From contig JAMPBN010000001.1 of assembly GCA_023666665.1 (NCBI GenBank), positions 271,598-328,704 of the forward strand: a stretch of DNA of 57,107 nt. The letters run 5' to 3'. The notes under the pieces are model-generated. The model made no database searches, was not told the DNA's origin, and saw only the letters and a list, made by a program, of their open reading frames with translations. The DNA is from Prevotella sp. (lineage in GTDB: Bacteria; Bacteroidota; Bacteroidia; Bacteroidales; Muribaculaceae). Below are positions 1-57,107 of this stretch, piece after piece (position 1 is the first letter of the stretch; each line of letters begins with the position of its first letter). The translations under genes and the position numbers were made by a program.

Positions 1-46
1 CCCTGCTGTAACAATCACAATCCGCTTTTTAACATTTTTTAACACT

Positions 47-63
47 GGGGGGGGGTATTTTTG
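47..63 (+). promoter_or_regulatory. Promoter -7 box preceded by a G9 tract
   Basis: A TAnnTTTG -7 box lies at 56-63 and is directly preceded by nine consecutive G residues (47-55). The tract falls in the spacer between the -7 box and any -33 element, and no clear TTTG is visible upstream, only T-rich sequence at 26-40. Transcription would begin near 68-70, leaving a leader of about 60 bases before the start codon at 134. The box matches the Bacteroidetes consensus; promoter activity is inferred. Confidence 0.55.
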
Positions 64-133
64 GGAATTTTAAGTGTAAATTTGCGGTTTCACACAACGC
101 ACTCACAAATTATCACTTTTATTCGTTACTTAA

Positions 134-3100
134 ATGAAAAAGATTGTTACATTTCTGCTCGCCGCAGGGCTTTTGCCCGCGACGATTTGGGCCGATTCCA
201 AGACTGCGCCATACGCATCAGGTCTTTATCAAGACAGCGACTGGACGGTAGTCGATGTCAACAACGACAGCAAAACCTGGACCGACGACAAATCATCAGA
301 TCATTTCAAAGGATCAGGTTATACCACAGGCAAGATATATTCATATAGCTCCAGTAATCCCGGCGACGACTGGTTGATTTCCCCGGCTATATATCTTGAA
401 GCCGGTAAAGAATACAAAGCAAAATATTGGGTCCAGACCGGGAATTATATCGAAAGTTTGGAGCTCAAATATGCTGTAGAAGGCAATGCACAAGCTTTAT
501 CAAGTGGCGTTTTACTCACCGGATTTACGGAAGAAAAGAAATACAACAATAGCGAGCGCCAAGTCGCAGTTTTCACCGTTGAGACCTCCGGCGATTACTA
601 TTTCGGTCTGCACGCTTATTCTCCGAAAGACAAAGGTTGGATTTACGTTACCGGCTTTGAGGTTTGCGAAAACGTGTTTGCTCCCGCCGGTGTCAGCAGT
701 CTGACCTGCACTCCCGGCGAAGACCGCGCTCTGTCGGCAACACTGACCTGGACGCTCCCCACCACCGACAACGATGGAGCCCCTCTGCCCGAGGGCGCAT
801 CATTTGACGAAATCATCATCAAACGCGACGGCGCACCGGTGCGCACCAACATCGATGCCAACGCAACCGAATGGACCGACAGCGAAACCGCCGGCCTCAC
901 CCCCGGCTTCCACACTTATGAAGTGGCAGTAGTTGTTAATGGCGCACAATCGGCGTTCACCTCCGTCACCTCCAAATACATCGGCCCGGTTGAAGCTATG
1001 GCTCTCCCCTACGATGCCGGCGTCAAAACCCTTACCCAAGATGACTTTGACCTCTTTTGGGTAGTTGTAAAAGGCCGCAACTCCACCACGACCAACAACT
1101 GGAAACTTGCCATCAGCTCTTATTCCGGCAACAACATTCAGTATTCGCCCGGCAGCGGCAAGGTGCAAGACAACTGGCTGATTTCTCCGCAAATGAAGTT
1201 CACAGAAGCCGGAGTTTATAAGCTGAGCATCAACATGTCGTATACCAATTACACGAAGACCGACTTCGACATTCTGCTCGGTTCCGGAACAACCATCGGC
1301 GGCTATACCGACGTCATCAAAAATTACACCGACATTCCCTCAAACGATACCGACTTCGAGATTTTCTTCACAGTGGAAACTCCCGGAGAATATGGCATCG
1401 CGTTCCACCCCCACGCCTCGGAATCCTCATACTACGCATATTACCTTAAGAACTTCAAGGTTGAAAAGTGGCACTCCACCCCCGAACACATCACCGACCT
1501 GACCACCACGGTCAACGATGACGCCACCGTAACCCTCAACTGGACCAACCCCTCCAAGACCAACACCGGAGCCGACCTGACCGACCTCACCAAGGTGGAA
1601 CTCTACTGCAACGACGAACTGGCCGAAACATTTACCGATGTAACTCCCGGCACGGCTATGAGCCACACTCACACACCCGCAACTGCCGGAGTTCACACCT
1701 ATCACGTTGTGGCTCACAGCTCCGAGGGCGCTGCGGACGGCGAACCGGTAAAAGTCACCACCGCCTGGGTTGGCGATGAAACCCAAACCCTCCCCTACAC
1801 CACCCAGTTTGCCGCCACTGACGCTACCGCCCCGATTTGGAGCGGACTGAACGCCAACGACGACGGCTCGCAGTGGGTAATCTCCACCTCCGGTGCAACG
1901 TTGGCAGTCGACAAGACGCAAGACGCATATCGCAACGGCGACTATCTGCTCTCTCCCTATTTCGACTTCACTCCCGGCTACTACTCCTTTAGGTATACCA
2001 TCAAGGGCGCAGGCAAAAACGCCAAGCTCTCCGTAGGCACGGTTAGCGACAAAACAGACGTTGCCGCAACATTCAGCAGCCTTGGCAGCATAACCCTCCC
2101 GGGGCAGAGTTGGACTTCCGACTATGAAATTGTTGCCAAAATCGAAAACGAAGGCAAATATGCCATCGCCCTCTACAGCAACGATTACGTTTCAAGCAGC
2201 GACTACAACATCGTGGTAACCAAAGTGCAGTTTGCCTACAAGCCGGTGCTCCCCGACATTGCCAGCAACGTAACCGTAACCCCCGCCGCCAACTTGAGCC
2301 TCAGCGCAACAATCAGCTGGACCAATCCCTCCACCTCAAACGTTGAGGGCATCACTCCCGAACTGGTCAAGGCCGAAATCTCGCGCAACGGCGAAGTCAT
2401 CGGCGAAGTAACCAGCGGCCTTGCAACCGGCGAAGAAGCATTCTACGTTGACGAAACCGTTCCCAACGCCGGCGAATATACTTACAGCGTAACGGTTTAC
2501 GGTCCCGAAGGTGCCTCCACCGCTAAACCCACCGAGGTAAAGAGCCCCTGGATTGGTGCCGGACTTAATATGCCTTTTGACTGCTCCGACGGCTTCAGAG
2601 GTGCCGGCTGGACAATCTTTAACGTTAACAATGACAGCAACAACTATGGGCCAATAACCTGGGAAGCCGGATATAACTCCATCTACATCACCTCCGGGAA
2701 CAATACTCCCGACGACTGGGCAATCACTCCGCGTCTGAACTTCAATCCCGGCAGCCGCTACAAGGTCACCGTCACATCATACTATAGCAACGACTATGGA
2801 CCGGTTGATTGGGATCTGCACTTCGGCACCTCGGTTGACCCCGAATCGCAAATCATCAAGATTGCCACCATCCACACCTCCAATCCCTCCGCAAGCAAAC
2901 AGACCGACGTTTTCTATCTCGAAACGACTTCGGTTGGCGAGGTAGTATTGGTTGCCGAGTTTGATGATGAAGAAGAAGGCGACACCGAGGAGGAAGAAAC
3001 TCCCGCAGCAATCAGCGTACCCTCCGGAGTCGGCACCATCGGTATGCACGCTAACAACAAGGGCGCATTCAACGTAAGCCAATTCTCTATAATTGAAGAA

Positions 3101-3334
3101 AAAACCTCGTCAGAAATTGAAGAAATCGAAGCCGAGGGCAACATCATAGTAACCGCCGAAGCAGTTATTTTCGGAGCCGAAGCTTCAAGCGCTGCAGTGG
3201 TTGACCTCGCCGGCAAGACGCTGGCAAGCGGAAGCAACGTCACCTCCCTGCCCCTCACCTCGCTGGCCAAGGGCGTTTACGTAGTCACCGCCACCATCGA
3301 CGACAAGACAACTACAATTAAAATCGTGAAATGA
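134..3334 (+). CDS. Secreted multidomain fibronectin-III / choice-of-anchor-J protein with T9SS sorting domain
   Basis: This 1066-residue exported protein starts with a signal peptide (about 1-20, ending TIWA). The body alternates jelly-roll anchor-J-like modules, each marked by a conserved motif of the DDWLISP type at about residues 79, 346, 601 and 859, with fibronectin-III-like beta domains. An acidic Asp/Glu-rich stretch lies near 941-957. The last 65 or so residues look like a type A T9SS sorting domain, ending in a KIVK motif after a Gly-Val-Tyr turn. The protein would cross the outer membrane through the Por machinery and be anchored at or released from the surface. Adhesion or glycan/protein binding is likely, but no catalytic domain is visible. 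Its stop overlaps the next start (ATGA), so the two large proteins are probably coupled. Ligand unknown. Confidence 0.85.
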   Translation: MKKIVTFLLAAGLLPATIWADSKTAPYASGLYQDSDWTVVDVNNDSKTWTDDKSSDHFKGSGYTTGKIYSYSSSNPGDDWLISPAIYLEAGKEYKAKYWVQTGNYIESLELKYAVEGNAQALSSGVLLTGFTEEKKYNNSERQVAVFTVETSGDYYFGLHAYSPKDKGWIYVTGFEVCENVFAPAGVSSLTCTPGEDRALSATLTWTLPTTDNDGAPLPEGASFDEIIIKRDGAPVRTNIDANATEWTDSETAGLTPGFHTYEVAVVVNGAQSAFTSVTSKYIGPVEAMALPYDAGVKTLTQDDFDLFWVVVKGRNSTTTNNWKLAISSYSGNNIQYSPGSGKVQDNWLISPQMKFTEAGVYKLSINMSYTNYTKTDFDILLGSGTTIGGYTDVIKNYTDIPSNDTDFEIFFTVETPGEYGIAFHPHASESSYYAYYLKNFKVEKWHSTPEHITDLTTTVNDDATVTLNWTNPSKTNTGADLTDLTKVELYCNDELAETFTDVTPGTAMSHTHTPATAGVHTYHVVAHSSEGAADGEPVKVTTAWVGDETQTLPYTTQFAATDATAPIWSGLNANDDGSQWVISTSGATLAVDKTQDAYRNGDYLLSPYFDFTPGYYSFRYTIKGAGKNAKLSVGTVSDKTDVAATFSSLGSITLPGQSWTSDYEIVAKIENEGKYAIALYSNDYVSSSDYNIVVTKVQFAYKPVLPDIASNVTVTPAANLSLSATISWTNPSTSNVEGITPELVKAEISRNGEVIGEVTSGLATGEEAFYVDETVPNAGEYTYSVTVYGPEGASTAKPTEVKSPWIGAGLNMPFDCSDGFRGAGWTIFNVNNDSNNYGPITWEAGYNSIYITSGNNTPDDWAITPRLNFNPGSRYKVTVTSYYSNDYGPVDWDLHFGTSVDPESQIIKIATIHTSNPSASKQTDVFYLETTSVGEVVLVAEFDDEEEGDTEEEETPAAISVPSGVGTIGMHANNKGAFNVSQFSIIEEKTSSEIEEIEAEGNIIVTAEAVIFGAEASSAAVVDLAGKTLASGSNVTSLPLTSLAKGVYVVTATIDDKTTTIKIVK

Positions 3335-6300
3335 TAAACACTCAATTACGAAAATCCACACTAAGCAGAGCGGCCATAGCCGCCCTGCTTATAGTCTGTA
3401 CGTCCGCAGCGAATGCGGCGCAGCGAAAGCTCCCGGGCAGCAACACCGTGTTGGCCGGAGCTATGGTCTACAACGACCTTTGGGGCGCAGTTGACCAAAA
3501 CGGCAACTACACCAATCCCATAACCTCGGGCATCTACACCTTTGGCGCACGCGCCGACGCATCGCCCAAGTGCGTTTATCGCAACGACAAGATGCTGAAA
3601 ATGCGCGCCGGCGTGAAAGTCAACTCCATCTACTACACCATTTCGACTTCCAACTACGACTCCGAGGCATATCTGACCACCTACTACGCCAGCTCGTGGA
3701 GTCAGCGCTCGGAAGAGGAGATTGACCTTGTCAACGTGCCCTCCGACCTGACCTACGACCCCGTGAGCGGCAACGTCTACGGCTTTTTCTACAACGAGTC
3801 GACCCAGGAATATAGCCAGTTCGGACGCTTCGACACATACTATGGCGAAGCGGAAATAATCTCCGACGTTGACCGCAACGCCTTTGCCATCGCCGCCAAT
3901 AAAAACGGCGAAATCTACGGCATTTGGGGCTACACCGGCTGGCTCATCAAGGTTGACCCCAAAACCGGACGTTATGAGCAAATCGGCAAGACCGGATTCT
4001 CGCCCGCCTATATCAACTCCCTGACATTCGACGACGCCACCGGCAAACTCTATTGGTGCGCCAACGACGCCGAAGGATATTCCGCCCTCTTGGAGGTTGA
4101 CACCACCACCGGCGCGGCCACCGAAATCTGCCACTTTGAAAACAACGCATCGTTTGCCGGCATCTACGCAATGCCCTACACCATTCCCGATGCAGCTCCC
4201 GCAGCAGTCAGCGAAGCCAAAATCAACTTCCCGACCATCGGCGCCGTTACCGGCACGGTGGAGTGCGTAGCCCCGGTTAAGACCTACAACGGCGCCACTC
4301 TGAGCGGCCCGCTGACAGTAGTGATTAACGTTGTCGGCGGTCAGACCTATGAGATTGCCAACGTGCAGCCCGGCAGCAAAGTCACTTCCGGGCAAATCAC
4401 ATTTGCCGAAGGACCCGTAACGGTGGAAATCACCACGGCCACGGCTGACTATATGGGCGAGAGCGTCAGCATTGAGAGCTGGGCGGGCGAAGACGTGCCC
4501 GGCGCCCCCACCGACGTGACCCTCAGCGACGACAACGGCGTTCCGGTAGTGAGCTGGACAGCTCCCACCGTCGGCATGAACAACGGCCTCTTTAACCCAT
4601 CAAGCCTGACATACACGGTTAAGCGCCTGAACGATGGCAAAACTTTCTCCGGCATCACCGCGACGACATTCCGCGACGACACATTCTCCGGCATGGCATC
4701 GCTGCAATATGAGGTTACCGCCGTAAACTCCAAGGGGAGCAGCCCGGCGACCGTTTCGCCCGCAATGGTGTTTGGCGAGGGATTCACCGTGCCCTTCACC
4801 GAAGGATTCGACTCCGCAACGGCATTCAGCCTCTGGACCGTTACCGACCTCAACGGAAGCACCACTTGGGAATATGACTCCAACGACAAACAGATATTCT
4901 ACAGCTACGGCAAAACGGTTGAAGTTGAAGGCGACGACTGGATAGTTTCGCCCCGCTTCAAGCTGCAAAAAGACGTTACCTACGCGCTGACTTTTGATGC
5001 GAAAACATATTACGCATCCTATCCCGAGAACTTCAAGTTCGCACTGGGAAGCTCAACCAATCCCGCATCAATGACGCAAGTAATAGTGGACTGCCCCAAC
5101 TATGAAATGCCCAAAAACTTTGAGCATAAGCGCGTGCTTTTCAGCGTTGGTGCCGACGGATATTACCACCTCGGACTCCACTGCTACAGCATTGCCCACA
5201 ACTGGCAGCTCAACATTGACAACATCGGCATTCAGGAAGTGAGCAGCTCCGTGCCCTCGGCAGCTACCGAACTAACCGTCAAGGCGGCACCGCTTGGTGC
5301 GCTCAGCGCTGAAGTGGCCTTTACGGCACCTAAAGTTGACGCCAAAGGCGTGGAAATCTCCGACCCCATGACCATAAAAATCTACCGCAACCAGTCGGCC
5401 AAGGCAGTTCACGAACTCGCCGCCGTAGCTCCGGGCAGCAAATGCACCTGGACCGACACTGACTTCGACGAATCGGGTCTGTACACCTATCAGGTGGTAT
5501 GCCACACCGAAGCAGGCGAAGGCTCCGCAGCCTCCGCAACGGCGTTTGTGGGCGTAGACGTGCCCGGCGCAGTTACCAATCTTCGCGCCATTGAAAGCGC
5601 CGACGGCACTGTGGCACTGAGTTGGGAAGCTCCGACTGTGGGTGCCAACGGCGGCTACTTCGACAACTCCGCTCTGACATATCGCGTAGTGCGCAGCAAT
5701 GACGCCACGCAGATTTACGACGGCGCCGAGACCTCCTTTATCGACAACACTCTGCATCTCACCGGGCAGACTCTAATGTATTACCTCGTGACTCCCTACG
5801 CCGGGAACGTCAAGGGTCAATACAACAACACCTCGCTCAGCGGAGTTTTCGGCCCGGCTATCAACGCGCCATTTGCCGAAACGTTCCCCGACGCCGACAT
5901 GACCAACTATCCGTGGGTATCGGAGTCTGACGGCTCGGTATATCTCTGGTCGCTCGAAGCCTCGGGCCTCAATCCCGACTGCTCCGACCAAAACGGCGAC
6001 CGCGGCCTGGCAATGTTCATTTCCACCGCTGACACCAAGGGTATAACCGGCAAATTCTCCTCACCAAAGGTCAACATTTCCGGCCTGGAAACTCCGGTTC
6101 TGTCGTTCTGGTTCTACCACTCCACAGACGGCGAAGAAGATATGTCGGTGCTGATTATGACCGACGGCGGCGACTTTGAACCCGTGAAAGACCTCACTCT
6201 CAAGCAGAACGACGGCACCACCGGTTGGAAGCGCTACACCGCAGACTTGACCCCATACAAGGCTTCGCAATATTTGCGCGTAATGTTTGCCGCCACCGCC

Positions 6301-7704
6301 AAGGGCGATGCAAATATGATGATTGACAACGTGGTGATTGACGAAAGCCGCGGCGTAGACATTGCTGTAACTTCGCTCGCCATCCCCTCTCGCATTGCCG
6401 CCGGACATAAAGCAGCCGTTGCCGCAACGATTGCCAACAACGGCATGGAAACTTCTGCCGCAGTGAGCCTCGCTCTCACCGACACCGACGGCAAGCAACT
6501 CGCCGCCAAGACGCTTCCCGCCCTCGCCGCCGGAGAATCTGCCGCCGCAGAGTTTGAGGTAGTGCTGACCGAAGGCTCTCACACGCTGACCCTCACCGCA
6601 ACCTGCAGCAACGACACCTACACCGCAAACAATGCCAACTCCATTGCTGTCAAAGCCGTAGAGCCGGTAATGCCCGCACCCTCAGCCCTCGAGGGCACCG
6701 TCGGCAACGGCACGGTGACACTGACCTGGGCAGCACCCTACGCCAAAGGCCACGTTACCGACGACGTTGAATCTTATGCCGACTGGGCTATTCGCAATGT
6801 TGGCGACTATCTGCTCATTGACCGCGACTACGACAACACCTACTTCATAAACAAAGACCTTGAAGAATATCCCGATATGACTTCGCCCAAGTCCTTCCAA
6901 ATCTGCAACGCCAAGACCCTCGGCATCGACATTTGGGACGAAGGCACCCCGCATTCGGGCAACAAGATGTTTATGAGCATTGCCTGCAGCTCAACGGTCA
7001 ACAACGACTGGCTCATCTCCCCGCAGCTCAACGGCAAAGAGCAAACCATCTCGTTCTATGCCAAGGCATTCACTGCCCAGGACACTCCAGCCGAGCGTAT
7101 CAGAGTGCTCTACTCAATGGGCAGCACCGACCCGACAGACTTCGTACAGATTCACTCCGCCAACTACATTGAAGTTCCGGAGCTTTGGACCGAATACCGC
7201 TTTGTAGTTCCCGAGGGAGCGCGTCGCTTTGCCATTAACTGCGTCAGTGACGATGCGTTTGCCCTGTTTGTCGACGACCTGTCGTTCAACGACATGACCG
7301 TTCCGGCACTGGAAGTAAGCGGCTACGAAGTGATTCGTAACGGCGAGGTAATTGCCAAGGTTTCCGGCTCGACCTACGTCGACACCGAAGCACCCGCAGG
7401 CACCTCGACCTACCAGGTTCGCGCGCTGTTTGACTCGCAGCTGAGCGCTCTGACCGAGAGCATCAGCGTAAACGTTGAACTCGACGGCATTGCCGAAGTC
7501 GAAGCCTATGCCGTAAGCATTCGTCCGGACTCCAAGGGCGTGGAAATCCGCAACGCTGCCGGTTTGGTCGTAGAGATTTACTCACTCGACGGCCGCCGAA
7601 TTTTCGCCTCTGAAATCAGCGAACCGACCTGCCACGTTGCCCTACAACCCGGACTCTACGCCATCAGCGTCGGCACCACCACCGCAAAAGTCCTGGTAAA
7701 ATAA
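3331..7704 (+). CDS. Very large secreted Fn3 / choice-of-anchor-J protein with T9SS sorting domain
   Basis: This 1457-residue protein has a signal peptide ending ANA near residue 29. Residues about 30-290 read like a propeller-type surface domain, with repeated G-x-I-Y-G or Y-W segments. Fibronectin-III-like repeats follow, with anchor-J-like jelly rolls marked by the WIVSP or WLISP motif near 535 and 1224 and a related module near 906. A CARDB-like adhesion segment lies near 1009. The final 65 residues are a T9SS type A sorting domain. The architecture resembles the upstream gene, with which it shares a 4-base ATGA overlap, so the pair may act together on the cell surface. No catalytic motif was recognised. 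A strong hairpin follows the stop. Confidence 0.85.
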   Translation: MINTQLRKSTLSRAAIAALLIVCTSAANAAQRKLPGSNTVLAGAMVYNDLWGAVDQNGNYTNPITSGIYTFGARADASPKCVYRNDKMLKMRAGVKVNSIYYTISTSNYDSEAYLTTYYASSWSQRSEEEIDLVNVPSDLTYDPVSGNVYGFFYNESTQEYSQFGRFDTYYGEAEIISDVDRNAFAIAANKNGEIYGIWGYTGWLIKVDPKTGRYEQIGKTGFSPAYINSLTFDDATGKLYWCANDAEGYSALLEVDTTTGAATEICHFENNASFAGIYAMPYTIPDAAPAAVSEAKINFPTIGAVTGTVECVAPVKTYNGATLSGPLTVVINVVGGQTYEIANVQPGSKVTSGQITFAEGPVTVEITTATADYMGESVSIESWAGEDVPGAPTDVTLSDDNGVPVVSWTAPTVGMNNGLFNPSSLTYTVKRLNDGKTFSGITATTFRDDTFSGMASLQYEVTAVNSKGSSPATVSPAMVFGEGFTVPFTEGFDSATAFSLWTVTDLNGSTTWEYDSNDKQIFYSYGKTVEVEGDDWIVSPRFKLQKDVTYALTFDAKTYYASYPENFKFALGSSTNPASMTQVIVDCPNYEMPKNFEHKRVLFSVGADGYYHLGLHCYSIAHNWQLNIDNIGIQEVSSSVPSAATELTVKAAPLGALSAEVAFTAPKVDAKGVEISDPMTIKIYRNQSAKAVHELAAVAPGSKCTWTDTDFDESGLYTYQVVCHTEAGEGSAASATAFVGVDVPGAVTNLRAIESADGTVALSWEAPTVGANGGYFDNSALTYRVVRSNDATQIYDGAETSFIDNTLHLTGQTLMYYLVTPYAGNVKGQYNNTSLSGVFGPAINAPFAETFPDADMTNYPWVSESDGSVYLWSLEASGLNPDCSDQNGDRGLAMFISTADTKGITGKFSSPKVNISGLETPVLSFWFYHSTDGEEDMSVLIMTDGGDFEPVKDLTLKQNDGTTGWKRYTADLTPYKASQYLRVMFAATAKGDANMMIDNVVIDESRGVDIAVTSLAIPSRIAAGHKAAVAATIANNGMETSAAVSLALTDTDGKQLAAKTLPALAAGESAAAEFEVVLTEGSHTLTLTATCSNDTYTANNANSIAVKAVEPVMPAPSALEGTVGNGTVTLTWAAPYAKGHVTDDVESYADWAIRNVGDYLLIDRDYDNTYFINKDLEEYPDMTSPKSFQICNAKTLGIDIWDEGTPHSGNKMFMSIACSSTVNNDWLISPQLNGKEQTISFYAKAFTAQDTPAERIRVLYSMGSTDPTDFVQIHSANYIEVPELWTEYRFVVPEGARRFAINCVSDDAFALFVDDLSFNDMTVPALEVSGYEVIRNGEVIAKVSGSTYVDTEAPAGTSTYQVRALFDSQLSALTESISVNVELDGIAEVEAYAVSIRPDSKGVEIRNAAGLVVEIYSLDGRRIFASEISEPTCHVALQPGLYAISVGTTTAKVLVK

Positions 7705-7709
7705 TCCTA

Positions 7710-7767
7710 CTACACAATAATAATACAGGCGCGAACAAATGTTCGCGCCTGTATTATTATTGTGTAG
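7710..7767. terminator. Perfect 27-bp hairpin between convergent genes
   Basis: Arms 7710-7736 and 7741-7767 are perfect reverse complements of 27 bases around the loop AAAT. The element fills the gap between the T9SS gene and the convergent EF-G-like gene. It has A/T-rich outer flanks and a GC-rich core, so it gives a stem with a U-rich end on either strand. Bidirectional terminator is the natural reading. Confidence 0.8.
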
Positions 7768-7774
7768 TCTTGGG

Positions 7775-9931
7775 TTAGTCGTCGGACTGGGTGGCGGCGT
7801 AGGCGGCAAGGAGTTTTTCTTGCACGTCGCCGGGTACGAGTTCGTAGCCGTTGAAGCGCATGGTGAACGACGAGCGTCCGCCGGTGATGGCACTCAGCGC
7901 CGTGGAGTAGCTGCTCATCTCCTTGAGGGGAACGCGGGCGGAAATCTTTTCGAAGCCGTTTTCGCTGGTCATACCCATAATGATTGCACGGCGCCCCTGG
8001 AGGTCGCTCATCACGTCGCCCATAACGTCGCCGGGCACCATTACGTCAACGTCATATACCGGTTCGAGGACTTTGGGATTGGCGTTGCGGAAGGCTTCGC
8101 TGAAGGCGTTGCGGCCGGCAAGGCGGAAGGAGATTTCGTTGGAGTCTACCGGGTGCATCTTGCCGTCGTAGATGCAGACGCGCACGTCGCGGGCATATGA
8201 GCCGGTGAGCGGCCCCTGTTCCATGCGGTCCATCAAGCCCTTAACGATTGCGGGGATGAAGCGGGCATCGATAGCACCGCCAACAATGCAGTTTACCACT
8301 ACAAGTTTGCCACCCCAGCTCAGAGGAATCTCCTGAGTGTCGCGCACGCTCATTTTGTATTCCTGATTGCCGAACTTGTATGTGTCGGGCGCGGGCATTC
8401 CGTCGGTATATGGTTCAATAATAAGGTGTACTTCGCCAAACTGGCCGGAGCCGCCGCTCTGCTTTTTGTGGCGATAGTCGGCACGGGCAGCCTTGGTGAT
8501 GGTTTCGCGATAGGGAATCTTCGGTTCTTCAAACACGATGGGGAGTTTGTCGTTGTTTTCAACGCGCCATTTCAGTGTGCGCAGGTGGAATTCTCCCTGC
8601 CCCTTAATGAGTGTTTGCTTGAGCTCGCGGCTCTGCTCAACTACCCAGGTGGGGTCTTCTTCGTGCATGCGCACGAGGATTTCCATCAGTTTTTCGGCGT
8701 CGCTTTCCGTTACGGGTTTTACGGCGCGGGTATATTTTGGTTCCGGATATTTAATGAAGTCGTAGGTCCAGTCGCAGCCTTTTTCGTCGAGCGTGTTGCC
8801 GGTGCGCACGTCTTTGAGCTTCACGGTTGCGCCGATGTCGCCGGCGCAGAGTTCGTCGACCTGCGTACGTATTTGGCCGCAAACGGCAAAAATTTGTGCG
8901 AGGCGTTCCTTGCTTTCGCGGCTAACGTTGTTGAGGTCGGCACCGGCTTTCAGCGTGCCGCTCATCACCTTGAAGTAGCTGACTTCGCCGATATGCGGTT
9001 CTACGGAGGTCTTGAACACGTAGAGGCTCAGCGGGCCGTCGCTCTTGGGTTCCACCACGGTGCCGTCGGTAGCTTCGGGTGCGGGCATATCTTCAACGAA
9101 GGGCACCACGTTGCCGAGGAATTCCATCATACGACGCACGCCCATATCTTTGGCGGCGCTGACGCAGAACACCGGGTATATCGAGCGGTCCACCAGGCCT
9201 TTGCGGATGCCCTCGCGCATTTCGTCTTCGGTGAGATGGCCTGCGTCGAAGAATTTCTCCATGAGGCTTTCGTCGTTTTCGGCGGCAGCTTCAACCAGGG
9301 CTTTGTGGAGTTCGGTGGCGCGTTCCATCTCTTCGGCGGGGATATCGGAGATTGTGGGTACGCCGCCGTCGGGACCCCATTCGTATTTTTTCATCAGCAG
9401 CACGTCAACCATGGCGTTGAAGCCGGGGCCGCACTGCAGCGGGTATTGGATTTGAATGACCTTGGGACCGAAAACGTCGCGCATCTGCTCGATAACGTTT
9501 TCATAGTCGGCCTTTTCGCCGTCGAGCTGATTGAGGGCGAAAATAACCGGCTTCTTGAGCGATGCGGTAGTGCGGAAAATGTTTTGAGTGCCTACCTCCA
9601 CGCCATATTGGGCGTTGACCACGATAACGCCGGTGTCGGTAACGTTGAGAGCGGTGATTGCCGAGCCGACAAAGTCATCTGCGCCGGGGCAGTCAATGAA
9701 GTTGAGCTTCTTGCCGAGAAATTCTGCATAAAATATTGTGGAGAACACCGAATAGCCGTATTCTTTCTCTACGGGGAAATAGTCGCTGACGGTGTTGCCG
9801 GCATCTACCGTGCCACGGCGTTTTATAACTCCACACTCGTAGAGCATCGCTTCTGCGAGTGTGGTTTTTCCCGAGCCCTTGCTACCAAGCAGGGCAATGT
9901 TTTTGATTTCGTGAGTTTTGTAGACTTTCAT
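7775..9931 (-). CDS. EF-G-like translational GTPase paralogue (EF-G2 type)
   Basis: This 718-residue protein has full EF-G domain order: a G domain (about 1-280), domain II, and domains III-V with the C-terminal elongation-factor fold. The GTPase motifs are atypical. The P-loop is GSKGSGKT (16-23) instead of the AHIDAGKT type. The G3 motif is DCPGA (80-84), where housekeeping EF-G has DTPGH, so the catalytic histidine is alanine. G4 is NQLD (134-137) instead of NKxD. It is therefore not the housekeeping fusA product. The likely role is a starvation or stress EF-G2. From memory, a Bacteroides EF-G2 has been reported to support translation without GTP hydrolysis; I infer kinship. It is monocistronic, with a poor -7 box (TACCTTTA) upstream. 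Confidence 0.85.
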   Translation of the reverse strand: MKVYKTHEIKNIALLGSKGSGKTTLAEAMLYECGVIKRRGTVDAGNTVSDYFPVEKEYGYSVFSTIFYAEFLGKKLNFIDCPGADDFVGSAITALNVTDTGVIVVNAQYGVEVGTQNIFRTTASLKKPVIFALNQLDGEKADYENVIEQMRDVFGPKVIQIQYPLQCGPGFNAMVDVLLMKKYEWGPDGGVPTISDIPAEEMERATELHKALVEAAAENDESLMEKFFDAGHLTEDEMREGIRKGLVDRSIYPVFCVSAAKDMGVRRMMEFLGNVVPFVEDMPAPEATDGTVVEPKSDGPLSLYVFKTSVEPHIGEVSYFKVMSGTLKAGADLNNVSRESKERLAQIFAVCGQIRTQVDELCAGDIGATVKLKDVRTGNTLDEKGCDWTYDFIKYPEPKYTRAVKPVTESDAEKLMEILVRMHEEDPTWVVEQSRELKQTLIKGQGEFHLRTLKWRVENNDKLPIVFEEPKIPYRETITKAARADYRHKKQSGGSGQFGEVHLIIEPYTDGMPAPDTYKFGNQEYKMSVRDTQEIPLSWGGKLVVVNCIVGGAIDARFIPAIVKGLMDRMEQGPLTGSYARDVRVCIYDGKMHPVDSNEISFRLAGRNAFSEAFRNANPKVLEPVYDVDVMVPGDVMGDVMSDLQGRRAIIMGMTSENGFEKISARVPLKEMSSYSTALSAITGGRSSFTMRFNGYELVPGDVQEKLLAAYAATQSDD

Positions 9932-9945
9932 TCCGGTATAGAATT

Positions 9946-9953
9946 TAAAGGTA
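9946..9953 (-). promoter_or_regulatory. Possible -7 box of the EF-G-like gene
   Basis: On the minus strand the sequence reads TACCTTTA, one base from the TAnnTTTG consensus, 15 bases upstream of the start codon. No well-spaced TTTG element is visible, so this is weak support. Confidence 0.35.
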
Positions 9954-10082
9954 AATAAAAATAGTCGAAATTGACGCCCCCAAGTTACGCATTATTTTCG
10001 ATGCATGTCAATGCGGGGCATATGTTTTACAACATAACCCCGAAAATATAATAAATGTTCCACTCCCTCCGTTAATCAATAA

Positions 10083-10138
10083 AAAAGACTCTCTCCACAC
10101 TATCCACTGCCCACTTTCCACTATCCACTAAAAAGAAT
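10083..10138. repeat. Low-complexity ACTATCCACT-type tract
   Basis: Imperfect copies of the words ACTATCCACT, GCCCACTTTCC and ACTATCCACT lie side by side in the gap between the EF-G-like gene and the small ORF. Similar simple words precede other genes here (12304-12324, 14082-14098, 18660-18669). I see no further structure between 9954 and 10143. Confidence 0.4.
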
Positions 10139-10143
10139 TGCCT

Positions 10144-10281
10144 ATGGCTGAAATTTCTACTCCTGTTTTAACGACCCGAAGCCAAACATCCTCATCATCG
10201 CCCCGCGCAGCAACCCTGGCAATCATACGCCAGTTTTCGCGCGCTTATACCCCGACATTAGGCGGTATTATCCTCAATTAG
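10144..10281 (+). CDS. Small 45-residue protein upstream of ftsX
   Basis: An ATG at 10144 opens a 45-codon frame ending TAG at 10281. The product is Ser/Thr-rich at first (10-19), then has a basic helix-like stretch, RAATLAIIRQFSRAY (21-35), and ends GGIILN. From memory, short Bacteroidales proteins with an IRQF-A/S-RAY core and a terminal LN are common unnamed neighbours of core genes, and this fits that pattern. It carries no signal peptide or membrane segment. It ends 57 bases before ftsX, and the ftsX promoter lies between them. Function unknown. Family membership is recollection and was not checked. Confidence 0.55.
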   Translation: MAEISTPVLTTRSQTSSSSPRAATLAIIRQFSRAYTPTLGGIILN

Positions 10282-10300
10282 CAGATTTTTGCCGAAAAAC

Positions 10301-10332
10301 TTGACAAAGCGGGGATAAATTTCGTAACTTTG
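10301..10332 (+). promoter_or_regulatory. ftsX promoter (TTG, 21-base spacer, TAACTTTG)
   Basis: The -7 box TAACTTTG is at 10325-10332, with TTG at 10301-10303. Only six bases separate the box from the ATG at 10339, so the transcript should have almost no 5' leader. Confidence 0.7.
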
Positions 10333-10338
10333 CGGGTA

Positions 10339-11202
10339 ATGAAATCGCGAAAAGGTTTTTCGTCGCTGAGCGTTCAGTTGACGGCCACGGTTTCCGTGGC
10401 CCTCGTTTTGCTGCTGTTGGGTATGGTAGCAACCCTTGCCATGGCAGCCGGTCGCATCACCACCGACATCAAGGAGCATATGGGCTTTGATGTGGTTTTA
10501 AAAGAGCAATCCACCCTCGGCGACATCAACCACTTCAAGCAGATCTTCAGCGAGGCTCCCTATGTGGCCTCGTTCCGCTATTTCTCGCCCGAGGAAGCCA
10601 ACGCAACCTGGCATGAAGAAATGGGCGAGAATCTCACCGAGTTGCTTGACGTAAACCCCTTCCTCCCCGAATTTGAAATCAACGTTAAAGAGCAATACGC
10701 CGAGGCCGACTCGCTCGACAAGATTATGCTCCCTCTATCCGAGCTGCCGCAAGTTGATGCCGTCAACGGCCACGCCGAAGTGGTTGACAGCGTTAACCGC
10801 AATCTGCAAACCGTGATGCTCATTCTGGCCATCGCGGTGTTGACGCTCCTGCCCATTAGTTTCGTACTGATTAACAACACGGTGAGGCTGACGATTTTTT
10901 CGCGCCGCTTCCTTATTCACACTATGAAACTCGTTGGCGCATCCCGCGGATTCATACGCAAGCCATTCCTGTTGAGCAACATTCTCCAGGGTCTGATTGC
11001 CGGAGTAATTGCCTCGGCAATTCTCACCGGACTGTATTTCTATCTGTGGAGCCTCGATGCCTCGCTGCAAACCCTTGCAGACCCGACAATGCTTATCTGC
11101 ACCTGTGCGGGCTTGCTGATTGTGGGTCCGCTGCTATGTCTGGCCGCCGCCGCGTGGGCAACGCAACGCTACCTTACGATTTCCTACGACGAACTATTCT
11201 AA
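10339..11202 (+). CDS. ftsX: Cell division permease-like protein FtsX
   Basis: This 287-residue integral membrane protein is partner of the ATPase FtsE in the complex that controls septal peptidoglycan hydrolases. Four membrane helices are visible at about 13-37, 157-178, 213-238 and 250-275. The extracytoplasmic domain between helices 1 and 2 (about 38-155) is typical of the family. I chose the ATG at 10339 rather than the in-frame TTG at 10330, because the TTG lies inside the -7 box. ftsE is not adjacent. Downstream DUF3098, uppP, truB and queA follow in the order common in Bacteroidales, linking the gene to envelope synthesis. Confidence 0.92.
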   Translation: MKSRKGFSSLSVQLTATVSVALVLLLLGMVATLAMAAGRITTDIKEHMGFDVVLKEQSTLGDINHFKQIFSEAPYVASFRYFSPEEANATWHEEMGENLTELLDVNPFLPEFEINVKEQYAEADSLDKIMLPLSELPQVDAVNGHAEVVDSVNRNLQTVMLILAIAVLTLLPISFVLINNTVRLTIFSRRFLIHTMKLVGASRGFIRKPFLLSNILQGLIAGVIASAILTGLYFYLWSLDASLQTLADPTMLICTCAGLLIVGPLLCLAAAAWATQRYLTISYDELF

Positions 11203-11218
11203 TTCATCCATAATATAT

Positions 11219-11479
11219 ATGGCTAATCCTAAAAAAAAGAACTCGCAGCTTGACCCGGAACAGCCCGCACAGTTTCCGCTGACCAAGGTCAACTTCATAC
11301 TTATGGCCATTGCCGGAGCCGCCATTATCATCGGCTTTCTATTGATGCTCGGCCCCAGCACAACCGCCGCCGGCTTTGAACCCGAAATTTTCTCCACCCG
11401 CCGCATCGTTGTTGGTCCGGCAATCACATTCCTCGGATTCCTGTTCATGGCATTCGCCATAATCTACAAGAAAAAATGA
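11219..11479 (+). CDS. DUF3098 family membrane protein
   Basis: This 86-residue protein has a polar, lysine-rich N-terminus (1-15) followed by two hydrophobic helices (about 25-45 and 62-83), matching DUF3098. Members almost always sit between ftsX and uppP in Bacteroidota, as here. Function is not known; a role in envelope assembly is inferred from position. I took the ATG at 11219, which gives the usual short polar start; an upstream in-frame extension would run into ftsX. Its TGA overlaps the uppP start by four bases (ATGA). Confidence 0.85.
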   Translation: MANPKKKNSQLDPEQPAQFPLTKVNFILMAIAGAAIIIGFLLMLGPSTTAAGFEPEIFSTRRIVVGPAITFLGFLFMAFAIIYKKK

Positions 11480-12306
11480 CCTGGATTGACACACTGATTC
11501 TCGGCATCACACAGGGACTGACGGAATATCTCCCCGTAAGCTCCAGCGGACACCTTGAAATTTTCCGCCAGATTCTCGGTCAGGATCTTGAGGGCGGCAT
11601 GGCGCTCGAATTTGACCTGATGCTCCACGTGGCCACGGTGTTGAGCACCATCGTAGTGCTTTGGCACGAGTTTTGGTCGCTGCTCAAGTCGTTTGTAACG
11701 TTCAAGCGCGACGATAATTTCTACTACGTCTGCAAGATTCTGGTTTCGTGCATCCCGGTAGCCATTGTCGGATTCACACTCGAGCCGATTATCGAAAAAG
11801 CATTTGAGGGAAATCTCACTATCGTGGGCATATGCCTGCTCGTTACTGCCGCGCTGCTCTGCTTTGCATACTTCACGCGCACCCGCGAGGCGCTTAAACA
11901 TCCCGACTCCCCGCAAGGGCGCGATATTTCTTGGCTCGACGCATTCATTATCGGCTGCGGCCAGGCAGTTGCCGTACTTCCCGGATTATCGCGCTCCGGC
12001 ACTACCATAGCCACCGGCATTCTGCTGGGCGATAACCGCGAAAAAGTGGCCCGCTTCAGCTTCTTTATGGTAATCATCCCCATTTTAGGCAAAGGGTTGC
12101 TTGACCTTAAAGACATCCTCTTCAGTATGGATTCGTCCGCTCCGACCGCAGTAGTCAGCCCCGGGGCAATGATTGTCGGCTTCCTTGCCGCGTTCATAGT
12201 TGGATGCCTTGCCTGCAAATGGATGCTCAACATCGTAAAACAGGGCAAACTCGTTTGGTTTGCAGTATATTGCGCAATAGTCGGCATTATCTGCCTCGTT
12301 TGGTAA
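11476..12306 (+). CDS. uppP: Undecaprenyl-diphosphatase UppP (BacA family)
   Basis: This 276-residue polytopic inner-membrane enzyme removes a phosphate from undecaprenyl diphosphate, recycling the lipid carrier for peptidoglycan and glycan synthesis. Both family motifs are present: the N-terminal glutamate/SSSGH motif (E17 and S22-H26) and the LPGLSRSG motif in the second half. Length is normal. It is coupled to DUF3098 by an ATGA overlap. Loss of this activity sensitises bacteria to bacitracin (known for the family). Confidence 0.95.
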   Translation: MTWIDTLILGITQGLTEYLPVSSSGHLEIFRQILGQDLEGGMALEFDLMLHVATVLSTIVVLWHEFWSLLKSFVTFKRDDNFYYVCKILVSCIPVAIVGFTLEPIIEKAFEGNLTIVGICLLVTAALLCFAYFTRTREALKHPDSPQGRDISWLDAFIIGCGQAVAVLPGLSRSGTTIATGILLGDNREKVARFSFFMVIIPILGKGLLDLKDILFSMDSSAPTAVVSPGAMIVGFLAAFIVGCLACKWMLNIVKQGKLVWFAVYCAIVGIICLVW

Positions 12307-12327
12307 TTAGTAATTAGTAATTAGCAA

Positions 12328-13035
12328 TTGGATTTTATCAGCGGTCAAATATTAGCGGTTGACAAGCCCCTGGGGTGGACATCGTTTGACGTCGTGAAGC
12401 GCATTCGCGGCGTACTTACGCGCCGCCACGGAGTGAAGCGCTTCAAGGTTGGCCACGCCGGCACTCTCGACCCCCTGGCCTCCGGAGTCATGCTCATATG
12501 CACCGGCCGCGCCACCAAGCAGATTGATACCCTCCAGGCCGGCGAAAAAGAATACGTTGCCGACGTGAGGTTCGGAGCCACAACCCCCAGCTTCGACCTC
12601 GAGAAGCCCATTGACGCAACATTTCCTACCGACCACCTATCCCGCGAGCTTATAGAGCGGACTTTGGGCAAATTCCGCGGGTCGATAATGCAGGTTCCTC
12701 CGGTATTCTCCGCAGTAAAAGTTGACGGCAAACGCGCATATAAAATGGCCCGACGCGGCGAGGAACCAGAGCTCAAAGCCAAGCCCATAGTAATCAGCGA
12801 ACTGGAGCTGCTGAACTACGACCCGGCCACTACCACGGCACGCCTGCGCATAGTCTGCAGCAAAGGAACATACATCCGCGCCCTTGCCCGCGACTTGGGA
12901 GAGGCTCTTAATTGCGGCGCACACCTCACGGCGCTGCGGCGCACCCGCGTCGGAGCAACGTCGATCTACGACTGCGCCGACGTTCAACAACTCATCAACG
13001 ACTTAAAAACCATAGAAATAGAAATACCCGAATGA
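12328..13035 (+). CDS. truB: tRNA pseudouridine(55) synthase TruB
   Basis: This 235-residue enzyme converts U55 of the tRNA T loop to pseudouridine. The catalytic motif HAGTLDP has Asp48 as nucleophile, and the N-terminal DKPLGWTS segment is typical. The start is TTG at 12328; the next in-frame ATG would remove the DKP motif. It is preceded by a tandem TAATTAG tract (12304-12324). The TGA stop overlaps the queA start (ATGA). Confidence 0.93.
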   Translation: MDFISGQILAVDKPLGWTSFDVVKRIRGVLTRRHGVKRFKVGHAGTLDPLASGVMLICTGRATKQIDTLQAGEKEYVADVRFGATTPSFDLEKPIDATFPTDHLSRELIERTLGKFRGSIMQVPPVFSAVKVDGKRAYKMARRGEEPELKAKPIVISELELLNYDPATTTARLRIVCSKGTYIRALARDLGEALNCGAHLTALRRTRVGATSIYDCADVQQLINDLKTIEIEIPE

Positions 13036-14081
13036 AACTGAGTCAATTTAACTTCTACCTTCCGTCAGAGCTGATTGCACAGTACCCGCTGTCGGAACGC
13101 GACGAAGCCCGCCTCATGGTTCTCAACCGCAAGACCGGCAAGATTGAACACCGCATCTTCAAAGAAATCATTGACTACTTTGCAGATGGCGACGTCATGG
13201 TATTCAACGACACCAAAGTGTTCCCCGCCAAGCTCTACGGCAACAAGGAGCGCACCAACGCCAAGATTGAGGTTTTCCTGCTGCGCGAACTGAATCCTGA
13301 ACACAAGCTTTGGGACGTGCTGGTTGAGCCGGCCCGGAAAATCCGCATCGGCAACAAGCTCTACTTCGGTGAAGACGAAAGCCTTGTGGCAGAAGTCATT
13401 GACAACACCACCAGCCGCGGGCGCACCCTGCGCTTCCTCTTCGACGGCCCGCACGACGAGTTCAAGAAAACGCTCTACGCCCTCGGCTCCACCCCGCTGC
13501 CCGAACACATTACACGCCGCCCGGAACCCATCGACGAAGAGATGTTTCAGACCGTCTACGCCGAAAACGAGGGTGCCGTAGTGGCTCCCGGAGCCGGACT
13601 CCACTTCAGCAAGCTGCTGATGAAGCGTCTGGAGCTGAAAGGAGTGAACCTCGGCTATATGACCGTGCACTCCGGTTTGGGTACATTCCGAGAAATCGAC
13701 GTTGAAGACCTCTCCAAGCACCGCATTGACTCCGAAGAAGTTATAGTAAGCGAAGAACTGGTAGAGATGGTTAATCAAGCCAAAGACAACGAGAAGCAGG
13801 TGCTGGCAGTAGGCACCTCGGTGCTTCGCGGCATGGTAGCCGGCGAATCCATGGGCGGACACATGAAGAGTTTTGCCGGATGGAACAACAAGTTCATTGC
13901 CCCGCCTTACGACTTCGGAGTGCCCACGGCGCTGGTAACCAACTTCCACCTGCCGCTCTCCACCATGATTATGATGGAAGCAGCCTTTGGCGGCTATGAA
14001 AACGTGATGAAAGCCTACGAAACAGCCATTGCCGAAAAATATCGCTTCGGCACCTACGGCGACTCCCTACTAATAATTTAA
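13032..14081 (+). CDS. queA: S-adenosylmethionine:tRNA ribosyltransferase-isomerase QueA
   Basis: This 349-residue enzyme is the late step of queuosine synthesis: it transfers and rearranges the ribosyl part of SAM onto 7-aminomethyl-7-deazaguanine in tRNA. The N-terminal LPSELIAQYPL motif, the central MTVHSGLGTF region and the LVTNFHLPLSTMIMM C-terminal motif are all present. The ATG at 13032 overlaps the truB stop. A longer frame opening upstream at 12912 runs inside truB and is not real. Confidence 0.95.
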   Translation: MKLSQFNFYLPSELIAQYPLSERDEARLMVLNRKTGKIEHRIFKEIIDYFADGDVMVFNDTKVFPAKLYGNKERTNAKIEVFLLRELNPEHKLWDVLVEPARKIRIGNKLYFGEDESLVAEVIDNTTSRGRTLRFLFDGPHDEFKKTLYALGSTPLPEHITRRPEPIDEEMFQTVYAENEGAVVAPGAGLHFSKLLMKRLELKGVNLGYMTVHSGLGTFREIDVEDLSKHRIDSEEVIVSEELVEMVNQAKDNEKQVLAVGTSVLRGMVAGESMGGHMKSFAGWNNKFIAPPYDFGVPTALVTNFHLPLSTMIMMEAAFGGYENVMKAYETAIAEKYRFGTYGDSLLII

Positions 14082-14098
14082 CTCCTAACTCCTAACTC

Positions 14099-14659
14099 AT
14101 GACTGACCCCAAGACCTACCTCGACCCTGCAGAGGAAAAAATGCAGATGGCAGTAGCATTCCTTGACGAAGCTCTCAGCCACATCCGCGCCGGCAAGGCC
14201 AACCCCAAGCTCCTTGACGGCATCAGAGTTGACTACTACGGCTCTGCAGCCCCCATATCAAACGTTGCCAACGTCAGCGTGCCCGATGCCCGCACAATCG
14301 TAATCACCCCCTGGGAGAAGTCAATGTTTAAAGTGATTGAAAAAGTTATCATTGACTCCGAGCTCGGCATTACACCCGAAAACAATGGCGAGGTTATCCG
14401 CCTCTCAATTCCCCCGCTGACCGAAGAACGCCGCAAAACCCTGGTCAAGCAGAGCAAAGCCGAAGCTGAAACTGCCAAAGTCAGCGTGCGCAACGCTCGC
14501 CGCGATGCTATCGACGGCCTGAAAAAGGCAATCAAACAAGGTATGCCCGAAGACGTTGAAAAAGACGCCGAAGCTTCCGCACAGAAGCTCCACGACAAGT
14601 ATCTCAAGCAAATCGACGACCTCTTCGCTGCCAAGGAGAAGGAGATTCTCACCGTTTGA
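14099..14659 (+). CDS. frr: Ribosome recycling factor
   Basis: This 186-residue protein works with EF-G to split post-termination ribosomes. It has the three-helix-bundle sequence with the conserved IRAGKANP segment near 30 and the paired C-terminal helices rich in Lys, Glu and Arg. It is preceded by a tandem CTCCTAA tract. The stop overlaps the next ATG by one base (TGATG). Confidence 0.96.
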
Positions 14660-15237
14660 TGACTCTGAAAAAACGCATACTCGCGGCAGCAATGGCGATA
14701 TTCAGCGCCATTGCTGCCTGCGCTGAATTTACGGCGACAGATGCCTTGACCTCTGCCCCCGAGGAGGTGCGCGGCCCGCTGAGCGCATCCAAGCTCGCCG
14801 ATCTCGTTGAATATGCCCGCGCCGGAATGCTCAGCCACACGGAGAAAAACGCCGTTGGCACCGAAGCTCGCTTCTGGCACCTTGACGGCGTACGCGCGGA
14901 GCTTCAAACCGGCCCGGGACGCACCCTGACGCTCCAGCTGCTGCCGGTGAAGAACGACACGGTGATTGCCGTAATCGAGACCCTCACCTCGCAGCAACCC
15001 GACAGCCGTATGACCATATATTCGCGCAACTGGGTTCCGCAGCCAAAACTTTGGAAAGAGCCCAAACCGAGCGAATGGGGCAAGGTTGACCCGCTGCCAA
15101 TCCTGTTGGTGGAATATACTTACAGCGCTGATTCCGGAACACTTACGCTGACCAACCACTCCGAAGAAAAAGACCGTATGCTCCCCTCCATGCACTACCG
15201 CTGGACTGCCAAAGGTTTCAAACGAATCAAAGAATGA
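14659..15237 (+). CDS. DUF3256 family secreted protein
   Basis: This 192-residue protein has an N-terminal signal peptide (about 1-20, ending AACA), so it is periplasmic or surface-exposed. The rest resembles the Bacteroidales family DUF3256 and ends in a basic WTAKGFKRIKE segment. No catalytic motif was recognised. I chose the ATG at 14659 over the TTG one codon earlier. It is coupled on both sides: frr upstream by one base, xseA downstream by an ATGA overlap. Function unknown. Confidence 0.75.
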   Translation: MTLKKRILAAAMAIFSAIAACAEFTATDALTSAPEEVRGPLSASKLADLVEYARAGMLSHTEKNAVGTEARFWHLDGVRAELQTGPGRTLTLQLLPVKNDTVIAVIETLTSQQPDSRMTIYSRNWVPQPKLWKEPKPSEWGKVDPLPILLVEYTYSADSGTLTLTNHSEEKDRMLPSMHYRWTAKGFKRIKE

Positions 15238-16544
15238 CCGACCAAGAGCCTACATATTACTCCCTGTTGCAACTTCAGGAGCGGCTGCGCGACCTCGTGG
15301 CGGCCTGCCCGATGTCGCAAAACGTGTGGATTACCGCAGAGCTGAGCGACGTGCGCCAGAGCGGCGGCCATTGCTATATGGAGCTGCTGCAGAAAGATGA
15401 GCGCACCGGGCAGACCGTGGCAAAAGCCCGCGCCACCATCTGGGCAAATCTTTGGCGCAAAATCAGCGCCGACTTTCTCAACTCCACGGGGCAACCCTTT
15501 GCCTCGGGGCTGAAAGTCATGGTACGCGTAACCGCCGGCTATCATCCGCTCTACGGAATGAACCTCAACATCACGGCAGTAAACTCATCGTACACCATGG
15601 GCGAACGTGAACGCAAGCGCCGCGAAATCCTTGAACGCCTTAAGCGCGAGGGGGTTATCAACGACAATAAGCAACTCGAATTTCCCCGCCCTACGCAGCG
15701 CATCGCCGTGATTTCATCGGCTACTGCTGCCGGCTACGGCGACTTTATGAACCATTTGCTCCATAACCCCAGGCGGCTGCGATTCAACGTCAGGCTCTTT
15801 CCGGCCACGGTGCAGGGCGAGCAGACTGCCGCAAGCGTCATTGAGCAGCTTGAGGCCATTGCCGCCGCAGAAGATGATTTTGACTGCGTCTGCATAATTC
15901 GCGGAGGTGGAGCTACCACCGACCTCGACGGCTTCGACGATTACCGCCTGGCGCTCAACGTGGCGCAATTTCCTCTGCCCATAATAGTAGGCATTGGTCA
16001 TGAGCGCGACACCACCGTGCTTGACTATATTGCATGTCAGCGCGTCAAAACTCCCACCGCCGCCGCAGAATTTCTTGTAGGCCTCGGCCAGCAGGAACTC
16101 GACAACGTGTTCAACCTCGGCGGCGCACTGCTTCAAAGCGTCACCGATACCCTTGCCGGAGCCAAACAGCAGTTGGCATACATTGCCGGTGCACTCCCCA
16201 CTGCTCCCGGGGCGGCAATAGAACGCGCCGGCCGACGGCTCGACAACCTCACCGCCGCGCTTGCCAGGGTGTCAACAACCCGCCTGCAGCCGTTGCAGAA
16301 TCGCCTTGACCGATACGCCGATGCGCTGAAAAACATCACAGGCAATGCCACGCGCCATGCTGCCACAAAGCTTCAAGGCTACGAGCGGCTCATTGACGCG
16401 CTCTCGCCCAAAGCCACGATGCGACGCGGATTTTCCGTGACCCGCATTAATGGCAAAGCCATAACCTCAACCGAAAATATCACCGCCGGGGTAGCCCTTG
16501 AAACAGAACTCGCCGCCGGCACCATCACATCAATAGTAAAATAA
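15234..16544 (+). CDS. xseA: Exodeoxyribonuclease VII large subunit
   Basis: This 436-residue catalytic subunit of exonuclease VII degrades single-stranded DNA from both ends. It has an N-terminal OB fold (about 10-110, starting around WITAELSD), then the nuclease core with the IIRGGGA and GIGHERDTT motifs, and a C-terminal helical region for small-subunit binding. xseB follows directly, so both subunits are co-expressed. Confidence 0.95.
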   Translation: MTDQEPTYYSLLQLQERLRDLVAACPMSQNVWITAELSDVRQSGGHCYMELLQKDERTGQTVAKARATIWANLWRKISADFLNSTGQPFASGLKVMVRVTAGYHPLYGMNLNITAVNSSYTMGERERKRREILERLKREGVINDNKQLEFPRPTQRIAVISSATAAGYGDFMNHLLHNPRRLRFNVRLFPATVQGEQTAASVIEQLEAIAAAEDDFDCVCIIRGGGATTDLDGFDDYRLALNVAQFPLPIIVGIGHERDTTVLDYIACQRVKTPTAAAEFLVGLGQQELDNVFNLGGALLQSVTDTLAGAKQQLAYIAGALPTAPGAAIERAGRRLDNLTAALARVSTTRLQPLQNRLDRYADALKNITGNATRHAATKLQGYERLIDALSPKATMRRGFSVTRINGKAITSTENITAGVALETELAAGTITSIVK

Positions 16545-16545
16545 T

Positions 16546-16749
16546 ATGGATAAGCCCGTTAAAGAAATGACTTACACTGAGGCTGTGACTCAGCTGGAGC
16601 AAATACTCGCCTATATGCAGAGCGAAAAGTGCGACATCGACAAACTGTCGGCTCTAACGCGCCGCGCAACTGAGCTGCTCGCCGAATGCAAGTCGCGCCT
16701 CACCGCCACCGATGAAGAACTCCGCACCATTCTCTCCCAAATGCAATGA
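16546..16749 (+). CDS. xseB: Exodeoxyribonuclease VII small subunit
   Basis: This 67-residue helical protein forms a sheath on XseA. The family pattern YTEAVTQLEQIL followed by a second amphipathic helix (LTRRATELLAECKSRL) is clear. It starts one base after xseA and overlaps the next gene by four bases. Confidence 0.92.
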   Translation: MDKPVKEMTYTEAVTQLEQILAYMQSEKCDIDKLSALTRRATELLAECKSRLTATDEELRTILSQMQ

Positions 16750-18659
16750 AAAAGATAATTAGTTTACTGCTGCTGTTATTGCCGGTTTTTGTGTTCGCGC
16801 AGATGAACGAGCCGGTAAAGTGGACTGCCAACCTCAACGTTGAGGGCGACTCCGCAACCCTGACCCTGACCTGCAACATTGATGCCGGCTGGCACCTCTA
16901 CGCTACCGAACTCCCGCCGATTGACTTCGGTCCGGCTCCTACTTCGGTAACATACTCCAACACCTCCGGTTTGGAGGCCGTTGGCGCACTGACTCCCTCG
17001 GTTGCACCAATTGAAATTTATGAAGAAACTTTTGAGGCCGACGTGCGCTACTGGGAAAACTCGGTTACGCTGACGCAGAAATTTGCCGTAAATGGCGAAG
17101 TAACGCTTGCCGGACAGGTTGAGTTCCAGGCGTGCAACGATCAGAACTGCATACCTCCCTCCACTTTTGAATTTTCATTCGGTCAAGCCGAGGAAGCAGC
17201 AGCCCCCCCGGTAAGCGGCGGCACTTTCAACCCCGCCGACTTGCAGTGGTGGACTCCCGTTGAGGGCGTGAGCGCAGGCGGCGACGTTGCCAACGCATCG
17301 CTGTGGAGCATTTTCCTCTGGGGTTTTCTCGGCGGACTGCTCGCGTTGTTCACCCCCTGCGTATGGCCAATGATACCGCTGACGGTCAGCTTCTTCCTTA
17401 AAAAGAACTCCGACAAGAAAAAATCAGTGCGCGATGCCGTAATATATGGCGGTTCAATCATAATAATATATCTGATTCTCGGCCTCGCCGTAACGCTGAT
17501 TTTCGGAGCAAGCAAGCTCAACGACCTCAGCACCAACGCCGTTTTCAACCTGATATTCTTCGCGCTGCTCGTGGTGTTCGCCGTGAGCTTCTTCGGTGCG
17601 TTCGACATCAAACTGCCCGCCCGCTGGAGCAACGCTATGGACTCCAAGGCCGAAAACGCTACCGGCCTGCTCAGCATCTTCTTTATGGCATTCACCCTCG
17701 CCTTGGTATCGTTCAGCTGCACCGGCCCGATTATCGGCACTCTGCTCGTTGAGGCCGCCACGATGGGCAACATCGTTGGCCCCGCCGTGGGTATGGGCGC
17801 GTTTGCCCTCGCTCTGGCAATTCCGTTTGCCCTGTTTGCGCTCTTCCCCTCAATGCTAAAGAGCGTACCCCGCTCGGGCGGCTGGCTCAACTCAGTAAAG
17901 GTGGTACTCGGCTTCCTCGAACTCGCCCTGTCACTTAAATTCCTGTCAGTTGCCGACCTCGCATACGGCTGGCATCTGCTCGACCGCGAGGTGTTCGTGA
18001 GCCTTTGGGTCGTGATTTTCGCCCTGCTCGGGCTCTATCTCCTCGGCAAAATCCGCTTCCCCCACGACTCCCCCTGCGAAAGCACCGGAGTGGGCCGATT
18101 CTTCCTCGCCCTTGCATCGCTGAGTTTTTCGATTTATCTGCTTCCGGGCTTGTGGGGCGCTCCGCTAAAGGGGGTCAGCGCATTCGTGCCGCCGCTGTTC
18201 ACCCAGGATTTCAACCTCTACACCCATGGCGAACACCGCACATTCTCCGACTATGAAGAGGGTATGCGCTATGCCGCAGAAAACAATATGCCGGTGCTGA
18301 TGGATTTCAGCGGCTACGGCTGTGTGAACTGCCGCAAAATGGAGGGTGCGGTGTTTGATACCGACGAAATTTCCGAGGTCCTTGGCCAGAACTTCGTGAT
18401 CATCGAGCTGATGGTCGACGACAAGAAGCCCCTTGCCCAACCTCTGACGGTTGAAGAAAACGGCAAGACCAAGACTCTGCGCACCGTTGGCGACAAATGG
18501 AGCTTCCTCCAGCGCTATAAGTTTGCCTCCAACTCGCAGCCCTATTACGTGGTTCTCGACAACGAGGGCAACGCTCTGAGCGGCTCTTACAGCTACGATG
18601 AAGACGTTGCCAAGTTCAAGACATTCCTCGACGACGCTCTTACCGCTTATCAGAATTAG
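16746..18659 (+). CDS. DsbD-like thiol:disulfide interchange protein
   Basis: This 637-residue protein moves reducing power from cytoplasmic thioredoxin to the periplasm. It has a signal peptide (1-18), an N-terminal DsbD-type beta domain to about 150, and a membrane domain of about eight helices holding the two conserved cysteines, in TPCVWP (near 205) and FSCTGP (near 325). The C-terminal thioredoxin-like domain has a CVNC redox motif near 526. The domain order equals that of DsbD and the catalytic cysteines are intact. It may support cytochrome maturation or oxidative defence. It is coupled to xseB by an ATGA overlap, an unrelated pairing that probably reflects packing. Confidence 0.9.
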   Translation: MKKIISLLLLLLPVFVFAQMNEPVKWTANLNVEGDSATLTLTCNIDAGWHLYATELPPIDFGPAPTSVTYSNTSGLEAVGALTPSVAPIEIYEETFEADVRYWENSVTLTQKFAVNGEVTLAGQVEFQACNDQNCIPPSTFEFSFGQAEEAAAPPVSGGTFNPADLQWWTPVEGVSAGGDVANASLWSIFLWGFLGGLLALFTPCVWPMIPLTVSFFLKKNSDKKKSVRDAVIYGGSIIIIYLILGLAVTLIFGASKLNDLSTNAVFNLIFFALLVVFAVSFFGAFDIKLPARWSNAMDSKAENATGLLSIFFMAFTLALVSFSCTGPIIGTLLVEAATMGNIVGPAVGMGAFALALAIPFALFALFPSMLKSVPRSGGWLNSVKVVLGFLELALSLKFLSVADLAYGWHLLDREVFVSLWVVIFALLGLYLLGKIRFPHDSPCESTGVGRFFLALASLSFSIYLLPGLWGAPLKGVSAFVPPLFTQDFNLYTHGEHRTFSDYEEGMRYAAENNMPVLMDFSGYGCVNCRKMEGAVFDTDEISEVLGQNFVIIELMVDDKKPLAQPLTVEENGKTKTLRTVGDKWSFLQRYKFASNSQPYYVVLDNEGNALSGSYSYDEDVAKFKTFLDDALTAYQN

Positions 18660-18669
18660 GAGTTAGGAA

Positions 18670-19431
18670 TTGACTGCGGCGGAAATCAAAAAGGTCTGTG
18701 CGTTGGCTTCGGCTAAGGGTCGACGCGAAGCCGGCGCGTTCCTCGCCGAGGGTACGCGCTGCGTCGTTGACTCCCTGCCCTACTTTGAGCTGCTAAAACT
18801 TTACTGCACGTCGGCCTGGGCAGCAGAACACCCGACAGAATCACGCGGGGCGGAAATCGTTGACCGCCGCGACATTGAACGCATGTCGCAGCAGCAGTCG
18901 CCCCAACCGGTGCTGGCAGTCTTCGCGCTCCCCGATATCCCGACGTACAGCTACGACGGCGATATGGCGCTGGCACTCGATGCCGTACAAGACCCCGGCA
19001 ATCTCGGCACAATCATACGACTTGCCGACTGGTTTGGCATCCGCCATATCCTCGCCGGAGCAGGTACGGCCGATGCCTTTCAGCCCAAGGTTGTGCAAGC
19101 AACTATGGGAGCCCTTGCCCGCGTGTGTGTTCATAAAGTCAGCGACCTCGCCGACACTCTGCGCAGCTCCGGCACGCCGATAATCGGCACATTTCTCAAC
19201 GGCGATAATCTCTACGACGCGCAGCTCACCCTCGACCCCAAACCGATTATCGTTATGGGCAATGAGGGCAACGGCATATCTCCCGCCGTGGAAGCCACCG
19301 TAAGCTACCGACTGAAAATACCCTCATTCCCTCCCGGGCGGAAAACGTCTGAGTCGCTCAACGTAGCGATGGCTACCGGCATAATCATCTCCGAACTTTC
19401 CCGACAAATATATGGCAAAGCAAAGTTATAA
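18670..19431 (+). CDS. TrmH/SpoU family RNA 2'-O-methyltransferase
   Basis: This 253-residue SPOUT methyltransferase methylates ribose 2'-OH in rRNA or tRNA. All three SpoU motifs are present: QDPGNLGTIIR near 107, IVMGNEGNGIS near 197, and the SLNV segment near 230. The latter carries a slightly unusual insertion, FPPGRKTSE, before SLNV. An N-terminal substrate-binding domain covers about 1-95. The start is TTG at 18670; no ATG is close. The 3' end overlaps radA by 20 bases. The RNA target cannot be read from sequence. Confidence 0.88.
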   Translation: MTAAEIKKVCALASAKGRREAGAFLAEGTRCVVDSLPYFELLKLYCTSAWAAEHPTESRGAEIVDRRDIERMSQQQSPQPVLAVFALPDIPTYSYDGDMALALDAVQDPGNLGTIIRLADWFGIRHILAGAGTADAFQPKVVQATMGALARVCVHKVSDLADTLRSSGTPIIGTFLNGDNLYDAQLTLDPKPIIVMGNEGNGISPAVEATVSYRLKIPSFPPGRKTSESLNVAMATGIIISELSRQIYGKAKL

Positions 19432-20794
19432 AACGGCGTGGTTCTGCTCCAACTGCGGCAATGAATCCTCAAAATGGGAGGGTCGCTGCCCCGCCTGCGG
19501 CGAATGGAACACAATGGTCGAAGAGCGCGTATCCACGGCCAAGACCGCGACCTCGGGAGCCAAAGGCACCCTGCGACTCACCCAAGGCCTCTCCAAGCCC
19601 CAAAAAGTAAGCGAAATCGAAACCGCAGCCGAAGAACGCATTACGCTGCCCTCCGCCGAACTCAATCGGGTGTTGGGCGGCGGACTTGTACCCGGCTCAA
19701 TGATACTCGTTGGCGGCGAACCGGGGATAGGAAAGTCAACGCTCGTGCTTCAAAATATTCTGAGCATCCGCAAGCGCACGGTTCTCTACGTCAGCGGCGA
19801 AGAGAGCGCCATGCAGCTCAAAATGCGCGCCGACCGCATCGGTCGCCTGTCCGACAACTGCTATATCGTTACCGAAACGTCGCTCGACAATATTTTTGCC
19901 CACATTGACTCAATCCAACCCGGACTTTTGGTCGTTGACTCCATCCAAACAATTGCCGACGACGCTCTTGAATCCTCAGCCGGGTCAGTAAGTCAGGTTC
20001 GCGAATGTGCCGCAAGGCTTCTTGCCTACGCCAAGCAGAGCGGCACTCCGGTAATCCTGATAGGCCACATAACCAAAGAGGGGAGCATTGCGGGCCCTAA
20101 AGTGTTGGAACACATCGTTGATGCCGTACTCCGCTTTGAGGGCGACTCACATCAGATGTTCCGCATTCTCCGCGCCATCAAAAACCGCTTCGGCTCAACC
20201 TCCGAGCTGGGAATTTATGAAATGTGTCAGCGCGGACTGCGCGAAGTCACCAATCCCGGCGAGGTGTTGCTCGGCACCGGCTCTGAAGAACTCTCCGGTG
20301 CTGCTATTGGCATCGCTATGGAGGGGATGCGGCCATTCCTCATCGAAGTGCAAGCCCTGGTCAGCACCGCAGCCTACGGCACCCCCCAGCGCTCCGTTAC
20401 CGGCTTCGACTCCAAGCGTATGAATATGCTGCTTGCCGTACTCGAAAAGCGCGTCGGCTTCAAATTGGCGCAAAAAGACGTATTTCTCAACCTTGCCGGC
20501 GGCATCAAGGTCAACGACCCAGCGCTCGACCTCGCGGTTATCAGCGCCATACTATCCTCTAACGTAGATATGGTGATTCCGCGCACCACCTGCCTTACCG
20601 GCGAAGTTGGCCTCAGCGGCGAAATCCGCCCTGTCAGCCGCATAGAGCAGCGCCTCACCGAAGCCGAAAAGCTCGGCATGGAAACAATCATCATTCCCAA
20701 AAACAACCTCAAAGGAATCGACACGACTGCCCGCTCGATCAGAATCGTCGAAGTCAGCCGTGTCGAAGAAGCCTTCCGCACCCTCTTCTCCTAA
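19412..20794 (+). CDS. radA: DNA repair protein RadA
   Basis: This 460-residue RecA-like branch-migration helicase of recombinational repair has a four-cysteine zinc finger (C12, C15, C26, C29), a Walker A GEPGIGKST at 102-110, the RadA-specific KNRFG motif, and a C-terminal Lon-protease-like domain. It is complete and of normal length. It overlaps the upstream methyltransferase by 20 bases and ends the long + strand run. Confidence 0.96.
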   Translation: MAKQSYKTAWFCSNCGNESSKWEGRCPACGEWNTMVEERVSTAKTATSGAKGTLRLTQGLSKPQKVSEIETAAEERITLPSAELNRVLGGGLVPGSMILVGGEPGIGKSTLVLQNILSIRKRTVLYVSGEESAMQLKMRADRIGRLSDNCYIVTETSLDNIFAHIDSIQPGLLVVDSIQTIADDALESSAGSVSQVRECAARLLAYAKQSGTPVILIGHITKEGSIAGPKVLEHIVDAVLRFEGDSHQMFRILRAIKNRFGSTSELGIYEMCQRGLREVTNPGEVLLGTGSEELSGAAIGIAMEGMRPFLIEVQALVSTAAYGTPQRSVTGFDSKRMNMLLAVLEKRVGFKLAQKDVFLNLAGGIKVNDPALDLAVISAILSSNVDMVIPRTTCLTGEVGLSGEIRPVSRIEQRLTEAEKLGMETIIIPKNNLKGIDTTARSIRIVEVSRVEEAFRTLFS

Positions 20795-20803
20795 AACGAT
20801 GGA

Positions 20804-20826
20804 GGCTGCATTGGGAAAATGCAGCC
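20804..20826. terminator. Bidirectional terminator hairpin after radA
   Basis: Arms 20804-20812 and 20818-20826 form a perfect 9-bp stem with a 5-base loop between the convergent radA and tyrosine kinase genes. There is no long T tract. Confidence 0.65.
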
Positions 20827-20851
20827 CCCGAGTATTTTGTTGAGTTGGGAG

Positions 20852-23296
20852 TTAGCGACGCTTGCGGGCGCGGTTGTGGTAGCCGTAGCCGTAGGAGCCG
20901 TAAACGCCGTGAACCGTGTCGGTGGCGTTGAGCACCATGGCGAGGTTGTTGTAGCGGTGTGAGTCGTAGAGCGAGCGGAGCACCTTGAGGTCGCTCTTTT
21001 CGAACAGGCCGCTGCGCATAACGAAGATGGTCATATCTACGTAGGGGTTGAGCAGACGTGCATCGGCCACGATCTCAATGGGCGGACAATCGAAGAACAC
21101 GTAGTCATAGCGTTCGCGCAAATCGTCGATTAGCTGCTCGAGATTGGGTGAATAAAGCAGCTCGGTGGGGTTCGGCGGGATAAGACCTTCGGGGAGTATG
21201 TCGAGGTTTTCAATTCCCTCTACGTTCTTTACTATCAGCTCGTCAAGGTTGGTGTTTTTGCCCACGAGGTAGTCAACCAAGCCCTTGCGCGGAGAGCCAA
21301 CGTTTTGGCTTACGGTGCCTTTACGGAGGTCAAGGTCTACCAGACAGGTTTTCTTGTTTTTGATTGCAAAGATTGACGCGGTATTGAGCGCCGTGAAAGT
21401 CTTGCCGGATCCGGCATTGAGGCTGACCACCATAATGGTGCGGCCGCGATCCACTTCCTGACGGTGGTTCATCGAACCCATAAAGTCGATGTTGGTGCGA
21501 ATCATGCGGAAAGCCTCGTTGGTAATATCGCCGGTATGGGGGCGAACGAGTATCTTGCGGGCAGGCGAGGGTTCAACCTTGCTGCCTAACTTAAAGCCGT
21601 GAATGTTGAAATAGTGGTGTTGAGGCACGTCGCTGAGAGGTATTTCGCCGAGGAACGGAATCGGCAGGTCTTCAATGTCGCGACGCGAACGCACCTTGGT
21701 ATTGGTAACCTCTTTCAAGTAGATTATCAGCGTGGGAATCAAAATACCGATTACAAGGGCAACGAGCAAGATGAGCTTCTTGTTGGGCGACGTGGGAGCC
21801 GTGGGGCCGAACGGCTCGGTAATCATTCGGGTATTATAGACGGTGAATGCCTGGCTCAGCTCGTTTTCTTCGCGGCGCTGCAGCAGGAAGAGGTAGAGGC
21901 TCTCTTTAACTTTCTGCTTACGCTCCTCGCTCATCAGATACTTGGCTTGACCGGGGGCGGTGGCAAGTTTATTCTGCGTATTGCTGTCAACGAGCGAAAT
22001 TGCTTTATAGCGTTTATTGAGCGTTTCGAGGGCGGCATCTACCGACGCGAGGATGGCTTCGCGGGTGCGCTTGATGGCTTCGGCCTTTTGCTTCATCAGC
22101 GGGCTCTCTTCGGGCATAGTTTCGAGTCGGATATTGCGTTCGGAAACCGCACGGTTATATTCCGTAACCATTGCCTGAATGTTGGTGCCGCCGATTTCGG
22201 CAGTTGCGGGGAGCAGGCGTGTAATGTCGCCGCTTGCGAGTTCGCTCTTCAGATAGCGGCCAATGGCAATTTCCTGAGTCAGCTGGTTAAGGGCTTTTTG
22301 GTTCTCCTGGCTTTGGGCGAGGTAGAGGTTTGCCATCGACTCCATATCGAGCATACGGTGTGAACTCTTGTATTGCGTGATGTTACTTTCAACGTCGCCG
22401 AGTTCATCTTCGATTGATACGAGGCGGTCGTCGATAAACTGCGATGTTGCCATAGCAATCTTGTTTTTGTCGGCAACCCAACGCTGGTTGTAAGCCTCAA
22501 CCACTGCGGTGAGAATATCGGAGGCTTTCTGCGCGGATGCTGCCGAGATGGTGAGCATCACAATGTTGCCGCGATCTTCGTCAAAGCTGCTTTCGAGTTG
22601 CGTGCAATAATTGCGGGCGCAGATTTTAAGCGGCGTATATGAGTATTTGATTGTGGTAGGCATCTTTCCTCCTTCCAGCGCCGGCTGGTGCATAAACTTG
22701 GTTTCGTTGATGGAGAAAGTGCCGACCGGAGTAGCAACCTCCTGACCAAAAGCAGCGTCAATCTTGTCGCTCTTTATTTTCTTACCGGCCTTTTTAAAGT
22801 CGGAGAGCACCACGCCGGTGGTGTCAGCATTCACCTTAATGGTGAATCCGTAAGATTTGGTGCGGTCGGTAAGAGAGTCAACCACGGCAACGTCTACCGG
22901 AGAGGTCTTATACAGGTCAATCTTGCGGAGCCACTTTTTACTCATGTAGACTTCGTTTAGGTTCAAACGGCTAACAACCTGCTCCATAATTTCGGGCGAG
23001 GTCATAATGAACATTTCGTTCAGCACCTCGCTGGGCACGGGGTTCACTCCAAGCATTGAGAGGTCGGCACCCACACTCTGCGAAGTGTCGTCCTTGAGCA
23101 ATATTTCGGTGGTTCTGGTGTACTTGGGCGTTGCGGCCATCAAGTAGACTGCGGCAATTAAAAGGCACACCGCTATTGAGACAACATACCACCGCCAGTT
23201 GGCACGCATCTGGCGATAAAGATCAATCAGCGTAAGTTCGGGTTCGTCGTTGACTACTGTGCTTTGTGATGCGGAGGTGTCTAAAGATTCTTCCAT
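20852..23296 (-). CDS. Wzz/Wzc-like polysaccharide co-polymerase with tyrosine autokinase domain
   Basis: This 814-residue inner-membrane protein controls chain length and export of a surface polysaccharide. It has a Wzz domain (about 20-120) with a first membrane helix at 36-55, a long periplasmic coiled-coil region (about 270-480), and a second helix near 515-535. A cytoplasmic BY-kinase domain follows, with Walker A NAGSGKT near 628, Walker A' VDLDLRK and Walker B VFFDCPP. The tail has several tyrosines among glycines and ends in basic RARKRR, as expected for autophosphorylation. It lies 4 bases downstream of the Wza-like gene. No flippase, polymerase or sugar-synthesis genes accompany the pair. 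Confidence 0.9.
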   Translation of the reverse strand: MEESLDTSASQSTVVNDEPELTLIDLYRQMRANWRWYVVSIAVCLLIAAVYLMAATPKYTRTTEILLKDDTSQSVGADLSMLGVNPVPSEVLNEMFIMTSPEIMEQVVSRLNLNEVYMSKKWLRKIDLYKTSPVDVAVVDSLTDRTKSYGFTIKVNADTTGVVLSDFKKAGKKIKSDKIDAAFGQEVATPVGTFSINETKFMHQPALEGGKMPTTIKYSYTPLKICARNYCTQLESSFDEDRGNIVMLTISAASAQKASDILTAVVEAYNQRWVADKNKIAMATSQFIDDRLVSIEDELGDVESNITQYKSSHRMLDMESMANLYLAQSQENQKALNQLTQEIAIGRYLKSELASGDITRLLPATAEIGGTNIQAMVTEYNRAVSERNIRLETMPEESPLMKQKAEAIKRTREAILASVDAALETLNKRYKAISLVDSNTQNKLATAPGQAKYLMSEERKQKVKESLYLFLLQRREENELSQAFTVYNTRMITEPFGPTAPTSPNKKLILLVALVIGILIPTLIIYLKEVTNTKVRSRRDIEDLPIPFLGEIPLSDVPQHHYFNIHGFKLGSKVEPSPARKILVRPHTGDITNEAFRMIRTNIDFMGSMNHRQEVDRGRTIMVVSLNAGSGKTFTALNTASIFAIKNKKTCLVDLDLRKGTVSQNVGSPRKGLVDYLVGKNTNLDELIVKNVEGIENLDILPEGLIPPNPTELLYSPNLEQLIDDLRERYDYVFFDCPPIEIVADARLLNPYVDMTIFVMRSGLFEKSDLKVLRSLYDSHRYNNLAMVLNATDTVHGVYGSYGYGYHNRARKRR

Positions 23297-23300
23297 GATA

Positions 23301-24137
23301 TTAGCGGGAAAGCGTGATTGCGAACGTTGCTATTGTTATTGCGAGCGAAGCCAGAGAGGTCCAGAAGCCAACGCTCTTGAATGTATTCTCGTTAAGAGTG
23401 CTCTGACCGGCACGAACGCCGTTGGGTTCAACATAGATAACGTCGTTTTGCTGCACGTAATAAGCCGGTGACTGCATAAACTCCGTGTCCTTGAGGTTGA
23501 GTTTATATGCCTTGCGTGAGCCGTCGGCCTCCTCGCGGATAACCCACACGGCATCACGTTTGCCATAAATGGTCAGGTCGCCGGCAATGGCAAGTGCCTC
23601 AAGGATGGTCATATCGTCTTTGGTAATGGAGTATGAGCCGTTGTTCTTAATCTCACCGATGGCAGAGTAAGTCAGATTGGCAAATTGAACGGTGACGGTA
23701 ACGGAATTGTTTTTGACGAGGTGCGCGTCAATAATGCGGCTCTCCACTTCGTGCGAAATTTGCTCGCGGGTAAGTCCGGCAACGTGTACCTTGCCGATTT
23801 CGGGCATCGTAATATCGCCGGCCTTGTTTACGGTATAGGGCAGCATCACCGAGCTGTTGGTTGCCGAAACGCCGACATTGTTAATCTCAGGGCGGCGACT
23901 TCCCGACATCAGCGACAGGCGAGCTGCGACCTCGGGGTCACTGCAACTAACGTAAACCATAATTTCATCGCCGGGTTGAATGGTTATCGGCTCGGCGGAA
24001 ACTTGTGCAATCACTGCCTCGGGAGTGAGGTTCTGCATATACAGAACGTCTTTGGAGGCGTTACATCCGGTCAACGCCATGGCCATCAGCATCCCGCCGC
24101 ACGCCATCAGCATTGAGCGTTTAAATTTGTTTAACAT
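23301..24137 (-). CDS. Wza-like polysaccharide export lipoprotein
   Basis: This 278-residue outer-membrane lipoprotein has signal peptide and lipobox LTGC (Cys25). A polysaccharide export domain spans about 45-130 and an SLBB-type domain about 140-220. A C-terminal hydrophobic helix (about 254-278) could cross the outer membrane as in Wza. It is first gene of a two-gene unit with the tyrosine kinase, giving the export channel and its inner-membrane partner. A -7 box lies about 80 bases upstream. Confidence 0.88.
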   Translation of the reverse strand: MLNKFKRSMLMACGGMLMAMALTGCNASKDVLYMQNLTPEAVIAQVSAEPITIQPGDEIMVYVSCSDPEVAARLSLMSGSRRPEINNVGVSATNSSVMLPYTVNKAGDITMPEIGKVHVAGLTREQISHEVESRIIDAHLVKNNSVTVTVQFANLTYSAIGEIKNNGSYSITKDDMTILEALAIAGDLTIYGKRDAVWVIREEADGSRKAYKLNLKDTEFMQSPAYYVQQNDVIYVEPNGVRAGQSTLNENTFKSVGFWTSLASLAITIATFAITLSR

Positions 24138-24215
24138 TATTTCAGGTAGTAGCTACTAAGTTAAGAACGTGAGAGTTAAGGTGCAGCCATATTGCATCTA
24201 CGCAACATAGCGGTG

Positions 24216-24223
24216 CAAATTTA
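24216..24223 (-). promoter_or_regulatory. -7 box of the export lipoprotein/kinase operon
   Basis: The minus strand reads TAAATTTG, a full TAnnTTTG match, placing the transcription start near 24208 and leaving a leader of about 70 bases. The box overlaps the stop codon region of the upstream glycosyltransferase. Confidence 0.6.
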
Positions 24224-25228
24224 AGTATTTTTTATGACTTTGCCAAGCTTTGCGAAAGTTTTTTTGCCTTTCAGAAAATATTCAACAAGAATATTTGGTC
24301 GCGCCTTGATTAAATTATGCTCGGCATTGGCCGATTTGGCCTGCGGAGCCATCTGGCGGTAATCGCGGTGGGCTTTAAGAATCGCTTTGGCATCTGCAAG
24401 ATTCAGAGTCAGCACGCTCTTTGCCCACGCAATGGTGTCAAGCAACCTTCGGCGGTTCAGCGCATTGCCGCGCTCTGCTGCAGGTAGGTTTTTATGAAGC
24501 AGAAGCAGATTGTTGCGAAAGTTAAGATACGTTTTGCGCGGATTTCCCATAGGGAGCGACCCGCCGCCAAGGTGCATAACCTCAGCCGCCGGAACCGCAG
24601 CTATGCCCCACCCCATCAGCCGGAGCCTCCAGCAGAGGTCAATTTCCTCCATATGAGCAAAAAAGGATGCATCCAACCCGCCGGCCTCGCGATATAATTC
24701 GGTGCGAATCATCAGCGCGGCACCGGTTGCCCAATCGCACTCAATCGGCTCCTGATATTGTCCACTGTCCGTCTCAACCGTGCCGAAAATTCTGCCCCGG
24801 CAATATGGATAGCCGTTACGGTCAAGAAAACCGCCCGCAGCCCCTGCGTACTCAAATTTCGAGGGATTATGCCAGCTCAACACCTTTGGTTGGCAGGCTC
24901 CGCACCGACTATGCGACTCCATATACTCAAACAGGGTGCGGTCCCAGCCCGGCCGAGGTGCAACGTCGCTGTTGAGCAATATGGTATAAGGAGTCTCAAT
25001 CTGCTCCAACGCAAGATTATACCCCCCGGCAAAGCCGTGGTTCTCAGAAAACTCTATAGTCGGCACACCAAGCCAGTGGAGATAATCCAAAGAGCCATCG
25101 GTGGAGCCGTTGTCAGCAACTATAACTTCGCTCAGCTCCAAATCGGTGGCATCAAGCACCCGCTGCAAATACTCCTTGAGCAGGTTAATGCCATTCCAGT
25201 TAAGGATTACGACGCTAATCTGTTTCAT
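24221..25228 (-). CDS. Glycosyltransferase family 2
   Basis: This 335-residue GT-A enzyme resembles the rhamnosyltransferase branch of family 2. It has the N-terminal VVILNWNG strand, the ADNGSTDGS nucleotide-binding loop and the acidic LNSDV motif. The GAALMIRTELYREAGG and ARMEEIDLCWRL-type segment near 200 is the acceptor region. There is no membrane helix. The start overlaps the mtaB stop by 14 bases. The sugar and acceptor cannot be told; supplying the neighbouring export pair is possible. Confidence 0.85.
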   Translation of the reverse strand: MKQISVVILNWNGINLLKEYLQRVLDATDLELSEVIVADNGSTDGSLDYLHWLGVPTIEFSENHGFAGGYNLALEQIETPYTILLNSDVAPRPGWDRTLFEYMESHSRCGACQPKVLSWHNPSKFEYAGAAGGFLDRNGYPYCRGRIFGTVETDSGQYQEPIECDWATGAALMIRTELYREAGGLDASFFAHMEEIDLCWRLRLMGWGIAAVPAAEVMHLGGGSLPMGNPRKTYLNFRNNLLLLHKNLPAAERGNALNRRRLLDTIAWAKSVLTLNLADAKAILKAHRDYRQMAPQAKSANAEHNLIKARPNILVEYFLKGKKTFAKLGKVIKNT

Positions 25229-26504
25229 CTATCTCGGCAATAAATTTATCAGCTTCGGCCACGAGTTCTACCAACCGGGCATTAACTACCTTGTTGGCCA
25301 AGTCGGGACGCTTCTCAGGCAGCTCCACGCGAAGATAATTATCTGTAAATCCGCCCGTTTTGCCGTGACTGACGTGTTCTATCAACACCGGGCGCACCAT
25401 GCCGACAAACGGCTCGGAAAAAGCACGTTGCTTGGCGGTTGACACCTCGGTCATAACCTGCATACGGCGATGCTTTTCTTCCTGACTCACAACGAAATCT
25501 ATATCCGTTAGCGCACGCGTGCCGGGGCGCTCTGAATAGGGGAACACGTGAAGGCGCGAAATCGGCAAGGACTCAACAAACGCCCGACTCTGAGCAAACA
25601 GCTCCGGGGTCTCACCTCTGGCTCCGACAATAAGGTCTACGCCAATAAACGCGTCGGGCATAGCTTCGCGAATCGCAGTTACCTTATCGGCAAAAAGCTG
25701 CGAGCGATAGTGGCGGCGCATAAGGCGCAAAACCTCGTCGGCACCACATTGCAGCGGAATGTGGAAATGCGGCATAAAGCGTCGGCTTTGCGCCACAAAT
25801 TCAATTATTTCATCTGTAAGCAAGTCAGGTTCGAGGGAGCTTATGCGATAGCGCTCAATGCCGTCAACTCGGTCAAGCGCGCGGATAAGATCAAGAAAAT
25901 TGCGGTCGGTGCCGTTGCCGTAATCGCCGATGTTTACTCCGGTGATGACAATTTCCTTGCCACCCTCGGCAGCAACACCTGCAGCTTGCTTGACCAAGTC
26001 ATCTATCGCGCCGGAGCGGGAACGGCCGCGGGCTGCGGGTATGGTGCAGTAGCTGCACCAGTAGTTGCAGCCGTCTTGCACCTTTAAGAAGTAACGGGTG
26101 CGGTCGCCGCGCGAACACGACGGCATAAACTCGCGCAACAACTTCGACGGCTCCACCGCCTCAGGCTCTGCCTGCGAGGTGACATAGTCAGCAATACGCA
26201 ACTTATCATTGATACCCACCACCATTTCCACCCCCGGGAGCGCGGCAACCTCCACGGGCTGCAACTGGGCGTAGCAGCCCGTCACTATTATGCGCGCCCG
26301 AGGATAGCGTGTGTGGAGCGAGCGAATCAGCCGACGACACTTGCGGTCAGCCTCTTGCGTCACGCTGCAAGTATTAACAACGCAGACATCCGGCACCTCG
26401 CCGGGAGCCACGCGCGCAACACCGCGGTCGGCCAAAGCCGCCGCGATGGTGCCGGTCTCTGCAAAGTTCAACTTGCAGCCAAGTGTTTCATATTGCGCTT
26501 TCAA
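25215..26504 (-). CDS. mtaB: tRNA t6A37 methylthiotransferase MtaB
   Basis: This 429-residue radical-SAM enzyme makes 2-methylthio-t6A at position 37 of ANN-decoding tRNAs. The N-terminal UPF0004 domain has the three cluster-binding cysteines (in LGCKLN, NTCSVT and VTGCYA). The radical-SAM CxxxCxxC motif is at Cys146, Cys150 and Cys153. A TRAM-like domain ends the protein. Length and order fit MtaB better than MiaB or RimO. It lies 13 bases downstream of the hexosaminidase. Confidence 0.93.
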   Translation of the reverse strand: MKAQYETLGCKLNFAETGTIAAALADRGVARVAPGEVPDVCVVNTCSVTQEADRKCRRLIRSLHTRYPRARIIVTGCYAQLQPVEVAALPGVEMVVGINDKLRIADYVTSQAEPEAVEPSKLLREFMPSCSRGDRTRYFLKVQDGCNYWCSYCTIPAARGRSRSGAIDDLVKQAAGVAAEGGKEIVITGVNIGDYGNGTDRNFLDLIRALDRVDGIERYRISSLEPDLLTDEIIEFVAQSRRFMPHFHIPLQCGADEVLRLMRRHYRSQLFADKVTAIREAMPDAFIGVDLIVGARGETPELFAQSRAFVESLPISRLHVFPYSERPGTRALTDIDFVVSQEEKHRRMQVMTEVSTAKQRAFSEPFVGMVRPVLIEHVSHGKTGGFTDNYLRVELPEKRPDLANKVVNARLVELVAEADKFIAEIDETD

Positions 26505-26517
26505 TTATTTGCCGGCA

Positions 26518-28506
26518 TTATTTGTAGTTGGATACGGTCAGGTTGGTAACCTTGGAGCGGAAGTTACCGGCCTGATCAAGCGGGAATACCAACGTGCGGA
26601 CCTTGGCGCGCTTGAAGAAGTTGTCTTTGCCCTCTTTGTTTGTGCTTTGGTAGAGATAATCCCAACGCACGTCGAGGTTGTCAACCAAAATGTCGTCAAC
26701 ATAGAGTTTGGTGCTTTCGTTGTCGCCAACCACCTTTACATGGAGCTTGTCGCCGGGAAGCACTTGCCGGCGGAACGTGTTGAGCTGACCCTCGCGTGAG
26801 AAGCCCATGCGTCCGCTGATGGGGTCGCTGAGCCAGAACACGGCATTGGGACTCTCAAAGAGTTTTGTGCCGGGAGCTTCCGTTGCGCCTTCAACGTCAA
26901 ATTCAACCGTGTAATCATAACCGATTTCGGGAATGGGGAGAGTCTGACCGGGAGCCACAACGTCGAGAGTCAGAATCACCTCCTTGGCTCCGGGTGTGCC
27001 GTAGCGGGCAAGATAATTGGTGCCGGGAGCCTCGCTCATTTTCTTTGACTTCTCGCGGAACTCGGCATATGGCACGGTCACTTCCGAGCTCCATGTCTTG
27101 GCCGCCATAGTGGGGAGAGCGTCCATAATGCGATGGGCAATGTCCTTGGTGGTGATGCCATTGTCGGGTTCGTCATTCCAAACGGCAAACATACCGCCCT
27201 TGACCTGCTTTAGCGTGTCGCCGGTAACCTTGTAGCCGCCAATGTTGGCAGGAGTCCAATTATTATAGAGGTAGTCGGTGTTGAGGTAGTCGTAGTAGTA
27301 ACCGGCCTTGGGTACGATGTAGACGTAGCCGTCGGGAATAGAAATCACATCATAGCCCTGCTTGAGCATATCCTTGGGCTGGGCGTAGCCGTTGCTCCAG
27401 ATATACATCAAAACTCCGTCGCTCTTAACCGGAGTCTGACCTTTGGCGTGGGTCAGCGAACCCCAGATTGCCGGCTGTTTGCCATATTTCTCCACATATT
27501 TAATATAGCGGTCGGTAAAGCCGCGGAATTGTTCGAGCAGCAGCGAGTCGCCCTGATACTCATCAGTGCCGATATGGAAGCGCGGGCCAACGAACACCGG
27601 GTCGTCGCCACCGATATATTCATCTATAAGAGCTTCAAGAAACTCATGGGTTTTCGGATTATTGATGTCGAGATGGTCGCGGCCGTTTCTGCCGGTCGAC
27701 GCAATTTCCGGAATCATTTTAGTGAATGCCAGCGAATGCGCCGGGAAGTCAAACTCCGGAATAATCTCGATGCCCTTTGATGCGGCATACTTCTGCAAGT
27801 CGCGAAATTCCTGCTTGGTGTAGTGGCCATCGCGCGAGGCCAAAACCGGAAATTTTTCGCTCTCAATGCGGAAGCCGGCCGGGGTCTTGTTCCAATCCTT
27901 ATCATACGAACGCGGGAACGCATTATCATTAAGGTGAATATGCAGAGTATTCATCTTATAATAGCTCATAGCATCAACAAGAGCGTAGAGATAATCAAGC
28001 GGAATAAACTTACGGCCGGTATCAATCATAAAGCCGCGCATACCATAAGCCGGCGAGTCGGTAATAGTACCAACCGGCAGCGAAACGCCATCGGCCGAAT
28101 TTTCGGTCATTTGCAGCAAAGTGCGTGTTGCCCAATACAAGCCGTGTTCATTGGGAGCGGTGACATTCACCCCTTTGGGAGTAATTTCTATGGTATACGA
28201 CTCATCGTTGGCTTTCTTGTTAGGTTTGATTTTCAGAGAGATGTCGCCTTTCTTCACCTTACCGTCAACAACCGGCAGCTCAGTGCCGCCAATCGTGGTA
28301 TAATCCTGACTGAACATCCGCGCAATGCGCTCGGCCTCAGCCCCGGTGGGTACGATGCGGGTAGTTTGTGCCGACGGCTTAAACAAGCCATCGCCACCCT
28401 TCCAGCCCGACACTTCAGGAACCGTAAACGGCTTCGGATTAACGGCATAAGAGGCCAAAGCGCCAACAGTCAGCGCAACTGCAAGAAAAAGTCTTTTGAT
28501 TTTCAT
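26518..28506 (-). CDS. GH20 beta-N-acetylhexosaminidase
   Basis: This 662-residue exported enzyme removes terminal beta-GlcNAc or GalNAc from glycans. It has a signal peptide (about 1-21), an N-terminal GH20b domain (to about 145) and a TIM barrel beginning MRGFMIDTGR. The catalytic Asp-Glu pair is D315-E316, in a GTDEY context instead of the common GGDE. A C-terminal LamG-like beta region follows. It acts in the periplasm or outside on host or dietary N-glycans, mucin or peptidoglycan fragments. It is divergent from the MFS gene with adjacent promoters, so linked uptake and hydrolysis is plausible. Confidence 0.92.
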   Translation of the reverse strand: MKIKRLFLAVALTVGALASYAVNPKPFTVPEVSGWKGGDGLFKPSAQTTRIVPTGAEAERIARMFSQDYTTIGGTELPVVDGKVKKGDISLKIKPNKKANDESYTIEITPKGVNVTAPNEHGLYWATRTLLQMTENSADGVSLPVGTITDSPAYGMRGFMIDTGRKFIPLDYLYALVDAMSYYKMNTLHIHLNDNAFPRSYDKDWNKTPAGFRIESEKFPVLASRDGHYTKQEFRDLQKYAASKGIEIIPEFDFPAHSLAFTKMIPEIASTGRNGRDHLDINNPKTHEFLEALIDEYIGGDDPVFVGPRFHIGTDEYQGDSLLLEQFRGFTDRYIKYVEKYGKQPAIWGSLTHAKGQTPVKSDGVLMYIWSNGYAQPKDMLKQGYDVISIPDGYVYIVPKAGYYYDYLNTDYLYNNWTPANIGGYKVTGDTLKQVKGGMFAVWNDEPDNGITTKDIAHRIMDALPTMAAKTWSSEVTVPYAEFREKSKKMSEAPGTNYLARYGTPGAKEVILTLDVVAPGQTLPIPEIGYDYTVEFDVEGATEAPGTKLFESPNAVFWLSDPISGRMGFSREGQLNTFRRQVLPGDKLHVKVVGDNESTKLYVDDILVDNLDVRWDYLYQSTNKEGKDNFFKRAKVRTLVFPLDQAGNFRSKVTNLTVSNYK

Positions 28507-28538
28507 GAAAAAGTATTTGAATTGAGGTTAATTTTCCG

Positions 28539-28546
28539 CAAAGATA
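28539..28546 (-). promoter_or_regulatory. -7 box of the GH20 operon
   Basis: The minus strand reads TATCTTTG, a perfect -7 match, 33 bases before the hexosaminidase start. Confidence 0.7.
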
Positions 28547-28551
28547 GTCAT

Positions 28552-28585
28552 TTTGCACGGAATTAAAAAAAAATTTGTATCTTTG
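28552..28585 (+). promoter_or_regulatory. MFS transporter promoter
   Basis: TTTG at 28552-28555 and TATCTTTG at 28578-28585 are spaced by 22 bases. The -33 region lies 5 bases beyond the divergent GH20 -7 box, so the two promoters are closely packed and may compete. Confidence 0.65.
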
Positions 28586-28635
28586 CCACGGCATAACCTT
28601 GAACCTAACGCCAACACCTAAAAACTATTTATATT

Positions 28636-29916
28636 ATGAGTCAACAAAAAAAGCAATGGGGAGCCATCATCGTGATGATTGCGCTCTTCGCAATGATTGC
28701 CTTCGTGACGAATTTGTGCACGCCTATGGCAACCATTATCAAAAATCAGGGCGCGATTTCTAATGTGCTTGCCCAAATCGGTAACTATGGCAACTTTATC
28801 GCCTACCTCGTAATGGGTATTCCCGCCGGTATGCTTATTGCCAAGTATGGTTATAAGAAAACTGCCCTTATCGGCCTCGCCGTTGGTATCGCCGGTATTC
28901 TGCTGCAGTGGTGCTCGGGCCTTATCGACAATGGCGGCGAGAACATCAACGTGGTGTTTGCCGTTTATCTTTGCGGTGCTTTCGTTGCCGGCCTCTGCAT
29001 GTGTATTCTCAACTGCGTTGTTAACCCGATGCTCAACCTCCTTGGCGGCGGCGGCAACAAGGGCAACCAGCTGATTCAGACCGGCGGCGTGTTCAACTCG
29101 GCTGCCGCCGTGGCCTGCTACATTTTGATGGGCGCTCTTATCGGCGAGGCTTCCAAGGCCAAGATTGCCGATGCTACTCCCGCTCTGATGATTGCCCTGG
29201 CAATCTTTGTGGTTGCTTTCGTAGTGATCTGCTTCACCAAGATTGAAGAACCAAAGCAAGCTCCCGTAGAACTCTCAATGGTTGGCAAAGCTATGAGCTA
29301 CCGCCACTTCGCTCTCGGGGCCCTTGCCATCTTCCTCTATATGGGCATCGAAGTAGGCGTTCCCAACTTCGTTCAGCAATATCTCGTCAACACTGAAATC
29401 ACTACCGCTGCCACTGCCGGTCTTATCGTTGCCGTTTACTGGTTTATGATGCTCGTAGGTCGCTTCGTTGGTGCATCTATCGGCGGCAAAGTATCTTCGC
29501 GCGCCATGATTACTACCGTGAGCATCGCAACCCTGGTGCTGGTTCTCTTCGGTATGTTTGCTCCCTCCGATGTCCTCGTTAACTTCCCCGGTATTGACTG
29601 GGGCACACTCTCTGTAGTTTGGGCCCCGATTCCACTGGGTATCTTCTCGTTCCTGCTCGTTGGCCTCTGCACCTCCGTTATGTGGGGCGCAATCTTCAAC
29701 CTCGCCGTTGAGGGTCTTGGCAAGTTCACCGCCATCGCTTCCGGTATCTTCATGACCATGGTATTCGGTTGCGCCGTGATGATGGCTATCCAGGCCTACG
29801 TTGCCGACCTCGTTGGCTACATCCAGAGCTACTGGGTAGTAGTTGCCTGCGCCGCTTACATTCTCTTCTACGCTTTGGTTGGCTCGAAGGTTCACAAGCG
29901 CGCCGACGAAGAATAA
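28636..29916 (+). CDS. MFS sugar transporter (FucP/GluP-like)
   Basis: This 426-residue protein has about 12 hydrophobic helices and the two-half MFS layout. The early GNYGNFIAYLVMGIPAG segment and the following KYGYKKT loop resemble the fucose/glucose/galactose:H+ symporter branch. The acidic/basic loop between halves is near 200-215. It is divergent from GH20, so transport of N-acetylhexosamines released by that enzyme is a reasonable inference; the sequence alone does not fix the sugar. Confidence 0.82.
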   Translation: MSQQKKQWGAIIVMIALFAMIAFVTNLCTPMATIIKNQGAISNVLAQIGNYGNFIAYLVMGIPAGMLIAKYGYKKTALIGLAVGIAGILLQWCSGLIDNGGENINVVFAVYLCGAFVAGLCMCILNCVVNPMLNLLGGGGNKGNQLIQTGGVFNSAAAVACYILMGALIGEASKAKIADATPALMIALAIFVVAFVVICFTKIEEPKQAPVELSMVGKAMSYRHFALGALAIFLYMGIEVGVPNFVQQYLVNTEITTAATAGLIVAVYWFMMLVGRFVGASIGGKVSSRAMITTVSIATLVLVLFGMFAPSDVLVNFPGIDWGTLSVVWAPIPLGIFSFLLVGLCTSVMWGAIFNLAVEGLGKFTAIASGIFMTMVFGCAVMMAIQAYVADLVGYIQSYWVVVACAAYILFYALVGSKVHKRADEE

Positions 29917-29961
29917 ACGCTATGACTGTTGCGGACTCCCCTCTGCAACTCTCTGACACTC

Positions 29962-29987
29962 AGGGCGCGGACAAAAGTCCGCGCCCT
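29962..29987 (+). terminator. 11-bp palindromic hairpin with AAAA loop
   Basis: Arms 29962-29972 and 29977-29987 pair perfectly around AAAA. The core GCGGACAAAAGTCCGC resembles the element inside the rsmF-like gene at 34538-34559. It lies after the MFS gene and lacks a T tract. Confidence 0.55.
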
Positions 29988-30028
29988 CCATATAACCTCA
30001 CACCCCATACCCCATACATCGTACCCCA

Positions 30029-30478
30029 ATGAACTGGTTTGAATGTAAAGTCGCCTACCACAAGATGGTTGAAAATGGCGTACAAAAAAAAGTTACCGAC
30101 ACGTTTCTCGTTGACGCTCTGAGCTTCACCGAAGCCGAGGCCCGCGTTATTGAAGAAGTCACCCCCTTCGTTAGCGGCGAAATGGATGTCACCTCAGTTA
30201 AAAAGACCAAGATTTCCGAGATTTTCCGCGACGACTCGGCCGACAAATGGTATATGGTGAAGGTCGCTTTCATCACCATCGACGAAAAAACCGCCGCCGA
30301 AAAGCGTGCCATCTCCCTGATTCTCACCGCCGGTGCAAACTTCAAGAATGCCTACGACAACTTTATGGAGGGAATGAAAGGCACCATGGCCGACTTCGAA
30401 ATCGTGTCGATAGCCGAAACCCCCATTCTCGACGTTTACGCCGCAAAGCTCGATGCCGGAAGTCAGCCGCAAGCTTAA
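30029..30478 (+). CDS. DUF4494 family protein
   Basis: This 149-residue soluble protein begins MNWFECKVAYHKMVENG, the conserved start of DUF4494, found mostly in Bacteroidales. It is an alpha/beta protein with no signal peptide, membrane segment or recognised catalytic motif. Its 3' end overlaps the PLP-homeostasis gene by 26 bases, so the two are probably co-translated. Function unknown. Confidence 0.8.
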   Translation: MNWFECKVAYHKMVENGVQKKVTDTFLVDALSFTEAEARVIEEVTPFVSGEMDVTSVKKTKISEIFRDDSADKWYMVKVAFITIDEKTAAEKRAISLILTAGANFKNAYDNFMEGMKGTMADFEIVSIAETPILDVYAAKLDAGSQPQA

Positions 30479-31100
30479 CGACACGCTCGCCAAGCTCCCT
30501 GACGGAGTCAAACTCGTGGCCGTGAGCAAGTTTCAGCCCCTCGAAAAGCTGCACGAAGCCTACGAGGCCGGTCAGCGTCGGTTCGGCGAGAGCCGCGCCG
30601 ACGAGCTTGCCGCCAAAGCCGCCGCACTGCCCGCCGACGTTGAATGGCACTTCATCGGCCACTTGCAGACCAACAAGGTGCGCCGCGTGGTAGCCCACGC
30701 CTCCGTAATTCAGAGCATTGACTCCGAGCGGTTGCTCCGCGCTGTCAGCGCCGAAGCCGCCAAAGCCGGACGCACCGTCAAAGTGATGCTGCAGGTCCAC
30801 GTTGCCGCCGAAGAAACCAAAAGCGGACTGCTCGCCGAGGAGGTTGCCCCAATCGGTCGGTTGGCCGCAACCCTACCGTGCATTGAGGTTATCGGCGTGA
30901 TGGGTATGGCCACCAACACCGACGACACCGCCCGCATAGACCGCGACTTTGCCGACATTGCCGCCTGCAGCCGGGAGCTGAGAAAAATCACCCCCACAGC
31001 TACTGAAATCAGCATGGGAATGAGCGATGACTGGCCCGCCGCCGTGAGCCACGGAGCCACCATAGTGCGCATCGGCTCCGCCATATTCGGCAGCCGATAA
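30453..31100 (+). CDS. YggS/PROSC family pyridoxal-phosphate homeostasis protein
   Basis: This 215-residue single-domain PLP-binding TIM-barrel protein has its PLP lysine in the LVAVSKFQP motif near residue 25. The family segments RFGESRADE, WHFIGHLQTNKV and SMGMSDDWPAAV are clear, as is the C-terminal RIGSAIFG. It balances free PLP and affects amino-acid and keto-acid pools (known for the family). The ATG at 30453 keeps the N-terminal helix and gives the 26-base overlap with DUF4494. Confidence 0.9.
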   Translation: MPEVSRKLNDTLAKLPDGVKLVAVSKFQPLEKLHEAYEAGQRRFGESRADELAAKAAALPADVEWHFIGHLQTNKVRRVVAHASVIQSIDSERLLRAVSAEAAKAGRTVKVMLQVHVAAEETKSGLLAEEVAPIGRLAATLPCIEVIGVMGMATNTDDTARIDRDFADIAACSRELRKITPTATEISMGMSDDWPAAVSHGATIVRIGSAIFGSR

Positions 31101-31119
31101 TGGTTTTTATTAGCATTTT

Positions 31120-31151
31120 TTTGCACATGTGAAAATTTGTGCGTAACTTAG
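31120..31151 (+). promoter_or_regulatory. ompA-like gene promoter
   Basis: TTTG at 31120-31123 is followed after exactly 20 bases by TAACTTAG (31144-31151), one base from consensus. The leader is about 70 bases and includes a short GCGCC/GGCGC hairpin near 31151-31167. Confidence 0.65.
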
Positions 31152-31228
31152 CGCCGTTAAATGGCGCACTATGCAGTCTGACAACACGAAAAAAACTATT
31201 TATTTAATTCAATAACTCATAACTAATT

Positions 31229-32470
31229 ATGAAGAAAACTGCTATTGCTCTCGCAGCTGCAGCCCTTATGTCGGTAAGCACCGCTATGGCTGTTGTTCCC
31301 GAGATTACTTACGTTGAAGACCCCGCTCAGGGCTACACCTTCAACCGCTTCAAAGACAACTGGTTCATCCAGGCTGAAGGTGGCGTTAACCTCATTTTGG
31401 GCCAGACCGATAAAGTTGCCAAATTCGGCGACCGCATCGCTCCCGCATTCGGCATCCAGGCCGGCAAATGGTTCTCACCCATCATGGGCTTCCGTGGCGG
31501 TCTGACCTACCTCGGCCAAAAAGGCGCATCTAACCACATCAACAACGGTTGGGGCAACACCTACGGCCTTGAGATGGAAAACGGCGCTTACAAAACCTTT
31601 GAAAAAGATGGCAAAACTTACTATCCCACTCACGTTGGCCAGCTCGGCGTTAACTTCGACGCTATGCTCAACATCACCAACTGGTGGTGTGGCTACAAGC
31701 CCAACCGCGTCTACAACTTCATCGCATACGTAGGCGGTGCCGCATACTTTGGCTTCCAGCACAAGTTCGACAAAGACGGCAACAACGACGGTTGGGACAA
31801 GGACTTCGACACCTCACTCGCTCTTCGCGGCGGTATCATTAACAGCTTCAACGTAAGCCGTCAGGTTGCTCTTAGCCTCGACATCCGCTACACCGCAATG
31901 TCAAGCAACATCGAAGCCAACCACTACAACGCAATGAGCAACAACATCGCTGCATTCATCGGCGTTACCTACCTCTTCAACCAGCGCACCTGGACCGCTC
32001 CCATCGTACCGGTTATCCCCATTATCGAAGACTGCGACCCCTACAAGGCACGCCTCGCCGAATGCGAAGCCCGTCTGCAAGACACTCAGCGCAAGCTCGA
32101 CGAATGCCTCCGTCGCCCGATGCCCCAGCCCATTGTTCAAGAGTGCGTTAAAGACCTCGCAACCGTTTACTTCCCCATCGGTTCCGCAACCGTTTCACGC
32201 ACCGACCGCAACGTGCTCAAGAGCGTAGCTTCCATCATGAAAGAAGACTCCAAGAAGTACACCGTATGCGGCTGGGCCGACAACTACACCGGCTCTGATG
32301 CCGTTAACGCTCGCCTGCGCACCAAACGCGCCGAAAACGTTAAGAAAATCCTCGTTGCCAACGGCGCTAACGCTGACCAGCTCGACGTTACCACCAACGC
32401 CGCAAACCGCGTAGAAGGCAAAGCTAACGTTTACCTCGACCGCTGCGTTACCATCACCCCCGCTAAGTAA
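31229..32470 (+). CDS. OmpA/OprF-family outer-membrane protein
   Basis: This 413-residue protein has a signal peptide (1-21). An N-terminal beta-barrel (about 30-255) is rich in aromatic and glycine residues. A short linker (about 268-300) with regularly spaced cysteines and charged heptad-like residues follows, then a C-terminal OmpA peptidoglycan-binding domain from about 308. The domain has VYFPIGSATV and the DN...RLRTKRAENV motif; the usual His of GHTDN is Trp here (GWADN). Likely an abundant structural porin. A promoter and terminator flank it, so it is monocistronic. Confidence 0.92.
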   Translation: MKKTAIALAAAALMSVSTAMAVVPEITYVEDPAQGYTFNRFKDNWFIQAEGGVNLILGQTDKVAKFGDRIAPAFGIQAGKWFSPIMGFRGGLTYLGQKGASNHINNGWGNTYGLEMENGAYKTFEKDGKTYYPTHVGQLGVNFDAMLNITNWWCGYKPNRVYNFIAYVGGAAYFGFQHKFDKDGNNDGWDKDFDTSLALRGGIINSFNVSRQVALSLDIRYTAMSSNIEANHYNAMSNNIAAFIGVTYLFNQRTWTAPIVPVIPIIEDCDPYKARLAECEARLQDTQRKLDECLRRPMPQPIVQECVKDLATVYFPIGSATVSRTDRNVLKSVASIMKEDSKKYTVCGWADNYTGSDAVNARLRTKRAENVKKILVANGANADQLDVTTNAANRVEGKANVYLDRCVTITPAK

Positions 32471-32499
32471 TTTTAGCCACAACCTAACGACAAAACCTC

Positions 32500-32530
32500 A
32501 CGGAGGGACGGCTCATCGCCGCCCCTCCGT
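32500..32530 (+). terminator. Terminator hairpin after the OmpA gene
   Basis: Arms ACGGAGGG (32500-32507) and CCCTCCGT (32523-32530) pair fully, with an inner CGG/CCG extension, followed by TTAATTTT. Confidence 0.75.
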
Positions 32531-32563
32531 TAATTTTGCAAGCGAAGTTTCGCGAAAAATGCG

Positions 32564-32571
32564 TAACTTTG
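32564..32571 (+). promoter_or_regulatory. hsdS -7 box
   Basis: TAACTTTG ends seven bases before the hsdS ATG at 32579, implying a leaderless or nearly leaderless transcript. A TTTTG lies at 32534-32538, farther than usual. Confidence 0.6.
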
Positions 32572-32578
32572 CCCCGGT

Positions 32579-33706
32579 ATGACAAATCAGCTACCCACCA
32601 CCACAACCTTTCGCGGCCACACCTACCCCCTCCAATGGAAAACCCTTGGGGAGGTTTTTAAACGCATTAAAGGAACTCCCATTACTGCAAAAGAGATGAA
32701 AATAATTGCCAACGACGATGGCGATATACGCATTTTTGCAGGTGGTAAAACCGTAGTTAATGCTTTTGCAAAAGATATCCCAAATGGAAATATAATTCGA
32801 AATCCGGCAGTAATAGTTCAATCAAGAGGTATTATTGATGTTGTTTATTATGATAAGCCATTTACATTTAAAAATGAAATGTGGGCTTATATCCACTCGA
32901 ATCACATAACACTAAAATTCCTTTATCATTTTCTTAAAGTCAATATCAAACAGCTTAGAGATAAGGCAAATGCTATGGGGGCGTTTCCGCAAATATCAAT
33001 ACCTGATACTGAAAATTTGCTTATCCCCATACCGCCGGTGGAGTTGCAGGAACAGATTGTGGAGATTCTTGACCGGTTTTCTGCGCTGACTGCCGAGCTG
33101 CAAAATGAGCTGCAAAACGAGCTCGCCGCCCGCCGCGAGCAATACGCTTACTACCGCAACCGCCTGCTCGACTTCGGACGCACCAACCGTGCCCAATGGC
33201 TGCCGCTCGAGGAGGTTTGCAAAATTAAAAATGGCAAGGATTATAAACATCTTGGAAGTGGTGAAATTCCGGTTTATGGTTCCGGCGGCATTATGACTTA
33301 TGTAGATAGTTTCACATACGATAAAGAAAGTGTGTTGCTTCCAAGAAAAGGTTCTATCGGTAAAATTCATTATGTTGATAAACCTTTTTGGAATGTAGAT
33401 ACTGTATATTATACAGAGATTGACAAAAGTCAAATTAAGCCTAAATTTTTATATTATTATTTGACTACTGTCAACCTTGAGTCTATGAATTGTGGAACTG
33501 GCGCAATACCAAGTCTAACACAGGCTATATTGTATAAAATCCCTATTCCCATACCGCCGTTGGAGGAGCAGGAGCGGATTGTGGGGATTCTTGACCGGCT
33601 GGAGGCGGCGTATAACGACCTGATGGTCAGCATCCCGGCAGAAATTGCCGCCCGCCGCGAGCAATACGCTTACTACCGCAACCGTCTGCTCAGCTTCGCG
33701 GAGTGA
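32579..33706 (+). CDS. hsdS: Orphan type I restriction-modification specificity subunit (HsdS)
   Basis: This 375-residue DNA-recognition subunit would give a type I methylase/restriction complex its bipartite target. Two target-recognition domains (about 15-145 and 205-320) each end in a conserved helix pair, IPIPPVELQEQIVEILDR and IPIPPLEEQERIVGILDR. Each is followed by AARREQYAYYRNRLL. The two halves are in register at 522 bases (174 codons). The central spacer has a tandem AELQNELQNEL, like the TAEL spacers of EcoR124-type subunits. Recognition domains are AT-rich while the repeats are GC-rich, a mosaic sign of exchange. No hsdM or hsdR is in the window, so it must borrow partners or be inert. 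Confidence 0.88.
   Translation: MTNQLPTTTTFRGHTYPLQWKTLGEVFKRIKGTPITAKEMKIIANDDGDIRIFAGGKTVVNAFAKDIPNGNIIRNPAVIVQSRGIIDVVYYDKPFTFKNEMWAYIHSNHITLKFLYHFLKVNIKQLRDKANAMGAFPQISIPDTENLLIPIPPVELQEQIVEILDRFSALTAELQNELQNELAARREQYAYYRNRLLDFGRTNRAQWLPLEEVCKIKNGKDYKHLGSGEIPVYGSGGIMTYVDSFTYDKESVLLPRKGSIGKIHYVDKPFWNVDTVYYTEIDKSQIKPKFLYYYLTTVNLESMNCGTGAIPSLTQAILYKIPIPIPPLEEQERIVGILDRLEAAYNDLMVSIPAEIAARREQYAYYRNRLLSFAE
33095..33118 (+). repeat. 12-bp tandem repeat in hsdS spacer
   Basis: Two copies of GAGCTGCAAAAY are followed by a partial GAGCT. They encode repeated QNEL in the central spacer helix. Copy number would change the spacing between the two recognition domains. Confidence 0.8.
33125..33162 (+). 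repeat. 38-bp direct repeat, copy 1, in hsdS
   Basis: It is identical over 38 bases to 33647-33684. It encodes the conserved AARREQYAYYRNR helix at the end of the first half. The copies are 522 bases apart in the same orientation. Confidence 0.9.
33647..33684 (+). repeat. 38-bp direct repeat, copy 2, in hsdS
   Basis: This is the second exact copy of 33125-33162, near the C-terminus of hsdS. A second, less perfect pair (33029-33076 and 33551-33598) is also spaced by 522 bases. Confidence 0.9.
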
Positions 33707-33717
33707 CAGCCCCCCGA

Positions 33718-33755
33718 CCCCCTAAAGGGGGAGGCTGCCACTAAGCGCCTCCCCC
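33718..33755. terminator. Nested GC-rich hairpins after hsdS
   Basis: CCCCC/GGGGG (33718-33722 and 33727-33731) and a 9-bp stem (33727-33735 with 33747-33755) share the same G run, so only one can form at a time. Probable terminator between hsdS and the oppositely oriented genes. Confidence 0.5.
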
Positions 33756-33838
33756 CAACCGACTGAAGACGGCCGGCTCCTGTTAATACGCAGCGCGGCG
33801 ATGAGGCGCACTGCGGCCTGCGGCCACCAAGGCGTGAA

Positions 33839-34081
33839 TTAGAGTTTTACGATTTTGCGGGTGTGGGTTTTGAGGTCGGTGTTTACGGTGAGGATATAGA
33901 TGCCGGCGGGCAGACGGCTCACGTCAACGGTGAGTTTATTGCTTTGTTCGCCGGCTTTGACCACTGCCGTGGTTGCCGCTACATTCTGAACACTGATTGA
34001 GTTGATTACTTGACCGTAGGGCAGTGCAACCGTCAGTTGCTCTCTTACGGGCAGCGTATATACCTGCAGGTCAATGCCGTT
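33839..34081 (-). pseudogene. Remnant T9SS C-terminal sorting domain
   Basis: On the minus strand an open frame of 80 codons with no start codon is bounded upstream by TGA (34082-34084) and ends TAA at 33839. It reads like a complete type A T9SS tail: GIDLQVYTLPVREQLTV at its start, then VDVSRLPAGIYILTV, ending HTRKIVKL. The rest of the secreted protein is missing. It is the 3' scar of a deleted or displaced surface-protein gene, next to the orphan hsdS. The stretch 33756-33838 shows no gene. Confidence 0.8.
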
Positions 34082-34084
34082 TCA

Positions 34085-34237
34085 AAACAAGCCAAAGTAT
34101 TCAGCAATTCATCATTACTTTTTATAACTTTTTGCAACTCATTTTCCAAATAGGCATCTTGTTCCTCCGGTAACCATAAATCGAAATCTTCGGGAAGACT
34201 CAGATCGGAATTGTCGTCTTCCGACTCAATGGAATTT
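34085..34237 (-). other. Acidic ORF fragment of unknown origin
   Basis: A 95-codon minus-strand frame (34045-34332) covers this gap and overlaps the start of the sorting-domain remnant in another frame. The part outside the neighbouring gene is acidic, with segments such as DFDLWLPEEQDAYLENELQKV. It could be the decayed end of another protein. I do not recognise it, and the overlap argues against an intact gene. Confidence 0.25.
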
Positions 34238-35428
34238 TCAGTTGATTGGGGAGAGGATTCGGAGGGGCTTGGGGAGGAGGTTGTTGGCGCGGGGACCGAG
34301 ATTGTTGACCCAGCCGAGGGGTCGGCCGTCAAACGTCAGCAGGGTTAGGCCTTTGAGGCAGTCGGGGGGGAGAGTGATGGTGTCGCGGTGGAGGAAGCGC
34401 AGGGCATCCGTGCGGCTCACTTCCGCCCGGGGATAGGCGGACGCGTTGAAGTCGGCGCGCAGGGCCAGGGCGTGGGAGGGAATGCGGTCGCGCCCTTTGA
34501 GCTCATATTCGTCGGCAATGGGTTGCCCCATATGGAGGCAACGGACAAAAGTCCGTTGCGCTGCGTCGCCCGGCTTCCGCAGCAGTGCCATATATAGCCC
34601 TTCGCCGCGCACAAGGTGGGGATAGAAGTGGCCGTTGACCACTCCGGGGAAGTCGGGGAGCGGGAGTTGCTCGCCGCCGAGCTCGTCGATAATGCGCCGG
34701 ACCATAGCTTCGTCTTCGGCCGCTGAAAACGTGCAGGTTGAATAAATCAAATGACCGCCGGGCTTAAGCAGCGGCCATATGGCTTCAATGATTTCAAATT
34801 GCAGGCGGGCGCAGCTTTCTACCAGACCGGGAGTCCATTGATCCACGGCTTTGGGGTCTTTGCGCATCATTCCCTCGCCCGAGCAAGGCACGTCGGCAGC
34901 TATGATGTCGAACGTTTCGGCCGGCAGCGAGGCGAGTTTCTGCGCGGGGCCAACGGAGATACCGACGTTTTTATAGCCCCACTTCATCAGATTTTCGCGG
35001 AGCACTTTGGCGCGCTGGGCATCAGCCTCGTTGGCAAGCACAAAGCTGCCCCGGGGCAGGGCATCAATCGCCGCAGTGGTTTTTCCGCCGGGAGCGGCGC
35101 AGGCGTCGAGGTAGTTTACCGGCTCTGTCAATCCAAGGCTCTCTATTACAGCGCCGATGGCCATTGACGAGGGGTCTTGAACATAATACAGCCCCTGATG
35201 AAACCGAGGGTCCATCGTGAAGTTGGGGCGCTCGACAAGGTATTCACCCTGACGGCACCACGGCACCAGATCCGCGCCCTCGGAGGGGGCGCAATCCTTG
35301 AGCCGGTTATGGCGTATAGCGACAGAGGGACTCCCCGATGCCAAGGCATCGAGAAGCCCCTGAGGATTCGGAATCTTGGGGTCAGCGAGTATGCGCTCGC
35401 GGAACTCCTGTGGCAGATTATTTGCCAC
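34238..35428 (-). CDS. rRNA/tRNA cytosine-C5 methyltransferase (RsmF/RsmB-like, NOL1/NOP2/Sun family)
   Basis: This is a SAM-dependent m5C methyltransferase of about 396 residues. The SAM-binding DACAAPGGKT motif, the ADVPCSGEGM motif with the catalytic-site Cys, and the STCTF motif with the nucleophilic Cys are all present. A C-terminal RsmF-type extension follows. I chose GTG at 35428, giving MANNLPQEF and an 11-base overlap with SlyD. The frame stays open to 35563, but that stretch is the Gly/Cys-rich tail of SlyD in another frame. A palindrome is embedded in the coding sequence near 34538-34559. Confidence 0.85.
   Translation of the reverse strand: MANNLPQEFRERILADPKIPNPQGLLDALASGSPSVAIRHNRLKDCAPSEGADLVPWCRQGEYLVERPNFTMDPRFHQGLYYVQDPSSMAIGAVIESLGLTEPVNYLDACAAPGGKTTAAIDALPRGSFVLANEADAQRAKVLRENLMKWGYKNVGISVGPAQKLASLPAETFDIIAADVPCSGEGMMRKDPKAVDQWTPGLVESCARLQFEIIEAIWPLLKPGGHLIYSTCTFSAAEDEAMVRRIIDELGGEQLPLPDFPGVVNGHFYPHLVRGEGLYMALLRKPGDAAQRTFVRCLHMGQPIADEYELKGRDRIPSHALALRADFNASAYPRAEVSRTDALRFLHRDTITLPPDCLKGLTLLTFDGRPLGWVNNLGPRANNLLPKPLRILSPIN
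34538..34559. repeat. Palindrome inside the rsmF-like gene
   Basis: Perfect 9-base arms (34538-34546, 34551-34559) flank an AAAA loop. The core CGGACAAAAGTCCG is shared with the intergenic hairpin at 29962-29987. It encodes AQRTFVRC in the methyltransferase. Confidence 0.75.
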
Positions 35429-36002
35429 AGCCTCCGCAGCAACCGCCATCGCCGCAACCGCCATCGCCGCAGCTGCCGCATCCGCCTCCGCAACCTCCCA
35501 CCTGAGAGGCGGCGGCAATTTCCTGTGCGGTGGCATCGCGGACTTCAACAACCGTGCCGTCAATGCGCGTGGTGTGGCCGGCCAGCGGATGATTGAAATC
35601 CACCTTGACCGTCACGGTAGCGTCGTTGACCTCGAGCACCACGGCGGCAACTTCCTGGCCCACGTTGGTCTGGAGGTAAATCTGAGCTCCGGGGAATATT
35701 TTCTTCTCGTCGAGTTTGCCGTCTTCCTCAAAGATTGCGCGGGGCACCGTTTCGGTGCGCAGCATCTCCTCGGAATACTCGCCGAAGCCCTCTTCGGGCT
35801 TAAGGGTGACGCTGAATTTGGTGCCCTGCTCAAGGCCCTTGATTGCGGCGGCAAGGGGTTCAATAACGTATGGCGTAACGCCGTAGACCATCGTTTCGGG
35901 CTGCGAGGCGGGCACCTGATGAATCAGTTCCGCCTTGTCGCCCTGCAGGTCATAGAGGTCATAGCTTATGGCAACGAATTTGCCGGGTTCTACTTTGTTC
36001 AT
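35418..36002 (-). CDS. FKBP-type peptidyl-prolyl isomerase, SlyD-like
   Basis: This 194-residue cytosolic chaperone and prolyl isomerase has an FKBP fold split by an IF (insert-in-flap) domain (about 70-125), typical of SlyD. The C-terminal 26 residues contain seven Cys spaced by Gly, a metal-binding tail like that of SlyD, which in other bacteria supplies nickel or binds zinc or copper. Only Cys and Asp act as ligands here, as His is absent from the tail. It starts 2 bases after the M13 peptidase stop and overlaps the methyltransferase. Confidence 0.9.
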   Translation of the reverse strand: MNKVEPGKFVAISYDLYDLQGDKAELIHQVPASQPETMVYGVTPYVIEPLAAAIKGLEQGTKFSVTLKPEEGFGEYSEEMLRTETVPRAIFEEDGKLDEKKIFPGAQIYLQTNVGQEVAAVVLEVNDATVTVKVDFNHPLAGHTTRIDGTVVEVRDATAQEIAAASQVGGCGGGCGSCGDGGCGDGGCCGGCGK

Positions 36003-36004
36003 AA

Positions 36005-38041
36005 TTACCAGATAATAACGCGCTCTTCAACGGGGCGGAACATCTTGTCGCCCTCCTTGATGCCGAATGCCTCAAAGAAGGGGTCGAGGTTGCGCAAGCT
36101 GACGTTAACGCGGAGGTTACCCAGCGAGTGAACGTCGTTGGTGGTCAGCGAACGGATTTCTTCGTCGCGGATGTTTTGAGCCCAGAGGTTTGCGTAGTTC
36201 ATATAGAAGATTTGCGCGGGGGTGAAGCCCTGAATCTTGGCTTCGTCTGACGTTACATCAACGCCTTTCTTTTGCTGAGAGTTCAGGAATGCCGTCATGG
36301 CCACGCGCAGACCGCCCTGGTCGGCAATGTTCTCGCCCATGGTGTAGGTGCCGTTGGCGTGGAGGCCGGGAAGCACTTCAACGGCATCGAACTGCTCGCC
36401 CAGACCCTTGGTCAGGTTCTCGAAGGCCTCGGCATCGGCGGGAGTCCACCAGTCGCTGAGGTTGCCGTCTTTGTCGAAGTTGCGGCCCTGGTCGTCAAAT
36501 CCGTGGGTCATTTCGTGGCCGATAACCACGCCGATGCCGCCATAGTTTTCAGCGTCGGTAGCCTCGGGGTCGAAGAAGGGAGCCTGCAGAATAGCTGCCG
36601 GGAACACTATTTCGTTGGCCATGGGGTTATAGTAGGCGTTGACGGTTTGCGGAGTCATGCCCCATTCGGTCTTGTCGACGGGTTTGCCCCACTTGCTCAG
36701 CAGGTCGCGCTGATGCCACATCGAGGCATTGTGCATATTCTCAAAGTAGCTGAGCTTGGGGTTGATTTCCATTGTGGAGTAGTCTTTCCACTTGTCGGGA
36801 TAGCCAATCTTTACGGTGAAGTTGGCGAGCTTGGCGCGGGCGTTCACCTTGGTGGAGTCACTCATCCAGGTGAGGTTGTCAATGTGCTGGCCGAGGGCTT
36901 CGCGCAAGTTTTCAACCAGCCCCACCATATATTCCTTGGAACTTGCGGGGAAGTATTTTTCAACGTAGAGTTTGCCAATTGCCTCGCCAAGGGTGCCTTC
37001 GGTAGCGGCAAGGGCACGCTTCCAGCGGGGCTTCTGCTCGGTAACGCCGCTGGCTACCTTGTTGAATTCGAAGTTGGCGTTGGTAAAGTCGTCGCTCAGG
37101 TAGCCCGATGCACCGCTTACAAACTCCCAGAGGTAGTAGTCTTTGAGCTCACGCTCGGAGCTGCCGGCGAGCAGTTCCATGCCGCGCTTAACCGGCTCGA
37201 TTTCGGTAACGATAACCTGCTCGGGGGCATCAATGTCCATAGTCGCTTTGAAAAAGCGCTCCCAGTTCATTTCGGGATACATCTTTTTCAGTTCGGCCAG
37301 CGAACGGGGGTTATACATTGCGGGAATGTTGCGGCTCTGCTCCTTAGTCCAGGCTTTTTCGGCCAGCGAGGTTTCGATTTTCATAACGTTTTGCATCACG
37401 CGCTGAGCATCGGCCTCGGAGTAGCCGGCATTCATCATTTGGTCAACGATGAGTTTCTTGTATGCCTCGCGCACGGCGGTGTTATATTCGTCGTTGGCCA
37501 GGTAGTAGTCGCGGTCGCCGAGTCCCATGCCGCCGCCGCTAACATACATTGCATACTCGTTTGAGTTGGTCATATCCTCCATCGGGCCGGCTCCGAAGAA
37601 GGGGCTGGCGTAGTTGGCGTGCATCCAGAGGAAGAGGTCGGTCAGTGAGTCCTTGGGAGTGGCCTCGATTTTTTGTAAAGCGGCAAGAATCGGGGAGGCG
37701 CCCTCGGCATTGCGGCGGGTGGAGTCCATTGCGAGGTTATATATGGTGGCAACCTTATAAGCTGCGCTTCCCTCCTTGGGGTTTGAGGCGGCAACGTCGA
37801 GCACGAGCTGCTTAACGCGCTCCTGGGCGGTGTCGCGCAGCAGGTCGAAGTTGCCGAAGCGGGCATATTCGCCGGTGAGTGGATGTTCGGCCATCCATTT
37901 CTGGTTAACGTGGAGATAGAAGTCTTCGCCGGCAGCGATGCTGTCAGACAATTTAGTCAGGTCAAGGCTCTTGGTGTGGGGAGCTTTCGTGCAACCTGTC
38001 AGCGCTATAATCATGGCAAGTGCAATGTTTTGAATCTTCAT
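36005..38041 (-). CDS. M13 family zinc metallopeptidase (neprilysin/PepO-like) lipoprotein
   Basis: This 678-residue exported endopeptidase has a lipoprotein signal with lipobox ALTGC (Cys17). The zinc site is HEMTH (His509, Glu510, His513), followed by the third ligand in the ENIADQGGL motif. The NAYYNP motif near 465 is typical of M13. The C-terminus ends VEERVIIW with the conserved aromatic close. It probably processes peptides at the cell envelope. It is first gene of a three-gene unit with SlyD and the methyltransferase, and is divergent from tRNA-Glu. Confidence 0.92.
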   Translation of the reverse strand: MKIQNIALAMIIALTGCTKAPHTKSLDLTKLSDSIAAGEDFYLHVNQKWMAEHPLTGEYARFGNFDLLRDTAQERVKQLVLDVAASNPKEGSAAYKVATIYNLAMDSTRRNAEGASPILAALQKIEATPKDSLTDLFLWMHANYASPFFGAGPMEDMTNSNEYAMYVSGGGMGLGDRDYYLANDEYNTAVREAYKKLIVDQMMNAGYSEADAQRVMQNVMKIETSLAEKAWTKEQSRNIPAMYNPRSLAELKKMYPEMNWERFFKATMDIDAPEQVIVTEIEPVKRGMELLAGSSERELKDYYLWEFVSGASGYLSDDFTNANFEFNKVASGVTEQKPRWKRALAATEGTLGEAIGKLYVEKYFPASSKEYMVGLVENLREALGQHIDNLTWMSDSTKVNARAKLANFTVKIGYPDKWKDYSTMEINPKLSYFENMHNASMWHQRDLLSKWGKPVDKTEWGMTPQTVNAYYNPMANEIVFPAAILQAPFFDPEATDAENYGGIGVVIGHEMTHGFDDQGRNFDKDGNLSDWWTPADAEAFENLTKGLGEQFDAVEVLPGLHANGTYTMGENIADQGGLRVAMTAFLNSQQKKGVDVTSDEAKIQGFTPAQIFYMNYANLWAQNIRDEEIRSLTTNDVHSLGNLRVNVSLRNLDPFFEAFGIKEGDKMFRPVEERVIIW

Positions 38042-38072
38042 AAAAATTATAGTTGATGTATTATTAGCGTGG

Positions 38073-38080
38073 CAAAGTTA
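38073..38080 (-). promoter_or_regulatory. -7 box of the M13 peptidase operon
   Basis: The minus strand reads TAACTTTG, a full match, 32 bases before the peptidase start and back to back with the tRNA promoter. Confidence 0.65.
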
Positions 38081-38099
38081 CAAATTTTTCGCGAAATAC

Positions 38100-38130
38100 T
38101 TGCACAATTCAAAAAAACGTTGTAACTTTG
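38100..38130 (+). promoter_or_regulatory. tRNA-Glu promoter
   Basis: TTG at 38100-38102, a 20-base spacer and TAACTTTG at 38123-38130 form a clean Bacteroidetes promoter 20 bases before the mature tRNA. Confidence 0.75.
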
Positions 38131-38150
38131 CAGCCGAAAACGAAACGAAT

Positions 38151-38223
38151 GGCGATTTAGTGTAGTGGCCTAGCACGCCGCCCTCTCACGGCGGAAACTC
38201 GGGTTCGAGTCCCGGATTCGCTA
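38151..38223 (+). tRNA. tRNA-Glu (anticodon CTC)
   Basis: A cloverleaf of 73 bases fits. The anticodon stem CCGCC/GGCGG surrounds the loop CTCTCAC with CTC at positions 34-36, reading GAG. The T arm has the GTTCGAGTC loop. The acceptor stem pairs with one G-T wobble and one T-T mismatch at position 6-67. CCA is not encoded. A promoter precedes it and a hairpin terminator follows. Confidence 0.9.
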
Positions 38224-38230
38224 CTCAACC

Positions 38231-38264
38231 AAAGCTCTTGACCTCGCAGTCACAGAGCTTTTTT
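38231..38264 (+). terminator. Terminator after tRNA-Glu
   Basis: Arms AAAGCTCT (38231-38238) and AGAGCTTT (38254-38261) are followed by a T run. Confidence 0.85.
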
Positions 38265-38286
38265 AGTGAGCTTTTTTAAAGATTTT

Positions 38287-38317
38287 TTTGCAGATTCAGA
38301 AAAAGTTCGTACCTTTG
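38287..38317 (+). promoter_or_regulatory. rplM operon promoter and leader
   Basis: TTTG (38287-38290), a 19-base spacer and TACCTTTG (38310-38317) make a strong promoter. A leader of about 105 bases follows before the GTG at 38432, with several short complementary segments. Ribosomal-protein leaders upstream of L13 genes are known in Bacteroidia (from memory), so autoregulation is possible. Confidence 0.7.
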
Positions 38318-38431
38318 CACACCGATTTTATCCAACCCTAACTCCGGGAATACCGCCCCGACAGAGCTTTTGGCCAAGCAAAGCCGCTGCAGGAGCCCAC
38401 AGTAAAGAACTGATAATTAAACGTATAAATC

Positions 38432-38914
38432 GTGGATTCACTTAGCTACAGAACCCTCTCTCCCAATGCGCAGAGCATCGACCACAAATGGTATGTAATC
38501 GATGCCGAAGGCCAGCACCTTGGCCGCCTCTGCTCCGAAGTCGCCAAGATTCTTATGGGCAAAAACAAGCCCTGCTACTCACCCAACGTTGAGTGCGGCG
38601 ACTATGTAATCATCATCAACGCCGACAAGGTTGTCCTCACCGGCAAAAAGATGACCGACCACATCTATCACACCTTCTCAGGCTATCCCGGCGGCCAAAA
38701 AGAGCTGACCCCCGAGGTGCTGATGAAGAAGTCGTTCAACAAGCACATCAAGAGCGGTATCCACCCCTTGTTTATGCGCGTGATGAAAGGTATGCTCCCC
38801 AAGAATAAACTTGGCCGCAAGCTCATTACCAACATGCACGTTTACAACGGCACCGAACATCCCCACGCTGCCCAGAACCCCGAAGTTCTCGACATTGCAA
38901 AACTCATTAAATAA
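38432..38914 (+). CDS. rplM: 50S ribosomal protein L13
   Basis: This 160-residue large-subunit protein has the core L13 motifs GRLCSEVAKILMGK, GDYVIIINADK and KGMLPKNKLGRK. The start is GTG at 38432, giving the MDSLSYRT opening expected in Bacteroidales. It is first gene of the rplM-rpsI-rpsB-tsf block. Confidence 0.97.
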   Translation: MDSLSYRTLSPNAQSIDHKWYVIDAEGQHLGRLCSEVAKILMGKNKPCYSPNVECGDYVIIINADKVVLTGKKMTDHIYHTFSGYPGGQKELTPEVLMKKSFNKHIKSGIHPLFMRVMKGMLPKNKLGRKLITNMHVYNGTEHPHAAQNPEVLDIAKLIK

Positions 38915-38935
38915 TCCAAGCCCTGCAGCATCAAT

Positions 38936-39322
38936 ATGGAAAATGTAAACACCGTTGGTCGCCGCAAGGCCGCCATTGCCCGCGTAATCCTCAAAGAAGG
39001 TAACGGCAACATCACTATCAACCATCGCCCCCTCGAGGCATACTTCCCCTCGGAAATCCTTCAGTACATCGTTAAGCAGCCCTTGCTGACCCTCAACTGC
39101 GCTGAAAAGTACGATATCCAGGTAAACCTCGACGGCGGCGGCTACAAAGGTCAGGCCGAAGCCCTGCGTCTCGCTATCGCACGCGCTTTGGTAAAAATTA
39201 ACCCTGAAGACAAACCCGCACTCCGCGCCGAAGGCTTCATGACCCGCGACCCGCGTTCTGTTGAACGTAAGAAACCCGGTCAGCCCAAGGCTCGCAAGCG
39301 CTTCCAGTTCTCCAAGCGTTAA
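38936..39322 (+). CDS. rpsI: 30S ribosomal protein S9
   Basis: This 128-residue protein begins with the conserved NTVGRRKAAIARV segment and ends in the basic KKPGQPKARKRFQFSKR tail, whose last Arg reaches the ribosomal P site. It follows rplM by 21 bases. Confidence 0.97.
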   Translation: MENVNTVGRRKAAIARVILKEGNGNITINHRPLEAYFPSEILQYIVKQPLLTLNCAEKYDIQVNLDGGGYKGQAEALRLAIARALVKINPEDKPALRAEGFMTRDPRSVERKKPGQPKARKRFQFSKR

Positions 39323-39342
39323 TCTGCCCTGTTTAGTATCTA

Positions 39343-39377
39343 AATCCCGACGATGGCTTCCGCTCTACGTCGGGATT
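39343..39377 (+). other. Hairpin between rpsI and rpsB
   Basis: Arms AATCCCGAC (39343-39351) and GTCGGGATT (39369-39377) pair fully around a 17-base loop. There is no T tract, so it may be a processing, attenuation or leader element instead of a full terminator. Confidence 0.5.
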
Positions 39378-39421
39378 GATTACCCCAAGAACGTAAACAA
39401 AACATTTAACAACAAAACAAC

Positions 39422-40282
39422 ATGTCAACACCCTCATTTGAGCAGCTCCTCGCTGCCGGCTGTCACTTCGGCCACCTCAAGCGCAAATGGAATCCCGCAA
39501 TGGCTCCCTACATCTTCATGGAGCGCAACGGCATTCACATCCTTGACCTCTACAAGACCCAGGCCAAGCTCGAAGAAGCAGCCAACGCCTTGAAATCAAT
39601 TGCCAAGAGCGGCAAGAAGGTGCTCTTCGTAGCCACCAAAAAGCAAGCCAAGCAGGTTATCGCCGACAAGGCATCAACCATCGGTATGCCTTACGTGATT
39701 GAACGCTGGCCCGGCGGCATGCTCACCAACTTCCCCACCATCCGCAAGGCCGTGAAGAAGATGACCGCCATCGACAAGATGACCAAAGACGGCACCTTCG
39801 ACAACCTCTCAAAACGCGAAAAGCTGCAAATCACCCGCCAGCGCGCCAAACTCGAAAAGAACCTCGGCTCAATCGCCGACCTCAACCGTCTGCCCGCCGC
39901 CCTTTTCGTAGTTGACGTTTGCAAGGAACACATCGCAGTAGCCGAAGCCAACCGTCTTGGCATTCCGGTATTCGCGATGGTTGACACCAACTCCAACCCC
40001 AACAACATCGACTTCGTAATCCCCGCTAACGACGACGCCTCCAAGAGCATTGAAATCGTGCTCGACACCGTGATTGCCGCAATGACCGAAGGCCTCGAAG
40101 AGCGCAAGGTTGAAAAAGCCGACAGCGAAGCCGCAGAAGCTCAGGCCGACGAAGATGCTCCCAAGCAGGCAGTTCCCCGCCGCGAACGTCGCCGCAACGC
40201 CCGCCCCGCAGCAGCCGCTGAAGCTCCCAAAGCTGAAGCAGAAGAAGCCCCCGCAGCTCCCGCAGCTCCCGCAGCTGAGTAA
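39422..40282 (+). CDS. rpsB: 30S ribosomal protein S2
   Basis: This is a 286-residue protein. The S2 core (1-230) opens with LLAAGCHFGH and contains the RWPGGMLTNF motif. After it comes a tail of about 50 residues rich in Ala, Pro and Glu, with a basic RRERRRNARP patch. Such low-complexity tails occur in Bacteroidota S2. It is paired with tsf as in most bacteria. Confidence 0.97.
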   Translation: MSTPSFEQLLAAGCHFGHLKRKWNPAMAPYIFMERNGIHILDLYKTQAKLEEAANALKSIAKSGKKVLFVATKKQAKQVIADKASTIGMPYVIERWPGGMLTNFPTIRKAVKKMTAIDKMTKDGTFDNLSKREKLQITRQRAKLEKNLGSIADLNRLPAALFVVDVCKEHIAVAEANRLGIPVFAMVDTNSNPNNIDFVIPANDDASKSIEIVLDTVIAAMTEGLEERKVEKADSEAAEAQADEDAPKQAVPRRERRRNARPAAAAEAPKAEAEEAPAAPAAPAAE

Positions 40283-40301
40283 TCAAAACTTGACAATTTA
40301 T

Positions 40302-40343
40302 AATTGACAATTGTCAACAACACATTGGCAATTGTCAATTTTT
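40302..40343 (+). terminator. Hairpin between rpsB and tsf
   Basis: Perfect 12-base arms (40302-40313, 40329-40340) with a 15-base loop are followed by TTT. AT-rich; could be a partial terminator that sets S2 and EF-Ts levels. Confidence 0.5.
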
Positions 40344-40383
40344 CAATTTCATCTATTAACACTAAAACAAACACTAAGATATT

Positions 40384-41376
40384 ATGGCAGTAACAATGGC
40401 AGACATCACCAAGCTCCGCAACCTCACCAGCGCCGGCTTGATGGACTGCAAAAAAGCTCTCGCCGAAACCGACGGCGACATCGAAGCAGCCGTAGAAATT
40501 CTCCGTAAAAAAGGTCAGGCCGTAGCCGCCAAGCGCGAAGACCGCGAAGCCGCCGAAGGCTGCGTACTTTCGAAAAACGAAGGCCACTTCGCCGCTATCG
40601 TAGCCCTTAACTGCGAAACCGACTTCGTTGCCAAAAACGCCGGATTCGTAGACCTCACCAAGAAGATTCTCGATGCCGCAGTTGCCAACCAAATCAAATC
40701 GCTCGACGACCTCAAGGTTCTTCAGCTCGATGGCCGCACCATTGCCGATCTCATCGTTGAAGAAGTTGGTAAGACCGGCGAAAAGATGGAAATCGGCGCA
40801 TATGAATACATCGAAGCTCCCTCCACCACATCTTACAACCACCAGGGCAACAAACTCGCTACCATCTGCGGCTTCAACCTCGAGGGCGTAGACTATCAGG
40901 TAGGCCGCGACGTTGCTATGCAAGTTGCATCGATGAACCCCGTAGCAGTAGACCGCGATGCCGTACTCGCATCAATCATTGACAGCGAAAAGGCCGTAGC
41001 CATCGAAAAGACCAAACAGGAGCAGGTTCAAAAAGCCGTTAACTCCGCCCTCAGCAAGGCCGGCATCAACCCCGCCCACGTTGACAGCGAAGCCCACATC
41101 GAGAGCAACATGTCAAAGGGCTGGATTTCTCCCGAACAAGCTGAACAGGCACGCAAAATCATCGCCGAGGTAAGCGAACAGAAAGCCGCCAACCTCCCCG
41201 AGCAGATGATTGAAAACATCGTTAAAGGCCGTATCAACAAATACTACAAAGAGAACTGTCTCGTAGAACAAGAGTTCATCAAAGACGGCAATCTCACCGT
41301 AGGCCAATACCTCGAACAGAGCGCCAAGGGTCTTACCTGCATCAGCTTCAAGCGCGTAAACCTCAATCAGGACTAA
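40384..41376 (+). CDS. tsf: Elongation factor Ts
   Basis: This 330-residue nucleotide exchange factor for EF-Tu has the N-terminal UBA-like ITKLRNLTSAGLMDCKKAL segment and the GQAVAAKREDREAAEG and ALNCETDFVAK motifs. The MAVTMADITK start is usual for Bacteroidales. The core is longer than E. coli EF-Ts, as is normal for this phylum. Confidence 0.96.
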   Translation: MAVTMADITKLRNLTSAGLMDCKKALAETDGDIEAAVEILRKKGQAVAAKREDREAAEGCVLSKNEGHFAAIVALNCETDFVAKNAGFVDLTKKILDAAVANQIKSLDDLKVLQLDGRTIADLIVEEVGKTGEKMEIGAYEYIEAPSTTSYNHQGNKLATICGFNLEGVDYQVGRDVAMQVASMNPVAVDRDAVLASIIDSEKAVAIEKTKQEQVQKAVNSALSKAGINPAHVDSEAHIESNMSKGWISPEQAEQARKIIAEVSEQKAANLPEQMIENIVKGRINKYYKENCLVEQEFIKDGNLTVGQYLEQSAKGLTCISFKRVNLNQD

Positions 41377-41405
41377 TTCCGAGAATTTCTCATCCGCCAA
41401 TAACC

Positions 41406-41446
41406 AAAGGGCTGAGTCGCACCCCGCGCCTCAGCCCCTTTCTTTT
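41406..41446 (+). terminator. Terminator after tsf
   Basis: GGGCTGAG (41409-41416) pairs with CTCAGCCC (41430-41437), extended by AAA/TTT, and CTTTCTTTT follows. Confidence 0.85.
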
Positions 41447-41461
41447 GATACGACATCTTAG

Positions 41462-41493
41462 TTTCATTATGTCGGTATTTTTTTGTAACTTTG
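41462..41493 (+). promoter_or_regulatory. argS promoter
   Basis: TTTC (41462-41465), a 20-base spacer and TAACTTTG (41486-41493) precede the argS ATG by 25 bases. Confidence 0.65.
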
Positions 41494-41518
41494 CAACGAT
41501 AAATATTGCATTATAGCT

Positions 41519-43306
41519 ATGTTACTTGACAAGATAATTTCAGAGGCCGTGAGCCGCGCCGTAAAAGAACTTTACGACATAGATGCCCAGGCCGACACAA
41601 TTATTCCTCAGGCCACCCGCAAGGAATTTGAGGGGAATCTCACTATTATGACTTTCCCTTGGGTCAAAACCGCCCGCAAATCGCCCGAGCAGGTTGGCAC
41701 GGAGATAGGTAATTGGCTCATAGACAACGAACCCTCAGTAGCCCGCTTCAACGTAATCAAAGGCTTCCTGAATATCGTAATTGAGCCAACATACTGGAAC
41801 GGCGTGTTGCGCCACATACTCGAAACGCCTAACTACGGTATCACGCCAATCGCGCCCGACGCGCCGACCGTGATGGTCGAGTACTCCTCGCCCAACACCA
41901 ACAAGCCGCTTCATCTGGGCCATCTGCGCAACATCCTGTTAGGATACTCGTTGAGCCAAATTCTCGCAGCCTGCGGCAACAGGGTAGTAAAAACCAACAT
42001 AGTCAACGACCGCGGCATTCACATCTGCAAGTCAATGCTCGCCTGGCAGAAGTGGGGCAACGGTGCCACTCCCGAGTCAACCGGCAAAAAAGGTGACCAC
42101 CTTATCGGCGACTTCTACGTGCTCTTTGACAAACACTACAAAGAAGAACTCAAAGCCCTGAAAGAGCAGGGGATGACCGACGAAGAAGCCGAAAAGGCCT
42201 CCACCCTGATGGCCGAAGCCCGCGCAATGCTCGTGAAATGGGAGCAAAACGACCCCGAAGTCCGCGCCTTGTGGGCAAAGATGAACGAATGGGTCTACGC
42301 CGGATTCGACGAAACATACAAGCGCATGGGCGTGGATTTCGACAAAATCTACTACGAAAGCCAAACCTACCTCGAGGGCAAGGACAAGGTTCTCGAAGGC
42401 CTCGAAAGGGGAATAATGTATCGCAAAGAAGACGGCTCCGTGTGGGCCGACCTCACCGCCGATGGTCTTGACCACAAACTGCTGCTCCGCGCCGACGGCA
42501 CCTCCGTGTATATGACGCAAGACATCGGCACGGCAAAACTGCGCTATCAAGACTACCCCATATCGAAGATGATCTACGTAGTGGGCAACGAACAAAACTA
42601 CCACTTCCAGGTACTCTCCCTGCTCCTTGACAAGCTCGGATTTGAGTGGGGTAAAGACCTCGTACACTTCAGCTACGGTATGGTCAATCTGCCCAACGGC
42701 CGAATGAAAAGCCGCGAAGGTACGGTGGTTGATGCCGACGACCTTATGGCCGATATGGTGGCCGATGCCCGCAAGGTTAGCGACGAGTTAGGTAAGCTCG
42801 ACGGCCTGAGCGCCGAAGAGGCCGAAAACGTTGCCGAAACCGTTGGTCTCGGTGCGCTGAAGTACTTCCTGCTCAAGGTTGACCCCCGCAAAAATATGGT
42901 GTTTAACCCCGAGGAGAGCATTGACTTCAACGGCAACACCGGGCCGTTTATTCAATACACCTATGCCCGCATCCGCTCGGTGCTCCGCAAGGCTGCGGAA
43001 GCCGGATTCACCATCGGCGAATATGCCACCGCAATTCCCGGCGAGCGCGAAATCGCCCTTATCCAACGGCTTGCCGAATTCCCCGCCACGGTGGCCGAAG
43101 CCGGACGCAGCTACTCCCCGGCGCTCATTGCCAACTATGCTTACGAACTCGTTAAAGAATATAACCAATTTTACCATGACTGCTCCATACTCAAGGAGGA
43201 AGACTCGGCAAAACGCTCGCTGCGCCTGGCGCTGAGCGAAGCTACGGCCTCGGTTGTGCGTACCGCACTGAACCTCCTCGGCATCGGAGTTGTTGAACGT
43301 ATGTAA
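41519..43306 (+). CDS. argS: Arginyl-tRNA synthetase
   Basis: This 595-residue class I synthetase has the HIGH signature as HLGH (in LHLGHLRN), a KMSKS equivalent as RMKSREGT, and the C-terminal DALR anticodon-binding domain. An N-terminal Arg-S additional domain covers 1-85. It is complete and of normal length. The BI-1 gene follows after 2 bases. Confidence 0.96.
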   Translation: MLLDKIISEAVSRAVKELYDIDAQADTIIPQATRKEFEGNLTIMTFPWVKTARKSPEQVGTEIGNWLIDNEPSVARFNVIKGFLNIVIEPTYWNGVLRHILETPNYGITPIAPDAPTVMVEYSSPNTNKPLHLGHLRNILLGYSLSQILAACGNRVVKTNIVNDRGIHICKSMLAWQKWGNGATPESTGKKGDHLIGDFYVLFDKHYKEELKALKEQGMTDEEAEKASTLMAEARAMLVKWEQNDPEVRALWAKMNEWVYAGFDETYKRMGVDFDKIYYESQTYLEGKDKVLEGLERGIMYRKEDGSVWADLTADGLDHKLLLRADGTSVYMTQDIGTAKLRYQDYPISKMIYVVGNEQNYHFQVLSLLLDKLGFEWGKDLVHFSYGMVNLPNGRMKSREGTVVDADDLMADMVADARKVSDELGKLDGLSAEEAENVAETVGLGALKYFLLKVDPRKNMVFNPEESIDFNGNTGPFIQYTYARIRSVLRKAAEAGFTIGEYATAIPGEREIALIQRLAEFPATVAEAGRSYSPALIANYAYELVKEYNQFYHDCSILKEEDSAKRSLRLALSEATASVVRTALNLLGIGVVERM

Positions 43307-43308
43307 TT

Positions 43309-44019
43309 ATGAACGACTATCCTTACAACATGCCGCAATATGGCGGCACAGACTTTGCAGTTGGAGCAAGAATCTCCACAGTGATGAAAAGCGTTTACCT
43401 GCGTATGACTTTCGGTCTGCTCGTAACCGCCGTGGTTGCCTTGCTGGGTTATTCTCAGGGCTTCCTGCAGTTTATGTTCACCCACAGCTTCGTTTACTGG
43501 GGGCTGTTTATTGCCGAAATTGCTTTGGTAATCATCATTTCCGCCCGCATCACCAAGATGCAGTCATCTACGGCCGCCGCGCTGTTTTATCTATTTGCCA
43601 TAGTCAACGGCCTGGCGCTGACTCCGATTTTTGCAATCTACACTCAGGCAAGTATCGCCAAAACTTTCTTTATCTGCGCCGGCACGTTCGGAGCAATGAG
43701 CATTTATGGCTACACTACCAAGAGCGACCTGTCAAAGATGGGCAGCATACTGATTATGGCGCTTTTCGGCCTGATTATCTGCTCGGTGATCAACATCTTC
43801 TGGGCAAACTCCACATTTGAGTGGATTATCTCGTTTGCCGGCGTGGCAATCTTTATCGGCCTCACAGCCTGGGACACCCAGCAAATCAAACAGATGGCAC
43901 AGCTGATGCCCGCAAGCTCAGCAGGTCATCTTGCCACCATCGGAGCACTCAACCTCTACCTCGACTTCATCAACCTCTTCCTCTACCTGCTGCGATTCTT
44001 TGGCAACAGCCGCGATTAA
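43309..44019 (+). CDS. Bax inhibitor-1 / YccA family membrane protein
   Basis: This 236-residue inner-membrane protein has about seven hydrophobic helices and the family C-terminal motif GLTAWDTQQIKQM followed by an acidic/leucine-rich ALNLYLDFINLFLYLL end. Members act as calcium-leak channels or quality-control partners of FtsH (YccA). It is co-directional with argS. The last 50 bases overlap the convergent glycosyltransferase gene. Confidence 0.9.
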   Translation: MNDYPYNMPQYGGTDFAVGARISTVMKSVYLRMTFGLLVTAVVALLGYSQGFLQFMFTHSFVYWGLFIAEIALVIIISARITKMQSSTAAALFYLFAIVNGLALTPIFAIYTQASIAKTFFICAGTFGAMSIYGYTTKSDLSKMGSILIMALFGLIICSVINIFWANSTFEWIISFAGVAIFIGLTAWDTQQIKQMAQLMPASSAGHLATIGALNLYLDFINLFLYLLRFFGNSRD

Positions 44020-44806
44020 AGCGTCGGCGTTCGCGGTCAAAGAACCAGCCCCACTTATTGAAGTATCGGGCCATATTGACAATATGAATCCAAGTCATGC
44101 GCCGGGAGTGATAACTCTCGGCGCGATGTTTATGCACAATCGTCGCCCCGGGCCAGAACACAGTGAGGTAGTGGCGGTGCATACGCCGGGTCAGGTCAAT
44201 ATCCTCGGGATACATGAAGAACCGCTCGTCAAACAGCCCCACCTCCCTGAGCGCAGAAACGCGCATAAACATAAAGCTGCCCTGATGGTAGGGAATGTTT
44301 TCCTCAGTGTCGTGAGGCCACGTCTCCAACAGATAGCGGCGGTTACGGACTGCTGCTAACCGTGGCGGTAAAAATCGCCGCGCAAATGGGTCGAGAGGAG
44401 TGGGCAGCAGGCGCACCACGGCCTGCTCGCGCCCATCGGGATATATGGTGCGGGGAATCAGCTGACCTATTGCCGGATTGGAGTCCATATGCTCAATAAT
44501 TCTGCCGATAACGTCCGCATCAAAATATACGTCGCTGTTAATGACCAGATGATAACGCGCATCGGCCGATGCGAGCGACTTTCGCAATTCCACATTGTGG
44601 GCAGCGCCATAGCCGCGATTTTCGGGCGTATGCATGTAAGCCACGCCCAGTTGCCCGCAAAATTCGCGCAGGTCGTCGGTCGGCGAATTATCTACCACGG
44701 CAACATTGCCAACCCCGGCATTATGCAGCGAGCCAACGCAACGCTCCAGTTCATCGCGGTCGGTTTGATAAGTCACAATCGAGGCTCTGACCTGCGGAAA
44801 GTTCAT
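43970..44806 (-). CDS. Glycosyltransferase family 2
   Basis: This 278-residue GT-A enzyme has the SIVTYQTDRDELERCVGSL start, AVVDNSPTDD and the acidic VINSDVYFD motif. The MYPEDIDLTRRMHRHY segment and C-terminal HIVNMARYFNKWGWFFDRERR are typical of rhamnosyl/galactosyl transferases of surface glycans. Its last 50 bases lie inside the BI-1 gene on the other strand. The start overlaps the patatin stop by four bases, so it is the last gene of the yceD-rpmF-fabH-era-der-patatin operon. Substrate unknown. Confidence 0.87.
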   Translation of the reverse strand: MNFPQVRASIVTYQTDRDELERCVGSLHNAGVGNVAVVDNSPTDDLREFCGQLGVAYMHTPENRGYGAAHNVELRKSLASADARYHLVINSDVYFDADVIGRIIEHMDSNPAIGQLIPRTIYPDGREQAVVRLLPTPLDPFARRFLPPRLAAVRNRRYLLETWPHDTEENIPYHQGSFMFMRVSALREVGLFDERFFMYPEDIDLTRRMHRHYLTVFWPGATIVHKHRAESYHSRRMTWIHIVNMARYFNKWGWFFDRERRRFNRGCCQRIAAGRGRG

Positions 44807-45591
44807 AGCGCGGCGCGGAGGGTGCGGAGGGTTGTGAGATAGCCCGATTCAACCAGCAACGACAGCGAATTGAGGTCAAATGCCTGATGGTCGGCCACCT
44901 CAGTGAGGTTGACCACGATGTCGCAGATTTCAAGGTCGGGAATGACGTTGTGTTTCGACATCAGGGCATATGAACGCTGCGCGATTGCGATGATGTTCTT
45001 GGCCGGAGCGGCATTATACATCGGAGAGCAGTTGATGCCGATAAGGCGGTCGCAAAGGTGGCGGATGGCCCACGAGGGCATATTGTGGAGAACTCCGCCG
45101 TCAACGTAGCGATGGCCGTCGATCCTCACCGGGTCGAACACAATCGGAATTGAGCAGCTTGCTACAATGCGCTCAGCCAGCGCCCCCTCGGAAAATGCTT
45201 TCTTCATGCCGAGGTCAAGGTCGGTGGCACACACCACCGTCTTGATTGGCAAATCCTCAATGTTCTTGTATGGGATTCGCTTTTGGAGATGATTTTTGAA
45301 GCGGTCGAGCGAGAAAAACGACTCGCGAGGCACGTGCATTTCGGCAAAATCGCGGAAACTCGCATCAGTAAACATCTCCAGCAGCGGGTCGTGGAGGTCG
45401 TCGTTGAGCAATCCGGCAGCATAAAATGCGGCCACTACACTTCCGGCGCTGACTCCGGCAATGATGTCGGGAATAATACCGAGTTCACGCAGCGCCCTCA
45501 TCGCCCCGATGTGAGCAAAGCCTCTCGCCCCGCCGCCGCTGAGGCAAACGCCGAGGCGATATGGCTTTTTATGTTCGGGGGGAATCCTCAT
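44803..45591 (-). CDS. Patatin-like phospholipase
   Basis: This 262-residue serine lipase has all catalytic elements: the oxyanion GGGARG loop at about 20-25, the nucleophile in GVSAGS near 50, and the catalytic Asp in VDGGV near 165. There is no signal peptide, so it acts in the cytoplasm or at the inner leaflet, unlike the larger RssA/PlpD types. It overlaps der and the glycosyltransferase by four bases each. Confidence 0.9.
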
Positions 45592-46907
45592 TTCTCGCGC
45601 ATAAAGATATTTATCGGAGTGCCGGTGAAGTCCCAGTTCTCGCGAATCTTGTTTTCAAGATAGCGGCGATACGGCTCCTTGACCCATTGGGGCAGGTTGC
45701 AGAAGAACACGAACGTGGGGATTCGCTGCTCTTTGAGCTGGGTAATATACTTTATCTTGATGAATTTACCCTTGTTTGATGGCGGGGGATATGCGGCAAT
45801 GGCATCGTGCATCACTTCGTTGAGTCGTGCCGTAGGAACCTGGCGGTGGCGGTTCTGATATACCTGTTCGGCGGTTTCGAGCACCTTGTGGATTCTCTGC
45901 TTGGTCAGAGCCGACCCGAAGATGATGGGGAAGTCGGAGAAGGGTGCGAAACGGCTGCGGATGGCCGAGTCGAAGTGGTCAATGGCCTGCTGGCTCTTGT
46001 CTTCAACCAGGTCCCATTTGTTCACGCACACCACCAGACCTTTTTTGTTCTTCTGAATGAGCGAGAAGATGTTGGCATCCTGTGCCTCAATGCCTCGGGT
46101 GGCATCAATCATCAGGATGCACACGTCGGAGGCCTCAATAGCGCGGATGGAGCGAATTACCGAATAATATTCAATATCTTCGTTCACCTTGGCTTTTTTG
46201 CGGATACCGGCGGTATCAACGAGATAGAAGTCGAAGCCAAACTTGTTGTAGCGCGTGTAAATGGAGTCGCGGGTAGTGCCGGCAATATCGGTGACAATAT
46301 GGCGGTCTTCGCCGATAAATGCGTTGATGAGCGACGACTTTCCGGCATTTGGGCGGCCAACGATGGCAAACTTGGGCAGTTCTTCGAGCTTGGAGGCTTC
46401 ATCATCGTCAACCTCGGGGAGTTTCTTGACTATCTCGTCGAGCAAATCGCCCGTGCCGAAGCCGCTCACGGCGCTAACCGGATACGGCTCGCCCAGGCCG
46501 AGCTTATAGAACTCGGCAATGTTGTAGAGCCACTCGTTTGAGTCAACTTTGTTGGCAACGAGAATCACCGGCTTCTTGGAGCGGCGCAGAATTTCGGCCA
46601 CGTGGTCGTCGAGGTCGGTAACACCGTTCATCGCGTCGACCACGAACAGCACCTCGTCGGCCTGCTCAATGGCAAGGTGTACCTGCTTGTTGATTTCTTC
46701 TTCAAAAATATCTTCGGAGTTCACGACCCAACCGCCGGTATCAACGATTGAGAATTCGCGGCCGTTCCAGTCAACCTTGCCATATTGGCGGTCGCGGGTG
46801 GTGCCGGCGGTTTCGTCGACGATGGCCCGACGAGTCTGCGTCAGGCGGTTAAAGAGTGTGGACTTGCCCACGTTGGGGCGACCCACTATTGCTACTAACT
46901 GTCCCAT
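45588..46907 (-). CDS. der: Ribosome biogenesis GTPase Der (EngA)
   Basis: This 439-residue protein has two consecutive GTPase domains (P-loops GRPNVGKST near 8 and GRPNAGKSS near 183) and a C-terminal KH-like domain. It is needed for 50S maturation. Its start overlaps the era stop by one base, so two ribosome-assembly GTPases are coupled. Confidence 0.96.
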
Positions 46908-47827
46908 TATTGAATATATCCGAATGCCTTGAGCTTATTGTCGCGGTTGCGCCAGTTAGGTTCAACCTTAACAAAGAGTTCGAGGTACACATTTTTATCA
47001 AAAAACTTTTCTATATCGCGGCGAGCTGCCATTCCCACCTTTTTGAGCATAGCTCCCTGACGGCCTATGAGGATGCCCTTTTGTGAGTCGCGCTCCACGT
47101 AGATAACCGCCATAATATGAATCGAGGTCTCTTTCTCTTCAAATTTCTCTACGATTACTTCCGTTGAATAAGGCACTTCCTTATCGTAGTTTTCGAGTAT
47201 CTTTTCGCGAATAATCTCGGTCACAAAAAAGCGGGCGGGCTTGTCGGTCAGCGCATCCTTACCGAAATATGGCGGCGAGGGAGGAAGAAGCTCCACTATG
47301 CGCTTCATCAGATTCTCCACGTTGAAATTCTCGGTTGCCGAGATTGGGAAGATTTCTGCGTTGGGCAGGCGGTTCTGCCAGTCGTTGACAATATGAACGA
47401 GTTCGCCGCCGTCGCCACTGAGTAGGTCAATCTTGTTGATTACCAGCAGAACGGGTGCTTTCTCCTTGGCTACTTTGGCCAGGAAGTCGGCGTTCTTCTC
47501 GGGGTCTTCAACCACGTCGGTAACGTAGAGCAGCACGTCGGCATCAGTAAGTGCCTCCTGCGAGAATCCGAGCATAGCCTCCTGCATTTTGTAGCGCGGC
47601 TTCAGTACGCCGGGAGTGTCGGAAAATACTATCTGATAGTCAGGAGTGTTGACAATTCCGGTGATGCGGTGGCGGGTGGTCTGGGCCTTGGGGGTTATAA
47701 TGCTCATACGCTCGCCAACAAGGCGGTTCATCAGCGTGGACTTGCCGACGTTGGGGTTGCCGACAATGTTCACGAATCCTGCGCGATGTTCCATTTGCGG
47801 AGTGTTGTTTTCTTCCATTTTGGTCAT
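46907..47827 (-). CDS. era: GTPase Era
   Basis: This 306-residue GTPase binds the 3' end of 16S rRNA during 30S assembly. The P-loop is GNPNVGKST near 22, DTPG and NKID are present, and the C-terminal KH domain carries [11 protein letters not shown]. Two near starts are possible (ATG at 47827 or three codons on); I kept the first. A 123-base gap with a strong hairpin separates it from fabH. Confidence 0.96.
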
Positions 47828-47875
47828 GAGTTTAGGTTATTACTATAAAAGTAAACACCTCGGCGATAGAATAGT

Positions 47876-47924
47876 TTGCGCGCGGGCGCTTGGCCCATGG
47901 TCAGGGCTGAGCATCCGTGCGCAA
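47876..47924 (+). ncRNA. Candidate structured RNA in the era-fabH gap
   Basis: A 49-base extended hairpin is formed by a 10-bp stem (47876-47885 with 47915-47924), a two-by-two internal loop, and a 9-bp stem (47888-47896 with 47904-47912) closing a 7-base loop. G-T pairs occur at 82-118, 86-114, 91-109 and 92-108 (last digits of 478xx-479xx) and are stable only if the + strand is transcribed. That is opposite to the flanking genes. A near-consensus box (ATAGTTTG) precedes it. Status as an RNA gene is inference. Confidence 0.35.
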
Positions 47925-47950
47925 TGAATAAAGTGAGAGGTCTGAGCCGA

Positions 47951-48934
47951 TTAAATATCCCAAATGATATACATAGCTCCCCAGGTAAAGCCGGCACCAA
48001 AAGCGGTAAGCAGCAGCTTGTCGCCTTTTTTGAGTCGGTCTTTATATTCGGCTATGCAGATGGGAATGGATGCGGCGGAGGTATTGCCTGTGTGCTGAAT
48101 GTTGACCAGAACTTTCTCGTGGTCTATGCCGGCACGGTCGGCAACCGCTTCAATGATGCGGAGGTTGGCCTGATGAGGCACGAACCAATCCACCGTCTCC
48201 ATAGTCAAGCCGTTGCGCTCTGCCACCTCGAGCGAGGAGTTGAGCATATTGGTAACGGCGTGCTTATAAACGGCGCGGCCTTCCTGATAAACGTAATGCT
48301 CGTGGGCATCAACGGTTTCGTGGCTCGCGGGCTTGGCGCTTCCGCCGGCTTTCATAATGAGGTTATGGCAGCCGTTGCCGTCAACGTAGAATTGAGCGTC
48401 CATAATGCCGACTGCCTCCTCGGTGGGCTCGAGCAGCATTGCTGCAGCACCGTCGCCAAATAGCGGGCAGGTGGCACGGTCGGTATAGTCAGTCATTGAC
48501 GACATTTTCTCGGCAGCTACTACAACCACTTTTTTGCGGAGGCCGGAGCGGATATATGCCGCGCCATCTTGCAGGCCTACGAGGAAACCGGCGCATGCGG
48601 CTTCGAGGTCATAACTGTAAGCGGCGCTAAGGCCTAGTTCGTGGCATATGATGGAGCCGGTTGAGGGGAAGCGATAGTCGGGATTGCAGGTGCAGCAGAT
48701 GAGCAAGTCAACGTCTTCAGCCTTGGTGCCGGTTTCCGCCAGCAGTTTGGCCACGGCCTGAGCGCCCATATACGACGAAGCCTTGTCAGGGTCGCGGAGT
48801 ATATGGCGCTCCTTGATGCCGACGCGTGTGGTAATCCACTCGTCGTTGGTGTCGACCATCTTCGACAGCATTTCGTTGTCGAGAATATCATCGGGCAGAT
48901 ATGATGCTACCCCGGCTATGCGAGCATACGTCAT
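47951..48934 (-). CDS. fabH: Beta-ketoacyl-ACP synthase III
   Basis: This 327-residue enzyme starts fatty-acid synthesis by condensing acetyl-CoA (or a branched primer) with malonyl-ACP. The catalytic triad is visible: Cys114 in EAACAGF, His in PHQANLRI and Asn in HTGNTSAAS. It is normally placed downstream of rpmF, as in many bacteria. Confidence 0.96.
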   Translation of the reverse strand: MTYARIAGVASYLPDDILDNEMLSKMVDTNDEWITTRVGIKERHILRDPDKASSYMGAQAVAKLLAETGTKAEDVDLLICCTCNPDYRFPSTGSIICHELGLSAAYSYDLEAACAGFLVGLQDGAAYIRSGLRKKVVVVAAEKMSSMTDYTDRATCPLFGDGAAAMLLEPTEEAVGIMDAQFYVDGNGCHNLIMKAGGSAKPASHETVDAHEHYVYQEGRAVYKHAVTNMLNSSLEVAERNGLTMETVDWFVPHQANLRIIEAVADRAGIDHEKVLVNIQHTGNTSAASIPICIAEYKDRLKKGDKLLLTAFGAGFTWGAMYIIWDI

Positions 48935-48949
48935 ATTAGTCTGCTATAA

Positions 48950-49135
48950 TTAGATAGCCTCAGCTTTTTCAATTACAACATGGCCGCGATAGAAGCCACA
49001 TTCACCGCATACGGTGTGATAGATGTGCCATGCGCCGCAGTTGGGGCATACAGCGATTGTAGGCATTTGAGCTTTGTCGTGAGTACGGCGCTTGGCGGTA
49101 CGGGTCTTCGATTGTCTGCGTTTAGGATGTGCCAT
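48950..49135 (-). CDS. rpmF: 50S ribosomal protein L32
   Basis: This 61-residue protein starts MAHPKRRQSKTRTAKRR and has a four-cysteine zinc ribbon (CPNCG and CGECG-type pairs). It sits between the YceD-like gene and fabH in the classic order. Confidence 0.96.
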   Translation of the reverse strand: MAHPKRRQSKTRTAKRRTHDKAQMPTIAVCPNCGAWHIYHTVCGECGFYRGHVVIEKAEAI

Positions 49136-49183
49136 TTTCTTTTATGGTTTTTGTTATTGTTTTAATATTTGTCGGGATTTGAG

Positions 49184-49711
49184 CTAATCGTCAGGGTTGG
49201 TGTCGTCGATTTCGTCAATGAGTTGCTGCTGAAGCTCCGCATCTTCGTCATCGGCATTTTTTACGCCATACTTCTTATTGAGAGCCGACATTGCGCGGTT
49301 GCACTTGCCCTGCGGATGAACGTGGCGCGGGGGGATTGCCAACACGGCGGTGTCGTAAATCATATACGCAACGTTCAAGTAATTGTCGCTCTCGGGAATT
49401 ATAAGCAGCGTGTCGCTGTCGTCATTATATTCCTCGCCGTATTTAACCGTGAGGTTATACGTGGCATCAATGGGAATCTGGAGCTCGTCAAGGCATCGGT
49501 CGCAAAGCACCGTCAGTGAGCCTGTGAGATGAAACTCCATAACGTAGGAGTCGGCACGATGGTCAACGTCAACTGTCACGTTGACATCGGCATCGCGCAC
49601 GTCAGCGTTCTCCATATTAGTGAAGAAAGCCTTGTCAAGATGATACTCAAACGTATGCTTCCCCTGCGGTAAGCTTTTGAGCATCAGCTTATATTCAGTA
49701 AATTTTCCCAT
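49184..49711 (-). CDS. YceD/DUF177 family protein
   Basis: This 175-residue protein has the DUF177 core with CDRCL (near 112), a single Cys pair where other members hold a metal or form a redox pair, and an acidic C-terminus ending DDTNPDD. The family is linked to 23S rRNA processing or accumulation and is nearly always next to rpmF. It is first gene of the seven-gene operon to 43970. Confidence 0.88.
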   Translation of the reverse strand: MGKFTEYKLMLKSLPQGKHTFEYHLDKAFFTNMENADVRDADVNVTVDVDHRADSYVMEFHLTGSLTVLCDRCLDELQIPIDATYNLTVKYGEEYNDDSDTLLIIPESDNYLNVAYMIYDTAVLAIPPRHVHPQGKCNRAMSALNKKYGVKNADDEDAELQQQLIDEIDDTNPDD

Positions 49712-49745
49712 CTTTAGCTATGAGAGTATAGTGTGAAAAACTGTG

Positions 49746-49776
49746 CAAAGGTACGAAAAATTTAATAATTACCAAT
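49746..49776 (-). promoter_or_regulatory. Promoter of the yceD-rpmF-fabH-era-der operon
   Basis: On the minus strand TACCTTTG (49753-49746) is preceded after 19 bases by ATTG (49776-49773), close to TTTG. The leader is about 30 bases. Confidence 0.65.
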
Positions 49777-49797
49777 TCCCAACCCCTATTTTTTTGC

Positions 49798-50646
49798 TTA
49801 GGGGTATTGGCGGAGGGCGTAGGTGCGCTCACGGAGGAAGACACCGAGAGTGTCGGGGGTGGCGGCGTGGGGGGCCTGTTCTTCAACGCTGATGGGCTGC
49901 CCGATGGTGACATGAATGGTCTTTCCGGCTTTTTTCATAATTTCACGCGGCAGCATCAGCGAGCGTAACGGCCAGCATATATGACCCATCAAGTTGAACA
50001 GCTTGGAGTTGGAGCCCTGAAAATAAATCGGCACTACGGGGACTTTGGCGCGATGAATGATGCGGAGTACCGACTCCTGCCAGGGGCGGTCAATCAGCTG
50101 TCCCTTCCAGTTGGTCTTGCTCATTGCGCCGGCGGGGAAGAACCCCATAGGCTTGCCCTCTTTGAGCTGACGCAGACATTCGGCAATGCCGCGAACGCTC
50201 ACGGCTCGCTTGGCGGGGTCTTTTTGCGCCCAGGCATCTACGGCAATAAAGTTGGGGCGCAGTCCGCTCACGCGGTTCAATATCATGTTGACCATAACCT
50301 TAAATTCAGGGCGACGAGAGCCCACGAGGTCAATCAGCGCAATGCCGTCGAGCGCACCGAAGGGGTGGTTGCTCACTGTTATAAACGCGCCCTCGGGGAG
50401 GCGGTCAAGTATTTCTTCGTTGTCGATTTTCAGCGATATATTGAGCGACTTGTCGAGCAGCTTGCGGGCACATTCGGGGCCGGCCGTATCACACGCTATG
50501 GAGTGTACGCGGTTCATATCATCCATTTTCAGCGTGTGCATCAGCCAGCGCGCAACCTTCGGGTGGCCTTCAAGCTGCGGAATCAGTTGCATCACCTCTT
50601 CATCGGTGAGGACTTCGGGGCGAACGGTATATTTTTCTTCAGTCAT
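49798..50646 (-). CDS. Lysophospholipid acyltransferase-like protein (PlsC/hemolysin-type)
   Basis: This 282-residue enzyme has the acyltransferase motif NHPFGALDG (His94, Asp100), in the H-x5-D form known for hemolysin-like and ornithine- or glycine-lipid O-acyltransferases instead of the H-x4-D of PlsC. A later FPAGAMS block and VVPIYFQG block complete the fold. There is no clear membrane helix at the N-terminus. It is last in the pdxA-pgpA-PIP synthase-AUR1 operon, overlapping AUR1 by four bases, so acylation of a lipid made by that operon is likely. Alternative: an aminolipid acyltransferase. Confidence 0.8.
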   Translation of the reverse strand: MTEEKYTVRPEVLTDEEVMQLIPQLEGHPKVARWLMHTLKMDDMNRVHSIACDTAGPECARKLLDKSLNISLKIDNEEILDRLPEGAFITVSNHPFGALDGIALIDLVGSRRPEFKVMVNMILNRVSGLRPNFIAVDAWAQKDPAKRAVSVRGIAECLRQLKEGKPMGFFPAGAMSKTNWKGQLIDRPWQESVLRIIHRAKVPVVPIYFQGSNSKLFNLMGHICWPLRSLMLPREIMKKAGKTIHVTIGQPISVEEQAPHAATPDTLGVFLRERTYALRQYP

Positions 50647-51575
50647 TTTTTCAAAGAGATATATGAGGCATATTTGCCAATAAAACGCTTGAATGCGGGA
50701 ATTTTCATCAGCCCGAACTCAAAAACCGCAAATCCAAGCAGAGCGCAGCATATGCCCAAAGTTACGTCAATTAAATAATGATGGGATGTATATACGGCTG
50801 TAAACCAAATGCCAACGGTAATTATACCGAGGGCTATCTTCCACGCGGCGGGCGATTTTGAACGCAGGGCGAAAAGGAACGCAACAAAAGTATATGCGCT
50901 GTGGAGCGACGGCACGGCGGCAAACACGTTTGAATTGCGGGTATAGAGGGCATCAAAAATCCCCAGTCCGGTCATTTGGTCAAAAGCGGCAAGTCCAGCA
51001 GTAGACCCCGGAGTGCCGAAAATCGGCTCAAGGCCATATTCGGCGACAAACCAAGGCGGAGCGGCAGGGTGGATATAATACCCGGCAAAGCCGATAAAAT
51101 TAACCAACAGAAAGACGAGCGAGAAGCGGATTGACCACTCCGGCCGCCCGCTGAAATACAGCCACAAGCCGAAAGCAATCGGCACCGGAACCCAGCATAG
51201 GTAGAACAACCCGCAGAAGAAGTCAACAACGGCATTGGTGTGCAGGGCAAAAAACTCGTTGGGGGTCAGGATTACCGAGGCGGTGTGAATGCCAAACAGC
51301 GACTTTTCGGCAGCATAGATGCCGCCAACGTCAACCGGGTTTACTTCATAGTTCGGCACTATGTTCATCCAGTCATAGCTGATTCCGAAAATGATAAAGG
51401 GGAGCAGCGCAACCACGGTTTTGCGCGACCATCGCGAGGCAAAAAACAATGCGGCGATGAGCAGCGCCAAAAAAGGATGCTCCGGACGCATACCCACACA
51501 CAGCGCTGTCACCGCAAGCCACACCACCAAAGCCGTGACGCAAATCAAGGTTTCTTTACGATTGGGAAAACTCAT
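50643..51575 (-). CDS. AUR1-like membrane phosphotransferase (inositol phosphorylceramide synthase type)
   Basis: This 310-residue protein has about eight membrane helices and the PAP2/AUR1 signature. GYYIHPAAPPWF near 166-176 is typical of AUR1-like enzymes. His225 sits in VPSLHSA, and HHYLID supplies His265 or His266 and Asp270. Eukaryotic AUR1 transfers inositol-phosphate from PI to ceramide. Gut Bacteroidetes make inositol sphingolipids, with a related gene beside a PIP synthase (recollection of the B. thetaiotaomicron inositol-lipid cluster). The neighbours here fit that reading. A generic PAP2 phosphatase is the alternative. Confidence 0.78.
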   Translation of the reverse strand: MSFPNRKETLICVTALVVWLAVTALCVGMRPEHPFLALLIAALFFASRWSRKTVVALLPFIIFGISYDWMNIVPNYEVNPVDVGGIYAAEKSLFGIHTASVILTPNEFFALHTNAVVDFFCGLFYLCWVPVPIAFGLWLYFSGRPEWSIRFSLVFLLVNFIGFAGYYIHPAAPPWFVAEYGLEPIFGTPGSTAGLAAFDQMTGLGIFDALYTRNSNVFAAVPSLHSAYTFVAFLFALRSKSPAAWKIALGIITVGIWFTAVYTSHHYLIDVTLGICCALLGFAVFEFGLMKIPAFKRFIGKYASYISLKK

Positions 51576-52267
51576 TTCTGCGCGTTTAACGCCTTGCGGC
51601 AGTGGTTAATGCGGGCAAAGGCCGTAAGGTTGGCAAATATTGCAATGATAATCATTGCGCATACGGCAATAACGTCGGGATTGAACGAGTCGCCGGGAGT
51701 CTGACAGATGCCAACAATGCCGGTAGCTATGATTCCTACTGTGGCAACCACCACACGCTCGGGGCGCTGCATAAAACCGATTTTGCATTCAATATCGAGC
51801 CCCTCGGCGCGGGCGCGTACATAGCTGACCATCAGCGAGCCGACGAGAGCCACAAAAGTGATAATTGCGCCCCACAGGTCGCCACGCTGAATCAGGTAGA
51901 AGGCAAGACCACCGAGGGTAAACATCTCGCAATAGCGGTCGAGCACGGAGTCATACATCGCGCCGAAAGTTGACTGCATATTTCCCAGGCGGGCTACCTG
52001 GCCGTCGAGCATATCAAAGACGCTGAAAAGAATAATGATGATGCCGCCCCACATAAACACCTCATATGGGTTTCCGCCCTGCGAGGCAATGTAGCCGGCC
52101 CACACCATAAACGCCGCTCCGGCAATCTGGCCGAGCAGACCCGCGGTCGTAACCATATTTGGGGTCACGCCACATTTTATCAGCAATTTAACGAATGGAT
52201 TGATAACGAAATAGATGCCTTGCTGAAGAGCATCGCGGCAGCTTTTTGCATTTTTCTTTATGTCCAT
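51572..52267 (-). CDS. CDP-alcohol phosphatidyltransferase, probable phosphatidylinositol-phosphate synthase
   Basis: This 231-residue membrane enzyme has a complete CDP-alcohol signature: Asp85, Asp88, Gly89, Ala92, Arg93, Gly102, Asp106 and Asp110. Downstream SYVRARAE (148-155) and RPER (168-171) match the inositol-phosphate-binding elements of actinobacterial PIP synthases, favouring CDP-diacylglycerol plus inositol phosphate giving PIP. It overlaps pgpA by 10 bases and AUR1 by four. No inositol-phosphate synthase gene is in the window, so inositol must come from elsewhere in the genome or from the host. Confidence 0.85.
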   Translation of the reverse strand: MDIKKNAKSCRDALQQGIYFVINPFVKLLIKCGVTPNMVTTAGLLGQIAGAAFMVWAGYIASQGGNPYEVFMWGGIIIILFSVFDMLDGQVARLGNMQSTFGAMYDSVLDRYCEMFTLGGLAFYLIQRGDLWGAIITFVALVGSLMVSYVRARAEGLDIECKIGFMQRPERVVVATVGIIATGIVGICQTPGDSFNPDVIAVCAMIIIAIFANLTAFARINHCRKALNAQK

Positions 52268-52776
52268 ATAATGAAATAGTTGAGAGCGAACAGTATCACG
52301 GCGGAGTAGAAGCCTGCGAGCAAGTCATCGGCCATCATGCCGACCCCGCCGGGGAGTTTCTCCATTTTGCGGATACCTAAGGGTTTGAATATGTCAAAGA
52401 ATCGAAACAGTGCGAGAGACAAAAGTATTTCCCACCACGGACACATAATCACCGGAATCAGCGAGAACCATTGTCCCACGGTTTCATCCACGCAAGCAAT
52501 CACCGGGTCAGGACCCCAATATTTTTCAGACACATTGCTGGTCCATGTTCCGGCAATGGCGAGCACTACGGTGGCAATTGCCGTGACAAGTATGCAAACT
52601 GTGGTGTCTGCCCAGATATAGAGCGGCAACCATAATATAATGGCCAATATTGCGCCCCACGTGCCGGGAGCCACCGGCAGGTAGCCAACGCCCAGCGAGG
52701 TGCATATCAGCTTGGGGAGCAGCGGAAATTCGCTGTCGCGGCTATGATCGATTTTTCTATGTGGTTCTGCGTGCAT
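52258..52776 (-). CDS. pgpA: PgpA-family lipid phosphatase
   Basis: This 172-residue membrane protein has the PgpA motifs GYLPVAPGTWG near the start, DPVIACVDETVGQW, and GGVGMMADDLLAG near the end. PgpA removes phosphate from phosphatidylglycerophosphate. Beside a PIP synthase it may instead dephosphorylate PIP to PI, which is context-based inference. It follows pdxA by three bases. Confidence 0.88.
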   Translation of the reverse strand: MHAEPHRKIDHSRDSEFPLLPKLICTSLGVGYLPVAPGTWGAILAIILWLPLYIWADTTVCILVTAIATVVLAIAGTWTSNVSEKYWGPDPVIACVDETVGQWFSLIPVIMCPWWEILLSLALFRFFDIFKPLGIRKMEKLPGGVGMMADDLLAGFYSAVILFALNYFIIWT

Positions 52777-52779
52777 GGA

Positions 52780-53853
52780 TTAAAATTCCCGTGCGGGGCG
52801 ATCTTGATAGAGTTTTTTAAGAGGATTGGCAAAAGCCTCATCGTGGATTTCGCGATTACGCAGCGCGTCAATGGCCATATATATAGCCTGACGCATTGAC
52901 TGCGCGTCGGCAACTCCCTTGCCGGCAATGTCGTAAGCGGTGCCATGGTCGGGACTTGTGCGCACAAACGGCAGTCCGGCGGTAAAGTTCACGCCCGAGG
53001 TGCCACAGAGGGTTTTGAACGGGATGAGACCTTGGTCATGATACATCGCGAGGATGCCATCGAAATGCACGTGATGCCCGGCGCCGAAAAATCCGTCGGC
53101 GGGATATGGCCCGAACGCCTGGATTTTCAAATTGTTGGCTTCGGCAACGGCGGGGATAATGATTTCCTCTTCCTCCTTGCCGAGAAGACCGCCGTCGCCG
53201 GCGTGGGGATTGAGCGCCAACACGGCGATTCGCGGGGAGTGCACGCCAAAGTCGCGAATCAGCGAGCTATTAAATTCCTCAAGTCTTCTGACTATCAGCT
53301 CCGTATTGATTTCGCCGGCGACCTTGGCAAGAGGCAGATGAACGGTAGCCAACGCTACCCGCAAACCGTCCTCCGATGCCATAATCATAAGAGCGTGATT
53401 GCCTGCATCGCCCAATGCGGCCTCAAAATATTCCGTATGGCCGGGAAAATGGAACTCAGGGCCTTGAATGTTCTCCTTATTAATCGGTGCGGTCACTATC
53501 ACGTCAATTTCTCCGGTCTTGAGGTCGGAAGTGGCACGTTCAAGGGCAGCGAGCGCGGCTTTTCCGGCGGCCTCGGTGCTGTGGCCTGGAGTGAGTTGTT
53601 CATCGTCGCCGACAACGTTGACAAAATTCAGATGTCCGTCTTTAGCCTGGCTACCCGATTCGGCACGCCACACTGGCACCGTAGGAATCTCTAACTGCTT
53701 GCGGTAGGCCGAAGCAAGGCGCTGCGAGCCGTAAACCACCGGGGTGCAGAGGTCAAACATCTGCGGGTCTTCAAAGGCCTTGAGAATAATCTCGTAGCCA
53801 ATGCCATTATAGTCGCCGTGGGTGATTCCCACCTTTATTTTTCTATCTTCCAT
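52780..53853 (-). CDS. pdxA: 4-hydroxythreonine-4-phosphate dehydrogenase PdxA
   Basis: This 357-residue enzyme of the DXP-dependent pyridoxal phosphate pathway contains GITHGDYNGIGYEI at its start, FPGHTEYF and the metal/substrate-binding MYHDQGLIPFKTL motif. It is first gene of the lipid operon, an unrelated partner whose placement gives the operon its promoter at 53875-53910. Confidence 0.93.
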   Translation of the reverse strand: MEDRKIKVGITHGDYNGIGYEIILKAFEDPQMFDLCTPVVYGSQRLASAYRKQLEIPTVPVWRAESGSQAKDGHLNFVNVVGDDEQLTPGHSTEAAGKAALAALERATSDLKTGEIDVIVTAPINKENIQGPEFHFPGHTEYFEAALGDAGNHALMIMASEDGLRVALATVHLPLAKVAGEINTELIVRRLEEFNSSLIRDFGVHSPRIAVLALNPHAGDGGLLGKEEEEIIIPAVAEANNLKIQAFGPYPADGFFGAGHHVHFDGILAMYHDQGLIPFKTLCGTSGVNFTAGLPFVRTSPDHGTAYDIAGKGVADAQSMRQAIYMAIDALRNREIHDEAFANPLKKLYQDRPAREF

Positions 53854-53874
53854 TAATAATGTCTAGTTATTCAA

Positions 53875-53910
53875 GGTGCAAAATTACAAAAATTTTCGTA
53901 ATTTTGCACC
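53875..53910. promoter_or_regulatory. Symmetric divergent promoter, pdxA operon and nucleotidyltransferase operon
   Basis: A perfect 13-base inverted repeat (53875-53887 and 53898-53910) is separated by 10 bases. Each arm holds a -7 box TAATTTTG pointing outward (53886-53879 on -, 53899-53906 on +). Each promoter's -33 region must lie in the other arm, so the two cannot easily fire together. Transcription would start close to both start codons. Confidence 0.75.
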
Positions 53911-53917
53911 GATAATT

Positions 53918-54622
53918 ATGCATTATGCTATTCTTGCAGCCGGAGAGGGCTCGCGACTCGACATGGTCGCCGCCAAACCGCTGGCCCCGATTCAGGGTCA
54001 GACCCTCATCAGCCGCCTGCTGAATATCATAGCGCGGAGGCCTGACACGCAACAGGTTGTTGCCGTAATCAACAGCCGCAAGCCCGAAATAGAAAGTCAT
54101 CTTCGCGGGCTGAATCTACCCTGTGAGTTGAAAGTCATTTCCACACAAACCCCCTCGGCCGCCCACACGCTGCAGCTGGCTCTTGACCATCTGCCCGACG
54201 ACGAGCAGGTCATCGCCCTGACGGTCGACACAGTTTTTCTCGCCTCTGAGTTCAACAGCTATGTTGATTCATTCAAGTCAACGGTGTCGGCCGACGTACT
54301 GATGGGTGCGACCCGCTACGCCGATGACGAGAAGCCCCTCTACATCGAAGTTGGCAAAGAAAGCCGAATCCGCGCATTCCGCGACTTTCCGCTTGCCGGG
54401 GCCGACCACGTTTCGGCGGGAATCTATGGCATCAGCCACCGGGCGAAGCAGGCTTTGCAACGCGCCATCAGCCTCGGCATCAATGGGCTGCGCGAGGCCC
54501 AGCGATCGCTGCTGCTCCAAAACCTTGATGTCAAGGCATATGAATTCAGCCAGGTTTTCGATGTTGACCGCCCCCACGACCTGCTCAAAGCCCGCGAGTT
54601 TCTAATCAATCACGAAGACTGA
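53918..54622 (+). CDS. Sugar/alcohol-phosphate nucleotidyltransferase-like protein
   Basis: This 234-residue NTP-transferase fold has LAAGEGSRLD (6-15), KPLAPIQGQTLI near 20, and an acidic LTVDTVF motif near 100 for metal binding. It lacks a left-handed beta-helix tail, so it has only nucleotidylyl transfer. I chose the ATG at 53918; upstream codons run through the promoter. The start is only 11 bases after the -7 box. It is coupled to the ATP-grasp gene by TGATG and followed by a CDP-alcohol phosphotransferase, so making a CDP-activated alcohol is plausible. The MobA or glucose-1-phosphate transferase branches are alternatives. Confidence 0.8.
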   Translation: MHYAILAAGEGSRLDMVAAKPLAPIQGQTLISRLLNIIARRPDTQQVVAVINSRKPEIESHLRGLNLPCELKVISTQTPSAAHTLQLALDHLPDDEQVIALTVDTVFLASEFNSYVDSFKSTVSADVLMGATRYADDEKPLYIEVGKESRIRAFRDFPLAGADHVSAGIYGISHRAKQALQRAISLGINGLREAQRSLLLQNLDVKAYEFSQVFDVDRPHDLLKAREFLINHED

Positions 54623-55455
54623 TGGCCATAGCAGTAGCAGCAATTCTCCGCGCCGGGCATTTCTCGCCCAACAACGTTGGCCGCGATGCCGCGATTCTCA
54701 ACGACGTTGCCGCCGAGCTGCGCCGCAAGGGCATCGCCGTAAACATTTACAGCGAGGAGCAATTCATTGCCCACGGCATCGGCAGCGAACAGATTGTAAT
54801 GGCTATGACCCGCGATTCACGCTCCACTACCCGACTCCTTGCTCTTGAAAACCAGGGGCGCATAGTGGTAAATTCCGGCCACGCCATTACCCACTGCATT
54901 CGCTCGAATATGGTCAAAATATTTGAGCGCGCAGAGATTCCGCAGCCGCCAACACTCCTTGTCAGCACCAACGAAGACGTGCGCAGCAGCCTCAAAGAGG
55001 CCGGTTTCGGGGCGTGTTGGGTGAAACGCGCCGATTGCCAGACCATACATAAGGAAGACGTGGTGCGCGTGCGCCACATTGAAGAAGCTCAGGAGCTACT
55101 CAGCGAATTTTTTATACGTGGAATAGAAAAAGCCACAGTAGCTCAACACCTCGACGGCCTCTATGCCAAGTTCTACGGCGTGGACTCCGTTGGATTCTTC
55201 CATTTTTTCTTCACGGCAAAAGAGCCGGATGAGGGAGTATTTAACGCACCCAAATTCCGCCACGTCTGTGAGGATGCCGCCCGGGCGCTCGGGGTGACGG
55301 TTTATGGCGGTGACGCGGTAGTAAACCCCAAGACGGGGGAGTTTCACATCGTGTCATTCAACGACTGGCCCGGATTTGCGCCCTGCCGCAAAGAAGCAAC
55401 CAAAGCAATAACCAAATTCGTGGCGACACACGCCCGCAAACTCCTGCGTAAGTAA
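54622..55455 (+). CDS. ATP-grasp-like protein
   Basis: This 277-residue soluble protein has a Rossmann-like N-terminal part (1-95). An ATP-grasp-like C-terminal domain ends in the metal-binding pattern GGDAVVNPKTGEF followed by FNDWPGF near 255-260. This resembles the D...N/D-x-P ending of RimK, D-Ala ligase and ITPK-fold kinases. It may ligate an amino acid or phosphorylate an alcohol. It sits between a nucleotidyltransferase and a CDP-alcohol transferase with one-base overlaps on both sides (TGATG, TAATG), which links it to the same pathway. Substrate unknown. Confidence 0.65.
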   Translation: MAIAVAAILRAGHFSPNNVGRDAAILNDVAAELRRKGIAVNIYSEEQFIAHGIGSEQIVMAMTRDSRSTTRLLALENQGRIVVNSGHAITHCIRSNMVKIFERAEIPQPPTLLVSTNEDVRSSLKEAGFGACWVKRADCQTIHKEDVVRVRHIEEAQELLSEFFIRGIEKATVAQHLDGLYAKFYGVDSVGFFHFFFTAKEPDEGVFNAPKFRHVCEDAARALGVTVYGGDAVVNPKTGEFHIVSFNDWPGFAPCRKEATKAITKFVATHARKLLRK

Positions 55456-56342
55456 TGGACAGCGACTTCAAATCATCCTTGAAGAGCCTCGACACCGAAG
55501 AACACATTGACCTGTGGTTCTACCGGCGCATCGGCTGGGCTGAAGCAAAACTTGCCGCACGGCTCGGCATATCGCCAAACGCCATCACCATCGCATCTAT
55601 TTTCATCGGCATTGCTGCCGGCATATGTTTTTATCCAACAAATATTTGGGTTAACATCGGCGGTTTGTTGCTGCTGACGCTCGCCAACTCTTTCGACTCA
55701 GCCGACGGCCAGCTTGCCCGCATCACGGGCAAATACTCGCAAATAGGCCGAATTCTTGACGGTGTGGCCGGTAATCTCTGGTTTATCACCATTTACGTGT
55801 GCATCTGTTTGCGAACGAGCCTTACCGTAGGCTGGTTTGAGGCGCATCCGTGGGTAATTTGGACAGTTGCTCTGATTTCAGGCGGCTGCCACGCCTTTCA
55901 GGCTGCAATGGCCGACTTTTACCGCCAAATGCACCTGCGTGCCGTAAATGGTACCGACGAATTTGAAGGCTCGACAGTAATCAAAGACAAAGCCCTTAAC
56001 AGCCGGGGAATCAAGCGATTGTTTCTGTTGGCATATTGGCACTACACCCGCTGGCAGGAAGCGCTGACGCCCAACGCGTTGCGCATGTGCGCGATGGGTC
56101 CGCTCAGTAATGAGTTTCGCCAAGGCTCACTGCCGCTGATGAAGTGGGCCAACGTGTTGACTTTCAACTGGCGCTCAATTACTCTGGCAGTCTGCCTTTT
56201 GTGTGGCGCACCGTGGGTTTACTTCATATGCGAGCTGACCCTGGGCAACGCTATTTTGGCATATATGATTCTCAGCCACGAACGCCTCTGTCAGAAAATG
56301 ATTGCGGCAGTCAGCCCAACGGCCTGTGCGTCGGGCGAATAA
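55455..56342 (+). CDS. CDP-alcohol phosphotransferase with altered catalytic motif
   Basis: This 295-residue membrane protein has about six helices. The CDP-alcohol motif is present (Asp81, Asp84, Gly85, Ala88, Arg89, Gly98, Asp102), but the fourth aspartate, which acts as base in the family, is Gly106 (DGVAGN). Asn107 is adjacent. It differs from the PIP synthase at 51572 and lacks SYxRARAE/RPER. It ends in a helix-rich C-terminal half. Its last 52 bases overlap the convergent PAP2 gene. It may use a different base, bind without catalysis, or transfer an unusual headgroup made by the two upstream proteins. Confidence 0.82.
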   Translation: MDSDFKSSLKSLDTEEHIDLWFYRRIGWAEAKLAARLGISPNAITIASIFIGIAAGICFYPTNIWVNIGGLLLLTLANSFDSADGQLARITGKYSQIGRILDGVAGNLWFITIYVCICLRTSLTVGWFEAHPWVIWTVALISGGCHAFQAAMADFYRQMHLRAVNGTDEFEGSTVIKDKALNSRGIKRLFLLAYWHYTRWQEALTPNALRMCAMGPLSNEFRQGSLPLMKWANVLTFNWRSITLAVCLLCGAPWVYFICELTLGNAILAYMILSHERLCQKMIAAVSPTACASGE

Positions 56343-57031
56343 GTCGGCACCACAACAGCCGCCTCGCCGCGGCGTTTGTCCAGCCCGAGCCAGCGGCGAT
56401 TGAAAGGCAGCAGCCACTCGGCGGCGCGAGCCGACAATATGCCGATGCCGGCGCCCGCAAGCACGTCGTTAAGCCAATGCCTGCCATTGAGAATACGCAT
56501 CACTCCTACCCCGGAAGCCACGACATAACCCGCCGCTCCTACCCAGGGGCCATAGTCCTGACGCAGCAGTTCCGCGCCGAGAAATGCCGTGGTGGTGTGT
56601 CCCGACGGAAAGGAATTGAGCCGCGAGCCGGTCGGGCGGCGCTCTCTAACGCAATGCTTGGTGCCTTGAGTTAGCGCTGTGGCGATTATCGCACCGGTGG
56701 CTCCGACTATCAAGCGGTCAACAAACGGACGGCGTGACTTCACCCCGGCAAAGTCCAAAAACAGATAACCCGCAGCCGGAAGATACTGAATATAATCATC
56801 ATATGGCGCACAATTGTGGATTCCAATTTCATTGTTAATCCACTTGCGAGCGCGTTTCAGCGGCGGAGTAGCCACCGAAACTGCCCCGACGGCAATCAGA
56901 GATGCTGGAAGTATGAGCTGCTGCGGGGTAAACTTAACGGTATCAATTCCCTCGGTACGCACCGAGTCTTCTCCCCGGACTTGGCCGACGAGAATCAACA
57001 GCGCTATAAGAAGAATTCCCAGGCGTTTCAC
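56291..57031 (-). CDS. PAP2-family phosphatase, exported-type
   Basis: This 246-residue protein has a hydrophobic start (1-20) and the full acid-phosphatase triad: KHCVRERRP (K125, R132-P133), FPSGH (PSGH 142-145), and R179-x5-H185-x3-D189. The active site would face the periplasm. Roles include undecaprenyl or phosphatidic-acid dephosphorylation. The start is GTG at 57031, six bases after a -7 box. The 3' end overlaps the CDP-alcohol transferase by 52 bases. Confidence 0.87.
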   Translation of the reverse strand: MKRLGILLIALLILVGQVRGEDSVRTEGIDTVKFTPQQLILPASLIAVGAVSVATPPLKRARKWINNEIGIHNCAPYDDYIQYLPAAGYLFLDFAGVKSRRPFVDRLIVGATGAIIATALTQGTKHCVRERRPTGSRLNSFPSGHTTTAFLGAELLRQDYGPWVGAAGYVVASGVGVMRILNGRHWLNDVLAGAGIGILSARAAEWLLPFNRRWLGLDKRRGEAAVVVPTYSPDAQAVGLTAAIIF

Positions 57032-57036
57032 GGCTG

Positions 57037-57044
57037 CAAATTTA
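57037..57044 (-). promoter_or_regulatory. -7 box of the PAP2 gene
   Basis: The minus strand reads TAAATTTG ending five bases before the GTG, with CAAA (TTTG on the minus strand) at 57067-57070. The spacing is 22 bases. It implies a nearly leaderless transcript. Confidence 0.6.
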
Positions 57045-57107
57045 TGAATTTTTGTTTAGTAGATGACAAAATTTGATTTTTGTCGGTTATTATATTGATT
57101 TTTAACT

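What the first reader, a model, noticed from the sequence alone, without database searches (positions are those of the whole stretch)
53918..56342. Coupled nucleotidyltransferase, ATP-grasp and CDP-alcohol transferase operon: candidate undescribed headgroup pathway
Three genes with one-base stop/start overlaps encode, in order, an NTP-transferase fold, an ATP-grasp-like protein and a CDP-alcohol phosphotransferase. Chemically this is a complete route: make or modify a phospho-alcohol, activate it with CTP, transfer it onto a lipid or polymer. It lies head to head with a PIP synthase/AUR1 operon, so a second headgroup for the same sphingolipids or phospholipids is an attractive idea. A related logic exists in inositol-phosphate cytidylyltransferase/DIPP synthase enzymes, but the ATP-grasp member is not part of that scheme as I know it.
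Basis: partly seen in the sequence, partly recalled or inferred. Interest (0 to 1): 0.72.

Follow-up and report, generated by a model that had tools for sequence, protein, structure and literature searches.

The report
Inositol-lipid operon with idle ATP-grasp partner
Three neighbouring genes of a gut bacterium look like a route for putting inositol-type head groups on membrane lipids; the middle one, an ATP-using enzyme, tends to lose its active site in lineages that have lost a partner phosphatase, which hints at what both do.

Summary
Three overlapping genes encode a nucleotidyltransferase (NTP), an ATP-grasp protein (GRASP) and a CDP-alcohol phosphotransferase (CDPAP), divergent from PdxA and a PIP-synthase/AUR1-type operon. 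The set is conserved (28 of 30 loci, the window's included) and in four loci fused, once all three in one 820-aa protein. Many relatives add a HAD phosphatase and MIPS. That gene content matches the unconfirmed 'alternative inositol lipid cluster' of Heaver et al. 2022, whose main text does not mention an ATP-grasp member. New here: 71 of 71 HAD-linked GRASP copies keep the Asp/Asp/Asn metal triad, while 14 of 18 informative HAD-less copies, this window's among them (D245S), have lost part of it; in loci fetched after the idea arose, 0 of 51 against 4 of 7. The NTP diverges too, CDPAP hardly. The window's genome lacks the HAD. I read GRASP as an ITPK-like inositol-phosphate kinase whose phosphate the HAD removes after transfer; here that step is probably gone and NTP probably activates inositol phosphate directly. 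The kinase role is inferred: the fold fits ligases equally well. Verdict: new variant of a known kind.

The parts
53918..54622 (+). NTP: nucleotidyltransferase of the IPCT/sugar-nucleotidyltransferase fold, proposed CTP:inositol-phosphate cytidylyltransferase; belongs to a diverged clade found in HAD-less genomes
54622..55455 (+). GRASP: full ATP-grasp fold, distantly ITPK-like; metal-triad Asp245 replaced by Ser here (probable pseudoenzyme)
55455..56342 (+). CDPAP: CDP-alcohol phosphotransferase, motif DxxDGxxARx8GxxxDxxxG (the usual last Asp is Gly in the family)
53875..53910 (.). 36-bp near-perfect palindrome between the divergent operons with a TAnnTTTG (Bacteroidota -7 type, motif recalled) on each strand: probable divergent promoter pair
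52780..53853 (-). PdxA (4-hydroxythreonine-4-phosphate dehydrogenase); recurrent neighbour of the cluster, probably a genomic anchor
52258..52776 (-). PgpA-family protein; BT_1525 of B. thetaiotaomicron, a PIP-DAG phosphatase, is annotated as the same family
51572..52267 (-). PIP synthase, BT_1523-like (NF052561, 267 bits, below cut-off 350)
50643..51575 (-). AUR1-like phosphoinositol dihydroceramide synthase (NF052609, 485 bits, above cut-off 480)
49798..50646 (-). acyltransferase (PF19576; OlsF/GlsA models hit below their cut-offs), same operon direction
56291..57031 (-). PAP2 phosphatase, convergent, overlapping the 3' end of CDPAP by 52 bp; stands beside CDPAP where many relatives carry the HAD gene

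Best explanation
The trio is a derived form of an inositol-headgroup pathway that activates the headgroup, not the lipid. Proposed complete route in relatives: MIPS makes inositol 3-phosphate; GRASP, an ITPK-like ATP-grasp kinase, adds a second phosphate; NTP couples the inositol bisphosphate to CTP; CDPAP transfers the phospho-inositol-phosphate to (dihydro)ceramide or diacylglycerol; the HAD removes the extra phosphate. Shown here: gene set, order, fusions, co-occurrence with MIPS, serine palmitoyltransferase in the genome, folds, and the joint loss of HAD and GRASP metal ligands. Inferred: every substrate, the kinase activity, the order of steps and the lipid acceptor. In the window's genome the HAD is absent, GRASP has Ser for the central metal Asp, and NTP is diverged at positions next to its catalytic residues. 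There NTP probably activates inositol phosphate directly, CDPAP transfers it, and GRASP is kept as a non-catalytic partner. PIP synthase, the PgpA-like phosphatase and AUR1 give the same cell a second inositol-lipid route under a paired divergent promoter.
For: Full cluster NTP-GRASP-CDPAP-LPG_TM-HAD-MIPS in relatives; NTP, GRASP, CDPAP and HAD together in 12 of 13 loci fetched after the phylum-wide search, 11 of the 13 outside the class, 10 with MIPS in reach. Fusions in four loci. GRASP in 34 of the 48 MIPS-bearing genomes among 295. SPT model over its cut-off in 12 of 17 genomes tested, the window's among them; SPT near the cluster in L281. HAD-linked GRASP: triad intact in 71 of 71 and in 16 of 16 more copies. 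HAD-less informative copies: altered in 14 of 18, Fisher 4e-13; in the loci fetched after the idea was formed, 4 of 7 against 0 of 51, p 8e-5. No HAD genome-wide in 14 of 25 genomes tested, among them the window's. Among 32 positions conserved in HAD-linked GRASP, 15 of the 31 deviations of HAD-less copies fall on the three triad positions and 10 on neighbouring I244/S251, while R13, K20, D104, D215 and D217 of NTP and the DxxDGxxAR...GxxxD residues of CDPAP are kept in 84 of 84 and 87 of 87 rows. Seven triad changes, P 3.8e-6 if all fall on HAD-less branches. NTP positions T101, L100, M191, I6 and H218 changed in 10-12 of 12 HAD-less rows, CDPAP hardly. Best solved relative of the broad GRASP profile is an inositol phosphate kinase (1z2n, 1.4e-9). 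B. vulgatus and P. veroralis, which carry the alternative cluster, make PI-DHC (PMC9246714 passages). ITPK1 acts on MIPS-derived inositol 3-phosphate in mammalian cells (PMC12077091 passages).
Confidence: 0.5

Rival explanations
1. Same parts, other order: the HAD first dephosphorylates inositol 3-phosphate to free inositol, GRASP re-phosphorylates it at another position (for example D-1), NTP makes CDP-inositol and CDPAP transfers it. The HAD/GRASP pair would move the phosphate and so fix the stereochemistry of the linkage.
For: Explains the joint loss of HAD and GRASP metal ligands equally well. The HAD resembles type-IA small-molecule phosphatases (TIGR02253, TIGR02252 and YjjG models, all below their cut-offs), which usually act on soluble substrates (recalled).
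Against: Heaver et al. report CDPAP fused to the HAD in P. veroralis, which suits a HAD acting after transfer. ITPK kinases are known for phosphorylated inositols rather than free inositol (recalled).
Confidence: 0.2
2. GRASP is an ATP-grasp ligase (RimK/LysX-like) that joins a carboxylate such as an amino acid to the headgroup, its donor or a partner; the HAD is an unrelated clean-up phosphatase and both are lost together when the modification is dropped.
Against: The best match of the broad profile is an inositol phosphate kinase, and for the window protein itself ITPK1 is the only molecule in the PDB at E<=1. K183, invariant in alignment A1, after H176 resembles the ITPK pattern (NHNNKIVKVF printed), where RimK and PsnB print Arg. 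Linkage to MIPS and a phosphatase.
Confidence: 0.2
3. The trio of the window's genome is a decaying relic: with HAD gone, GRASP dead and PIP synthase/AUR1 present, it makes little or nothing. (Concerns the window's copy only and can hold beside any reading of the HAD-bearing clusters.)
For: HAD missing, GRASP D245S, diverged NTP.
Against: All three frames are open and overlapping. CDPAP differs from the family at 1 of 65 conserved positions and NTP keeps its catalytic residues. The same state is kept in four congeners at 63-71% GRASP identity with few other changes at conserved positions. The paired divergent promoter motif is kept in three of them.
Confidence: 0.12
4. The NTP and CDPAP make a non-inositol product (for example glycerol-, ribitol- or sugar-phosphate on a lipid or polymer).
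For: CDPAP paralogues sit with TagD-like (L249, L255) or IspD/TarI-like (L250) cytidylyltransferases in GRASP-free clusters. Caulobacter CpgD makes CDP-glycerate for a ceramide headgroup (PMC12275187 passages). MIPS is remote in the window's genome.
Against: MIPS sits in the held stretch in 50 of 80 named loci and in 10 of 13 distant loci. Inositol-phosphate cytidylyltransferases match the NTP profile over nearly its whole length (2xme, 4mnd, 4jd0). PI-DHC is made by alternative-cluster species.
Confidence: 0.12

Closest known systems
Putative alternative inositol-lipid cluster of Phocaeicola (Bacteroides) vulgatus and Prevotella (Heaver et al. 2022, PMC9246714)
   Same: NTP transferase, CDP-alcohol phosphotransferase, HAD hydrolase and MIPS in one cluster, with a lysyl-PG-synthase-like membrane protein nearby; proposed CDP-inositol route.
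   Different: Heaver's scheme has no ATP-grasp member and gives the HAD the role of PI-DHC synthase. The window lacks the HAD and local MIPS and adds the BT-like operon head to head. The B. vulgatus sequences could not be compared here; the match is by gene content and order.
BT_1522-1526 inositol-lipid cluster of B. thetaiotaomicron
   Same: Puts inositol phosphate onto lipid; PIPS, PgpA-like and AUR1 homologues are encoded beside the trio, and in some Muribaculaceae inserted between GRASP and CDPAP.
   Different: Uses an activated lipid (CDP-DAG) and inositol phosphate; the trio instead would activate the headgroup.
IPCT/DIPPS of thermophiles (Archaeoglobus 4mnd, Thermotoga 4jd0)
   Same: Cytidylyltransferase plus CDP-AP, fused in 4mnd; profile and fold similarity.
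   Different: Acceptor is inositol phosphate, not lipid (recalled); no ATP-grasp; our CDPAP lacks the last Asp of the motif.
ITPK1 family inositol phosphate kinases
   Same: ATP-grasp fold, best match of the broad profile in the PDB, same D/D/N metal positions, works downstream of MIPS in eukaryotes.
   Different: Very distant; below Pfam's threshold; substrate unknown; window copy lacks the central metal Asp.
Caulobacter CpgD (ceramide diphosphoglycerate)
   Same: A cytidylyltransferase of this fold supplying a CDP-activated ceramide headgroup.
   Different: Substrate phosphoglycerate; no ATP-grasp or MIPS in the passages read.

Membership tests
Alternative inositol-lipid cluster (Heaver 2022) | NTP transferase and CDP-alcohol phosphotransferase in one cluster | tested here: met
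Alternative inositol-lipid cluster (Heaver 2022) | HAD hydrolase in the cluster | tested here: not met
   Not met in the window or its genome; a HAD lies within 9 kb on the same strand for 71 of 92 GRASP copies in wide loci, the window's counted
Alternative inositol-lipid cluster (Heaver 2022) | MIPS nearby | tested here: not met
   One MIPS in the genome, about 0.92 Mb away on the same contig; adjacent in many relatives
Alternative inositol-lipid cluster (Heaver 2022) | CDP-AP motif DX2DGX2AR...GX3DX3D | tested here: not met
   GX3DX3G: last Asp is Gly in 84 of 87 CDPAP rows, the window's included; three rows (L039_0, L200_0, L201_0) are a separate, distant CDP-AP
Alternative inositol-lipid cluster (Heaver 2022) | Sequence similarity to BVU_RS13095/13105/13115 | not testable with these tools
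Alternative inositol-lipid cluster (Heaver 2022) | Host makes PI-DHC | not testable with these tools
   Needs lipidomics; SPT model over its cut-off in the genome (655.6 bits)
ATP-grasp superfamily | Complete three-part ATP-grasp fold | tested here: met
ATP-grasp superfamily | Two acidic residues and Asn binding Mg-ATP | tested here: not met
   D231 S245 N247 in the window; DDN in 71 of 71 HAD-linked copies; metal role recalled
ITPK (inositol tris/tetrakisphosphate kinase) family | Pfam PF05770 above gathering score | tested here: not met
   13.2 bits against 23 for the window; at E<=0.1 it matches 5 of 31 family members, best E 6.4e-6
ITPK (inositol tris/tetrakisphosphate kinase) family | Closest solved relative by profile is an ITPK | tested here: inconclusive
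   With profile A1 1z2n 1.4e-9 is ahead of PsnB 7.5e-7 and RimK 1.9e-5; with the narrower profile A2 PsnB (1.0e-4) and 1z2n (1.2e-4) tie
ITPK (inositol tris/tetrakisphosphate kinase) family | Phosphorylates inositol phosphates | not testable with these tools
   Needs assay
IPCT (inositol-1-phosphate cytidylyltransferase) | Full-length similarity to solved IPCTs | tested here: inconclusive
IPCT (inositol-1-phosphate cytidylyltransferase) | Makes CDP-inositol | not testable with these tools
   Needs assay
CDP-alcohol phosphotransferase family | PF01066 above cut-off and DxxDGxxAR | tested here: met
   43.7 bits against 22; motif in 87 of 87 rows
BT-like inositol-lipid cluster | PIPS, PgpA-like and AUR1-like genes together | tested here: met
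   Minus strand 50643-52776; PIPS is below its NCBIfam cut-off

The most novel reading that the evidence does not exclude
Bacteroidota make inositol sphingolipids by a 'phosphorylate, activate, transfer, dephosphorylate' route: an ITPK-like ATP-grasp kinase adds a second phosphate to inositol 3-phosphate, the bisphosphate is coupled to CTP and transferred to ceramide, and a HAD phosphatase clears the extra phosphate. When a lineage swaps the cytidylyltransferase and loses the phosphatase, the kinase is repeatedly disarmed at its metal ligands yet kept as a structural or regulatory subunit, a recurrent natural pseudoenzyme. The CDP-alcohol transferase is the constant core of a family of swappable headgroup modules.
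Probability: 0.35. Interest if true: 0.78.

Novelty: new variant of a known kind. Interest (0 to 1): 0.6.

Why it matters
Inositol and inositol lipids of B. thetaiotaomicron are tied to capsule, antimicrobial-peptide resistance and host fitness, and the alternative pathway was left unconfirmed (PMC9246714, passages). These data add a recurrent gene that the paper's main text does not mention, give the HAD a testable role other than PI-DHC synthase, and show an evolutionary signature (phosphatase loss with kinase disarming) that predicts which strains should differ. Named relatives, Duncaniella muris (L080) and Paramuribaculum intestinale (L122), carry NTP, GRASP, CDPAP and HAD nested with PgpA-like, PIPS and AUR1 genes, so the idea can be tested in named strains.

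Tried and rejected
Cell-wall sugar activation: rejected as main reading because the operon travels with MIPS, HAD and flippase-like genes and once lies near SPT, but the NTP's fold and profile cannot exclude a sugar-phosphate substrate. I expected HAD-less NTPs to resemble the IPCT/DIPPS model NF041135 more than HAD-linked ones. The five NTPs of one HAD-less clade that I gave (L183, L208, L239, L240, L245; 1.4e-8 to 7e-11) do beat four of five HAD-linked ones (L042, L045, L209, L231), but HAD-linked L048 beats them all (5.4e-14) and the window's own clade does not follow (2.2e-6 window, 6.3e-8 L168), so this was dropped. A GRASP+CDPAP fusion in L079, which I had noted, is an artefact of my script: a stop at residue 290 separates the two genes. 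Fold comparison as proof of kinase activity: dropped, since ligases tie or lead. Strict HAD/triad rule: not true, three HAD-less genomes keep the triad. Independent-pairs test on the tree: too few pairs. Whether the Phocaeicola vulgatus gene between BVU_RS13095 and RS13105 is GRASP: inferred from the locus-tag gap only.

Rows dropped before counts: of 92 GRASP copies, three HAD-less ones were set aside as uninformative (L187 truncated before the triad; L194 and L219 end within 450 bp of the gene), leaving 18; L032 is counted among the 18 although its genome has the HAD on another contig. The GRASP tree leaves out L206 and L187. The 92 copies are 38 order hits, 12 copies in 11 loci of the window's genus, 41 family hits picked from the listing, and the window; L037 gave no GRASP. 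It is not a random draw. The order loci were fetched before the idea; the genus loci raised it; the 60 loci were fetched after it, from listings that do not show residue 245, and are counted apart. The 80 named loci were selected by a pattern that requires D245 and were not used for that count.
Full report
WHAT IS THERE. The window (G000:C11:271598-328704) holds three overlapping + strand genes: NTP 53918-54622, GRASP 54622-55455, CDPAP 55455-56342. Divergent on the minus strand are PdxA, a PgpA-like phosphatase, a BT_1523-like PIP synthase, an AUR1-like PI-dihydroceramide synthase and an acyltransferase. Between PdxA and NTP lies a 36-bp near-perfect palindrome with one TAnnTTTG on each strand; the same pair of motifs is present in three congeners with the head-to-head layout (L168, L170, L171), with the palindrome itself found in L170. 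A PAP2 gene converges on CDPAP. The genome is probably from the family Muribaculaceae, judged from the names of the closest relatives, not from a label.

HOW WIDESPREAD. GRASP occurs in 40 of 295 Bacteroidales genomes (one of these, G029, is a weak local match), CDPAP in 45, both in 38. GRASP is in 185 of 198 genomes of the window's family and, by profile, in 15 of 395 genomes drawn over the phylum, the window's own included. Of the 30 best loci, 28 keep NTP-GRASP-CDPAP, the window's among them. Exceptions: L004, where GRASP stands alone beside PIP synthase and AUR1 genes, and L025, whose CDPAP and HAD lie on another contig. Fusions without internal stop: NTP+GRASP in L033, L035, L036; all three in L034, 820 aa.

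THE WHOLE CLUSTER. In many relatives the trio is followed by a lysyl-PG-synthase-type membrane protein, a HAD hydrolase and MIPS. In several, among them Duncaniella muris (L080) and Paramuribaculum intestinale (L122), PgpA-GtrA-PIPS-AUR1 genes are inserted between GRASP and CDPAP. Of 13 loci fetched after the phylum-wide search, 11 of them from outside the class, 12 have NTP, GRASP, CDPAP and HAD together, 10 with MIPS in reach. In one (L281, same class) serine palmitoyltransferase (736 bits, cut-off 640) lies within 5 kb on the same strand. The SPT model is over its cut-off in 12 of 17 genomes tested, the window's among them; four genomes from outside the class have 488-495 bits, below the cut-off, and G438 (76% complete) only a 137-bit match; the model also rings below its cut-off in 10 of the 14 control genomes and over it in one.

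COMPARISON WITH PRINT. Heaver et al. 2022 (PMC9246714; passages seen) describe an unconfirmed alternative cluster: NTP transferase, CDP-alcohol phosphotransferase, HAD, MIPS. They show PI-DHC in two species that carry it (B. vulgatus, P. veroralis) and report a CDPAP-HAD fusion in P. veroralis. Their locus tags (RS13095, RS13105, RS13115) skip one number between NTP and transferase and one between transferase and HAD, where GRASP and the membrane protein sit in our loci; that is inference. 'ATP-grasp' has 0 occurrences in that main text. Literature searches listed no paper that, judged from titles and abstracts, treats an ATP-grasp protein in this pathway; the library is open-access only.

THE CENTRAL RESULT. 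GRASP's D231, D245 and N247 align with D/D/N of the inositol phosphate kinase 1z2n (alignment printed; the metal role is recalled). In wide loci, 71 of 71 GRASP copies with the HAD on the same strand within 9 kb have DDN, and so do 16 of 16 copies in the 12 distant HAD-bearing loci. Of 21 copies without the HAD, 3 are uninformative. Of the other 18, 12 have lost D245 (5 Ser, 4 Asn, 2 Cys, 1 Ala), L228 has N247D, L031 has the conservative D231E, and four are intact: L032, whose genome has the HAD on another contig, plus L239, L240 and L247. Fisher on copies 4e-13. The idea arose from the window's genus; in the 60 loci fetched afterwards the counts are 0 of 51 HAD-linked and 4 of 7 HAD-less altered, p 8e-5, against 0 of 20 and 10 of 11 in the earlier ones. 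A whole-genome search of 25 genomes found no HAD in 14, the window's included; 10 of the 14 are at least 90% complete. Thirteen of the 14 have a readable triad, 10 altered (one of them the D231E of G139) and 3 intact. Three genomes of the window's genus (G352, G371, G401) carry two GRASP copies: the one beside the HAD keeps Asp, the other has Asn. Over 32 positions conserved in HAD-linked copies, the 18 HAD-less copies show 31 deviations: 15 on the three triad positions, 10 on neighbouring I244 and S251, 6 on the other 27. On the tree there are seven changes of the triad letters; HAD-less branches make up 10.2 of 60.6 units of length, so P is 3.8e-6 if all seven lie on them. As a yes/no trait the triad needs 4 changes, as does the HAD, and treekit's independent-pairs test has only 2-4 pairs and cannot be significant.

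THE NTP MOVES TOO. Of 46 positions conserved in 69 HAD-linked NTPs, T101 is changed in 12 of 12 HAD-less NTPs, I6, L100 and M191 in 11 and H218 in 10; most of these lie next to catalytic-type residues in sequence (D104, D217, the AAGxGSR loop; roles inferred by motif). CDPAP deviates at 0-4 of 65 positions in 13 HAD-less rows. In the NTP tree 11 of 12 HAD-less rows form two separate clades. So the headgroup-activating half of the pathway changes with HAD loss while the transferase half stays. These rows are few clades, not 12 independent cases.

READING. The simplest scheme that uses every gene: MIPS to inositol 3-phosphate, GRASP to a bisphosphate, NTP to CDP-inositol-phosphate, CDPAP to a phosphorylated inositol lipid, HAD to the final lipid. 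It parallels the PIP intermediate of the B. thetaiotaomicron route and agrees with the fusions NTP-GRASP, NTP-GRASP-CDPAP and (Heaver) CDPAP-HAD as neighbouring steps. When the HAD goes, a kinase product could not be finished, so GRASP would have to be disarmed or its product avoided; the NTP changes accordingly. The window's genome is in this derived state and has PIPS, the PgpA-like phosphatase and AUR1 as a second route. Kinase activity, substrates and order are inferred. The rival order (HAD first, then GRASP on free inositol) and a ligase role for GRASP remain open.

VERDICT. An ordinary-looking operon that belongs to a published but unconfirmed pathway type, with an overlooked recurrent component and an unusual evolutionary signature that makes its role testable.

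Noticed in passing
L249:7650-11704, L255:7912-11992: CDPAP paralogues in clusters without GRASP sit with a TagD-like glycerol-3-phosphate cytidylyltransferase (sub-cut-off), an SDR enzyme, the flippase-like protein and an acyltransferase: the same transferase type with another activating enzyme, perhaps a phosphoglycerol headgroup.
   Followed up: partly
L250:7756-10552: PdxA-CDPAP followed by an IspD/TarI-like cytidylyltransferase (240 aa, below the models' cut-offs), no GRASP or HAD in the stretch: a third activating module for the same transferase family.
   Followed up: partly
L273:6031-13371 and L276:5437-16674: In genomes outside the class the operon also holds an MlaE/MlaF/MlaD-like transporter, a class-III aminotransferase and a Gfo/Idh/MocA oxidoreductase (families tested for L273 only), which could make an amino-inositol headgroup and export it.
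   Followed up: partly
L272, L274, L275, L276: GRASP is duplicated in tandem in four of the loci outside the class, both copies with an intact triad.
   Followed up: no
L281:5114-6049 and 13243-16603: The cluster is flanked by serine palmitoyltransferase, a 373-aa protein without family hits and an NAD-dependent epimerase-type gene (ceramide synthesis candidates), and by a PfkB-type kinase on the other side.
   Followed up: partly
L039:4333-7811, also L200 and L201: A second, distant CDP-AP gene lies upstream of the cluster; in L039 it follows a HisC/CobD-like aminotransferase gene: possibly another headgroup pathway.
   Followed up: no
window:55455-56342: The CDPAP family has Gly where CDP-alcohol phosphotransferases carry the last motif Asp, usually taken as catalytic base (recalled); 84 of 87 rows.
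   Followed up: partly
L120:9387-9914: The small gene between PgpA and PIPS in nested clusters (position of BT_1524) is a GtrA-type membrane protein (PF04138).
   Followed up: partly
L060, L063, L076, L094: Public records titled Clostridium, Paenibacillus or Lachnospiraceae carry Muribaculaceae-like clusters; the MAG titles are probably wrong.
   Followed up: no
window:134-7704: Two very large adjacent + strand ORFs, 1066 aa without Pfam hits and 1457 aa with CARDB, MAM and weak fn3 matches: probable surface proteins.
   Followed up: no
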